Below are positions 1 through 43,331 of a stretch of DNA of 43,331 nucleotides, piece by piece. The notes under the pieces are model-generated. The model saw only the letters and a program-made list of their open reading frames with translations, had not been told where the DNA came from and ran no database searches. The translations under genes and the position numbers were made by a program. The stretch's first letter is position 1, and every line of letters starts with the position of its first letter. Origin of the DNA: Lentisphaeria bacterium (lineage in GTDB: Bacteria > Verrucomicrobiota > Lentisphaeria > Victivallales > Victivallaceae); contig JAFVZS010000116.1 of assembly GCA_017508015.1 (NCBI GenBank), positions 1 to 43,331 on the forward strand. The letters run 5' to 3'.

Positions 1-377
1 CCCTGATCACCTCGGTATATCAGAAAACCCGGGAGATCGGTCTGCTCAAAGCCCTCGGCTGTACCGACCGGGCAGTCATGCGGATCTTTGTTCTGCAGGG
101 ATTTCTGGTCGGCCTGATCGGCAGCGTTTCCGGTACAATCCTCGGTTGTCTGGTCATCCGTTTCCGGCAGAATATTCTCAACTTCGCCTCTTTGATAAGC
201 GGACAGGAACTTTTTCCCAAAAAATTCTATTTTTTCGATCATCTGCCGGCGCAGATCATCGTTTCAGATGTGGCTTTTATAGTTATCAGCAGCATTCTGC
301 TCTGCACTTTGGGAGCATTGCTCCCGGCTTTACGGGCAGCACGGCTGCAGCCGTCGGAGGCTTTGCGTTATGAGTAA
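1..377 (+). CDS. LolC/LolE-family lipoprotein-releasing permease, C-terminal part (5' end outside window)
   Basis: The reading frame is open from the left edge (first complete codon at base 3) to the stop at 375-377, so only about the last 124 residues are present. The visible part starts with a stretch typical of FtsX-like permeases just after a membrane helix (YQKTREIGLLKALG), then a hydrophobic segment (FLVGLIGSVSGTILGC), a periplasmic-side loop, a last hydrophobic helix and the usual end ALRYE. Proteins of this family form the inner-membrane part of the Lol system, which extracts lipoproteins for transfer to the outer membrane. The next gene encodes the matching ATPase and overlaps this one by 8 bases, which supports a Lol complex rather than another FtsX-type exporter. 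Whether it is LolC, LolE or a hybrid LolF cannot be told from the C-terminus. Confidence 0.85.
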   Translation, partial: LITSVYQKTREIGLLKALGCTDRAVMRIFVLQGFLVGLIGSVSGTILGCLVIRFRQNILNFASLISGQELFPKKFYFFDHLPAQIIVSDVAFIVISSILLCTLGALLPALRAARLQPSEALRYE

Positions 378-1053
378 AAAGATCCTTGAATTACGTAATG
401 TCCGCCATTCATATCAGATGGGGCAGAAAACCATCGATATTCTCAAAGGGGTGAATTTTGTTCTTGACCAGGGTGAATGGTGCTGTATTTACGGAGCTTC
501 CGGCAGCGGAAAAACCACTTTACTGAATCTTATCGGCGGCTTGGAAATTCCCCAAAGCGGTAAAATCACCGTTTGCGGTGAAGTTCCGGCAGAAATGTCA
601 GGAAATCAGGCGGCGGCATTCCGGGCATCCCGGATCGGATTCATCTTTCAATCCTACCATCTGCTGCCGGAATTGACCGTTTTGGAAAATGTCACTCTCG
701 CCGGAACCATCGCCGGACAAAGCTTCCATGCCGCCAGAAAAAAAGCAATGCAATTGTTAAGTACCGTCGGTTTGGAACACCGTATTGCCCACCGGCCGAT
801 GGAACTTTCCGGTGGAGAACAGCAGCGTACCGCCATCGCCCGCAGTCTGATCAATGATCCGGCTCTGCTGCTGGCCGATGAACCAACCGGCAACCTTGAT
901 CCGGATACCGGCAGTGAAATATTGAAACTTTTTCAATCCCTGCGCCAGGCCGACCCGTCACGCACCATACTGATGATCACCCACAATCTGGATATTGCCG
1001 CTCTTGCCTCGCGCACAGCCGATCTGAAAAACGGTATTCTCAGCAACCGGTAA
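370..1053 (+). CDS. lolD: LolD-like lipoprotein-releasing system ATP-binding protein
   Basis: A 227-residue stand-alone ABC ATPase of the LolD/MacB class. Visible motifs are the Walker A loop GASGSGKTT, a Q-loop ([17 protein letters not shown]), the signature LSGGEQQR and the Walker [10 protein letters not shown] with a D-loop NLDPDTG, followed by the switch histidine in MITHN. The phrase [13 protein letters not shown] is characteristic of the LolD/MacB/FtsE branch. It powers extraction of mature lipoproteins from the outer leaflet of the inner membrane with its permease partner. The ATG lies inside the end of the permease gene (8-base overlap) with a GGAGG nine bases upstream, so the two are translationally coupled. 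The symbol rests on neighbourhood as well as motifs; other exporters of this class would look alike. Confidence 0.85.
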
Positions 1054-1099
1054 TACGGTCAGATATTCTGAAAAACAACATTCTGGAAAGACCAATATC

Positions 1100-2518
1100 A
1101 TGAATATATTTTCACGGGAATCATTCGGCGGACGCGGCGGCGTGGCCGATGTTTCAAAAATCGCGTTTCCTCTGGTCGTTGCATCCATCGGTCACGGCGT
1201 GAATCTTTTTACAGACCGGGTGATGCTGTCAAATTATTCCCCGGCGGCAATGGCGGCGGCATTTCCCTCCGGCCTGACCAGTTTCACCATGTCCTGCATC
1301 TTTTTGGGCATTGTCGGTTATGCCGGAGTATTCGTGGCCCAATACACCGGAGCCAAACAATTTTTCAATGCTGCCAAAGCGGTCTGGCAGGCAATCTTTC
1401 TGGCCCTTGGCGGCGGGACACTCATGGCCTCGACCACCTTATTCGCTGAAGAACTATTCGACTGGTTCGGGCACGCTGAATCTCTGCGCAGTATGGAAGT
1501 GACCTACTATACGTTGCTGTCATGGTTCGGATTTGTACCGTTGGTATCAGCGGCTCTTTCCACATTCTGGAGCGGACGGGCCAAAACTAAGATGATCATG
1601 GTGGTGAATCTTTTGATAACACTTTTCAATATCCCGCTCAATGCTCTGCTGATATACGGCAGAGACTTCGGATCATTCACCATTCCGGAACTCGGCATCG
1701 CCGGGGCGGCGTATGGTACTGTCGGAGCCGGAGCGATCGGATTATCTGTTTTTGCCGTCTGTTTTTTCCTGCCGGGAGCCAGAAAAAAATATGGCACTTG
1801 CCGCAATCCTTTTTCACCGGACATATTCAAACGGCTGATCCGTTACGGTACGCCGAATGGAATTCAACTGGTTCTGGATCTGGCAACTTTCAATATCTTT
1901 GTCGTACTGCTCGGCAAAATCAGCGAAGATGTTCTTACGGCCAGCACCGTGGCGATGTCGGCATACAGTCTGGCATTCAACCCGATGATCGGTTTCGGTC
2001 AGGCCGCTTCGATCCTCGTCGGTCAGGGAGTGGGGGCAAAAGATATTGCATTTGCTGAAAAATCTGTCCGCAGCTGTCTGTTTCTGGTGCTGGCATATAC
2101 CCTGTTGATGCTGATAATATTTATCTGCTTTCCGGAAATGATCTGTCAAATGTTTGATCTGTCGAATGCCACCGTCATCCGTCTTTCCCGGATCATGCTG
2201 ATTTTCACCAGCGGATATCTGTTTTTTGATGCAATAAATATCCTTTTCGGAAATGCGGTAAAAGGAGCCGGAGATACCAAATTCGTCATGTGGGCCGGAA
2301 TCGCCCTCGGTTGGCTGCTCTTCGCCATTCCGTGTATTGCGGTATATGAAATATTTTCCAGCCGATGGGCAATCGGAAAATTCGGTGAATTGACCGCACA
2401 GAACATAAATGTCTGGTCACTCTGGAGTATCTGCAATTTCTATATTGCCATGCTGGCTGCCACATTTTTCCTGCGTTACCGCCATGGTAAGTGGAAATCA
2501 ATGAGCGTCATCAACTGA
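1100..2518 (+). CDS. MATE-family multidrug/toxin efflux transporter
   Basis: A 472-residue polytopic membrane protein with about twelve hydrophobic segments in two homologous halves (two MatE domains, roughly residues 20-180 and 245-410). It opens with the usual amphipathic start and a first helix followed by a loop typical of MATE proteins (VNLFTDRVMLSNYSPAAMAAA). A second-half loop with NPMIGFGQAASILVGQGVGA corresponds to the repeated MatE motif. Such proteins export cationic drugs or metabolites in exchange for Na+ or H+; the substrate cannot be read here. It starts 46 bases after lolD on the same strand and may be co-transcribed with it. Its last 21 bases overlap the 3' end of the convergent nudC gene, leaving no room for a terminator between them. 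Confidence 0.9.
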   Translation: MNIFSRESFGGRGGVADVSKIAFPLVVASIGHGVNLFTDRVMLSNYSPAAMAAAFPSGLTSFTMSCIFLGIVGYAGVFVAQYTGAKQFFNAAKAVWQAIFLALGGGTLMASTTLFAEELFDWFGHAESLRSMEVTYYTLLSWFGFVPLVSAALSTFWSGRAKTKMIMVVNLLITLFNIPLNALLIYGRDFGSFTIPELGIAGAAYGTVGAGAIGLSVFAVCFFLPGARKKYGTCRNPFSPDIFKRLIRYGTPNGIQLVLDLATFNIFVVLLGKISEDVLTASTVAMSAYSLAFNPMIGFGQAASILVGQGVGAKDIAFAEKSVRSCLFLVLAYTLLMLIIFICFPEMICQMFDLSNATVIRLSRIMLIFTSGYLFFDAINILFGNAVKGAGDTKFVMWAGIALGWLLFAIPCIAVYEIFSSRWAIGKFGELTAQNINVWSLWSICNFYIAMLAATFFLRYRHGKWKSMSVIN

Positions 2519-3340
2519 CCGGCTGAAAATCCGGTCAATGACCGCTCTGGCGACCGAACCGTGAGCCGGTAATTCCGGGTGATTTTCTGAAGTGAACCAG
2601 CCAAGATCGGTCAATTCCACGCCATCGGCCCGGGCTGTGCCGCAAGCATATTCGGCGCAAAATGCCAACATCAGTGAATTGGGAAACGGCCAGGACTGAC
2701 TGGTGACATATTGCAGATTTTTCACTTCAATACCGCACTCTTCCCGGATTTCTCTGGCAACTGCGGCTTCCAGAGATTCACTGGCTTCGACAAAGCCGGC
2801 GATCAAACTGTATACATTTCCGGCGAAATTCCGGTTGTGAGCCAACAATAATTCCCGCCCCTCATTGCGGGTGATACCCACAATCACCGCCGGAGCAAGC
2901 TGCGGATAATAGACACTGCCGCATGCCGGACAAATCAGCCCGGAATCCCTTTCAGAAGCCTGCAATCCACAGCGGCAGCGACCGCAGAAGCGGTGCTGCA
3001 TCCGCCAATGAAGCAACTCTCTTGCCCGGCAAAGCGCCGAACTTGCCGCCTCGGAAAATTCATGCAGAAACTGCCGGATCTGCCACAGCTCCAATATCCC
3101 ATCAGATATTTGCAGTGTTTCACACTCAAAAGCGAAACAGCATCTGCCATCCAATTTACCGACCCGGATCAAACTCTCATTTTTACCGGCGAACTTCCGA
3201 ACCTCTGACCAATACGGCAAACGTTTACTGCCGCTTTCATGGCAAACCACCGTATTCTTACGGCACAATACGATCACCGGATCATTATCCCCTGGAAAAG
3301 CACACTCGGTTTCTGAAAGTTTCTGGGTAAATTCAAACAC
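2498..3340 (-). CDS. nudC: NADH pyrophosphatase, Nudix family (NudC-like)
   Basis: A 280-residue protein with the three hallmarks of NudC. There is a four-cysteine zinc ribbon near the middle (FCGRCRCG and ICPACG). A complete Nudix box follows (starts GFVEASE, ends REIREECGI, matching Gx5Ex7REUxEExGU). Then comes the NADH-specificity motif SQSWPFPNS. The enzyme hydrolyses NAD(H) to NMN(H) and AMP, and in some bacteria removes NAD caps from RNA. The start is a GTG at 3340 preceded by GGGGTGATC, a good match to the extended anti-Shine-Dalgarno. This start overlaps the end of mnmA by 8 bases, so translation is probably coupled. It is the last gene of the long minus-strand run. Confidence 0.93.
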   Translation of the reverse strand: MFEFTQKLSETECAFPGDNDPVIVLCRKNTVVCHESGSKRLPYWSEVRKFAGKNESLIRVGKLDGRCCFAFECETLQISDGILELWQIRQFLHEFSEAASSALCRARELLHWRMQHRFCGRCRCGLQASERDSGLICPACGSVYYPQLAPAVIVGITRNEGRELLLAHNRNFAGNVYSLIAGFVEASESLEAAVAREIREECGIEVKNLQYVTSQSWPFPNSLMLAFCAEYACGTARADGVELTDLGWFTSENHPELPAHGSVARAVIDRIFSRSVDDAH

Positions 3341-4367
3341 TTTCGATCACCCCGCCTCCGGCAAGAATGTCACCGCAGTAAAAAACCGCAGCCTGCCCGG
3401 GAGTTACCGCCCGTTGCGGCTCGGCGGTATATACACGCCACATACCATCACTCAATTTTTCCAAGTGGCAACCAACCCCCGGAGAACGGTAACGCACCCT
3501 GACAGTCAAATCCCCATCCGGCATCCGGCCGCTCTGCCACGAAATATCTTTCACTGAAAATGAACCGCTCAGCAACTCATCCTGACAAGCAGTCAACTCA
3601 ATATCACCATTGACTGCACAGATACTTTTTATGTAAGCCGGCACTCCCAGGGCGACATTCAATCCCTGCCGCTGACCGAGAGTATAGCGGTGGATTCCCT
3701 GATGATGACCGACCACTTTTCCCCGGTAGATGAAACGCCCCTCTTTCACCGGCAAATCACAACGGCGGCGCAAAGTTTCACCGCAGCACTCTCCGGGAAT
3801 TTGGAAACAGGCATCCTGACTGTCTTTGCGCACCGCACACGGTAAACCAGCCTGAACAGCGATCCGGCGAACTTCACTTTTGGTCAGATTCCCCAGCGGG
3901 AAACCGCTTCTCGACAACTCCTGCTGGGTCAAACGATAAAGAAAATAACTTTGATCCTTGCTCAAATCCACGCCTTTGGTCAGACGGTAAATATTATTCT
4001 CACAACTCAAACGCACATAGTGCCCGGTAAAAACCCTGCGGATCCCCGCCAGATCCGCCGCCCGGAATAATTCAGCAAATTTCAACACTTTATTACAGTT
4101 GCAGCAGGGATTTGGCGTTCTGCCGGAAGCATATTCCAAGGCGGAATCATACAATACCCGCCCGTAAAATTCTGCGGCACAATCATGCTCGATCAATCTT
4201 ATACCGAGCATGTCGCAGCTTTGGAACAACTCCGGATCTGCCGGAGCATCTGATTCCATTTTCAAATGAATGGCTGTCACCCGGTATCCCGATTGCAAAG
4301 CCAGATATGCGGCCACTGTAGAATCAACTCCGCCGGACATGGCAACGGCAATATTTTCCTTACTCAT
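3333..4367 (-). CDS. mnmA: tRNA-specific 2-thiouridylase MnmA
   Basis: A 344-residue PP-loop ATPase that puts the sulfur on C2 of wobble uridine 34 in tRNA-Lys, -Glu and -Gln. The PP-loop SGGVDST is at residues 11-17. The first catalytic cysteine lies in GRTPNPCCNCNK and the second in KDSQDACF, the form found in Bacteroidetes- and Firmicutes-type enzymes. The C-terminal beta-barrel domain is present (YTLGQRQGL onward). The in-frame GTG at 4370 is possible, but ATG at 4367 fits better, giving an 8-base overlap with the upstream glycosyltransferase gene. The protein is slightly shorter than the E. coli enzyme (368 residues). Confidence 0.95.
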   Translation of the reverse strand: MSKENIAVAMSGGVDSTVAAYLALQSGYRVTAIHLKMESDAPADPELFQSCDMLGIRLIEHDCAAEFYGRVLYDSALEYASGRTPNPCCNCNKVLKFAELFRAADLAGIRRVFTGHYVRLSCENNIYRLTKGVDLSKDQSYFLYRLTQQELSRSGFPLGNLTKSEVRRIAVQAGLPCAVRKDSQDACFQIPGECCGETLRRRCDLPVKEGRFIYRGKVVGHHQGIHRYTLGQRQGLNVALGVPAYIKSICAVNGDIELTACQDELLSGSFSVKDISWQSGRMPDGDLTVRVRYRSPGVGCHLEKLSDGMWRVYTAEPQRAVTPGQAAVFYCGDILAGGGVIESV

Positions 4368-6042
4368 CACTCAAAATCCACTCATCATCCAAACGCCGCA
4401 CCCCGCGCCAGACCGATATCGGCATATCATCATAGGTGTAATCATCCGGCAGAAGCGGAGTCCATACCCGTTCCGGATAAAGCGGCAAGCCGGAAGATAT
4501 GACATATACCGTATCTTCCAAACCATCCAGCTCATTCAGAGAATGCAGTTTGTAAATCGGTTTGCCGACATAAAAAAGTCCGCAATACATACCATCAATA
4601 TTGTACTTATAGAGTTTTGCCGTATCTGACGGCAAAGCATTGCGTACATCATGCCCCAATGTGCGCCAATCCTTTTCCATCATCCGGTAAGGCAAAAATT
4701 CTACGGCTGCCAATACGGCGATCCCGGCACAAAGCAGGGTCAATTGAACCCACACCGGCAGACGCCGATGGCCGAAATTGTAAAATAAATTCAACACCAG
4801 TAAAAATACCACCGCCGCCAGTGACAGATAAAGATAACCGGGGATCTCATCGCGGAACATCATCTTTTCCGCTTCTCCGAAAAAACCGAGAAATCCGGCA
4901 GGTAAAAAATTCACCAGCAAAATACTCAATGCCGATAACGGAAAGAAAAAACCTCCGGCAAGCAATGCCTTGCGCAAAAACATCCCGTAACGGCGTACTC
5001 CCAATTCGTAGGTCAGACCGGTCAAAATCGCCAATGGGCCGATCAGAAAGAAAATCAGTTTGCTGGAAGCTCCGGGAATCAACCAGGCCAACGCCAGCAT
5101 CGAAAAGAAAAGTGTCCGCAAATAACGGCTGAATACCGGCAGCGGTGAAATAGCCTGCAATGCCACGCAAAACGGCATCCACATCACCAGTGACCACGGC
5201 AGCATGCGCAATGGCAGCAGCAGCGGAAAAAGCAAAATCTCCTCCCAATATTTACCGGTGGAAATCATTTGCAGATCCCCCCCGACGGCGTAATGCCGCA
5301 AACTGAAACCAAAAGGATATGCCCATGCCAATACCACTGACAGCAGCAAAATCAAACCGATCAGAAATCCCGGAGTCCGGAATTTACCGGCAAATGAAAG
5401 CGGCCGCCTCAAAAATAACAGCGGCATCGCAAAAAACAGCAGCACCGTCGGCCCGCAAGTCAGAAACCCCAGCGACAGCAATACCGCAGATGCGATCCAC
5501 GCCGAATTCCAGTTCGCCAGACGGCTGCCATAGTGAAAAAACAACAGTTGCGCCGCCAGAAGAAAACATGCGGCCATCGTTTCCGGGCCGCCGTAAACTC
5601 CTTTTTCCAACGTGTACAAAGTCCCCAGACAACAGCATGCGGCCACCAATCCGGAACGCTTGCCGCATCTGGTACCGACTGCAAAACCGGTAAGCAGAGC
5701 CAATATGCCAAGCATCGTTACCGAAACCACCCGCAATGCATTCTCCATCGGCAAACCGCAGCGGTAAAGCACTGAAACCACCGCCGGATAAAGCGGCCAC
5801 ACATCACTGTGCGGCATATTGTGAGCCTGAGCCGTAATTCCGGCAGATGGAACCCACTGATGTTCAACATAATCAGCGGCAATTGCCGCAAAAATCCCTT
5901 CCTGACGGAAAAGTTCATGACTGCCGATCACCCAGGGCAGAAACAGCACCGCGAACAACACCGCCACCAGCACTATTCCCCGCCGGAATGACACCCGTTT
6001 TTCCAACCGTAATGACAACGGTAAAATTTCATTATTCATCAT
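4360..6042 (-). CDS. GT39-like polytopic membrane glycosyltransferase (ArnT/PMT superfamily)
   Basis: A 560-residue protein with about a dozen hydrophobic helices and a soluble tail of about 100 residues (from KDWRTLGHDV). The layout matches the ArnT/PMT/GT39 superfamily, which moves a sugar from a polyprenyl-phosphate donor to lipid or protein on the periplasmic side. The first periplasmic loop normally carries an Asp-Glu pair (DEG/DET) and a KPPL motif. Here the corresponding stretch reads RQEGIFAAIA and the later one DVWPLYP, so the glutamate is kept but the aspartate is glutamine. Activity may differ from classical members. It overlaps mnmA by 8 bases and is preceded by a 123-base gap. 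The acceptor is unknown. A second, different GT39-like protein lies at 14554-16077. Confidence 0.7.
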   Translation of the reverse strand: MMNNEILPLSLRLEKRVSFRRGIVLVAVLFAVLFLPWVIGSHELFRQEGIFAAIAADYVEHQWVPSAGITAQAHNMPHSDVWPLYPAVVSVLYRCGLPMENALRVVSVTMLGILALLTGFAVGTRCGKRSGLVAACCCLGTLYTLEKGVYGGPETMAACFLLAAQLLFFHYGSRLANWNSAWIASAVLLSLGFLTCGPTVLLFFAMPLLFLRRPLSFAGKFRTPGFLIGLILLLSVVLAWAYPFGFSLRHYAVGGDLQMISTGKYWEEILLFPLLLPLRMLPWSLVMWMPFCVALQAISPLPVFSRYLRTLFFSMLALAWLIPGASSKLIFFLIGPLAILTGLTYELGVRRYGMFLRKALLAGGFFFPLSALSILLVNFLPAGFLGFFGEAEKMMFRDEIPGYLYLSLAAVVFLLVLNLFYNFGHRRLPVWVQLTLLCAGIAVLAAVEFLPYRMMEKDWRTLGHDVRNALPSDTAKLYKYNIDGMYCGLFYVGKPIYKLHSLNELDGLEDTVYVISSGLPLYPERVWTPLLPDDYTYDDMPISVWRGVRRLDDEWILSDE

Positions 6043-6165
6043 ATTTCACATTAATATCCTGATTTTTGTGAAATCAATACAGTAAACAACATTTCAGTGA
6101 CACATAAAACTCATTTGCAGAGTGTCTTTTTATAATTTAGTACCGCTTGTGAATTTTTCAACTTC

Positions 6166-7434
6166 TCAGTGCGTATTTTCCGGATATTCCCCGTTTTTCA
6201 GAAATCCGATGATCTCCTGCCTTTCAAATTTTTCACTGATCCTGCCCGGCAGATTTTTCAACAGCGGCGAAGATATCAGCATATAATCGCTGACCGCCAG
6301 CCGGAGCCGCTCTTTGGAAAAATCTCCCGCACCAAAATACCGGATCTTACCACGCCGCAGATTCCGCAACGCCGCGGCCATATTTCCGTTGACTTCAACC
6401 ACGGCGATCCGGTTGCCGTAAGGAAATAATTCGTATATCCGGTTCAGTGTGAGTTCCGGATGAAAATATGCCGGATCAAAACCGACAATCGCCGCATCCG
6501 CCCCCGATATCCGGCGGACAGCTTCAGCAGCCGATCTCCCGAATTTTTCCGCATCAGAAAATTTTCCCAGAATCACGTTTCCGGCAGCTTTCGCAGCCTC
6601 CTCCGCCTTTCCGGCAATCTCCATTACCGCCGCATCCGCAGTTTCCGACGGCCGGAGCAAACGGGAAGTTATAAAACGCAACTGTTTTTCCGCTGAAAAG
6701 TGCAGTGTCAGCAAAGCCGCCGATCCGGCACGCGCACCGGGTTGACAAAACAATACCCGCTTCATAATGCCGCCGGGCATTTCACGGTGGGAGTGCGCTC
6801 CGGCAACGGCATCGATTTCCGGGAAATCCCGTAAAATCCGGTAATATACCGGATAATTGGAAGTACTGATATGAGCAAGTAAGATTATTGCATGACACCT
6901 CTGCCGGAGCAATTCAGATACCGCCGGTTTCAAAACAGTCAATTCATCATCATAATGTAATTCCGGCCAAAACGGAACCCTCTTTTGCAATCCGGTTTCA
7001 CCGAGGGCAATAAAGCCGATACGGAAACCGTTTCTTTCGATCACAGCCGCCCCGGGCATCCGGAATTTTCCCAGCGACCACTGCGCTCCCATGATTCTGC
7101 CGCGAAAACGCTGCCGCCAGGTTTCCATTACCGTTACCGGAAATTCCAAATCGTGATTTCCCGGCACCAGAATATCGAACCCCAATGCATTCAATGCCCT
7201 GATCACCGGCAAACCGTTTTGCCATACGACCGGGAAACTGCTCTGAGCAAAATCACCGAGATCAACTTTTATCGCCTGCGGATAATTCCGGATCGTTCCG
7301 GCCAGATAAGCCAGTGCCGCCAAATCGCCATGCAAATCAGCAGTGACAATAATATCCACCCCGTTGCCGCAGAGCAAAAAACTCCGCAGCACGAGGATAA
7401 ATAAAACACAAAACTTTTTTCCGGAAAAACTCAT
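6166..7434 (-). CDS. Exported metallophosphoesterase, 5'-nucleotidase/UshA-like
   Basis: A 422-residue protein with an N-terminal signal peptide (hydrophobic residues about 8-22). It then carries the calcineurin-like metal-binding blocks in order: DLHGD at 33-37, VDLGD at 57-61, GNHDLE at 92-97, LLAHIS, and AGAHSHR. The C-terminal third resembles the 5'-nucleotidase C domain, with a degenerate form of the substrate loop (LFPYGNRIAVVEVNG). It probably dephosphorylates nucleotides or sugar nucleotides in the periplasm. At 422 residues it is shorter than UshA (about 550), so the C-domain is reduced. The start ATG is 6 bases after the metY-like stop, with an AGGCG nine bases upstream inside the end of that gene, so the two are likely co-translated. 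The exact substrate is not readable. Confidence 0.8.
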   Translation of the reverse strand: MSFSGKKFCVLFILVLRSFLLCGNGVDIIVTADLHGDLAALAYLAGTIRNYPQAIKVDLGDFAQSSFPVVWQNGLPVIRALNALGFDILVPGNHDLEFPVTVMETWRQRFRGRIMGAQWSLGKFRMPGAAVIERNGFRIGFIALGETGLQKRVPFWPELHYDDELTVLKPAVSELLRQRCHAIILLAHISTSNYPVYYRILRDFPEIDAVAGAHSHREMPGGIMKRVLFCQPGARAGSAALLTLHFSAEKQLRFITSRLLRPSETADAAVMEIAGKAEEAAKAAGNVILGKFSDAEKFGRSAAEAVRRISGADAAIVGFDPAYFHPELTLNRIYELFPYGNRIAVVEVNGNMAAALRNLRRGKIRYFGAGDFSKERLRLAVSDYMLISSPLLKNLPGRISEKFERQEIIGFLKNGEYPENTH

Positions 7435-7440
7435 GCAAGC

Positions 7441-8721
7441 TTACGCCTGCGCCAAAGCCTGATCAAAATCAGCTTTGATATCTTCAATATTTTCCAGACC
7501 GACTGACACCCGGATCAAATCCGGAGAGACCCCGGCCGCCACCAATTCCGCTTCTGAAAGCTGGCGGTGTGTCATACTCGCCGGATGCAGCACCCCGGTA
7601 CGGGCATCGGCCACATGCACCACGATAGCCGCCAGTTTCAGCGAATTCATCACCTTTTCTCCGGCATCACGGCCGCCTTTCACGCCGAAACACAAAACTC
7701 CGGAAGCCATACCGTCTTTAAAGTATTTCTGTACTTTACCGTACTCCGGATTATCACTCAATCCCGGGTAATTCACCCAGCTGACTTTGGGATGGTTGCG
7801 TAAAAACTCCGCCAGTTCCAAAGCGTTGCTGCTGTGCCTTTCCATACGCAAATGCAGCGTTTCCGCCCCCAGATTGGCCAGAAAAGCGTTAAACGGCATC
7901 ATCGGAATACCGTAATCACGCACCAGCTGCACCCGCAATTTCACCGAAAACGGCGAATCGGCAAAATCTCTGGTATAGATCAGACCGTGATAACTTTCAT
8001 CCGGTTCGGTAAATTCCGGGAATTTGCCGTTACACCAGTCAAAGCCGCCTTTTTCCACGATAATACCGCCGACCGCAGTGGCATGACCGTCAATATATTT
8101 CGTTGTGGAATGGGTCACGATATCCGCCCCGAAATCAAACGGACGGCACAATATCGGAGTCGGGAAAGTGTTATCCACGATCAACGGTACACCGTGACGG
8201 TGCGCAACTTTGGCATACATTTCAAAATCGGCAACCAGCAAAGCCGGATTGGCCAATGATTCAATGAATAGAGCTTTGGTATTCTCTTTCATGGCAGCAT
8301 CAACCGCTGCTTCATCCATATCCGGAGTAACAAAAGTGATCTCAATACCACTCTTTTTCAGCGTATTGGTAAAAAGCGATACTGTGCCGCCATACAAACT
8401 GGATAATGCCAGCACATGATCTCCGGCTCTGGCAATATTCATCAACGCAAATGCATTGGCAGTCTGGCCGCTGCTGACAGCCACCGCCGCCACCCCGTTT
8501 TCCATAGCTGCGATCTTTTTTTCAAAAGCATCGACCGTCGGATTGGCCAGACGGGTATAAAAGAATCCCGCCCGTTTCAAATCAAAAAGATCGGCCACAC
8601 TCTGAACATCGTCATATTTGTAAGTGGTACTTTGCACGATCGGCACAACTCTGGCCTCTCCGTTGCCCGGTTCATAACCGGCCTGAATGGTCAGTGTTTC
8701 GATTTTCCAGTTTTTATCCAT
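7441..8721 (-). CDS. O-acetylhomoserine sulfhydrylase-type PLP enzyme (MetY-like)
   Basis: A 426-residue member of the Cys/Met-metabolism PLP family. Visible features are the early QSTTYKYDDVQ, the SSGQTANAFA cofactor-binding turn, IVDNTFPTPILCRPFDFGADIV before the active site, and the PLP lysine in HSTTKYIDGHATAVGG. The long insertion after the lysine (FPEFTEPDESYHGLIYTRDF) and the length favour O-acetylhomoserine aminocarboxypropyltransferase (MetY) over cystathionine gamma-synthase or beta-lyase. The enzyme makes homocysteine from O-acetylhomoserine and sulfide. A strong ribosome-binding site AAAGGA precedes the ATG. It starts 11 bases after the YihY gene with no leader, so a SAM riboswitch in front of it is excluded. 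Confidence 0.88.
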   Translation of the reverse strand: MDKNWKIETLTIQAGYEPGNGEARVVPIVQSTTYKYDDVQSVADLFDLKRAGFFYTRLANPTVDAFEKKIAAMENGVAAVAVSSGQTANAFALMNIARAGDHVLALSSLYGGTVSLFTNTLKKSGIEITFVTPDMDEAAVDAAMKENTKALFIESLANPALLVADFEMYAKVAHRHGVPLIVDNTFPTPILCRPFDFGADIVTHSTTKYIDGHATAVGGIIVEKGGFDWCNGKFPEFTEPDESYHGLIYTRDFADSPFSVKLRVQLVRDYGIPMMPFNAFLANLGAETLHLRMERHSSNALELAEFLRNHPKVSWVNYPGLSDNPEYGKVQKYFKDGMASGVLCFGVKGGRDAGEKVMNSLKLAAIVVHVADARTGVLHPASMTHRQLSEAELVAAGVSPDLIRVSVGLENIEDIKADFDQALAQA

Positions 8722-8732
8722 TTTTCATCCTT

Positions 8733-9983
8733 TCACACTTCGTGTATTTTGGCATTCAACTCACTGTCTGCGATCAACTTTTCCATATCACGGAAAAGTT
8801 TCTCAAAGCGGGCCAATTCCGGACTTTCATCATCTCCGGCTCCATTGACTTCCCGCATAAAATCCATTACGGTCAACTTGTCAGGCGGCAATCCCGGCAA
8901 AAGCATCACATCGCCGTTTTCCTGAATACTGCGGCAAATCATTCCGCATTCGATCAATTCATCGATCTCCGAACGCAGCACCGATTCCGGAACCCGCAAA
9001 ACCAGTGCCACATTTTCGGCAGGAACCGGTCCGGAACCATTCTCAAAACAGGAATATACATGCCGCAAAATCGCCATCTGATGCACCCGGTGCAGACGGC
9101 TGCTGATCTTGCGGCGGCCCTCATTGAATATTCCGCTTTTCAGATGCTGCTGCACAAAACTTATTTCCGCGCCGAAAAGAATCAGCTGCCATGACCAGTT
9201 GACCCAGATAAGAAACAACGGCAATATCGCAAAACTTCCGTAAAGCCGGTTGTAAGAAAAGACCCGGCTTTGCAGCCACAAAAATGAATCCTGCAATATC
9301 TGGAAGCATATACCGGTAAATATCGCCGCCACAAGCGCGCCATGCCAGCGAACTTTGGTACTGGGAACCCGGTGATAGATGAAAAAGAAGAGTAAAATCA
9401 TTGCACACACCGGCAATATTCCGGCGGCACTTTCCCAGAAAAATGTTTCGATGTGATTATCCGGATACTTTTCAATATGCTCGCTGATTTTGTTGCGTAC
9501 CATCATTCCCAATGTTGTGATCGCCACCATCAGGATCGGTGTCAGCAACACCAGTGACAAATAATTGCTGAATTTACGCAGCACACTGCGCCGCGAAGGA
9601 ATTCCCCAGACCACACCGAAAGATCTTTCTATATTGTTGATCAGCCAGATCACCGTCCATAATAAAGCGATCACACCGACACCGGCGACCACCCCGCCAG
9701 ATGCCTGTTTCAAGGTCAATTCCGCCAGATCACAAACATAACACAACATTTCCTGATGCGCCGGAAAACGCTCGATCAGCACATCTCTCAGCGAAAAATC
9801 AAAACCGAACCCTTTGGTAATACCGAAAATCAGTGCCACCAGCGGCACAATGGAAAATAAAGTATAATAGGTCAATACGATCGCCTGCTGCCCGAGCTGA
9901 TCACCGACATACCGTTTGGAACTGTATTTGACAACCCGCCAGCAAGTTCTGCTCCACCGCACAAAATGTTGTTTGAAAGTCAT
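8733..9983 (-). CDS. YihY/BrkB-family inner-membrane protein
   Basis: A 416-residue protein of the YihY/virulence factor BrkB family (once mis-assigned as RNase BN). It has the N-terminal stretch QAIVLTYYTLFSIVPLVALIFGI and about six hydrophobic helices up to residue 280. A family-typical motif is PLFLIWVNWSWQLILFGAEISFV. The tail of about 130 residues, with a winged-helix-like look and a charged end, is an extension seen in many larger members. Function is not established; a transport or envelope role is usually assumed. The ATG at 9983 is preferred over GTG at 9998 because GGGGCAGGGG precedes the ATG while nothing precedes the GTG. That ribosome-binding site lies just past the end of lepB, so coupling is likely. 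Confidence 0.85.
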   Translation of the reverse strand: MTFKQHFVRWSRTCWRVVKYSSKRYVGDQLGQQAIVLTYYTLFSIVPLVALIFGITKGFGFDFSLRDVLIERFPAHQEMLCYVCDLAELTLKQASGGVVAGVGVIALLWTVIWLINNIERSFGVVWGIPSRRSVLRKFSNYLSLVLLTPILMVAITTLGMMVRNKISEHIEKYPDNHIETFFWESAAGILPVCAMILLFFFIYHRVPSTKVRWHGALVAAIFTGICFQILQDSFLWLQSRVFSYNRLYGSFAILPLFLIWVNWSWQLILFGAEISFVQQHLKSGIFNEGRRKISSRLHRVHQMAILRHVYSCFENGSGPVPAENVALVLRVPESVLRSEIDELIECGMICRSIQENGDVMLLPGLPPDKLTVMDFMREVNGAGDDESPELARFEKLFRDMEKLIADSELNAKIHEV

Positions 9984-10001
9984 ATTCCCCTGCCCCACAT
10001 T

Positions 10002-11183
10002 TTATTGTAAAAACATCGATTCAAATGTTGACTGCCCCGCTTCACCGGTCGGCACCGGCAACGCTTCCGGATGATCCGCCATCCCCCAGCGGCGACTGAA
10101 AGGATAGAAGACAAACCATGCCCGGCCAATCAGATTTTTCCGGGGAACTGTCCCGAAATAGCGGCTGTCCATACTGAATCCGGAGTTGTCGCCCAGCATC
10201 AGATAGTGATCCGGAGCTATAGTAAACTCTTCACCGAAAGCGAAATCGTATTTTCCGTCATTCAAGTGTCCCTGATATCCGCCCTGCATGGAATAGACTT
10301 TGGCAAAGCGGGGAGCCAAATCCTGAATTTTCTGAAACTCATCTGCACCTGCCGGACGGACATACAGCTGATTATCCACGATTTTCACCGTGTCACCGGG
10401 CAGAGCGGCAACTCTTTTGATATAATAATAGCCGCCGATATCTGTCAGCATCCGTCCGTCAACCTGTAATCCCTCGGTATTAAAAACGATGATATCTCCA
10501 CGTTCCGGTTCTGATATGTACATCGAGATCCGCTCAACAAAAAGATGGTCTCCAACCGACATGTAACCGTCACAAATCACCTCTCCCGGCGAATAGTATT
10601 CCCGGTTCAACGCATCAGTATAGTCCACCACCTGCCGGGGATTGCCAGGCAGATGATAACGGTTTTTACCGATTATCAAATCGGAATATTCAAAGATCTT
10701 TCCGGAATAAGACTCTATGACATTATGAAAACTGCCGGGCTCTCCACGGTGAAGTTCATACACCCTGATCGTGCCGAAAATCAAATTGTGCAGTACTCCG
10801 GGAACCTTGCCGAAACCGCTATTGGCATTATCCGCTTTCTGCTGATAGTGTATCCCGAATAATGTCGGCTGCATGGAGCCGGTCGGTATCTGAAACGGTT
10901 GAAAAAACAATCCCCGCAATCCGAATGCCACCACCCCGACCACCGCAACCAGATCCAGAAAACTGTAAAGTTTTCCCCGTTTGGGCAGCGGCAGAGCAGC
11001 AAAATCGCTCTGCGCTTTTTGAATCGCATCATCCAAATTTTCCAAAGGCGCCTGACGCAGTCGGGAAATTATTTCCTCAATACGCAAACGCAACGCCGGG
11101 GAAAGTAAATCATCCTCGGCGCGCAGGCGTGACTTCATCGCTGAAATCTGTTTTTTTCTCTTTCGTTCCTGAAAAAATCTCAT
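10002..11183 (-). CDS. lepB: Signal peptidase I (LepB) with a long insertion
   Basis: A 393-residue type I leader peptidase. A cytoplasmic, charged N-terminus of about 70 residues is followed by one transmembrane helix (about 72-92). The catalytic serine is in box B (QIPTGSMQPTLFG, Ser103). Box C is GDHLFVERI, box D with the catalytic lysine is YYIKRVAALPGD (Lys256), and box E is LGDNSGFSMDSRYFG. Between the serine box and box C lies an insertion of about 100 residues (111-207) rich in aromatic and charged residues, absent from the E. coli enzyme. The insertion probably faces the periplasm and could alter substrate access. It cleaves signal peptides of exported proteins. The AAGGA motif directly abuts the ATG, an unusually short spacing; no better start is seen. 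Confidence 0.93.
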   Translation of the reverse strand: MRFFQERKRKKQISAMKSRLRAEDDLLSPALRLRIEEIISRLRQAPLENLDDAIQKAQSDFAALPLPKRGKLYSFLDLVAVVGVVAFGLRGLFFQPFQIPTGSMQPTLFGIHYQQKADNANSGFGKVPGVLHNLIFGTIRVYELHRGEPGSFHNVIESYSGKIFEYSDLIIGKNRYHLPGNPRQVVDYTDALNREYYSPGEVICDGYMSVGDHLFVERISMYISEPERGDIIVFNTEGLQVDGRMLTDIGGYYYIKRVAALPGDTVKIVDNQLYVRPAGADEFQKIQDLAPRFAKVYSMQGGYQGHLNDGKYDFAFGEEFTIAPDHYLMLGDNSGFSMDSRYFGTVPRKNLIGRAWFVFYPFSRRWGMADHPEALPVPTGEAGQSTFESMFLQ

Positions 11184-11201
11184 TCCTTTATTCTTTCACT
11201 G

Positions 11202-11549
11202 TTAACGGTGCCGAAACGGGCGGCGGCCGTGATCCGGAGCCGGACGATAGTGCGGAACCGGCCGGTGATGACGCCTGTAATTCTGACGGTAATGATAACG
11301 CGGAGGCGGCGTCATAATTACCGGCCGGGGACAGTGTACCGGCGGTGGAGCCACCACCACCGGGGCCGGAGCTGCTATCACCTGGACCGGAGCTGCCACG
11401 CTCATTACCAGATTTACGATGCCGGCCGCCAAATCCAAACCATCACGTTTGTGGTGATGATGACGGCGGCCGCCATGCGGACCGGCAAAGAGCGCACACC
11501 CAGTAACCATAACCGCAGCAAGCATCGCAACTTTGATCGTCTTTTTCAT
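11202..11549 (-). CDS. Small His/Pro/Arg-rich exported protein, possible lipoprotein
   Basis: A 115-residue protein of unknown function. The N-terminus is a signal peptide (MKKTIKV, then a hydrophobic stretch). It contains VTGC, an acceptable lipobox with Cys18, but also an alternative signal peptidase I site after ALFA. The mature part has a histidine run (RRHHHHKRD), a short hydrophobic helix (about 35-60), and a tail rich in Pro, His, Arg and Tyr. The composition suggests metal binding or binding to a polyanionic surface; this is inference. The ATG at 11549 has AAGGAA six bases upstream; the in-frame TTG at 11555 has no such site. It sits 18 bases before lepB, so it may be processed by its neighbour's product, but that is only a positional hint. 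Confidence 0.7.
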   Translation of the reverse strand: MKKTIKVAMLAAVMVTGCALFAGPHGGRRHHHHKRDGLDLAAGIVNLVMSVAAPVQVIAAPAPVVVAPPPVHCPRPVIMTPPPRYHYRQNYRRHHRPVPHYRPAPDHGRRPFRHR

Positions 11550-11555
11550 AATCAA

Positions 11556-11666
11556 TTCCTTTCTTTTTTACGTTTTTGATGATCTTTCAGCACCACGAGT
11601 GCTTCCAATCTTAAAACGTTAAAGGAACCCTAATTATTTTAAGTATCTTAATTATTTTTTTATTTT
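11556..11666 (-). other. AT-rich spacer between ftsZ and the His-rich protein gene
   Basis: This 111-base gap is strongly AT-rich near the ftsZ end and contains the palindrome TTAAGATACTTAA. No G+C-rich stem with a U-tract is seen, so a classical terminator after ftsZ is doubtful. A small hairpin AGCAC-N5-GTGCT lies near 11592-11606. A promoter for the downstream gene probably lies here, but no convincing -35/-10 pair could be fixed by eye. Confidence 0.4.
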
Positions 11667-12845
11667 TTATTTTCCGGTTTCAATCACCAGACCGCGCCGG
11701 ATAAAAGTCGGCACATCCAAATCCTCCCCATCCAGCATGATCGGAGTGGTATTTTCCATGATGCCTTTTTCCACAATATCCAAATTCGGCAGAGCCAACT
11801 GTTCACCGGAATCTCCGGACCGGCTCGCATTATTTCTCCGGAATGAATATTTTCCTGCCGCCGGTTCACTTTTCACCGGATTATCCAGATAACGAACCGC
11901 CAGGGCTGTAAGCTGGATCCTGCCCGAAAAGTCGGTATCTGCCGCTGCTCCGAGCAATATTTTTTTCTCAAAATCCGGATTTATCTGGCGTGAACACAAA
12001 TCCAGTACCGCCCGGGCACGCCCCATGGATAATTCCGGACCGCCGATCAAAGAAAACGTCACAGCATCAGCATTATCCAGCGTTTCCGGTCCGCCAAGCA
12101 ATGGTGAAGCCAACAATTCATCCATCGCCGCAGATGCCGCTTCATCGCCATCAGTCACCATCGCAGTTCCCAACGCACACAGTGAGTGCCGCCGTTTCAG
12201 TACCCCGGTAAATGCCGCAAAATCAGCATTGAAAAGATTTGCCCCGCCCAAAACAGTGGCAACTGCAAATAAACTGCGGGAAATTTCTTCATCCGATTTG
12301 GCAAATGCTTCAGCAACCGGTGTTTCTGCTTCCATTGCGGAAAAGAGCAAATCGTTGGGCAATGCGATTACGGCATCGGCTATCGGCAACAAGTCATTTT
12401 TGATCTTTTCATCGGAAATTTGCCGCCGCTGAAATCCTTCCATGGCAAACGGCAGTGTAACCAGAACTGCGGTGGTAATGTGCATTTTTGCCGCCACGCC
12501 GAGAATCACCGGCAAACCTCCGGTAGCCAAACCGCCGCCCAGACCGGCAACAATGATCAACACATCCGTACCGCTCAAAACCGTATTAAGCAGCTTTCTC
12601 TCATTGGCCAATGCCTGCTGACCGGCAATCAGATCGCCGCCGCACCCCCGGCCGGAACGCAGCAGACGACCGGCCTGAATCCAGTTTTCTTCCGGTACTC
12701 CGGAATTACGCAGAGCTTCGATATCGCTGTCCAATGCCAGTAAACGGAATTTTTTTGCGGCATCAAGAGCGGTGAATTTCTGAATTATCCGGCATCCGGC
12801 ACCACCGACTGCCATTATTGCAATTCTGTTTTCCGACATATTCAT
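11667..12845 (-). CDS. ftsZ: Divergent FtsZ, cell-division tubulin homologue
   Basis: A 392-residue FtsZ-like protein that can be aligned along its whole length with classical FtsZ. The glycine-rich start is AVGGAGCRII. The tubulin signature region reads AGLGGGLATGG (101-110) where GGGTGTG is expected. The base- and ribose-contact regions are kept in part: PFAMEGFQRR and ALPND are present. The T7 loop reads NADFAAF (206-212): Asn and the first Asp remain, but the second catalytic Asp (Asp212 in E. coli) is Ala211. The C-terminal peptide LDVPTFIRRGL closely matches the FtsA/ZipA-binding tail DIPAFLRK. Its ATG overlaps the ftsA stop as ATGA. It should form the division ring with FtsA, but GTP hydrolysis may be weak or different. 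It could also be a second, non-canonical FtsZ. Confidence 0.88.
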   Translation of the reverse strand: MNMSENRIAIMAVGGAGCRIIQKFTALDAAKKFRLLALDSDIEALRNSGVPEENWIQAGRLLRSGRGCGGDLIAGQQALANERKLLNTVLSGTDVLIIVAGLGGGLATGGLPVILGVAAKMHITTAVLVTLPFAMEGFQRRQISDEKIKNDLLPIADAVIALPNDLLFSAMEAETPVAEAFAKSDEEISRSLFAVATVLGGANLFNADFAAFTGVLKRRHSLCALGTAMVTDGDEAASAAMDELLASPLLGGPETLDNADAVTFSLIGGPELSMGRARAVLDLCSRQINPDFEKKILLGAAADTDFSGRIQLTALAVRYLDNPVKSEPAAGKYSFRRNNASRSGDSGEQLALPNLDIVEKGIMENTTPIMLDGEDLDVPTFIRRGLVIETGK

Positions 12846-14086
12846 CTGCTCCTGCGCCCAAGAATTTTACCCAGACGCTTGAATACATTATCCAAGCCGC
12901 CGCCGGATGAAGCAGCGTAATTATGTTGAAAAAACGCCGCAACTTTCAACGCACCCCAAATCGCACTGAATCTGGGAGAATCCATTTCCACCCCGGCACC
13001 GGCAGCACTGGCCGGCACACCGATCCGGCAATTCATATCAAATATATCACAAAACAGTTCCCGGCTGCGGAAATATTCTGCTCCGCCGCCGGTGAGAATA
13101 CCGCCGCCGCCCAATGCCCGCGGAGCATTTTTTTCATGCAGCTGACGGTTGACCAATTCAAATATCTCCCGTAACCGGGCATCGACGATCACTTCAAATG
13201 AACTCAACGGTATAGTCATCATCCGGCCGGTGGCTCCGGGAAGTTCCAGAGAACTTTTCTTTTCCTGCACCGCTTTGGCAAGGGTTCCGTTTTCCAACAG
13301 ACGGCGGCAGGCATCGATATGCAGTTTCAACCCGATGCTCAAGTCGTTGGCCACATGCTCCATCCCCAATTGAATAACGCCGGATGCACATACTCCCCGG
13401 TCAAAATAGACCAGATATTCCGTAGTACCCGCACCGATATCCACCAGCAAAGCCCCGTTTTCTTTTTCCAATTCACTGCAAATACCCGCTCCGGTCGCCA
13501 ACGGCGAAAACACAGCTTCGATCCGGGCATCTTCCACCCCGGCATTGATAATCACCGAACGGAAATTTTCGATCCGGCTGCTGACTCCGTGGATTATGTG
13601 CACCCATGCCTCAAGCTGGCTGCCTGACTGCCCCAGAGGATTGCTCACCCGGCGGTTGTCAACCAGAAAATAAGAGACCGAAGTATTGATGATCTCCCGG
13701 CCGCTGTTCAACGCTGCCAGTTTGGTATTTTCACACGCTTCACTCTTCTCTGCTTCAGTGATGATCCGATCCGGATTTTTTACGGTGACAATACCTTTTT
13801 CCTGTTTGGATTCAATACCGCAACCGGAAACCAGCATCGTCATCAAACGGCAATTCACCAATTCACCGCCTGACTTGCGGTCAGCTTCTTCCAAAGCTTT
13901 GCTGAATGCCTCGGCCGCCCGGTCTACATCGGCGATCTCTCCCTTGATCACCGCCCCCGGCAAATAAGCTGTACCGTAACCGATGACCGCAGCGATCCCG
14001 CCGCGTTCATCGACTTCGCCGATCAGTACGACGATCTTGGATGTACCGAATTCAACGGCGCAAACTGCATTGCGTTTCTGAAACAT
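12842..14086 (-). CDS. ftsA: Cell division protein FtsA
   Basis: A 414-residue actin-family protein that tethers FtsZ to the membrane. Phosphate-1 is AVEFGTSKIVVLIGE, phosphate-2 is LLVDIGAGTTEYLVYFDRG and the adenosine motif is GGGILTGGGAEYF. A 1C-type domain lies between the first two (about 85-165). The C-terminus ends in an amphipathic, positively charged helix (LDNVFKRLGKILGRRSR) typical of the FtsA membrane-targeting sequence. It is followed by ftsZ with a 4-base ATGA overlap. No ftsQ or other dcw gene lies upstream; the preceding gene encodes an unrelated small exported protein. A good promoter is at 14131-14159, while the ribosome-binding site (AAGGAAC, 12 or more bases from the ATG) is weak. 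Confidence 0.92.
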   Translation of the reverse strand: MFQKRNAVCAVEFGTSKIVVLIGEVDERGGIAAVIGYGTAYLPGAVIKGEIADVDRAAEAFSKALEEADRKSGGELVNCRLMTMLVSGCGIESKQEKGIVTVKNPDRIITEAEKSEACENTKLAALNSGREIINTSVSYFLVDNRRVSNPLGQSGSQLEAWVHIIHGVSSRIENFRSVIINAGVEDARIEAVFSPLATGAGICSELEKENGALLVDIGAGTTEYLVYFDRGVCASGVIQLGMEHVANDLSIGLKLHIDACRRLLENGTLAKAVQEKKSSLELPGATGRMMTIPLSSFEVIVDARLREIFELVNRQLHEKNAPRALGGGGILTGGGAEYFRSRELFCDIFDMNCRIGVPASAAGAGVEMDSPRFSAIWGALKVAAFFQHNYAASSGGGLDNVFKRLGKILGRRSR

Positions 14087-14130
14087 TATAAAAAAAGTTC
14101 CTTTTTCAAAATAAAAATATACCGGTTAAG

Positions 14131-14159
14131 AATATAACCCCATCCGGACAAATATTCAA
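14131..14159 (-). promoter_or_regulatory. Predicted ftsA-ftsZ promoter
   Basis: On the minus strand TTGAAT (14154-14159) and TATATT (14131-14136) are separated by exactly 17 bases. The -10 box is 45 bases before the ftsA ATG. This supports separate transcription of ftsAZ from the upstream operon. Confidence 0.6.
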
Positions 14160-14185
14160 GAGGTAATTTCAAATAAATACTCTCT

Positions 14186-14551
14186 TCACCTGACCGTCCC
14201 CAGACTGATTATCCGCACCGGCAGCAAAATCACCTGATAAACCAATTCAAACGGGGCACAAATGCCTTTGATGAAATTATCCACACCATTGCTGAACATG
14301 CCGAATGGCGCACCGAGCGTGCATTGCAGAATCCCCGCAGGCAGCAACAGTATCGAAACTGCCGATTCACCGATCTTCATCAAACCGATGCCGCCGGATT
14401 GCAAGGCATTGATCGCATGCGGACTCCATATCGAAGCCAATTCAAACGCCTTCGGTGCCGCCGCCGTCACCGTAACCGGATCAACCGCCCGGGCGGGAAC
14501 CGGCAGTACAGCCGCCATCAACAGCAAAATCAGCACGATAAGCGTTTTCAT
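14186..14551 (-). CDS. Small exported hypothetical protein
   Basis: A 121-residue protein I do not recognise. It has a clear signal peptide (hydrophobic residues about 3-18, cleavage probably after ARA), then a mostly hydrophobic and glycine-rich body with two candidate membrane-seeking segments (about 52-75 and 98-115). It starts 2 bases after the stop of the upstream glycosyltransferase, and its ribosome-binding site GGAGAG overlaps the last codons of that gene. It is therefore almost certainly co-translated with it and could be an accessory of the same envelope function. It is the last gene of the tig-clpP-clpX-kinase-dxr unit. Confidence 0.7.
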   Translation of the reverse strand: MKTLIVLILLLMAAVLPVPARAVDPVTVTAAAPKAFELASIWSPHAINALQSGGIGLMKIGESAVSILLLPAGILQCTLGAPFGMFSNGVDNFIKGICAPFELVYQVILLPVRIISLGTVR

Positions 14552-14553
14552 AA

Positions 14554-16077
14554 TTACTCTCCAATACGGTAAACCTTTATCCCCCCCGGCAGCGGCAACG
14601 TTTTTTCACAATGGAGTACCGCCATTTTCACACCACGGGTAAACCAGATATTCAAATAAAGCATTTTTCCGGCTGACGGAATATTTTCCGGCAACGGATT
14701 ATGCGGATTGAAAATCAGCAGATAATTCTTTCCGGCTTCAACCGAATCACTCCGGGCCAGATCGTAGACGACACACTTCAAGCCGTCATATTCCGCCTCG
14801 CTGCCGTGACATGAAGTATCGATGACCGCCTCGCTGAAATTTTCATCCAGCCCGTTGAATTGACCTTGTCCGGCTTCAAAAAAAGCAATTTTCCGGAATC
14901 CGGCACTTAAAAGCTGCGAATTATATTCCTCCAAAGCCTCCGGCAAAGCATTAGTGATCGGATATCCCGATGAGGCCCGGTAAACCGGCAATATTTCTGC
15001 CGGTAAACTCTGCCGGTGCTTTTCAAAAATTTCCGTATAATCCAACACGCGCCATTCGCCGGTCTGCAAAAAAATTCCCGGAACCGCCAGAAGCACCGCA
15101 ACACACCCGCTGAACAACCATTGCCGTTCTTTGCAGCGGGCAGTTAATTCACCAAGTCCGATGCCACCGGCCACCGCGACCGCCACCGGCAGATAAAGAT
15201 AGGTTCGCGCCGGACCGCCGTTGCTCAATGGTGCCAATAACAGCGGCAAACACAATAAAGCGACTCCCAAGAATCTTTGCGGGAAATTATATAATGCCGG
15301 AAAAACCGCAAAAAGTGACGGAACCACTATCAGTGAAGTTAAAGTGATTCCCAGAAAACGGAAAAAATCTCCGGCATTATCAATATTCATGCCCCATACC
15401 TGACCGGCCCGCAATGCAGAATAATTTGTAATGTAAAAGATTCCGCCGAATAAAGCGATCACTCCGGCGGCGATCCACATCCGGTGATCGCAACGCTCTT
15501 TTTTACCGCTGAAAATCAGAAAACCGATACCGGCCGGCAACAACAGCAATACCCCGGTCGGCACACTCAAAATCGTGCCGATCCCGCCGATGGCAGTCAA
15601 TATTGCCGCCCGCTTCGGATCATCCCTGACCGTACTCATCGCCCAAATACACAGCAGCCAGAAAAACAACTGCATGGCATAACCTCTGGCCAATCCGCCG
15701 AAAACCGCCAGCGGCACTGACAGCATCGCCAGCACCGCCGCAGCGACCATGGCTCCCAAATGATTGCTGCGGCTCCACCGGTATGCCAACTGTCCGCATA
15801 AAACCGGAATAAATGCCGCAGATATCAAAGACGGCAGCCGCAAAAAAACCGTATTCAGGGAAAACGCAGAAAGAACTTTCAGAAAAAAACTGTTCAACGG
15901 ATGATTATTGGGCAGAGAAAGATCGGTAAGTATCTGTTTTAACGGCAGCGGTGCGAAGTTGGATAAACTCCACAACTCATCATATACCGGATTGACCGTC
16001 ATCAAAGCCATGGGAAAGAGCAGTGCCACGGGAAATATCAACTTGGTAATTTTTGATTTCAACACCGCTTCATCCAT
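14554..16077 (-). CDS. GT39-like polytopic membrane glycosyltransferase
   Basis: A 507-residue membrane protein with about ten hydrophobic helices and a soluble C-terminal domain of about 150 residues. The first periplasmic loop has the acidic pair (NPVYDELWSLSNF) followed by NNHPLNSFFLKVL and RLPSLISA, which is the GT39/PMT pattern of DE, then HPPL, then RLPS. It probably transfers a sugar from a polyprenyl-phosphate carrier on the periplasmic face; donor and acceptor are unknown. The start is ATG at 16077: AGGGG stands seven bases upstream inside the end of dxr, four bases after whose stop this gene begins. A longer frame to 16122 would overlap dxr and lacks such a site. Being next to dxr, which feeds polyprenol synthesis, may be meaningful. 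Confidence 0.75.
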   Translation of the reverse strand: MDEAVLKSKITKLIFPVALLFPMALMTVNPVYDELWSLSNFAPLPLKQILTDLSLPNNHPLNSFFLKVLSAFSLNTVFLRLPSLISAAFIPVLCGQLAYRWSRSNHLGAMVAAAVLAMLSVPLAVFGGLARGYAMQLFFWLLCIWAMSTVRDDPKRAAILTAIGGIGTILSVPTGVLLLLPAGIGFLIFSGKKERCDHRMWIAAGVIALFGGIFYITNYSALRAGQVWGMNIDNAGDFFRFLGITLTSLIVVPSLFAVFPALYNFPQRFLGVALLCLPLLLAPLSNGGPARTYLYLPVAVAVAGGIGLGELTARCKERQWLFSGCVAVLLAVPGIFLQTGEWRVLDYTEIFEKHRQSLPAEILPVYRASSGYPITNALPEALEEYNSQLLSAGFRKIAFFEAGQGQFNGLDENFSEAVIDTSCHGSEAEYDGLKCVVYDLARSDSVEAGKNYLLIFNPHNPLPENIPSAGKMLYLNIWFTRGVKMAVLHCEKTLPLPGGIKVYRIGE

Positions 16078-16081
16078 ATTT

Positions 16082-17224
16082 TCACCCCTGACATTCCCGG
16101 GCTCTGATCCGGGCTTCGGCATCGGCGTGCAAGACCTGTTCCAGAGATATTTGGGGTTCGACCGGAGACTTTTCCATCACCTGCCCCACAATTTTCCAAA
16201 TAGTGCCGAAAGGTATTTCACCGTTGCAGAATCTTTCCACAGCAACTTCATTGGCGGCATTCATCACTGCCGGCAGAGTGCCTCCGGCACGCAATGCCGC
16301 ACCGGCGAACTCCAGAGATGGAAATTTTTTCCTGTCCGGAGCATAAAATTTCAATTCGGCCAACTTGCCGAGATCCAAATTACTGCCGGGTTTTTCCAAC
16401 CTTTCCGGATAACTCAAACCGTAAGCGATCGCCAGACGCATATCCGGCACCGACATTTGTGCCAGCATCGATCCGTCGGTCAATTCAACCAACGCATGCA
16501 CCACAGATTGCGGATTGATCACCACATCCAGCTGATCGGCGGTCAAGTTGAAAAGATATTTTGCTTCGATCAACTCCAATGCCTTATTCATCATTGAAGC
16601 CGAATCTATTGTGACCTTAGGTCCCATGCTCCAGGTCGGATGGGCCAATGCTTCACTCAAGGTGGCGTTGCGGATCCTTTCGCTTTCCCAGGTGCGGAAT
16701 GGTCCGCCGGAAGCCGTCAGCCACACCTTGCGTATCTCACTGCGCTGCCGCCCGGCCAATCCCTGAAACACTCCGGAGTGTTCACTGTCAACCGGCACGA
16801 TACTGCCTGATTCCGCGGCGGCTTGCATCACCAGCTCACCGGCCAGCACCAGTACTTCTTTACTGGCCAATGCCACTTTTTTACCGGCTTTCAATGCCGC
16901 CAGTACCGGAAGGATCCCGGCCGTACCGACGATCGCACACAAAACCGTATCCACATCATCCTGCTGTACAGCCTCGATCATGGCATCCATGCCGCACTTT
17001 ACCGATGTCTGAGAACCGATCATCTGCTGCAATTCCGGGAATCGGAGTTCTGAAGCAGTGATCACATTTTCCGGAGCAAGCAGCCGGGTCTGACGGCACA
17101 ATTCCGCCAGATTTTCCCGGGCGGCAAGCGTATGCACGGCAAAACGGTCTTTATTGGCCGCCAGCACATCCGCCGCACTGCGCCCGATGGAACCGCTGGC
17201 TCCGAGAACAACTACTTTTTCCAT
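16082..17224 (-). CDS. dxr: 1-deoxy-D-xylulose 5-phosphate reductoisomerase
   Basis: A 380-residue enzyme of the non-mevalonate (MEP) isoprenoid pathway that converts DXP to MEP with NADPH. Motifs in order are the NADPH site GASGSIG (8-14), ALASKEVLVLAGE (usually ANKE), PVDSEHSGVFQ (usually SEHNA), LTASGGPF, and HPTWSMGPKVTIDSASMMNKALE, which holds substrate and metal ligands. The C-terminal helical domain is complete. ATG 17224 is preferred over the longer frame to 17269 because GGGAG precedes it and the longer frame would run into the kinase gene. It is 16 bases downstream of the kinase stop. Confidence 0.95.
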   Translation of the reverse strand: MEKVVVLGASGSIGRSAADVLAANKDRFAVHTLAARENLAELCRQTRLLAPENVITASELRFPELQQMIGSQTSVKCGMDAMIEAVQQDDVDTVLCAIVGTAGILPVLAALKAGKKVALASKEVLVLAGELVMQAAAESGSIVPVDSEHSGVFQGLAGRQRSEIRKVWLTASGGPFRTWESERIRNATLSEALAHPTWSMGPKVTIDSASMMNKALELIEAKYLFNLTADQLDVVINPQSVVHALVELTDGSMLAQMSVPDMRLAIAYGLSYPERLEKPGSNLDLGKLAELKFYAPDRKKFPSLEFAGAALRAGGTLPAVMNAANEVAVERFCNGEIPFGTIWKIVGQVMEKSPVEPQISLEQVLHADAEARIRARECQG

Positions 17225-17240
17225 ATTACTCCCACCGCAA

Positions 17241-18299
17241 TCAATTATGATACAAATGCCACGCCACACAGGCCGACATCCCGGATATCACCAACAGTAT
17301 AACGATAATGACCAGATAAATATTGCGTTTCAGAAAAAGTAACATATTCCGTCCGGCAGAGGCCTTTTCCGCAACGGCGGCATAACCGGACAATACCGCA
17401 TTCACATCCTGACGCAGCTCCATTGCCGATTGATAACGCTCGGCGGGATTCAAGGCCATCGCTTTCATGCAAACCGCTTCCAAACCGGCCGGCACCTGGG
17501 AATTGGTGAACTGCGGCGGCGGAATGCGCCCGGAAGCGGTCCGCCGCAAAATCTCATTCTGCGGCAAGCCGGCCAGTGGAGAATCCAGTGTCAGAATCGC
17601 ATAGAGAATACATCCCAGAGCATAGATATCCGCCGCCTTATCAGGCTTGCTGCTGCCGGAAATCAATTCCGGAGCCATATATCCCGGAGTACCCTTGATC
17701 TGACCGGCAATCCCGGTGGCAATATCTCCGGCCAATCCCCAGTCGATAACCTGCACTTCACCGAAATCACCACAGTGGATATTGCCGGGTTTCAAGTCAA
17801 AATGGCACACATCCAGCGAATGGGCAAATGCCACAGCGTTACACACCCGGATAAAAATCTGCACCAATCTGGTCTGCGGAAAATTTTCCAGAGTTTTTTC
17901 GTCTCCGGAACGCAGACGCTTCAAAATAACTGCCAGGGTAGAACCACGCAAATACTTCATAATGAAATACGGCGATCCGGAAACATCGATACCGATGTCA
18001 TAAACCGGAACAATATTCGGATGCTCCAATTTTGCCGTGATCCGGGCCTCGCGCACGAAACGGTTCAAATCATTGACCGGACGATCCCGGAAATCCGGCA
18101 TGATCGCCATTGCCACATCACGCCCGGTATCCCGGTCATGCACCAGCAGCACGCCTTTCATGCCGCCGAAACCGATACTGCGGATAAACTTGTAACGTTC
18201 CTGCGGTTTCAACGGCAATGTCGCCAACAGATCATCACTTTCCGGCACACTGTTCTCATCGTCAAGAATGATCGTGGCATCCTCAGCGATATCAGGCAC
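17241..18299 (-). CDS. Membrane-anchored Hanks-type Ser/Thr protein kinase with relocated lysine
   Basis: A 352-residue protein from the preferred GTG start at 18299, which overlaps clpX by 8 bases and has a GGA five bases before it. A longer frame from 18386 would overlap clpX by 95 bases. The kinase domain spans about 36-300. The glycine-rich loop is IGFGGMKGV (42-50) and beta-3 is DVAMAIM (61-67). The alpha-C glutamate is in FVREAR (Glu85), the catalytic loop is HFDLKPGN (Asp169), the metal-binding motif is DWG (187-189), and GYMAPE and [10 protein letters not shown] follow. One C-terminal transmembrane helix (about 327-347) leaves almost no extracellular domain. The usual VAIK lysine is Ala65, while the glycine loop carries Lys48. 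In register this is the WNK-kinase arrangement, so the enzyme is more likely active than dead. Targets are unknown. Confidence 0.85.
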
Positions 18300-19599
18300 G
18301 TTCCAGCTTTGCTTCGGATTCTCCACGCACAACCTCGGCAGTAATTGTACAACGCTGCATTTTACCCTTGCTTCCCGGAGCGGCAAACATCACATTGAGC
18401 ATCAGTTTTTCCATCAGTGAACGCAAGCCGCGCGCCCCGGTACCGCGTTTGACCGCCCGGTCAGCCAGTTCGTTCAGGGCTTCCGCAGTGAATTGCAAAT
18501 CCACATTCTGCATCGCCATCAGACGGCGGTACTGTTTGACCAGAGCGTTTTTCGGCTCCTGCAACACCCGGACCAGAGCATCTTTATCCAACGGCTCAAG
18601 TGCAGTGAGTACCGGCAGACGGCCGATAAGTTCGGGGATCAACCCGAAGTGTACCAGATCTTCCGGTTCGCATTCGGCAAAGAGCTTGCCGATATTTTCA
18701 CCGTCTTCAAATTCCGGCTGCACCTTCTGCGGGGCATTATCCCCGAAACCGAGCACCCGGCGGCCGCGACGCCGTTTTACCACTTTATCCAGGCCGACAA
18801 AAGCTCCGCCGCAAATAAAGAGGATATTGGAAGTATCGATGTGCAAAAACTCCTGATTGGGGTGCTTGCGCCCGCCCTGCGGCGGCACATTGGCAACTGT
18901 TCCTTCCAGAATTTTGAGCAGTGCCTGCTGAACACCCTCGCCGGAAACATCCCGGGTAATGGAAGCATTTTCGCCCTTGCGTGAAATTTTATCCAATTCA
19001 TCGATATAGATGATACCGATCTGAGTCTTTTCAATATCGCTGCCGGATGCCTGATAGAGCCGCAGAAGGATATTTTCCACATCTTCGCCGACATAACCGG
19101 CTTCAGTCAATGTCGTGGCATCGGTAATGGCGAAAGGCACATCCAGCATTTTGGCCAAAGTCTGCGCCAGCAGGGTTTTACCGCAACCGGTGGGCCCCAG
19201 AAGCAGAACGTTGCTTTTATCCAATTCGACATCTGCAAGTTCTTCAGGCAAGGCGGCATCCCGCCCGGAAAATTTTGATTTCAACCGGGAATAGTGGTTA
19301 AAAACCGCAACAGAAAGCACCTTTTTTGCCTGCTCCTGACCGATGACAAAACGATCCAGTTCAGCTTTGATTTCCTGCGGAGCCGGAACATGCAGATCGG
19401 CCAGCGGTGAAGCAGATTTACTTTTTTCACCCTTTTTCCGATCCTGTTGCACATCGCTGATGATTTCGTAGCCCCGGGTCAGACATTCAGAACAAATGCT
19501 CAAGCCCTCATACATACTGGGAATGAAAAACACATCTTTACGCTGTCCCGGCTCACTGCCGCAAAAAGCACAACACTGTTTATCTTTGGATTTGGCCAT
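18292..19599 (-). CDS. clpX: ATP-dependent Clp protease ATP-binding subunit ClpX
   Basis: A 435-residue AAA+ unfoldase. The N-terminal C4 zinc-binding domain is complete (CAFCGS and CSEC). The Walker A is [12 protein letters not shown], the pore-1 loop is AGYVGED, the Walker B is [10 protein letters not shown], and the RKH pore loop is [10 protein letters not shown]. An LGF tripeptide (RRVLGFGDN) stands in place of the IGF loop that docks on ClpP. Sensor and small-domain motifs ([17 protein letters not shown]) close the protein. It starts on the base next to the clpP stop, so ClpP and ClpX are made from one message. The following kinase gene overlaps its end. Confidence 0.97.
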
Positions 19600-20208
19600 T
19601 TATTTGCTCTTTTTCTTGGAAGGCAGAACCTTGTCGATCAAATGATATTCACAAGCTTCCTGGGCACTCATAAAGAAGTCCCGCTCGGTATCCTTGTAAA
19701 GTTTTTTCAACGGTTGTCCGGAATGTGATGCCAGAATCTTATTGAGCATCTCTTTCAAACGCAGGATCTCTTTTGCCTGAATATCGATATCCGCCGCTGT
19801 TCCCTCGGCACCACCCCACGGCTGATGGATCATGATCCGGCTGTTGGGCAATGCAAAACGCTTGCCGGGAGCCCCGGCGGCCAGCAGCACGGCCCCCATG
19901 CTGGCGCACTGACCGACACAGTAAGTACGCACATCGCATGAGATCAACTGCATGGTATCATAGATCGCCAGTCCGGCGGTCACAGAACCACCGGGACTGT
20001 TGATATACAATTCAATATCTTTTTTCGGATCTTCAGCCTGCAGAAAGAGCAATTGGGCAACCACCAGCCCCGCCACCTGATCATCGATCGGCGTACCCAG
20101 CAGAATGATCCGGTCTTTGAGCAAACGGCTGTAAATATCAAATGCCCGCTCGCCCTGACCGGTCTGCTCAATAACGGTCGGCACCAGGTATGAATTGGTC
20201 TTTTTCAT
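19600..20208 (-). CDS. clpP: ATP-dependent Clp protease proteolytic subunit ClpP
   Basis: A 202-residue serine peptidase that forms the tetradecameric ClpP barrel. The catalytic triad is visible: Ser in [14 protein letters not shown], His in [10 protein letters not shown], and Asp in [12 protein letters not shown]. The start context is typical ([32 protein letters not shown]). A ribosome-binding site GGAG lies five bases before the ATG. It is followed directly by clpX and preceded by tig with a 57-base gap, the common tig-clpP-clpX order. With ClpC encoded nearby, it probably serves two unfoldases. Confidence 0.97.
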
Positions 20209-20265
20209 CTTTTCTCCTTATTCTCCCCCGCAAACCGGAAATCTTTTACTGCTCCCCGAATCCAC

Positions 20266-21573
20266 TCAGTCGATCGCCGCCTGAGTGAGTTTTTCCAAAG
20301 CCTTACCATTGATGATATCCATGCGCAGCTCATCGATGGAACCGGATTTTTCCAGCATTTCACGCAGTTCACGCGGTTTGCAGCCGTAATAACGGCTCAT
20401 CATGGTCAACTGCTCATCAAGCTCTTTTTCATCCAGAGAGATCTCTTCAAGTTTGGCGACCTGACGCAGGATCAGGGCACGGCGAACCATCTTTTTGGCG
20501 TCATCCTCAACTGCGGCGCGGTGATCGGCCAATTCTGATTTGAATTTTTCGGCATCTTCATCGCTCTTGACAACTTCGCGGGCCTTCTGCTGGAGCAGTT
20601 TCTGGACTTCATTTTCGATCAAAGCTTCGGGCAGATCGAAAGAACCGGCCTGCTCATCAAGTTTGGCAAAAACCGCTTCTGAAGCATTGCGGCGCTGCTG
20701 ATTTTTCGCATCCAATTCCAAACCTTTGCGGATATTCTCACGCAAAGCTTCAATATCTTTGCTGCCGGTACGCTCGATCAATTCGGCATCGGTCAGTTTT
20801 TTGCGACGCTGAATGGCAGAAACTTTGACGGTGTAATTGACACTCTTGCCGGCCAGAGCAGCTTCACGGTAATCGGCCGGATATTCAGCGGTAAAGGCAT
20901 ACTCTTTGCCGACTTCAGCACCGGTAAGAGCTTTGATGCAGCCGGGAATGTTCTCCGGTTCGTTGAGCCACATGAAAGCATCCGTTGCCTCGACCTGACG
21001 TTTCAGGGAAGCGGAGGCATCTTCGGCAAGCTCAAAATCGCCTTTGTAATCGACTTTCAGCATATCCTCAGCCTGAGCGGCACCCTCGGCATCGGCGTAA
21101 GTGCCGTACATGGCCCGGTACATATCCAGACGCTCATCGATGGCTTTTTCCTCGACGGCATCCATCGGCACATCGACTTTGAGATTTTTGTAATCGCCCA
21201 GATCGATTGCCGGAGCAACTACACCTTCCATGGTGAAAGTAAACTCTTCACCGGCTTTGATGCTGCCGAATTCCTTGAAACGCAAGCTCAACAGATCCAG
21301 AGATTTATCCTCTTCGATCTTTTCAACGGCGGCACCGACGAAACGGTTGCGCAGCTCTTCATTGATCTCCGCTTCATATTTTTTACTCACCATGCCGACC
21401 GGAGCCTTGCCGGGACGGAAACCGGGGATGCTTGCCACTCCGGCGATATAGGAAACCACCTTATTCTGCTCGCTTTTGGCGACATCCGCCTCAATTTTGA
21501 CCGCGAATTCTTTAGTACAGACACCACTGTCTTTAACCTCAAGCACGATGGAATCGCTCAGTTTCTTTGCCAT
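20266..21573 (-). CDS. tig: Trigger factor, ribosome-associated chaperone
   Basis: A 435-residue trigger factor. The ribosome-docking signature GFRPGKAP is in the N-terminal domain, a FKBP-type peptidyl-prolyl isomerase region follows (about 150-240), and the long helical C-terminal arm includes ALIENEVQKLLQQ. It binds at the ribosome exit tunnel and protects nascent chains. The start is ATG at 21573; a GTG four codons upstream (21585) has its AAAGG too close. The gene is first in the tig-clpP-clpX-kinase-dxr unit and has a good promoter at 21654-21682. Confidence 0.94.
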   Translation of the reverse strand: MAKKLSDSIVLEVKDSGVCTKEFAVKIEADVAKSEQNKVVSYIAGVASIPGFRPGKAPVGMVSKKYEAEINEELRNRFVGAAVEKIEEDKSLDLLSLRFKEFGSIKAGEEFTFTMEGVVAPAIDLGDYKNLKVDVPMDAVEEKAIDERLDMYRAMYGTYADAEGAAQAEDMLKVDYKGDFELAEDASASLKRQVEATDAFMWLNEPENIPGCIKALTGAEVGKEYAFTAEYPADYREAALAGKSVNYTVKVSAIQRRKKLTDAELIERTGSKDIEALRENIRKGLELDAKNQQRRNASEAVFAKLDEQAGSFDLPEALIENEVQKLLQQKAREVVKSDEDAEKFKSELADHRAAVEDDAKKMVRRALILRQVAKLEEISLDEKELDEQLTMMSRYYGCKPRELREMLEKSGSIDELRMDIINGKALEKLTQAAID

Positions 21574-21653
21574 TTTACGACACACCTTTCATGTAAGTAT
21601 TGATTATGTAACAATAAAATTATTTTTCTTCCAGTCTACACTGTCATTTTCAT

Positions 21654-21682
21654 AATATAGTCCAACACTGGCTTTTTTACAA
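21654..21682 (-). promoter_or_regulatory. Predicted tig operon promoter
   Basis: On the minus strand TTGTAA (21677-21682) and TATATT (21654-21659) are separated by 17 bases. The -10 box is 80 bases before the tig ATG. The leader is AT-rich and shows no obvious riboswitch. Confidence 0.55.
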
Positions 21683-21732
21683 CCATTTTCCGGACTTTTC
21701 AACGATAAAAAAACCACTTATTCAAAAAAAAG

Positions 21733-21762
21733 TTGGAATCCGCACAACTTTGGTGATATATT
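21733..21762 (+). promoter_or_regulatory. Predicted promoter of the orphan lipoprotein gene
   Basis: TTGGAA (21733-21738), an 18-base spacer and TATATT (21757-21762), 47 bases before the ATG at 21810. It faces away from the tig promoter. Confidence 0.5.
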
Positions 21763-21809
21763 ATCCGTATCATCAATATCGGCAGTTTCCAATTCAGAAA
21801 GGAATGCAT

Positions 21810-22274
21810 ATGAAAAAAGTACTGTTGGCCGTATTTTTACTGTCACTTTGCGGCTGTATCAATATCGACTACACCGGACGTAAATTCACCCCGCAGGAAA
21901 ATGTGCAGTATGTGGAAAAAATTTCAGATATCCAGCTGGATGAGTATACTCTGATCGGTCGTTTTACAGTAACATCGCGCTTGAAAGTCCACCCTTATGA
22001 TGTGGAGGAAAAAGTTCTCATCCGGGCCGGTGAATACGGCGGAGATATTTTACTGAGAAGCAGTGTCTCTACTGTACAACACGGCATCTACACCCCGGAT
22101 TCCAGAGAATTCGGAGCCCCGCAGGCCGCTGACCGGCACAGAAATCCGGATGAAGAATCCCGTTTCGGCCGCCAGATCCCCCTGACCAGCAATCCGGCGA
22201 CAACCAAACGCCGGGTGTTTGAATATCTGCTCTACAAAAAGACCGCAGAAGTCAACCGCCAGCTGGGATTCTGA
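21810..22274 (+). CDS. Putative lipoprotein of unknown function
   Basis: A 154-residue protein I do not recognise. It starts at ATG 21810, six bases after AGAAAGGA; a longer frame from 21750 reads through the promoter and is not credible. The N-terminus is a lipoprotein signal (MKKVLLAVFLLSLCGC), with Cys16 in an LCGC box. The mature part begins INIDYTGRKF and has a compact alpha/beta look up to residue 95. A proline- and charge-rich stretch follows (110-135), then a helical end (FEYLLYKKTAEVNRQLGF). It stands alone on the plus strand between two minus-strand operons. Its product would be a substrate of the Lol system encoded at the window start. Confidence 0.75.
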   Translation: MKKVLLAVFLLSLCGCINIDYTGRKFTPQENVQYVEKISDIQLDEYTLIGRFTVTSRLKVHPYDVEEKVLIRAGEYGGDILLRSSVSTVQHGIYTPDSREFGAPQAADRHRNPDEESRFGRQIPLTSNPATTKRRVFEYLLYKKTAEVNRQLGF

Positions 22275-22276
22275 CC

Positions 22277-22316
22277 GCAAAAAAAGCCCGGCCGGACAGG
22301 TGCGGCATCGGGCTTT
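22277..22316 (-). terminator. Rho-independent terminator of the clpC operon
   Basis: On the minus strand the stem AAAGCCCG/CGGGCTTT (22309-22316 with 22283-22290) encloses 18 bases and is followed by a run of seven T. It lies just after the stop of the zinc-ribbon gene. On the plus strand only three T follow the stem, so its use for the convergent lipoprotein gene would be weaker. Confidence 0.8.
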
Positions 22317-22324
22317 ACCGGATC

Positions 22325-22666
22325 TCATTTTGCTGAAAAATGCGGGCACTCCCCCATCGGATCAGCTTCCTTATCCGTCAGTGCACAGACACTTTTGAAT
22401 GGATGTATCAGAAAATGCTGACAATTCCGGCAGAATTTCCGGTCTGCCGAACCGGATAATTCCACTTTTTCAGCAAAATCACCTCCCAGCAACGCCGCCA
22501 GACGGCTGCGGGATTGATCCGTTTTATCCTCATTGACTTTACTCTCAACTTTTTTCAGTTCTTTTCCGCAAAGAGCGCAGACATCGACCGTACCGGTGAT
22601 TTTCCAGCCTTCGGTAAGATTTTTCTTTTTAATGAAAGTTTCTTCATTACAAAAGGGGCAAATCAT
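22325..22666 (-). CDS. Small 8-cysteine zinc-ribbon protein coupled to ClpC
   Basis: A 113-residue protein with two four-cysteine clusters. The first pairs CPFC (Cys3, Cys6) with CALC (Cys30, Cys33), a classical zinc ribbon. The second has CRNC (Cys79, Cys82), Cys94 and Cys107 in a C-x2-C-x11-C-x12-C spacing. A charged linker joins them (about 36-70). Its ATG overlaps the clpC stop as ATGA, so it is translated together with ClpC and ends at a terminator. In Firmicutes the ClpC operon carries McsA, also a small double-cysteine-cluster protein, but I see no real sequence resemblance and no McsB kinase here. A role as ClpC adaptor or redox/metal sensor is inference from position. Confidence 0.75.
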   Translation of the reverse strand: MICPFCNEETFIKKKNLTEGWKITGTVDVCALCGKELKKVESKVNEDKTDQSRSRLAALLGGDFAEKVELSGSADRKFCRNCQHFLIHPFKSVCALTDKEADPMGECPHFSAK

Positions 22667-25161
22667 TTTTCCTCACCGGCAGTTTCCGGAAAAATCAATA
22701 TCTTTTTCCGGTCCAATTCCACTCTCACACCGGTTGCCCCGGCAAAAGAACCGCGCAAAATCTCCTCGGCCATGGGATCGCCGATCCAGTGTTCCACGGC
22801 CCGCCGCACCGGACGGGCTCCGTATTCAGGTTCAAAATCCCGCTCCAGAAGGAACTTTTTAACAGCATTGGAAACTGACAGCGTCAAGTTTCTTTCCGCC
22901 AGCTTGTCACGCAATTTATCCAATTCCAGATCGATGATCTTTATCAGAGAGCTTTTATCCAGCTTATGGAATATCACCACCTCATCCAAACGGTTGATAA
23001 ATTCCGGTTTGAAATATTTTTTGGCAATATTCAACAGCTTTTCCTCGACTTTGACCGACTCTGCCGACGGCTCGGAAGCAAATCCCAAAGTCCCAGTACC
23101 GGCGATCTCGGCAGCACCGACGTTGCTGGTCATGATCACCACGGTATTGCGGAAATCGATCTTACGCCCCAGTGTGTCGGTAATACGCCCCTCTTCCAGA
23201 ATCTGGAGCAGCATATTGATCACATCCGGATGAGCCTTTTCGATTTCATCAAACAACACCACACTGTAAGGACGGCGGCGCACCTTTTCGGTCAATTCGC
23301 CGCCATCGCCGTGCCCGACATATCCCGGCGGAGAACCGACCAGCCGGGAAACATTGAATTTTTCCATATATTCCGACATGTCGATCTGAATAAGCGAATC
23401 GGCATCCCCGAACATAAATTCAGCCAATGCCTTGGCCAGCAGCGTTTTTCCGACGCCGGTCGGCCCGAGGAAGATAAATGATCCGATCGGACGCAGCGGA
23501 TTTTTCAGCTCCGCCCGGGAACGGCGCAACGCTTTGGAAATCGCACTGACCGCCTGATCCTGACCGATCACGACCTTTTTCAATTCGCTTTCCATCCTCA
23601 GCAGTCTGGCACTTTCCCCCTCCTCTATCTGCTGAACCGGCACACCGGTAAGTTTGGCCACCACCGTGGCAATATCCGCCGGAGAAACCGGAGTGACCGT
23701 ATCTCTTTTGGCTTCACGCCACCGGGTCATCAATTCATCAAGCTTTTTCCGGATCACACGTTCATCATCCCGCAATTTGGCGGCAGATTCAAAATCCTGT
23801 TCAGCGACCGCTTTAAGCTTCTTTTCCGAAAGTTCAGCAAGTTCAAAATCCAGCTTTTCCGTATCCGGCGGCGGAATGACCTGACTGATCCGTGCCCGCG
23901 AACCGGCTTCATCCATCACATCTATCGCCTTGTCAGGCAGAAAACGGCCGGAAATATAACGATCCGAAAGTTTAACGGCACTTTCCAAAGCTCCCGGCAG
24001 ATAGCGCACATGATGGTGCTTTTCATAAGTTTCTTTCAAGCCGTCAAGGATCTTGATGGAATCAGCCACCGACGGCGGATTTACGACCACCGGCTGAAAA
24101 CGGCGTTCCAAAGCGGCATCTTTTTCAATACCTTTGCGGTATTCATCCAGCGTGGTAGCCCCCACACATTGCAACTCGCCGCGGGAAAGAGCCGGCTTGA
24201 TGATATTGGCGGCATCCATCGCTCCCTCTGCCCCACCGGCCCCGACAATGGTGTGCAATTCATCAATGAATAATATGACATTGCCGGAGTTGCGCACTTC
24301 ATCGATCACGCCTTTGATCCGTTCCTCAAATTGTCCGCGATACTTGGTTCCGGCGACCATCAGCGGCAAATCGATGGAATATATCAGCTTATCCGCCAGC
24401 AGATCAGGCACATTCCCGGAGGCGATCGCCAATGCCAGACCTTCAATGATTGCGGTCTTTCCCACCCCGGCTTCACCGACAAGCACCGGATTATTCTTGG
24501 TCCGGCGGCACAATATCTGGATCACCCTTTCAATTTCCTCACTCCGGCCAACGACCGGATCCAGAGAACCGCCGGCTGCCAACGCCGTCAGATTGCGCCC
24601 GAATGCCTCAAGTGCAGTATAGCTGCCGGATGGCGGCGGTGAAGCACTTCCCGGAGTGCCATCCTGCGGGGATTCTTCACCGGAATTGCCCGGCAGATAA
24701 TCCGGATCAAGAGCCAGCAATACCGCTTTGCGGACCTCATCGGCATTCACACCGAGATTGCGCATCACTCTGGCGGCCTGACTTGCTCCTTCCCGCAAAA
24801 TTCCCAACAGCAAATGTTCCGTGCCGATAAAATTGTAATTCATGGCACTGGCTTCTTTGGCGGCCAATTCAAAAACTCTACTCAAACCGCTGGTAATTGC
24901 CAACTCCCCGGCCAGCATGGTCGCTTCCCCCTGGCCGCAGCTTTTTTCAACTTCCAGACGCAGGGCATCCAGATTCAATCCTTTTTCCTGCAATACACTC
25001 ATCGCCACACCTTCGCCCAAAGCGATCAAACCGAGCAAAAGGTGTTCCGTGCCGACATAGCCGTGGTTGAAACGCATCGACTCCCGCTTGGCCAGCAGCA
25101 ATGCCTGACGGGCACGCGGGGTGAATCTTTCAAATCCTCCGGAATGAGGTTTATCACTCAT
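22663..25161 (-). CDS. clpC: ATP-dependent Clp protease ATP-binding subunit ClpC
   Basis: An 832-residue class I Clp/Hsp100 ATPase. The N-domain has two Clp repeats (FTPRARQALLLAKRES and the second at YNFIGTEHLLLGIL, residues about 12-150). A Gly/Ser/Pro-rich linker (158-180) follows. D1 has Walker A GEAGVGKT (229-236). The middle region carries a UVR-type coiled coil (EQDFESAAKLRDDE), the mark of ClpC rather than ClpA or ClpB. D2 has GPTGVGKTLLAKALA. Together with ClpP it degrades unfolded or tagged proteins; ClpC normally needs adaptors. AGGAG precedes the ATG by 11 bases. The promoter is at 25235-25263; no CIRCE or CtsR-type operator is seen. Confidence 0.95.
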   Translation of the reverse strand: MSDKPHSGGFERFTPRARQALLLAKRESMRFNHGYVGTEHLLLGLIALGEGVAMSVLQEKGLNLDALRLEVEKSCGQGEATMLAGELAITSGLSRVFELAAKEASAMNYNFIGTEHLLLGILREGASQAARVMRNLGVNADEVRKAVLLALDPDYLPGNSGEESPQDGTPGSASPPPSGSYTALEAFGRNLTALAAGGSLDPVVGRSEEIERVIQILCRRTKNNPVLVGEAGVGKTAIIEGLALAIASGNVPDLLADKLIYSIDLPLMVAGTKYRGQFEERIKGVIDEVRNSGNVILFIDELHTIVGAGGAEGAMDAANIIKPALSRGELQCVGATTLDEYRKGIEKDAALERRFQPVVVNPPSVADSIKILDGLKETYEKHHHVRYLPGALESAVKLSDRYISGRFLPDKAIDVMDEAGSRARISQVIPPPDTEKLDFELAELSEKKLKAVAEQDFESAAKLRDDERVIRKKLDELMTRWREAKRDTVTPVSPADIATVVAKLTGVPVQQIEEGESARLLRMESELKKVVIGQDQAVSAISKALRRSRAELKNPLRPIGSFIFLGPTGVGKTLLAKALAEFMFGDADSLIQIDMSEYMEKFNVSRLVGSPPGYVGHGDGGELTEKVRRRPYSVVLFDEIEKAHPDVINMLLQILEEGRITDTLGRKIDFRNTVVIMTSNVGAAEIAGTGTLGFASEPSAESVKVEEKLLNIAKKYFKPEFINRLDEVVIFHKLDKSSLIKIIDLELDKLRDKLAERNLTLSVSNAVKKFLLERDFEPEYGARPVRRAVEHWIGDPMAEEILRGSFAGATGVRVELDRKKILIFPETAGEEK

Positions 25162-25234
25162 AAAAACTTATTCTCCTCAAAAAAAATTTTCAGAAGCGGC
25201 AACCGGAATACAACTGCTTCTCTCTGTCAAAGAT

Positions 25235-25263
25235 AATATAATACTCCGGCCGGATACTTTCAA
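25235..25263 (-). promoter_or_regulatory. Predicted clpC promoter
   Basis: On the minus strand TTGAAA (25258-25263), a 17-base spacer and TATATT (25235-25240). It is a near-consensus vegetative promoter, 73 bases before the ATG. Its -35 box starts 7 bases after the end of the MFS gene, which has no visible terminator of its own. Confidence 0.65.
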
Positions 25264-25270
25264 TACCTGT

Positions 25271-26569
25271 TCATTTTTTCGGCTCATAATAATCGTCATG
25301 CGCCGGAATAAATGACGGCAGAGTCGGCAGCAGAAAAAGCAGCACCAGCAGCATCACCCCGCTTAAAAGAAAGAAGGTCTGATAACGGCTGATCTCTCTT
25401 CCCGCGAACTCCCAGACCGGAGCAAGCATCGATGTGCCCAATATCAACGAAGTCCCCAACCGGCCGATCGCCCCGCCAGCATTGCCGTAAGTCTGAACAA
25501 AAGCCATGGCGACCGTCTTATTGCCCGGCCTGGCAAGTGCCAGCAATTCGGCAGAGTTGTTGCACATATACATGCTGTAAGCAAAAGAGGATAAAAAAAT
25601 CATACATCCGGCAAAAAACGGAAATCCCGGCAGAGATTTATCCACAAAAAACAGCGAAAAAGCCACCAGCATATAGGTGCAATGGGAAAACAATTCCAGA
25701 TATTTCAACTTCCATTTACCCAGCTTGCCCCTGTAAAGCAAATATCCGGAAACCAATCCGCCGATGCCGACCGATGAGATGATTTGTACCGTACCGTCAT
25801 CCAGCTGCACAAACTGTTTGAAATAAAGATAAGCCAGCGGAACAATGGAAGAGTAAGCGATGGTGAATAACCCAAGATAGACCGAATATGCGGTCAAAGG
25901 TCCGTTCTTTATCGAAATCGACAACCCCTTTTTAATATCCGGAGTTTCCGGAGCATCCCGGAGATTATCCGGAAATCCGGCAATACAAAGGTATCTGCCC
26001 AACAGGAGCAATCCGGTGACCGCCAGCACACATTGCATGAAAATTATCGGCGGATCATACTTCAGAATCACCCCGAGAATAAAAAACAGTATTCCGGTGA
26101 AACCGGTATAGAAAAATCTCATCGTTCCGAAAAATTTCGCCCGATCCTGCGGCCGGAGAAATACATCCAGCATCGGATACCACGTTGCACCATAACAGCT
26201 TCTCTGCAAACTGTAAACCAGACAACCGGCCAATGCCGCATACTTCGCAAAGCTGCCGAAAAACGGGGCAAATGCCATCAGCAAAAAACCGGCACAGCCG
26301 GTGAAACAGGCGTAACGCACCATCGGTTTCAAACCGGTACGGGTAATGATAATACTGCTCGGGATGTAAAGCAACGCCCCGGTGATACATGAAAAACTGG
26401 TTCCCATCATTGTCAGCATATCACCGCCGTTGAGCATGGTGAAATAGATGATAACAAGCGCACTGTTATCCAGCATCACCTCAGAAACACAACCGAAAAG
26501 ACACGCAAAATAAGCATGTATCCTGGCTCTTTTGCGTACATTTTCACTCAATGTTTCGGCATAAATCAT
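25271..26569 (-). CDS. Major facilitator superfamily (MFS) transporter
   Basis: A 432-residue protein with about twelve hydrophobic helices and a central cytoplasmic loop (about 205-225), as in MFS carriers. A weak form of the loop 2-3 motif is present (ITRTGLKPMVR). The end is charged and cytoplasmic (HDDYYEPKK). The substrate cannot be inferred. GAGGGGGC precedes the ATG by four bases. It lies 12 bases after pdxB and closes the dapB-ROK-pdxB unit, so its expression probably follows that of the ROK regulator. Confidence 0.8.
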   Translation of the reverse strand: MIYAETLSENVRKRARIHAYFACLFGCVSEVMLDNSALVIIYFTMLNGGDMLTMMGTSFSCITGALLYIPSSIIITRTGLKPMVRYACFTGCAGFLLMAFAPFFGSFAKYAALAGCLVYSLQRSCYGATWYPMLDVFLRPQDRAKFFGTMRFFYTGFTGILFFILGVILKYDPPIIFMQCVLAVTGLLLLGRYLCIAGFPDNLRDAPETPDIKKGLSISIKNGPLTAYSVYLGLFTIAYSSIVPLAYLYFKQFVQLDDGTVQIISSVGIGGLVSGYLLYRGKLGKWKLKYLELFSHCTYMLVAFSLFFVDKSLPGFPFFAGCMIFLSSFAYSMYMCNNSAELLALARPGNKTVAMAFVQTYGNAGGAIGRLGTSLILGTSMLAPVWEFAGREISRYQTFFLLSGVMLLVLLFLLPTLPSFIPAHDDYYEPKK

Positions 26570-26581
26570 AAAAGCCCCCTC

Positions 26582-27694
26582 TTACATATCAATATTGAAG
26601 TCGAGTTTTCTCAAACTTTCAACCGCTTCATCCGGAGCATTGATCACTTTGTATGCAGAAAATTCCCGGCGCACCCAGTAAGAACCGCGCAAATGCTCAA
26701 ATTGTGACGGTTCAGTAAGCAACGCTTTTGAATCATATCTTATGTCGTAAGCATGAAGCACCGCTTTTTTCACCGCTTCCTCAGCGGAATTGCACCCGGC
26801 AAGATCGATCACCGCCGGGAATACCGGTGCCGGCAACGCTGACGGCTGCCAGTCACTCAACCCGGTTATCCCCAGTTTTCCGGCGATGAACCTTACCGAA
26901 GCTGTCGTACCGTTGGCCTTGCCGTCGACGGAATAACCGGCGATGTGCGGAGTACCGAATTTCACCGCATCAAGCAACTTTTTACTGACCTCCGGTTCTC
27001 CCGGCCAGACATCCATCAATACTCCGGCAAGTTTACCAGATTCCACAGCTCCGATCAAGGCATTTTCCACAACGGCTTCACCGCGACAGCTGTTGAAAAA
27101 CCATGAATTGCGGCGCATTTTCCGGAAAAACTCTTCTCCGGCCATATTCAATGTCGGATACTTGCCGCCGCACTCCAGAGGCACATGGAGCGTAACGATA
27201 TCAGAATCTGCCAGCAGCTGATCCAATCCGGTGAATCCGGCCGCACCTTCCCGGTCGGCCCGCGGAGGGTCATTGAGCAGTATATTCATGCCGAATGCCT
27301 CTGCCACCGCTGCCACTTTGCTCCCGACATGACCGACACCGATGATCCCCATCGTACGGCCCTGCAACGGCATATCCATTGCCGCCAATGCGCTGGCAAT
27401 ATAATTTTTCACACTTGCGGCATTGCATCCGGGCGCATTGCTCCACTGAATGCCGCACCGTGACAACTCCGCAGCATTGATATGGTCAAAACCGATCGTG
27501 GCAGTTGCGACAAAACGGACTTTGGAATTTCCCAGCAAGGCCTGATCACATCTGGTACGGGTCCGCACGATCAGCGCATCCGCATCAGCGACATGCTCCG
27601 GTGCAATACTCTTGCCCGGCAGATAAACCACTTCGGCAAAAGGTTCAAAAACGCCCCGGATAAAAGGGATACGGTCATCGATTACAATTTTCAT
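26582..27694 (-). CDS. pdxB: Erythronate-4-phosphate dehydrogenase (PdxB)
   Basis: A 370-residue D-2-hydroxyacid dehydrogenase of the PdxB type, second step of DXP-dependent pyridoxal phosphate synthesis. Features are the start MKIVIDDRIPFIRGVFEPFAEV, VRTRTRCDQALL, the substrate region ATIGFDHIN and SNAPGCNAASV, the NAD site GVGHVGSKVA, and the C-terminal PdxB dimerisation domain (YDIRYDSKALL). This C-domain distinguishes it from SerA or other relatives. ATG 27694 has AAGGAA six to seven bases upstream; the TTG at 27709 would overlap the ROK gene. PLP is also the cofactor of the MetY-like enzyme in this window. Confidence 0.92.
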   Translation of the reverse strand: MKIVIDDRIPFIRGVFEPFAEVVYLPGKSIAPEHVADADALIVRTRTRCDQALLGNSKVRFVATATIGFDHINAAELSRCGIQWSNAPGCNAASVKNYIASALAAMDMPLQGRTMGIIGVGHVGSKVAAVAEAFGMNILLNDPPRADREGAAGFTGLDQLLADSDIVTLHVPLECGGKYPTLNMAGEEFFRKMRRNSWFFNSCRGEAVVENALIGAVESGKLAGVLMDVWPGEPEVSKKLLDAVKFGTPHIAGYSVDGKANGTTASVRFIAGKLGITGLSDWQPSALPAPVFPAVIDLAGCNSAEEAVKKAVLHAYDIRYDSKALLTEPSQFEHLRGSYWVRREFSAYKVINAPDEAVESLRKLDFNIDM

Positions 27695-27705
27695 AATTTT
27701 TTCCT

Positions 27706-28872
27706 TCAATCACCAAGCAAAATCCGGTCTCGCATCATCATCGCCGCCGAACGGGCCGTATCTGAAGAATTCAACGAGGAAATTTCTATTTTCAGCTCTC
27801 TGACTGCCTCCGGGAAACAACGCAATTCCAATTCCCGGCGCAACGCATCGGTCAAAAAGTTCCCCAGACTGGCGAATTTGCCGGAAATCACGATCATTTC
27901 CGGATTCAGCAGCATTACCGTCACGCTCAAAGCGTATGCCAGATCGCGGCACAATTCATCGGCAATGATCCGTCCTCCACGGTTGCCGGAAGCAAATTCG
28001 ACAAACGTTTCCATCGAAAAATTTTCCGGCAATCCGCCCAAATCGACTCCGGCGGCCCGGGATTCTGCGATTTTTTCAGCCAGTCCGGCGGGACTTGCCA
28101 CCGATTCCAGACATCCGCAATTACCGCACTGGCATCTGGCCCCGTTGGGACGTACCACGATATGACCGATCTCCATTGCCCGCCCGGAACTGCCGACAAA
28201 CAATTCACCTTTTTTGATAAATCCCCCGCCGATACCGTCATCGGTGACCAGATTGAAAATACTTTCCGGAGCATCCGGCAGACGCTGCAAATATTCCATC
28301 CGGGTTTTGACCATCGCTTCCGGCCAGACTCCGGCAGGCAAACCGGAAGCACTTTCCAGCATCTTGCCGGTTTCCACCATCCGCCAGGGCGGAATATTCA
28401 CCGCTTTTATAGAAATGCATCGTTCAATATCCACCAGCCCCGGATCGGCAAAGCCGATCCCCCGGATCAAATGCCAGTTTTCATCAGCCATATCCCGCAA
28501 ATACTGAAGCACTTCAAAGATTTCCCGCTTGACTTCCAGCAGTGATGAACGTTCTCCGGCAGGGTGTTCCACACAATGGATCACCTTTCCGGCGGTATCG
28601 GTGATCACCCCGGTACAACCGGAAAGATGCAATTCCATACCGATCGTATGGCAGCAATCCGGCATACAGCACAACACCGGCGCCCGGCGGCCGGTCTTTT
28701 TACCGCGCCTTTCCGGTTCACCGATGATTCCGGCGGCCTTCAATTCATCGATCGCTTCAAAAACGGTCGCCGCCCGGATTTTAGTCATGGCGACCAACTC
28801 CGGACGGGTTGCCTGCCCGCAGAGCAGCAAGTGCCGCAAAAGAGTATTTTTCAGATCTTTCCGGCGGCTCAT
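27706..28872 (-). CDS. ROK-family transcriptional repressor (NagC/XylR/Mlc type)
   Basis: A 388-residue protein with an N-terminal winged helix-turn-helix (residues about 8-62, with RPELVAMTKIRAATVFEAIDELKAAGII) and a ROK domain. The ROK zinc site is complete (CQCGNCGCLES), with the preceding histidine in AMEIGHIVV. The glycine motif DGIGGGFI is present. The ATP-binding DxGGT motif of ROK kinases is missing (the position reads GMELHLSGCTGVITD), so it should be a sugar-sensing repressor without kinase activity. The ATG overlaps the dapB stop as ATGA. Its place between biosynthetic genes (dapB, pdxB) and a transporter is unusual for a sugar repressor. Possible targets are its own operon or distant genes. 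Confidence 0.88.
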   Translation of the reverse strand: MSRRKDLKNTLLRHLLLCGQATRPELVAMTKIRAATVFEAIDELKAAGIIGEPERRGKKTGRRAPVLCCMPDCCHTIGMELHLSGCTGVITDTAGKVIHCVEHPAGERSSLLEVKREIFEVLQYLRDMADENWHLIRGIGFADPGLVDIERCISIKAVNIPPWRMVETGKMLESASGLPAGVWPEAMVKTRMEYLQRLPDAPESIFNLVTDDGIGGGFIKKGELFVGSSGRAMEIGHIVVRPNGARCQCGNCGCLESVASPAGLAEKIAESRAAGVDLGGLPENFSMETFVEFASGNRGGRIIADELCRDLAYALSVTVMLLNPEMIVISGKFASLGNFLTDALRRELELRCFPEAVRELKIEISSLNSSDTARSAAMMMRDRILLGD

Positions 28873-29681
28873 TTCAAATTCAACACATCCTGCATATCGT
28901 AAAGTCCGGCCGGAGCGGTCAGCAGATATTCTGCCGCCAGCAAAGCCCCCCGGGCAAACATATCACGACTGGAAGCTTTGTGGGATAATTCAACTCTTTC
29001 CCCTTCGGCAGAAAAGATCACGGTATGATCACCGACCACATCTCCGCCGCGCAAAGCGTGCATGCCGATCTCTTCAGCCGGACGGCGGCCGACCATACCG
29101 GCACGGCCGTTTTTCACGGCCTCATTGTACTTCCACTGTCTGGCTTCGCAAACCACTTCCCCCAGGCGCACCGCAGTACCACTGGGAGCATCAAGTTTTT
29201 TATTGTGATGCATTTCCACGATCTCAACATTGTAATCGATTCCCAGAAACGCTGCTGCTTCTTTGACCAGTTTGAAAAGCAGATTCACTCCGACACTCAT
29301 ATTGTTGGCGGCCACGATCCGGCCGCCTTCCTCATCGGCCAGCCGCTTCAATTCCGCCCGGTCATCTGCTGTCATTGCAGTAGTTCCGATAACCATGGCA
29401 CAATTATTTTTCACGGCCAGTCCGGCGGCTTCAATCACCCCGCCGGTGGCAAAATCGATCACCGCCGCCGCCTTAACTGAAGCAAGAACTTTTTCCAGAG
29501 AATCGCTGATCGGCACCCCGGATGGACCGCAGCCGGCAACCACACCGGCATCCTGACCGGTAAAGGGTGAACCGGCGAACTCCACCGCTCCGGCCAAAGT
29601 CAACGTTTCACTGGCCATAAGATTGGCAACCAGACGGCGGCCCATACGTCCGGCGGCACCGACAACCACTACACCATTCAT
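28869..29681 (-). CDS. dapB: 4-hydroxy-tetrahydrodipicolinate reductase
   Basis: A 270-residue enzyme of the diaminopimelate/lysine pathway. The N-terminal Rossmann motif is VVVVGAAGRMGRRL, a substrate-side motif is ATGGVIEAA, and the DapB signature EMHHNKKLDAPSGTA is present. It reduces hydroxy-tetrahydrodipicolinate with NAD(P)H and so feeds peptidoglycan. The frame is open to 29849, but the start is ATG 29681: AGGAAGG lies eight bases upstream and the extra N-terminus would cross the promoter. It is the first gene of the dapB-ROK-pdxB-MFS unit. Confidence 0.94.
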   Translation of the reverse strand: MNGVVVVGAAGRMGRRLVANLMASETLTLAGAVEFAGSPFTGQDAGVVAGCGPSGVPISDSLEKVLASVKAAAVIDFATGGVIEAAGLAVKNNCAMVIGTTAMTADDRAELKRLADEEGGRIVAANNMSVGVNLLFKLVKEAAAFLGIDYNVEIVEMHHNKKLDAPSGTAVRLGEVVCEARQWKYNEAVKNGRAGMVGRRPAEEIGMHALRGGDVVGDHTVIFSAEGERVELSHKASSRDMFARGALLAAEYLLTAPAGLYDMQDVLNLK

Positions 29682-29735
29682 AAAATCGACCTTCCTGTAA
29701 ACAAACTTGTTGTGATAAAAATGCGCTTTCATATT

Positions 29736-29764
29736 AATATAACCAGAAACTGTCCTTAATTCAA
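29736..29764 (-). promoter_or_regulatory. Predicted dapB operon promoter
   Basis: On the minus strand TTGAAT (29759-29764), a 17-base spacer and TATATT (29736-29741), 54 bases before the dapB ATG. It diverges from the lptF promoter; the two -35 boxes are 10 bases apart. Confidence 0.6.
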
Positions 29765-29774
29765 GCGTGAATGC

Positions 29775-29803
29775 TTGAAAAAAACCATTCCCGGTGCTAT
29801 GGT
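29775..29803 (+). promoter_or_regulatory. Predicted lptF operon promoter
   Basis: TTGAAA (29775-29780), a 17-base spacer and TATGGT (29798-29803), preceded by TGC as an extended -10. It is 37 bases before the ATG. Confidence 0.6.
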
Positions 29804-29840
29804 ATAAGGCGTATAATATTTTCAATCTGAAAGCAGGTGA

Positions 29841-30950
29841 ATGATGCACTGTTTGAATTGGTATGTCACCAAATCATTTCTGGTCACCTTTTTTATGGCC
29901 ATTTTAGTATTGACCTTTGCCATGACCGGAGCGAATCTGATCAAGGTTCTGGATTTTGTTTCCCGCGGGATTCCGCTGGCAGTATTCGGCAAATACATGC
30001 TTTACATCATGCCGAGAATACTGACATTTACCGTTCCATGGGCGGTGATGGTATCGGTGGTGCTGATTTTCGGCAGAATGTCTGCCGACAGTGAAATAAC
30101 TGCCATGCGGGCATGCGGAGTAAGTATCTTTCAAATCATCAGTCCGATTCTGATGATCACCTTTTTGATGACCCTGCTCTGCCTTTATCTGCAAGTGGAG
30201 ATCGGCCCGCCGCTGTTATGGAAATCACGCAGTATGCTGGCCAACGAAGCGGCAGTGCGCCCGATGGCCCTCTTTGAACCGGGTAATCCATTCAGCTATC
30301 AGGAAGGCGACAATAATATCGTTATTTCCATCGATGACCGGGTAAGCGACAGCGAATTGCGCGGAGTTCTTTTCTGCAAAACCGATAAATCCGGCAATGT
30401 CCTTCAGGAAGTCAGTGCCTCAAGGGGAGTTATCCGGACTGATACCGATGAGATGATTCTGCATTTTTCGCTGTACGACTGCATGATCACCAACCGTGAC
30501 ACGGATGCTCTGGAAGGAGTCTCAAGAATATTTTCCGATGAGTGGAAATTTCAATTCAACTACGGTCAGGAAGCCAATGCACAAAAACTCAGTGAAAGAT
30601 CCAAATATCTGCCGTTAAGAGAGTTGCTCGGCGATATCCGGCGCACCAAACTGAAAGGCGACGACACCACCAAACTGGAAATCGAATTGAATAAACGTAT
30701 CGCCTTTGCACTTTCTCCGATCGCCTTTTTGCTTCTGGGCATGCCGCTGGCGATCCGCACCAGCCGCCGGGAAACTTCCATCGGCTTATTTATCAGCGTG
30801 ATTCTGGCATCGGTCTATTTCTTTTCCATCATCATCTTTGAATCTCTGGACAATTACACCTGGCTCTATCCGCAATATCTGCTGTGGCTGCCCAACATCG
30901 TCTTTCAATTGCTCGGTGCCGGAATGACCTACCGCATCTCTCAGAGGTGA
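29841..30950 (+). CDS. LptF/LptG-family lipopolysaccharide export permease
   Basis: A 369-residue YjgP/YjgQ protein. Three N-terminal hydrophobic helices (about 12-35, 55-80, 100-122) are followed by a periplasmic beta-rich domain of about 130 residues and three C-terminal helices. Family features are the early NWYVTKSFLVTF, the helix-3 stretch with MRACGVSIFQII, and the helix-4 region LNKRIAFALSPIAFLLLGMPLAIRTSRR. With LptB and its partner permease it extracts LPS from the inner membrane. Only one of the two permeases is encoded here; length and order suggest LptF, but LptG cannot be excluded. An AGGTGA precedes two consecutive ATG codons. The next gene follows after 4 bases. Confidence 0.85.
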   Translation: MMHCLNWYVTKSFLVTFFMAILVLTFAMTGANLIKVLDFVSRGIPLAVFGKYMLYIMPRILTFTVPWAVMVSVVLIFGRMSADSEITAMRACGVSIFQIISPILMITFLMTLLCLYLQVEIGPPLLWKSRSMLANEAAVRPMALFEPGNPFSYQEGDNNIVISIDDRVSDSELRGVLFCKTDKSGNVLQEVSASRGVIRTDTDEMILHFSLYDCMITNRDTDALEGVSRIFSDEWKFQFNYGQEANAQKLSERSKYLPLRELLGDIRRTKLKGDDTTKLEIELNKRIAFALSPIAFLLLGMPLAIRTSRRETSIGLFISVILASVYFFSIIIFESLDNYTWLYPQYLLWLPNIVFQLLGAGMTYRISQR

Positions 30951-30954
30951 ATTT

Positions 30955-32748
30955 ATGCGCACAGCAGTTAATACCGTTATTGTACTGCTTCTGATCGTAT
31001 CTGCGGCACTGCTGCTGCTGCTGATTTCCAGTTTCGACCGGGCAAGAGCTGCTTCAATGAAACTGGAACAGCGTCTGGCCGAACTCTCCATACGCCGCAT
31101 GGGACAACTGTACCACAAAGCAGAGGGCGACTTTGCCAATATGAATTATTTTTCACCGCAAGCCACCGACGGCGGAACTCTGGTGCAGGCGATCGCTTCT
31201 GAACCGCCGGGATTGAATCCCCTGCTCTGCAATGAAGCTACTGCAAGCAATATTTTCAATCTCTGTTCCATGCCGCTTGCCGAAAGAGATTGGGAAGACC
31301 CGGAAAAATTCCGCCCTGCGCTGGCGGAAAGTTTCACCGTATCTCCGGATCATAAAACTTACCGTATCAAACTGCGAAAAGGCGTTTTATGGCATCCATT
31401 CACCGATCCGGAAACCGGCATATCCCAGCCATCCAGAGAGGTCACTGCTCACGATCTGAAATTCACCATCGATATCATCCGCAATCCGCAGACCAACTGT
31501 GAAGTGCTCCGTGGGTACTGGAAAGATCTGCAAAGCGTTGAAGTCGTCAATGACTACGAATTGCTTGTCATCTGGAGCAAAGAGTATTTCGGTTCGCTGG
31601 CTCAAACCCTGTCGCTCTTTCCCATGCCGCGCCACTTCTATATGCCGGATGGGAAATTTGATCCGGCCCGTTTCAATGATGACCATAAACGCAATCGCAT
31701 GATCGTCGGTTGCGGGCCGTATATCTTTCACAGTTGGGAAAGTTCCAAACGCATCCGTCTGGAGCGCAATCCGGATTACATCGGCTTTGCTTACGGAGCG
31801 GCCCCCCCGGTCAAAACCAGAATTTTTGAAGTGATCGCCCTGCCAAATACCAGACTGCAATCACTTCTGGCCGGCAAAATCAGTATGCTGGCCCTCTCTG
31901 CAGAACAGTGGGTCAAACGTACCGATACTCCGGAATTCACCTCCGGAAAAATCGCCAAATTGCGCTACCCTGACTACTTTTCTTACAGTTACATCGGTTA
32001 CAACCACCGGGTCGCATGCTTCCGGGATGCCGCCACCCGCCGGGCAATGACCATGCTGATCAACCGGCAGGAGATACTTGACAAACTGCTTTACGGTTGC
32101 GGAACCATTTCCAAAGGCCCGATCATTCCAACTTCAGTTTACTCTGATGCGGAATTGAAACCGTGGCCGTATGATCCGGAACAGGCCAAAATTCTGCTGA
32201 AGCAGGCCGGTTGGCAGGATAGCAACGGTGACGGGATTCTGGAACGCGACGGTCAGAAGTTCTCATTCACAATGCTGATGATCTCCGGCAGTACCACCCA
32301 ACAGCGGATGCTGCTGATGATACAAAACGATCTGGCCGCTGCCGGGATCGAAATGAAACTGCAAACCGTCGAGTGGAGCGTGCTGCTGCAACGTCTGAAA
32401 AGTCAGGAGTTTGAAGCATGCAATCTCGGATGGGTCACCGGATTCGATCCGGATCTCTACCAATTATTTCACTCCAGCCAGAGCGGGATCGGCGGAGATA
32501 ATTTTATCGCTTTCAAAAATCCGGAAGTTGACCGGCTGATCGAAGCCTTGCGCCGGGAATTCGATATGGATAAAAGAATCGCCATGTTTCACCGATTGGA
32601 AAAAATAATCCATGAAGAACAACCTTATACTTTTCTCTTTTGCTCCGATGCCCTGCTGGCTTACCAATCTGACATTGCCAATATCCGCGTATTCGCCACC
32701 GGAATTGAATCGTTGAGTTTTTACATCAATACCGGAGTTGACAAATGA
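30955..32748 (+). CDS. Membrane-anchored solute-binding protein, DppA/OppA (SBP_bac_5) family
   Basis: A 597-residue protein. Instead of a lipoprotein signal it has a long N-terminal hydrophobic helix (about 7-26) with no lipobox. A helical, charged stretch that may form a coiled coil follows (ASMKLEQRLAELSIRRMGQLYHKAEGDF, given only as its region 34-62). The rest is a complete extracytoplasmic dipeptide/oligopeptide-binding fold: EPPGLNPLLCNEA, LAESFTVSPDHKTYRIKLRKGVLWH, YDPEQAKILLKQAGW. No permease or ATPase gene is beside it. It begins 4 bases after lptF (AGAGGTGA overlaps the lptF end) and overlaps ung by 4 bases. It probably binds peptides or an envelope-derived ligand in the periplasm. 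Confidence 0.82.
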   Translation: MRTAVNTVIVLLLIVSAALLLLLISSFDRARAASMKLEQRLAELSIRRMGQLYHKAEGDFANMNYFSPQATDGGTLVQAIASEPPGLNPLLCNEATASNIFNLCSMPLAERDWEDPEKFRPALAESFTVSPDHKTYRIKLRKGVLWHPFTDPETGISQPSREVTAHDLKFTIDIIRNPQTNCEVLRGYWKDLQSVEVVNDYELLVIWSKEYFGSLAQTLSLFPMPRHFYMPDGKFDPARFNDDHKRNRMIVGCGPYIFHSWESSKRIRLERNPDYIGFAYGAAPPVKTRIFEVIALPNTRLQSLLAGKISMLALSAEQWVKRTDTPEFTSGKIAKLRYPDYFSYSYIGYNHRVACFRDAATRRAMTMLINRQEILDKLLYGCGTISKGPIIPTSVYSDAELKPWPYDPEQAKILLKQAGWQDSNGDGILERDGQKFSFTMLMISGSTTQQRMLLMIQNDLAAAGIEMKLQTVEWSVLLQRLKSQEFEACNLGWVTGFDPDLYQLFHSSQSGIGGDNFIAFKNPEVDRLIEALRREFDMDKRIAMFHRLEKIIHEEQPYTFLFCSDALLAYQSDIANIRVFATGIESLSFYINTGVDK

Positions 32749-33395
32749 GCGCAGAACTGCCTGAAGCATGGCAAAATTTTTTGTACAATGCCGGGATTTC
32801 TCCGGAAATCTGGGAAATCCCTCTGGCCAAGTCGATCGCCAGACGTACTGAATATACCGTTTTTCCCCCGGAAGAAAAGGTTTTCAATGCTTTCAAGCTT
32901 ACTCCACCGGAAAAGGTCAGAGTCGTACTGCTGGGGCAGGATCCTTATCACGACGACGGTCAAGCTGAAGGCTTGGCATTCTCAGTGCCCGATGGCGTGC
33001 CGCTGCCGCCGTCATTACGCAATATCTATAAGGAATTTGCCGATGATCTCCAACGTCCGGCCCCCTCTTCCGGAAATCTGAGCCAATGGGCCGCCAAAGG
33101 AGTCCTTTTGATCAATGCAGTTCTGACCGTAGATGCCCATTCCCCCGGCAGTCATGCCAAATACGGTTGGGAAAAATTTACCGATGCCGTGATCCGATGC
33201 CTGAATAATGAAAAATCCGGCATCATCTTTATGCTCTGGGGCGGATTCGCCAGAAAAAAAGCAGCTCTGATCGACCGGAAAAAACACTTCGTTCTGGAAA
33301 ATGCCCACCCGTCACCTCTCTCTGCATACCGGGGATTTTTCGGCAGCAAACCCTTTTCCCAAGTCGAAAAACTTCTCAACTGCCCTTTCTGGTAA
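32745..33395 (+). CDS. ung: Uracil-DNA glycosylase, family 1
   Basis: A 216-residue enzyme that removes uracil from DNA. The catalytic water-activating loop GQDPYHDDGQAEGLAFSV holds Asp66, LPPSLRNIYKE and GVLLINAVLTV are the family blocks, and the minor-groove loop HPSPLSAYRGFFG is complete. The ATG overlaps the stop of the preceding gene as ATGA, with GGAG seven bases upstream. It ends the lptF unit, 12 bases before the large palindrome at 33407. Confidence 0.96.
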   Translation: MSAELPEAWQNFLYNAGISPEIWEIPLAKSIARRTEYTVFPPEEKVFNAFKLTPPEKVRVVLLGQDPYHDDGQAEGLAFSVPDGVPLPPSLRNIYKEFADDLQRPAPSSGNLSQWAAKGVLLINAVLTVDAHSPGSHAKYGWEKFTDAVIRCLNNEKSGIIFMLWGGFARKKAALIDRKKHFVLENAHPSPLSAYRGFFGSKPFSQVEKLLNCPFW

Positions 33396-34007
33396 AATGT
33401 AAATTTTTTGGGAGAGGGGAAAAACTTCTTTTCACGGGAAAAGGAAGTTTTTCCCCTCTCCCAAACCCTCTCCTCTTTTCAAGAAAAGCGGGATATCGCG
33501 CCGCTTCCGTTGTCGCGGCTTGAGCGAAGCAACAGTAATTATTTCTAATTTATACATCTGCACAACCACCTCAACGAAGTTGAGCTGCTTCACGTTTTGC
33601 TTCAATGCAAAACTCTTCACATCTTCACTTACCGTTTCGCGGTAAACTTCACACCTTCCCCCTCTCCTCTTTTCAAGAAAAGCGGAATATCGCGCCGCTT
33701 CCGTTGTCGCGGCTTGGGCGAAAATGACATGGGGATATTGATTTGAGCGACAGGATGATTCAAAAATTATTTATGTCATCAATCTACACAACCACCTCAA
33801 CGAAGTTGAGCTGCTTCACGTTTTGCTTCAATGCAAAACTCTTCACATCTTCACTTACCGTTTCGCGGTAAACTTCACACCTCCCCCCTTTCCTCTTTTC
33901 AAGACAAGCGGGAATATCGCGCCGCTTCCGTTGTCGCAGCTTGTGCGAAACTGACTGCAGAATATTGGTTTACCCGGCAAAAAAAATCAGCTGCGATGTA
34001 TCATTGT
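33396..34007. repeat. Composite hairpin-rich noncoding repeat, locus 1
   Basis: A 612-base gap between convergent ung and the thioredoxin-like gene, without a credible gene. It is built from repeated modules: palindrome C (33407-33465), unit A (33466-33528), unit B (33561-33655), unit A (33659-33723), unit D (33741-33787), unit B (33787-33881), unit A (33887-33950). Unit A contains CTTTTCAAGAAAAG and a GCCGC/GCGGC hairpin. Unit B contains three hairpins: CTCAACGAAGTTGAG, GTTTTGC-N6-GCAAAAC, and TTACCG-N5-CGGTAA. The two B units are nearly identical and 226 bases apart, so the A-B block is duplicated in tandem. The same modules recur at 37625-37966. Short frames here are repeat translations. 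Confidence 0.85.
33407..33465. repeat. 59-base long palindrome, copy 1
   Basis: Perfect 22-base arms (33407-33428 and 33444-33465) begin TTTGGGAGAGGGG. The 15-base centre can itself pair (TTTTC with GAAAA), giving a stem of about 27 base pairs with one bulge. It starts 12 bases after the ung stop and may end that transcript, but lacks a U-tract. An identical copy lies at 37636-37694. Confidence 0.85.
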
Positions 34008-34322
34008 TTACTTTAACAGGTTCATCACCTGCTCTTCATCACTCATACCGACGATCCTGCCGACCTCTTCACCATCTTTGAAAACCACCAGTGTCGGAAC
34101 GATATCCACCTCAAATTTTGCGGCGATGACCGGGGCTTCATCAATGTCGATTTTGGTAACTTTCACCTCTTCCGGAAAGCGGTCATGATCGGCAAGCGCA
34201 TTGAGTACATCGCCCTGTTTATGACATGGTCCGTGCCACTGGGCAAAAAAATCCACCAGCACCACGCCACGACGCACAGCCGCCGGAAATGCAGCAGCAG
34301 AAAGTTTCTCGATCTTCTTCAT
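34008..34322 (-). CDS. Thioredoxin-like protein with HGPC active site
   Basis: A 104-residue thioredoxin fold protein. It has the family's VVLVDFFAQW strand before the active site and the cis-proline strand IVPTLVVFKDGEEVGRIVG. The active site reads W-H-G-P-C (His30, Cys33) where thioredoxins have W-C-G-P-C, so the nucleophilic first cysteine is missing and only the resolving cysteine remains. It cannot cycle as a normal dithiol reductase; a monothiol, metal- or thiol-binding role is possible. The start is ATG 34322 with a perfect AGGAGG seven bases upstream, not the longer frame to 34355. That AGGAGG lies in one arm of a 12-base inverted repeat. The gene follows cysS after 98 bases. Confidence 0.85.
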   Translation of the reverse strand: MKKIEKLSAAAFPAAVRRGVVLVDFFAQWHGPCHKQGDVLNALADHDRFPEEVKVTKIDIDEAPVIAAKFEVDIVPTLVVFKDGEEVGRIVGMSDEEQVMNLLK

Positions 34323-34328
34323 AAAAAA

Positions 34329-34363
34329 TCCTCCTCTTGAAACAATATAAATCAAAAGGAGGA
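34329..34363 (-). promoter_or_regulatory. Inverted repeat covering the ribosome-binding site and -10 box of the thioredoxin-like gene
   Basis: On the minus strand TCCTCCTTTTGA (34352-34363) and TCAAGAGGAGGA (34329-34340) can pair over 12 bases with one G-U, around an 11-base loop. The downstream arm contains the AGGAGG of the gene. The loop contains TATATT (34344-34349), which with TTGTGT at 34366-34371 (16-base spacer) could be a promoter. It may be an operator or an RNA hairpin hiding the ribosome-binding site in read-through transcripts from cysS. Confidence 0.5.
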
Positions 34364-34420
34364 AAACACAAGTTCCGCAAGCAAAACTTACTGCACCGGT
34401 GATTTTTCAGTGATGCCTTT

Positions 34421-35833
34421 TTACAGCTTTTTAAGTTCCCATGCGCCGCCGGGAATATCTTTGATGGCATAACCAAGTTTGGTCAATTCATCGCGCAAAC
34501 GGTCGCTTTCAGCAAAGTTTTTCGCTTTGCGGGCCTCGGCACGGGCTTCAGCAAGAGCCGTAACTTCCGCCGGGATCGCCGCACTTTCACGCACCGCATC
34601 CACATCAAAACAGGCGATCACCCGGTCAAAATCACGGAATGCCGCCATGATCGCCTGCGCTCCGGCTTTGGTAAGTTTCTGTTCATCAGCCAGACGGTTG
34701 GCTCCACGCATAAGTTCAAATGCCGCCGCCAGAGCGGGGGCAATATTCAAATCGTCCGCCATCGCCGTGGCAAAAGCATTTTTGGTGCTGGAAATCAATT
34801 CATCAGCCTCTGCCCCGTCACCTTCGGCGGCAACGGTACGCAAACGGTCAAAAAGATCATCAAATTTGCCAAGTGTTTCTTTGGCCTGATTCAACGCATC
34901 CATGGTGAAATTCAATTTTTTACGGTAGTGTGCGCCGACCAGCACCCAACGGATCTCCCGCCCGGTATAACCCTTATTCTGCAAATCACGCAAAGTGTAG
35001 AAATTACCCAGTGATTTGGACATTTTTGTACCATCGACCATCAGGTGTTCGCAATGCAGCCAGTAATTGACCCATTTTTTACCGGTCGCGCTCTCACTCT
35101 GGGCAATTTCATCCTCATGATGCGGGAACATATTATCCACACCGCCGGTATGGATGTCAAAAGATTCGCCCAGATACTTCATCGACATCGCACTGCATTC
35201 GATATGCCACCCCGGTCGCCCCTTGCCCCAGGGACTTTCCCAGTACACATCACCGTCGGCTTCATCCCACGCTTTCCAAAGAGCGAAGTCGCCCACCGCA
35301 TCTTTGGCATATTCATCGGTGGATATCCGCACGCCGTCGCGCTGATTTTCCCGGTCGATACGGGCCAGCTTGCCGTAATCTCTGCACTTGTCGATGGAAA
35401 AATAGATGCACTTATCCTGCGCCTGATAAGCGAATCCTTTATCCATAAGCACCTGGATCAGTTTGATCATTTCCGGGATATGGTCCGTCGCCGCAGGATA
35501 AACTTCTGCCGGTTCGATGCGCAGCGTTTTGATATCCTCAAAAAAAGCCTGTTTGTATTTGGCGGTAAACTCCCGCAGCGGCAACTCCTCTTTGCGGGAA
35601 TCACGGATCGTCTTGTCATCCACATCGGTAAGGTTCATCACCTGTGTTACGGCAAAACCGAAATACTCCAGTGTACGCCGCAAAATATCCTCAAATACAT
35701 AGGCCCGGAAATTGCCGATATGAGCAAAATTGTAAACTGTCGGACCGCAAGTATACATTTTAGCACAGCCGGAAGTCAGCGGCTCAAAATTCATCTGACG
35801 GCGTTCAAGAGTGTTGAAAAAGCGCAAATCCAT
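34421..35833 (-). CDS. cysS: Cysteinyl-tRNA synthetase
   Basis: A 470-residue class I aminoacyl-tRNA synthetase that charges tRNA-Cys. The zinc ligand cysteine is in KMYTCGPTVYN (Cys29), the HIGH-type motif is AHIGNFRAYV (38-41), further zinc ligands are in WHIECSAMS and HHEDEIAQSE, and the KMSKS loop is GTKMSKSLGNF. The DALR-like helical C-terminal domain is complete. A GGAGA lies seven bases before the ATG. The promoter is at 35873-35901. The space to the divergent ABC gene (129 bases) is too small for a T-box leader. Confidence 0.97.
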   Translation of the reverse strand: MDLRFFNTLERRQMNFEPLTSGCAKMYTCGPTVYNFAHIGNFRAYVFEDILRRTLEYFGFAVTQVMNLTDVDDKTIRDSRKEELPLREFTAKYKQAFFEDIKTLRIEPAEVYPAATDHIPEMIKLIQVLMDKGFAYQAQDKCIYFSIDKCRDYGKLARIDRENQRDGVRISTDEYAKDAVGDFALWKAWDEADGDVYWESPWGKGRPGWHIECSAMSMKYLGESFDIHTGGVDNMFPHHEDEIAQSESATGKKWVNYWLHCEHLMVDGTKMSKSLGNFYTLRDLQNKGYTGREIRWVLVGAHYRKKLNFTMDALNQAKETLGKFDDLFDRLRTVAAEGDGAEADELISSTKNAFATAMADDLNIAPALAAAFELMRGANRLADEQKLTKAGAQAIMAAFRDFDRVIACFDVDAVRESAAIPAEVTALAEARAEARKAKNFAESDRLRDELTKLGYAIKDIPGGAWELKKL

Positions 35834-35872
35834 TTATCATTCTCCGATTATTGATTTCATGTATTGTCATAT

Positions 35873-35901
35873 AATGTAATCTGTCTGAGTGGATTTTTCA
35901 A
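35873..35901 (-). promoter_or_regulatory. Predicted cysS promoter
   Basis: On the minus strand TTGAAA (35896-35901), a 17-base spacer and TACATT (35873-35878), 39 bases before the cysS ATG. Its -35 box is one base from the -35 box of the divergent ABC-exporter promoter. Confidence 0.55.
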
Positions 35902-35902
35902 C

Positions 35903-35931
35903 TTGCAAAGCGCACATATCGGCTCTATATT
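35903..35931 (+). promoter_or_regulatory. Predicted ABC-exporter promoter
   Basis: TTGCAA (35903-35908), a 17-base spacer and TATATT (35926-35931), 31 bases before the ATG at 35963. Confidence 0.55.
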
Positions 35932-35962
35932 ATTATAAATACGTTTTTTTACAGGGAAATAT

Positions 35963-37624
35963 ATGAAATCATTTATCGATCAACTGCGTTGGCTCTTTGC
36001 TCCCAAAGACAAACGCAAATTTATTTTCATAACCTTTTTGATGACGGTTTCTGCGCTGATGGAACTGCTCGGCATCGGTATACTGCTGGGTGCCGCCGCC
36101 GTTTTCCTCTCGCCGCAAAGTGAGATCGGCCACCGTACATCACAGCTGCTTACCGTAATTTTTCCGGCGATTCCGGCACAGTACCATGTCGCACTGGCCA
36201 TTGCCGCCATCGGTATTCTGCTGGCGGCCAAGAATCTTTTCGCCGCCTTGATCATCTCGTGCCAATCCCGCTTCATCTTCACCAAACGCAACGAATTGGC
36301 CGAACGGCTCTACCGAACCTATTTGTATGCCGATTATGAAACCTTTGCTTCTCTGCCGCCGGATTACTGTTTCAGCAGTTTCACCCGCCTGAATGATGTG
36401 GGAAATCTCATTTTACTGCCCAGCATGCAAGTGCTGGCCGATGTAATGGTTATCGGTATTTTAACTCTGGCGGCCATATACCTCTACCCGGTAATCTCGC
36501 TTTCCGGTATCGGCTTTATGCTGCTTACCGCCCTTACCGTTTCAATCCTCTCGGAAAGGGCAAATAAAAAATGCGGCCGGCTGCTGCTCGACTATTCTCT
36601 GATCGAAAGTCGCATGCGTCAAGCCGGGATCAATGGCAAAAAAACTATTTCATGTGCCGCGAAATCAGAATTTTTCCTCAAAAATTTCGTCGCTTCACAA
36701 CAGAACCTCAATCGCATTTTCCGCAAACTTTACACCCTCGGCCAACTGCCGCGCCTTTCCCTTGAATCAGCCTCAATACTGCTGGCCAGCGGAGTTTTTG
36801 CCGGAATGGTGATTCTGGATATTCCCCGAAGTGATATCATGCTGACTTTCGCCGTGCTGACCGCCGTTATCGGCCGTATTCTGCCGGCCATCAGCCGCTG
36901 TCACTACAATTTGACCCTGATCCGTCAACATATTCCGCTGTTGGATTCCATCTGTCACGATCTGCGTACCATCCCCGTTGAATCTGCCGCCTCCGGCCCG
37001 GCAGCCGATGCCGGAAATGTGATCGAATTCAAAGAACTTACTTTCGCTTATCAGGGCGGAGAAAAGATATTTGATAAATTCGACCTGACCATCGAACCAA
37101 AAACTTCTCTGGCCATCGCCGGACGTTCCGGCCGGGGGAAAAGTACCCTCGTAGATCTGCTGCTGGGATTGCTCAAACCATCTTCCGGAACCGTCACCGC
37201 CGGAAATATCCCCATAAACAACGATCTTAATGCATGGAGAAAACAGATCGGCTTCGTGCCGCAAAATATCTTTCTTCTGGAAGGAAGCGTCGCTGAAAAT
37301 GTCGCTTTCGGAGAAGAAAATATCGACCTTGACAAAGTGAAAAATGCATTGCATCTTGCCGGTTTGAGCGACTTTGCCCCGGAATTTGAATTGACCGCTC
37401 AAGGCAACCTTTCCGGCGGTCAACGCCAGCGCATCGGCATCGCCCGCGCATTGTACCATAATGCCAAACTGCTGATTTTCGATGAAGCCACCAGCGCACT
37501 CGATGCCGAAACCGAAAACGCCTTCTGCGAAGTACTTCAGAAATTAAAAGGTAAAGTCACCCTGATCGTCATCTCCCACCGCGAATCAACCCTCAACGCC
37601 TGCGATCGGAAAATCGTTTTATAA
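35963..37624 (+). CDS. ABC exporter, fused permease-ATPase, PglK/MsbA-like
   Basis: A 553-residue half-transporter. The transmembrane domain (about 1-315) has five to six helices and an early stretch SALMELLGIGILLGAAAVF, reminiscent of lipid-linked oligosaccharide flippases such as PglK. The nucleotide-binding domain has Walker A AGRSGRGKSTLVDLLLGLL, a Q-loop (IGFVPQNIFLLEGSVAENVAFGE), the signature NLSGGQRQRIGIARAL, Walker B LLIFDEATSALD and the switch histidine VISHRES. The protein ends right after the H-loop (CDRKIVL), somewhat shorter than usual. The nearby GT2 and acyltransferase genes, on the other side of a repeat, suggest a link to surface glycan export, but they are on the opposite strand. 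AGGGA precedes the ATG. Confidence 0.85.
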   Translation: MKSFIDQLRWLFAPKDKRKFIFITFLMTVSALMELLGIGILLGAAAVFLSPQSEIGHRTSQLLTVIFPAIPAQYHVALAIAAIGILLAAKNLFAALIISCQSRFIFTKRNELAERLYRTYLYADYETFASLPPDYCFSSFTRLNDVGNLILLPSMQVLADVMVIGILTLAAIYLYPVISLSGIGFMLLTALTVSILSERANKKCGRLLLDYSLIESRMRQAGINGKKTISCAAKSEFFLKNFVASQQNLNRIFRKLYTLGQLPRLSLESASILLASGVFAGMVILDIPRSDIMLTFAVLTAVIGRILPAISRCHYNLTLIRQHIPLLDSICHDLRTIPVESAASGPAADAGNVIEFKELTFAYQGGEKIFDKFDLTIEPKTSLAIAGRSGRGKSTLVDLLLGLLKPSSGTVTAGNIPINNDLNAWRKQIGFVPQNIFLLEGSVAENVAFGEENIDLDKVKNALHLAGLSDFAPEFELTAQGNLSGGQRQRIGIARALYHNAKLLIFDEATSALDAETENAFCEVLQKLKGKVTLIVISHRESTLNACDRKIVL

Positions 37625-37966
37625 AACGGGATATTTTTGGGAGAGGGGAAAAACTTCTTTTCACGGGAAAAGGAAGTTTTTCCCCTCTCCCAAACCCTCT
37701 CCCCTTTTCAAGAAAAGCGAAATATTAATTTGAGCGACAGGATGATTCAAAAATTATTTATGTCATCAATCAACACAACCACCTCAACGAAGTTGAGCTG
37801 CTTCACGTTTTGCTTCAATGCAAAACTCTTCACATCTTCACTTACCGTTTCGCGGTAAACTTCACACCTCCCCCCTCTCCTCTTTTCAAGAAAAGCGGAA
37901 TATCGCACCGCTTCCGTTGTCGCAGCTTGAGCGGCAAAAGAACAGCCATTGAACTGACTGCGGAAT
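37625..37966. repeat. Composite hairpin-rich noncoding repeat, locus 2
   Basis: A 342-base gap between the convergent ABC exporter and GT2 genes. It contains the same modules as locus 1 in the same orientation: palindrome C (37636-37694), a truncated unit A (37695-37725) joined directly to unit D (37726-37773), unit B (37774-37868) and unit A (37873-37935). The match extends to a shared ACTGACTGC end (about 37953-37966; compare 33950-33963). Locus 2 looks like locus 1 with one A-B block removed, by a junction inside unit A. No gene is supported here. Confidence 0.85.
37636..37694. repeat. 59-base long palindrome, copy 2
   Basis: Identical base for base to 33407-33465: 22-base arms (37636-37657, 37673-37694) around a 15-base centre. 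It starts 11 bases after the stop of the ABC exporter, the same distance class as copy 1 after ung. Confidence 0.85.
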
Positions 37967-39073
37967 TCACGGTAAAAAGACTCTCTTTTTACCCCTTAAA
38001 ATGGTGTTTTTCATTCTGGCAAGCAAATTGCCCTGCTTTATAATCAGCAATAAATTCAACATCCAATAGGCATGATACCCTGTTTTTGCGCATCCCCATA
38101 CAGACATCAGTATTCCGAAGCACAGAAAAACTACTATAAAATAGTTCCGGAAATTCAGTTTGATACTGTAACGTATTCCTTCGTTTATATAGGTAAATAT
38201 ATCCTTAACTCTCAGGTTTTCAATAAAACGATCCGCATAAACAGGATAGAAATTTTTATTGATTCGCGATAATGCATCGACAGTTATATTAAATCTTAAT
38301 AATGTCACTCCGTGAAATTGGCAAATATTATTTTTTTTGATGAAATCATCAAGTTTATCAAAAATCAGAAAGAAATCAAGTAGTTTTTTATTGCCGATTT
38401 TGGTTTGTCTTCCTTCACGGTTCTGCCGGTAAAAATATCCATATTGTTCAATACAAACTATTTTTTTTGCAACAAGCAATGTCTGGGAGGAAAAAAGCAG
38501 ATCTTCCGCAATGTTGATATCAGTATCAAAATCAATATTATATTGCCGGAGCAATGCTGTACGATGAACCCGGCGCACAGTAATTGACGGCGAGTTTAAC
38601 ATAACATCCATAATTTTTGAACTGTCGCCATCGGCATCTTTTACCGCCTTTTCAAGCCGGCTTTCCTGATATCGTTCAATTAACTCATCATTGTAGTATA
38701 AAGAAAAACCGCACTGGACAATATCAGCATCTTCATGTTTTGCCGCATGATACAAATTACTGTAAAAATCTTTTTCTACAAAATCATCGCTGCCGCAAAA
38801 AGTAACATATTCGCCGGAAACAATATTCATACCGGCTTTTAATGCGGCACAAACCCCTTTATTGTTTTGACGGATCAAATGAATAAAACTGTAACGTTCT
38901 GCATAATCTCTGCATATCTCCTCTGAACCGTCACTTGAACCATCGTCAACCAGAATTAATTCCATATTTTCAATATTTTGGTTCAAAAGAGAATCCAAAC
39001 ATTTTTCCAGATATTCACAAGTGTTATACACCGGTACGATGATGGATAACTGCACTTTGTTATTCATTTTCAT
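37967..39073 (-). CDS. Family 2 glycosyltransferase
   Basis: A 368-residue GT-A fold glycosyltransferase. The N-terminal nucleotide-sugar domain starts QLSIIVPVYNTCEYLEKCLDSLL, has LVDDGSSDGSEEI (the DDGS motif) and the metal-binding DxD-type stretch CGSDDFVEKDFY. The second half is less conserved and ends with a hydrophobic stretch (about 320-345) and a basic tail, so it may be membrane-attached. It adds a sugar to a surface glycan; the sugar is unknown. ATG 39073 has AGGGG nine bases upstream and overlaps the acyltransferase end by 14 bases; ATG 39067 is an alternative. The region is visibly AT-richer than the flanks, consistent with acquired surface-polysaccharide genes. Confidence 0.85.
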   Translation of the reverse strand: MKMNNKVQLSIIVPVYNTCEYLEKCLDSLLNQNIENMELILVDDGSSDGSEEICRDYAERYSFIHLIRQNNKGVCAALKAGMNIVSGEYVTFCGSDDFVEKDFYSNLYHAAKHEDADIVQCGFSLYYNDELIERYQESRLEKAVKDADGDSSKIMDVMLNSPSITVRRVHRTALLRQYNIDFDTDINIAEDLLFSSQTLLVAKKIVCIEQYGYFYRQNREGRQTKIGNKKLLDFFLIFDKLDDFIKKNNICQFHGVTLLRFNITVDALSRINKNFYPVYADRFIENLRVKDIFTYINEGIRYSIKLNFRNYFIVVFLCFGILMSVWGCAKTGYHAYWMLNLLLIIKQGNLLARMKNTILRGKKRVFLP

Positions 39074-39689
39074 ATAAAACGACCCCTGCCTCAGACAGTT
39101 TATATTTTTTCCCATCAGCAGTTAAGGCAATGCCATTATCATCGAAAGACAGTTTTTCTCCATTACATCCGACATAACCATGAAATTTTGCCGGATTACC
39201 ATAAAACAATGAAAATGGTGGTACATTTCTTGTCACTACCGAACCGGCTCCAATCATCGAATATTCACCCAATTCGACTCCGCAAACAATGGTTGCATGA
39301 GCCCCGACAGAACACCCTTTTCGAACGAGTGTAGTATGCAATTCAAAATCTGCAACGAAAGCCCTCGGAAAAAGATCATTGGTAAATGTCATGTGAGGCC
39401 CTAAAAAAACGTCGTCTTCAAGCGTGACTCCACGATATACAGAAACTCCATTTTGAATTTTGCAACGGTTCCCGATACAGACTCCGATATCAATGTAAAC
39501 ATCTTTGCTGATAACGCATTCCCGGCCGACTTGACAATTCTCCCTTATTTGAGCATTATTCCAAATTCTGGTATCTTTTCCGACTGTTGCATTTTCAGAA
39601 ACTTCCGCAGTATGATGAATAAAAACATTATTTCTTTTATTCAATTTGGAAAGGATAAAATTCTGATCAACAAGCTTTTTTACTTTCAT
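39060..39689 (-). CDS. Left-handed beta-helix (hexapeptide) acyltransferase, WbpD/WlbB/FdtC-like
   Basis: A 209-residue protein made of hexapeptide repeats (about 22-160). The order is that of sugar N-acetyltransferases: VFIHHTAEVSENATVG, TRIWNNAQIRENCQVG, CKIQNGVSVYRGVTLEDDVFLGP, MTFTNDLFPRA, VRKGCSVGAHATIVCGVELGEYSMIGAGSVVTRNVPP, and YGNPAKFHGYVG. This matches enzymes that acetylate the 3-amino group of UDP- or dTDP-linked amino sugars. A short C-terminal extension (170-209) forms a small beta-rich end. It is followed by the GT2 gene with a 14-base overlap. A two-gene fragment of a surface-glycan locus is likely; the aminotransferase and other pathway genes are not in the window. Confidence 0.85.
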   Translation of the reverse strand: MKVKKLVDQNFILSKLNKRNNVFIHHTAEVSENATVGKDTRIWNNAQIRENCQVGRECVISKDVYIDIGVCIGNRCKIQNGVSVYRGVTLEDDVFLGPHMTFTNDLFPRAFVADFELHTTLVRKGCSVGAHATIVCGVELGEYSMIGAGSVVTRNVPPFSLFYGNPAKFHGYVGCNGEKLSFDDNGIALTADGKKYKLSEAGVVLYENE

Positions 39690-39704
39690 TCCTCAAGTCC
39701 CCAT

Positions 39705-39734
39705 GATATAAGATCAACAGGCATTCAAATTCAA
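39705..39734 (-). promoter_or_regulatory. Possible promoter of the acyltransferase-GT2 pair
   Basis: On the minus strand TTGAAT (39729-39734), an 18-base spacer and TATATC (39705-39710), 15 bases before the acyltransferase ATG, which implies a very short leader. Confidence 0.4.
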
Positions 39735-39771
39735 TTATTCTGTACAAACAGTTTTTTGATGTGAAAGCAAC

Positions 39772-39804
39772 AAAAAACGGACACCTGTGATCAAGTGTCC
39801 GTTT
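39772..39804 (-). terminator. Rho-independent terminator in the spacer upstream of the acyltransferase gene
   Basis: Perfect ten-base stem AAACGGACAC/GTGTCCGTTT (39795-39804 with 39775-39784) around a ten-base loop, followed on the minus strand by further T residues. It would stop any minus-strand transcript arising in the 39.8-40.3 kb spacer. Confidence 0.7.
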
Positions 39805-40051
39805 CATCTGCACAGCAAAATATCCCCGGAAAATAAACACAATCCGGGTATAAGAAAATATGCAGGAAAAAGTATATTTTTATCCTGTTTTTCCAATGTT
39901 TTCTGCTGACTTGTTCGTTTTGATGTGGCAGATCTGGAGCGGACACAAGTTTTCAGAATAATTTATTATTGGATCTTATCTGTTTTTATTTGTTTTTCAT
40001 CACTCCTGTTTCAAAAATAACGACACAAAAAAGGCGGCCATTCCGATGAAT

Positions 40052-40175
40052 GCCCGCTCCAAGCCTACCACAGCCAGCAAAACACATACTCCGAAATGAG
40101 CCGCCAAAAAATTGGCAACACAATCGAATATGTTTTGCTGACGTCGTTTTTTGAAGTGGTAGTTCTGGAGCGGAC
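40052..40175. repeat. Imperfect inverted repeat, part of a three-copy element
   Basis: The left arm 40052-40088 (CCGCTCCA, TACCAC, CAGCAAAACA) matches the reverse complement of 40131-40175 in three blocks of 8, 6 and 10 bases, with small differences between the blocks. The third copy is 39897-39945, in the orientation of the right arm. It could be the remains of a small mobile element or a structured RNA. Confidence 0.5.
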
Positions 40176-40293
40176 GCCTTATTTAATTTTACAGTTAGAA
40201 AGAATATTTATTGTAAATTACTGTTTGTAATATCGAAATTTACGCTCTCCTGAAGTTTCTGTTACAAGCAATTAATATAATATCCTTTTGTTA

Positions 40294-40358
40294 AAAAGCA
40301 AATCCCCGCAAGCATTTTTTTTGCTTACGGGGATATTTTTTACCGATTTCCGGTAAAA
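40294..40358 (-). terminator. Double hairpin terminator after the SorE-like dehydrogenase gene
   Basis: Directly after the stop codon, the minus strand has the hairpin TTTTACCG-N5-CGGTAAAA (40338-40358). Then comes a 13-base stem ATCCCCGTAAGCA/TGCTTGCGGGGAT (40322-40334 with 40302-40314, one G-U) around a run of A. This is followed by TTTGCTTTTT. The second stem is the likely intrinsic terminator. Confidence 0.75.
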
Positions 40359-41615
40359 TTATGCTCCGAAATGGGCCAGCAGAGCTTTTTCCGCTTCCGC
40401 ATTCCACAGCATATTGTGACGGGCCACGATTTCGGCCAATTCAGCGAAGAACGGGTCTGTTTTACCCTTTTCCGCAAAATCGGCGATCGCCGTCAACGGC
40501 ATATTGATGCCGGTATAGATCAGCTTTTTGCCGCCTTTGATCTTGGGCAGATTCAGCGTGGTTTCAATAACTGAATCCATGCCGCCGATGTGAGTGATCA
40601 TGCAAGCCGGATTGATCTTGCCCTGCTCCATCAGACTCAAGGCTTCTTTCATGTCATCGGTGTTGCCGCCGGAAGTACCAACGATGTGGGTGGAGGCATA
40701 GTGGACATTGTAGAAGTTGAATTCCGCTTTGAACTGGGGATCCAAGGGACCGGCAAAGAAGTTCAGACAGCCATCTTTGCCCAGAATCCTGTCACCTTGC
40801 TCAACGACCGGACGCACCGGAGCAAAGCACATGACATCATCGTAACCGGTGCCGCCGGAAATTTCCATCATTTTGGCCACCGGATCACCGCTGCCGGTAT
40901 TCAGATAGACCAATTCAACGCCGTTGGCTTTGGCATCTTCGACAGTATACAGACTCGCCGCACGGGCCAGACGGTCATCGTCAATATCCGTCACCACCAG
41001 CAATTTCGGACGGCGCGGACCGTGAATGGCATAATCCACCGCACCCAGCCCCATCGGGCCGACACCGGCGAGGATCGCCATTTTGCCGCCTTCGACAATA
41101 CCCATTTTGTGTTCATAGCAGCCGTTGGTCGTGTGATACTGCGCATGGAATGCACCGATAACACAGGAAACCGGTTCGGCAACTGAACCGTAGAAGAAAG
41201 CATCGCCGTTATAGGGCAGCAGACAACCGGTCAGCATCACTTCTTCCGGGATGATGATATAAGTTGCATCACCGCCGATGTACTGATAGCTGTAACCGGG
41301 AGCCACCAGCGAACCTTTGTAATTCATCGCCGGTTGAATGGCAAAACGCTGACCGGCTTTGAATTGATCCTGCCATTTGGCACCGACCTGAACGATCTCA
41401 CCGCAAAATTCATGACCGATAATGATCGGTTTTTCCGCCACATCATCCGGCACGCGTTTGTGAGCCGCACCCTGTTCGGCGGCTTTGAAACTGGACATAC
41501 AGATACTGTCGCTGGTGATTTTCGCAAGAATTTCGTTTTCGGTGATCTCCGGCAGATCGAAAGTTTCGAGCCGGAGATCTTCCTTGCCATAAAGTCTTAC
41601 AGCAGTAGTTTTCAT
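40359..41615 (-). CDS. Zinc-binding medium-chain dehydrogenase, L-sorbose-1-phosphate reductase (SorE)-like
   Basis: A 418-residue medium-chain dehydrogenase/reductase. The catalytic-domain region IIIGHEFCGEIVQVG holds the zinc-site His-Glu, YGSVAEPVSCVIGAF the next block, and GGKMAILAGVGPMGLGAVDYA the nucleotide-binding glycine motif. The start (TTAVRLYGKEDLRLETFDLPEI) and the C-terminal GCLNFFAGPLDPQF, HIVGTSGGNTDDM and GGKKLIYTGINMPLT closely recall the SorE group, from memory of that family. The classical four-cysteine structural zinc lobe is absent. The real substrate may be another ketose or polyol phosphate. It starts 3 bases after the E1 gene stop, so the two are one transcription unit. 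Confidence 0.8.
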   Translation of the reverse strand: MKTTAVRLYGKEDLRLETFDLPEITENEILAKITSDSICMSSFKAAEQGAAHKRVPDDVAEKPIIIGHEFCGEIVQVGAKWQDQFKAGQRFAIQPAMNYKGSLVAPGYSYQYIGGDATYIIIPEEVMLTGCLLPYNGDAFFYGSVAEPVSCVIGAFHAQYHTTNGCYEHKMGIVEGGKMAILAGVGPMGLGAVDYAIHGPRRPKLLVVTDIDDDRLARAASLYTVEDAKANGVELVYLNTGSGDPVAKMMEISGGTGYDDVMCFAPVRPVVEQGDRILGKDGCLNFFAGPLDPQFKAEFNFYNVHYASTHIVGTSGGNTDDMKEALSLMEQGKINPACMITHIGGMDSVIETTLNLPKIKGGKKLIYTGINMPLTAIADFAEKGKTDPFFAELAEIVARHNMLWNAEAEKALLAHFGA

Positions 41616-41618
41616 AAA

Positions 41619-43331
41619 TTAGATTCCCAATTTGGCGCGGCGCAGTTTTTCCACGCGGGTGAAATTCATCTGGGCGGAGTAACCCGGCAACGGCAGGATC
41701 GCTTCGTTGACTGCGTCGAGGATCCAGGAAGCCTGCGGGTAGTAGAACTGTTCCAGTTCCGGACACGGTGAAATGCTGTTGGGCGCACCGACCACGACCG
41801 GGGGAGCATCCAGATAATCGAAAGCCAGACGGGTCACGTTGGCGGCGACATCATTGAGGAAGCTGCCGCGCTCGCAGGCATCGGAAATCAACAGCAGACG
41901 GCCGGTCTTTTTCACCGATTCGATCAGCATATCATAGTTGAAAGGCACCAGACTGCGGGCATCGATCACTTCGGTTTCAATACCGTATTTCTCGCTCATC
42001 TCTTTGGCGGCTTTCATCGCCGGATAGAGCGTGGCACCGATGGAAAGGATCGTCAGATCACTGCCGGCACGTTTGATATCCGGTTCACCGATGGCGATTT
42101 CATAGTATTCTTCCGGCACGCCGCCTTCATGGAACAATTCAGCGGTGTCGTAGAGCTTCTGGCTCTCAAAGAAGACCACCGGGTCAGTACCGCTCAGAGC
42201 GGCATTCATCAAACCTTTGGCATCGTACGGAGTGGCCGGGAAGCAAACTTTCAGACCGGGGATGTGGGCGCACAGACTCGTCCAATCCTGAGCGTGCTGG
42301 GCACCGTATTTGGCGCCGACGGAAACGCGCAGCACCACCGGCATTTTCAACACACCGGCCGACATTGCCTGCCATTTGGCCAACTGGTTGAAAACTTCGT
42401 CACCGGCACAGCCGAGGAAGTCGCAATACATCAATTCCGGAATGGCACGGCCGCCGCACAGAGCGTAACCGCAAGCCGCAGCCACGATCGCACTTTCGGA
42501 GATCGGAGCATTGAAGAAACGATGATACGGGATCGCTTCAGTCAGGCCGCGGTAGACACCGTACGCGCCGCCCCAGTCACGGTTGTCTTCACCGAAAGCG
42601 ATCAGAGTCGGGTCGGTGTAGAACTTGTTGATGATAGCTTCAAAGAGAGCATCGCGCATGTTGTACGCCATCAATTTGGAAACTTCTTTGCCATTCTCAT
42701 CATAGCCGAAACGTTTCTTGCCCTGGATCTTTTTGAGGTTGGCGTTTTCAGCCAGCGGCATGGAAACTTCCGGTTCACGATCATCAAATTTCTCAACATG
42801 CTCGTTGGAAAGCATATATTTACGCATGGCATCCGGCTCGTTGGCAGGATCGATACGCGGAGAAACCTGTTCGTCGATCGCCAGTTTCATAATGCGGGTG
42901 ATGCGCTCTTTGATATCCTCATTGAATCCGTCAAACGCGCCGTCGCTCTCAATTTTGCCTTTGACCAGTTTGGCACGGAAAGCTGCGATGGAATCCTGTT
43001 CACGCCACGCTTCGATCTCTTCCGGAGTGCGGTAGGTGGAAGCATCGGTGGCACTGTGACCGACATAACGGTAGGTGACAGTTTCCAACAGCACCGGGCC
43101 CTGACGGTTTTCGATGATTTCACGTTTGCGTTTGAATGCATCGATCACGGCCAGCGGATCATAACCGTCGATACGTTCGGCATGCAGACGATCCGGACGG
43201 ACACCGGAACCGATACGGGCGGCAATCTCATAAGCCATCGTTTCGCCGCAGGTCTGACCACCCATGCCGTAACCGTTGTTGATGCAGTGGAAGATCACCG
43301 GCAAACCGCCTTTGTGTTCATCATCCCACAG
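41619..43331 (-). CDS. Fused alpha/beta E1 component of a thiamine-dependent 2-oxoacid dehydrogenase (5' end outside window)
   Basis: The frame is open to the right edge; an in-frame TTG at 43304 is not a real start, because coding continues before it (LWDDEHKGG). The visible 570 residues hold the second half of an E1-alpha domain (FHCINNGYGMGGQT, VTYRYVGHSATDASTYRTPEEIEAWR). A linker follows (about 150-215), then a complete E1-beta domain: IAFGEDNRDWGGAYGVYRGL, FNAPISESAIVAAACGYAL, QHAQDWTSLCAHIPGLKVCFPATPYDAKGLMNAAL, and the C-terminal swivel domain LTILSIGATLYPAMKAA. It decarboxylates pyruvate, acetoin or a branched 2-oxoacid and passes the acyl group to an E2. The E2, E3 and the main diphosphate-binding motif would lie beyond the window. 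The alpha-beta fusion itself is known in several phyla. Confidence 0.88.
   Translation of the reverse strand: MWDDEHKGGLPVIFHCINNGYGMGGQTCGETMAYEIAARIGSGVRPDRLHAERIDGYDPLAVIDAFKRKREIIENRQGPVLLETVTYRYVGHSATDASTYRTPEEIEAWREQDSIAAFRAKLVKGKIESDGAFDGFNEDIKERITRIMKLAIDEQVSPRIDPANEPDAMRKYMLSNEHVEKFDDREPEVSMPLAENANLKKIQGKKRFGYDENGKEVSKLMAYNMRDALFEAIINKFYTDPTLIAFGEDNRDWGGAYGVYRGLTEAIPYHRFFNAPISESAIVAAACGYALCGGRAIPELMYCDFLGCAGDEVFNQLAKWQAMSAGVLKMPVVLRVSVGAKYGAQHAQDWTSLCAHIPGLKVCFPATPYDAKGLMNAALSGTDPVVFFESQKLYDTAELFHEGGVPEEYYEIAIGEPDIKRAGSDLTILSIGATLYPAMKAAKEMSEKYGIETEVIDARSLVPFNYDMLIESVKKTGRLLLISDACERGSFLNDVAANVTRLAFDYLDAPPVVVGAPNSISPCPELEQFYYPQASWILDAVNEAILPLPGYSAQMNFTRVEKLRRAKLGI

Follow-up and report, generated by a model that had tools for sequence, protein, structure and literature searches.

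A kinase gene overlaps clpX in a proteostasis cluster

The window, by which we mean the whole stretch of 43,331 nucleotides analysed here, comes from a gut Lentisphaerota bacterium and encodes a Hanks-type Ser/Thr kinase within a group of Clp protease and chaperone genes. The start of the kinase gene is uncertain, an in-frame TTG at 18386 being a possible alternative to the GTG listed here. The genes concerned are as follows.

16082-17269, minus strand: dxr, downstream of the kinase gene (profile match; synteny), an adjacency kept only in close relatives
17241-18299, minus strand: Hanks-type Ser/Thr kinase with relocated catalytic lysine, 352 amino acids, GTG start at 18299
17247-17321, minus strand: C-terminal transmembrane helix of the kinase, about residues 327-351 (helix 327-351 predicted by AlphaFold2, and hydropathy)
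18292-19599, minus strand: clpX, directly upstream of the kinase gene (NCBIfam ClpX, 584 bits; synteny)
19600-20208, minus strand: clpP (profile match; synteny)
20266-21585, minus strand: tig, trigger factor (profile match; synteny)

The location beside clpX given in a preliminary description of this DNA holds, and the start of the kinase gene overlaps the clpX stop (18292) by 8 nt. An AAA+ gene at 22663-25161 encodes a UVR motif and resembles ClpC; together with the adjoining gene for a small protein it spans 22325-25161. The small protein has CxxC pairs, gave no Pfam match and is McsA-like by eye. Together, tig, clpP, clpX, the kinase gene, the ClpC-like gene and the gene for the CxxC protein form a proteostasis cluster. 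Each of the 35 close loci has the order clpP-clpX-kinase, and most also have tig upstream. In 18 further fetched loci of family f1, some of which belong to the same genomes as the 35, clpX adjoined the kinase gene; in all, the order is conserved in about 50 Victivallaceae loci. Among the loci read, this adjacency was confined to f1, none of the closest homologues found outside f1 adjoined clpX, and five f1 genomes without the kinase do have clpX, the sequence read on either side of it encoding no kinase. Elsewhere in the window, positions 11667-12845 encode a divergent FtsZ (NCBIfam 148.7 bits against a cut-off of 295.2), and positions 14186-14551 hold an uncharacterised conserved gene near ftsA and dxr, whose 121-residue product has no Pfam or NCBIfam match and is 56-91% conserved in relatives.

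The kinase matched the Pfam Pkinase profile (PF00069) at E = 6.4e-39 and 134.4 bits, against a gathering cut-off of 31.7. AlphaFold2 predicted a confident kinase fold (pLDDT 93.1, pTM 0.91), for which the best PDB matches were PknB structures. The protein is a short form that ends just past its C-terminal membrane helix. It scored 213.5 bits against the PknB/Stk1 PASTA kinase profile NF033483, below the cut-off of 450. A role as an anti-phage kinase was rejected, as the PADLOC PD-T4-6 matches cover the generic kinase domain only and gene order gives no support.

The presumed catalytic lysine lies in the glycine-rich loop

The active-site elements read from the translation are listed below.

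18150-18173, minus strand: glycine-rich loop GFGGMKGV, residues 43-50; Lys48 is AAA at 18156-18158
18099-18122, minus strand: beta-3 strand RDVAMAIM, residues 60-67; Ala65, GCG at 18105-18107, replaces the VAIK lysine
18048-18050, minus strand: alphaC Glu84, invariant in the family
17781-17804, minus strand: catalytic loop HFDLKPGN, residues 166-173, with Phe in place of the HRD Arg
17736-17744, minus strand: DWG metal-binding motif, residues 186-188

These residue and codon assignments agree base for base with the preliminary description, which had also stated that all remaining catalytic elements are kept; Glu84, HFDLKPGN, DWG and an APE motif (residues 209-211) can all be read in the translation. 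Lys48 occupies position 6 of the glycine loop and Ala65 the VAIK position, position 23 from the first loop glycine. As in WNK kinases, a loop lysine (K6) stands in for the beta-3 lysine, which is replaced here by Ala. Both the gained and the lost lysine had been said to sit at WNK positions, and alignment with WNK1 (PDB 6cn9/4pwn) bears this out, placing Lys48 on K233 and Ala65 on C250. Furthermore, E84 aligns with E268, D186 with D368, and D168, K170 and N173 of the catalytic loop with D349, K351 and N354.

Loop lysine and small beta-3 residue are paired throughout a bacterial family

Scanning GTDB contigs by similarity, with a loop lysine not among the search conditions, we recovered 35 close loci from Victivallales/Lentisphaerota and one distant Lentisphaeria locus (L039). 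All 36 orthologues carried K6/A23, whereas the canonical relatives readable in the scan (Planctomycetota, Myxococcota and others) had no loop lysine and retained K23. A DNA pattern in which the loop lysine was fixed and the VAIK position left free matched in 102 of the 388 genomes sampled from the phylum, a few of them by chance (e.g. G067, G070:C60 and G120), and a reversed control pattern gave 7 matches overall. Among the loop-lysine kinases retrieved (n = 159), position 23 was Ala in 157, Gly in 2 and Lys in none, so that the beta-3 lysine otherwise invariant in Hanks-type kinases was absent from every one; the kinases without a loop lysine in the same set were G6/K23 in 26 of 26 cases. In genomes that lacked the pattern, all kinases read were canonical except one degenerate copy. 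Ascertainment bias from fixing K6 in the pattern was checked with the similarity-only loci and with reciprocal patterns: across 139 genomes of the class Lentisphaeria there were no K6/K23 matches, and the single G6/A23 match contained a stop codon, leaving no genuine one.

Lys48 was encoded by AAA in 99 members and AAG in 57, and the alanine site used all four Ala codons. This mixture of synonymous codons points to selection on the amino acids and, together with the 36 orthologues found by similarity, rules out a sequencing or chance artefact. K6/non-K23 kinases are present in many Verrucomicrobiota genomes with perfect covariation. The preliminary description had spoken of a coordinated double change; in this clade it was one evolutionary event, not repeated covariation, and because the swap happened once in the clade, the association of the two residues cannot be counted as a series of independent events.

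We assessed constraint in an alignment of 105 diverse members, which are 37-64% identical to the window protein and every one of which matched Pkinase at E<=0.001. K48, E84, H166, D168, K170, N173, D186 and G188 were invariant, and these include the residues that define a Hanks-type kinase (catalytic Asp, Lys+2, Asn+5, the DxG Asp and the alphaC Glu). The column of residue 65 held Ala in 104 members and Gly in one; such a strict small residue at the vacated site would fit a lysine side chain that crosses this space. The HRD Arg position is almost always Leu or Phe, also Tyr, with few exceptions, and is a third difference from canonical kinases.

These patterns bear on whether the family is catalytic at all. 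A missing beta-3 lysine is the formal criterion for a pseudokinase (PMC12599244), and the HRD Arg is gone as well; the fold could then bind ATP and carry out no phosphotransfer, with Lys48 having a structural or nucleotide-binding role only. However, the catalytic Asp/Lys/Asn, the DWG Asp and the alphaC Glu have stayed invariant over deep divergence, the new loop lysine is itself invariant, and in L211, a truly degenerate kinase from a related genome, several motifs are lost together (IHSL, HCNLHPKN, SWG). We therefore consider a pseudokinase family unlikely.

Relocated-lysine kinases are mainly found in Lentisphaeria

The K6/A23 clade lies within Verrucomicrobiota in the GTDB sense, mainly in Lentisphaeria, and pattern matches elsewhere in the phylum fell in families f22, f25, f19 and f30. 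The pattern matched in one or two of 343 sampled Planctomycetota genomes and was absent from all 141 sampled Myxococcota genomes. Four genomes of Lentisphaeria family f11 (G195, G212, G236 and G318) had 19-28 pattern matches each, and all those fetched were relocated-lysine kinases. Their kinase-TM-TPR/LRR-like build and massive expansion have the appearance of a lineage-specific receptor kinome. In almost all members of the family a transmembrane helix directly follows the kinase domain, and paralogues extend about 300 residues past it, with weak TPR and LRR matches.

Two further observations concern individual genomes. G453, drawn as a member of the otherwise nearly devoid Planctomycetota, holds ten relocated-lysine kinases (L105 and L111-L119), for which horizontal transfer, mis-binning and misclassification are alternatives. 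The degenerate kinase L211 (G076:C17) directly adjoins an intact paralogue, L201, and the two are likely a true pseudokinase pair.

Comparison with canonical and rearranged kinases

The family has its fold, its motif order and its best sequence and structure matches in common with PknB/Hanks-type kinases, among which are canonical PVC kinases that carry DWG. In contrast to the family, these keep the beta-3 lysine, mostly have HRD and carry Gly or Ser at loop position 6. Kannan et al. (2007) singled out Wnk as the one functional ePK family to lack K72, and a positive charge likewise shifted, from position 72 to position 55 of the glycine loop, in CAK-chloro (PMC1821047); there, however, the residue is Arg rather than Lys, the alphaC Glu is replaced by Phe, and the proteins belong to another kinase-like family. 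POMK (SGK196) has a functional glycine-loop lysine, as in the bacterial family, but lacks the alphaC Glu and pairs this lysine with a Glu at its DLD motif (PMC12599244). The rearranged ATP pockets of CAK-chloro and POMK lend some plausibility to an active enzyme that catalyses another transfer, such as AMPylation, or that uses another residue in place of the lysine. On the substrate side, however, the motifs (HxDLKPx[10 protein letters not shown]) match those of ordinary Ser/Thr kinases, and we regard such a divergent activity as very improbable.

In a 2025 review of bacterial pseudokinases WNK appears solely as a eukaryotic comparison (PMC12599244), and our search of the openly accessible literature yielded no account of a WNK-like family in bacteria. 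To that extent, this large family of bacterial K6/A23 kinases is previously undescribed.

The swap is best read as convergent with WNK

In phylogenetic trees the K6/A23 kinases formed a single clade with support of 100/99, which remained at 99 after the loop-6, VAIK and HxD residues were masked. Judged from these trees, the swap arose once in the bacterial clade. One Planctomycetota kinase, L106 (G548), combines K6/G23 and VALG at the VAIK site with HRD and DFG; this single, partly masked locus may represent another, independent appearance of the swap.

Human WNK1 grouped with PAK1 and PKA at 99/99. The WNK1 sequence used was identical to PDB 6cn9 at 284 of 284 positions, and PAK1 and PKA were likewise checked against PDB chains. 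Since WNK1 falls with PAK1 and PKA, convergence, as the preliminary description had proposed, is the best reading of the WNK-like swap. Common descent by horizontal transfer, for which the identical two-residue swap and the p-AU of 0.57 for a joint clade with WNK1 as the sole eukaryotic row could be cited, is extremely improbable given the placement of WNK1, the marginal rejection of the joint clade in the tree with PAK1 and PKA (p-AU 0.047), the lowest score of the family profile falling on WNK1 among 26 test kinases (103.8 bits, compared with 358 bits for the nearest canonical PVC kinase and 211 bits for PknB), and the different HRD, DLG and chloride-pocket residues.

Several features separate the two groups. 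WNK kinases, the blood-pressure kinases of humans, keep HRD and DLG, whereas the bacterial family has HLD or HFD and DWG; the VAIK position is Cys in WNK1 and Ala in the family; and the bacterial proteins have a transmembrane anchor and lie in a separate clade. The equivalent of the WNK activation-loop Ser382 is Gln200 in the window kinase, in an unconserved column. At F283, L299, L369 and L371, which we take to be the chloride-binding pocket of WNK, the window kinase has V99, F112, W187 and L189, so that only L371 is matched. Because three of these four residues differ, WNK-type chloride sensing is not predicted for the window kinase.

A proposed mechanism and its implications

Taken together, the sequence data make it likely that the window protein is an active Ser/Thr kinase anchored in the membrane, that it belongs to a clade, found chiefly in Lentisphaeria, whose catalytic lysine moved once from beta-3 to the glycine loop, and that it is linked to ClpXP. 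Lys48 most likely does the work of the VAIK lysine, as Lys233 does in WNK. In the proposed mechanism, the lysine that binds the ATP phosphates would have moved a single time, from beta-3 (VAIK) to loop position 6, with the vacated position becoming Ala and the HRD Arg a hydrophobic residue. Lys48 would coordinate the alpha and beta phosphates of ATP and pair with Glu84, as Lys233 does in WNK1, while Asp168 would serve as the base and Asp186 would bind Mg. With the HRD Arg lost, the catalytic loop is of the non-RD type, and the kinase is predicted to need no phosphorylation of its activation loop to be active. The window's short form, with its tail anchor, would be translationally coupled to clpX and, going by gene order, probably has the ClpXP system as its partner or its target.

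A more far-reaching scenario, which we consider improbable, is that a PVC lineage invented the WNK active site once, independently, and went on to derive an extensive set of receptor kinases from it. The free beta-3 pocket and the lost HRD Arg might then confer direct sensitivity to ions or crowding, as in WNK, and the ClpX-linked branch might couple this to ClpXP proteolysis.

A bacterial clade with the WNK swap would be an independent replicate of the WNK experiment and would reveal which accompanying changes are required, such as Ala at beta-3 and a hydrophobic HxD. Its simple domains would allow a test of whether relocation of the lysine by itself creates WNK-type properties, for example ion sensitivity. 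Moreover, pipelines that call kinases without the VAIK lysine pseudokinases would misfile the whole bacterial family.
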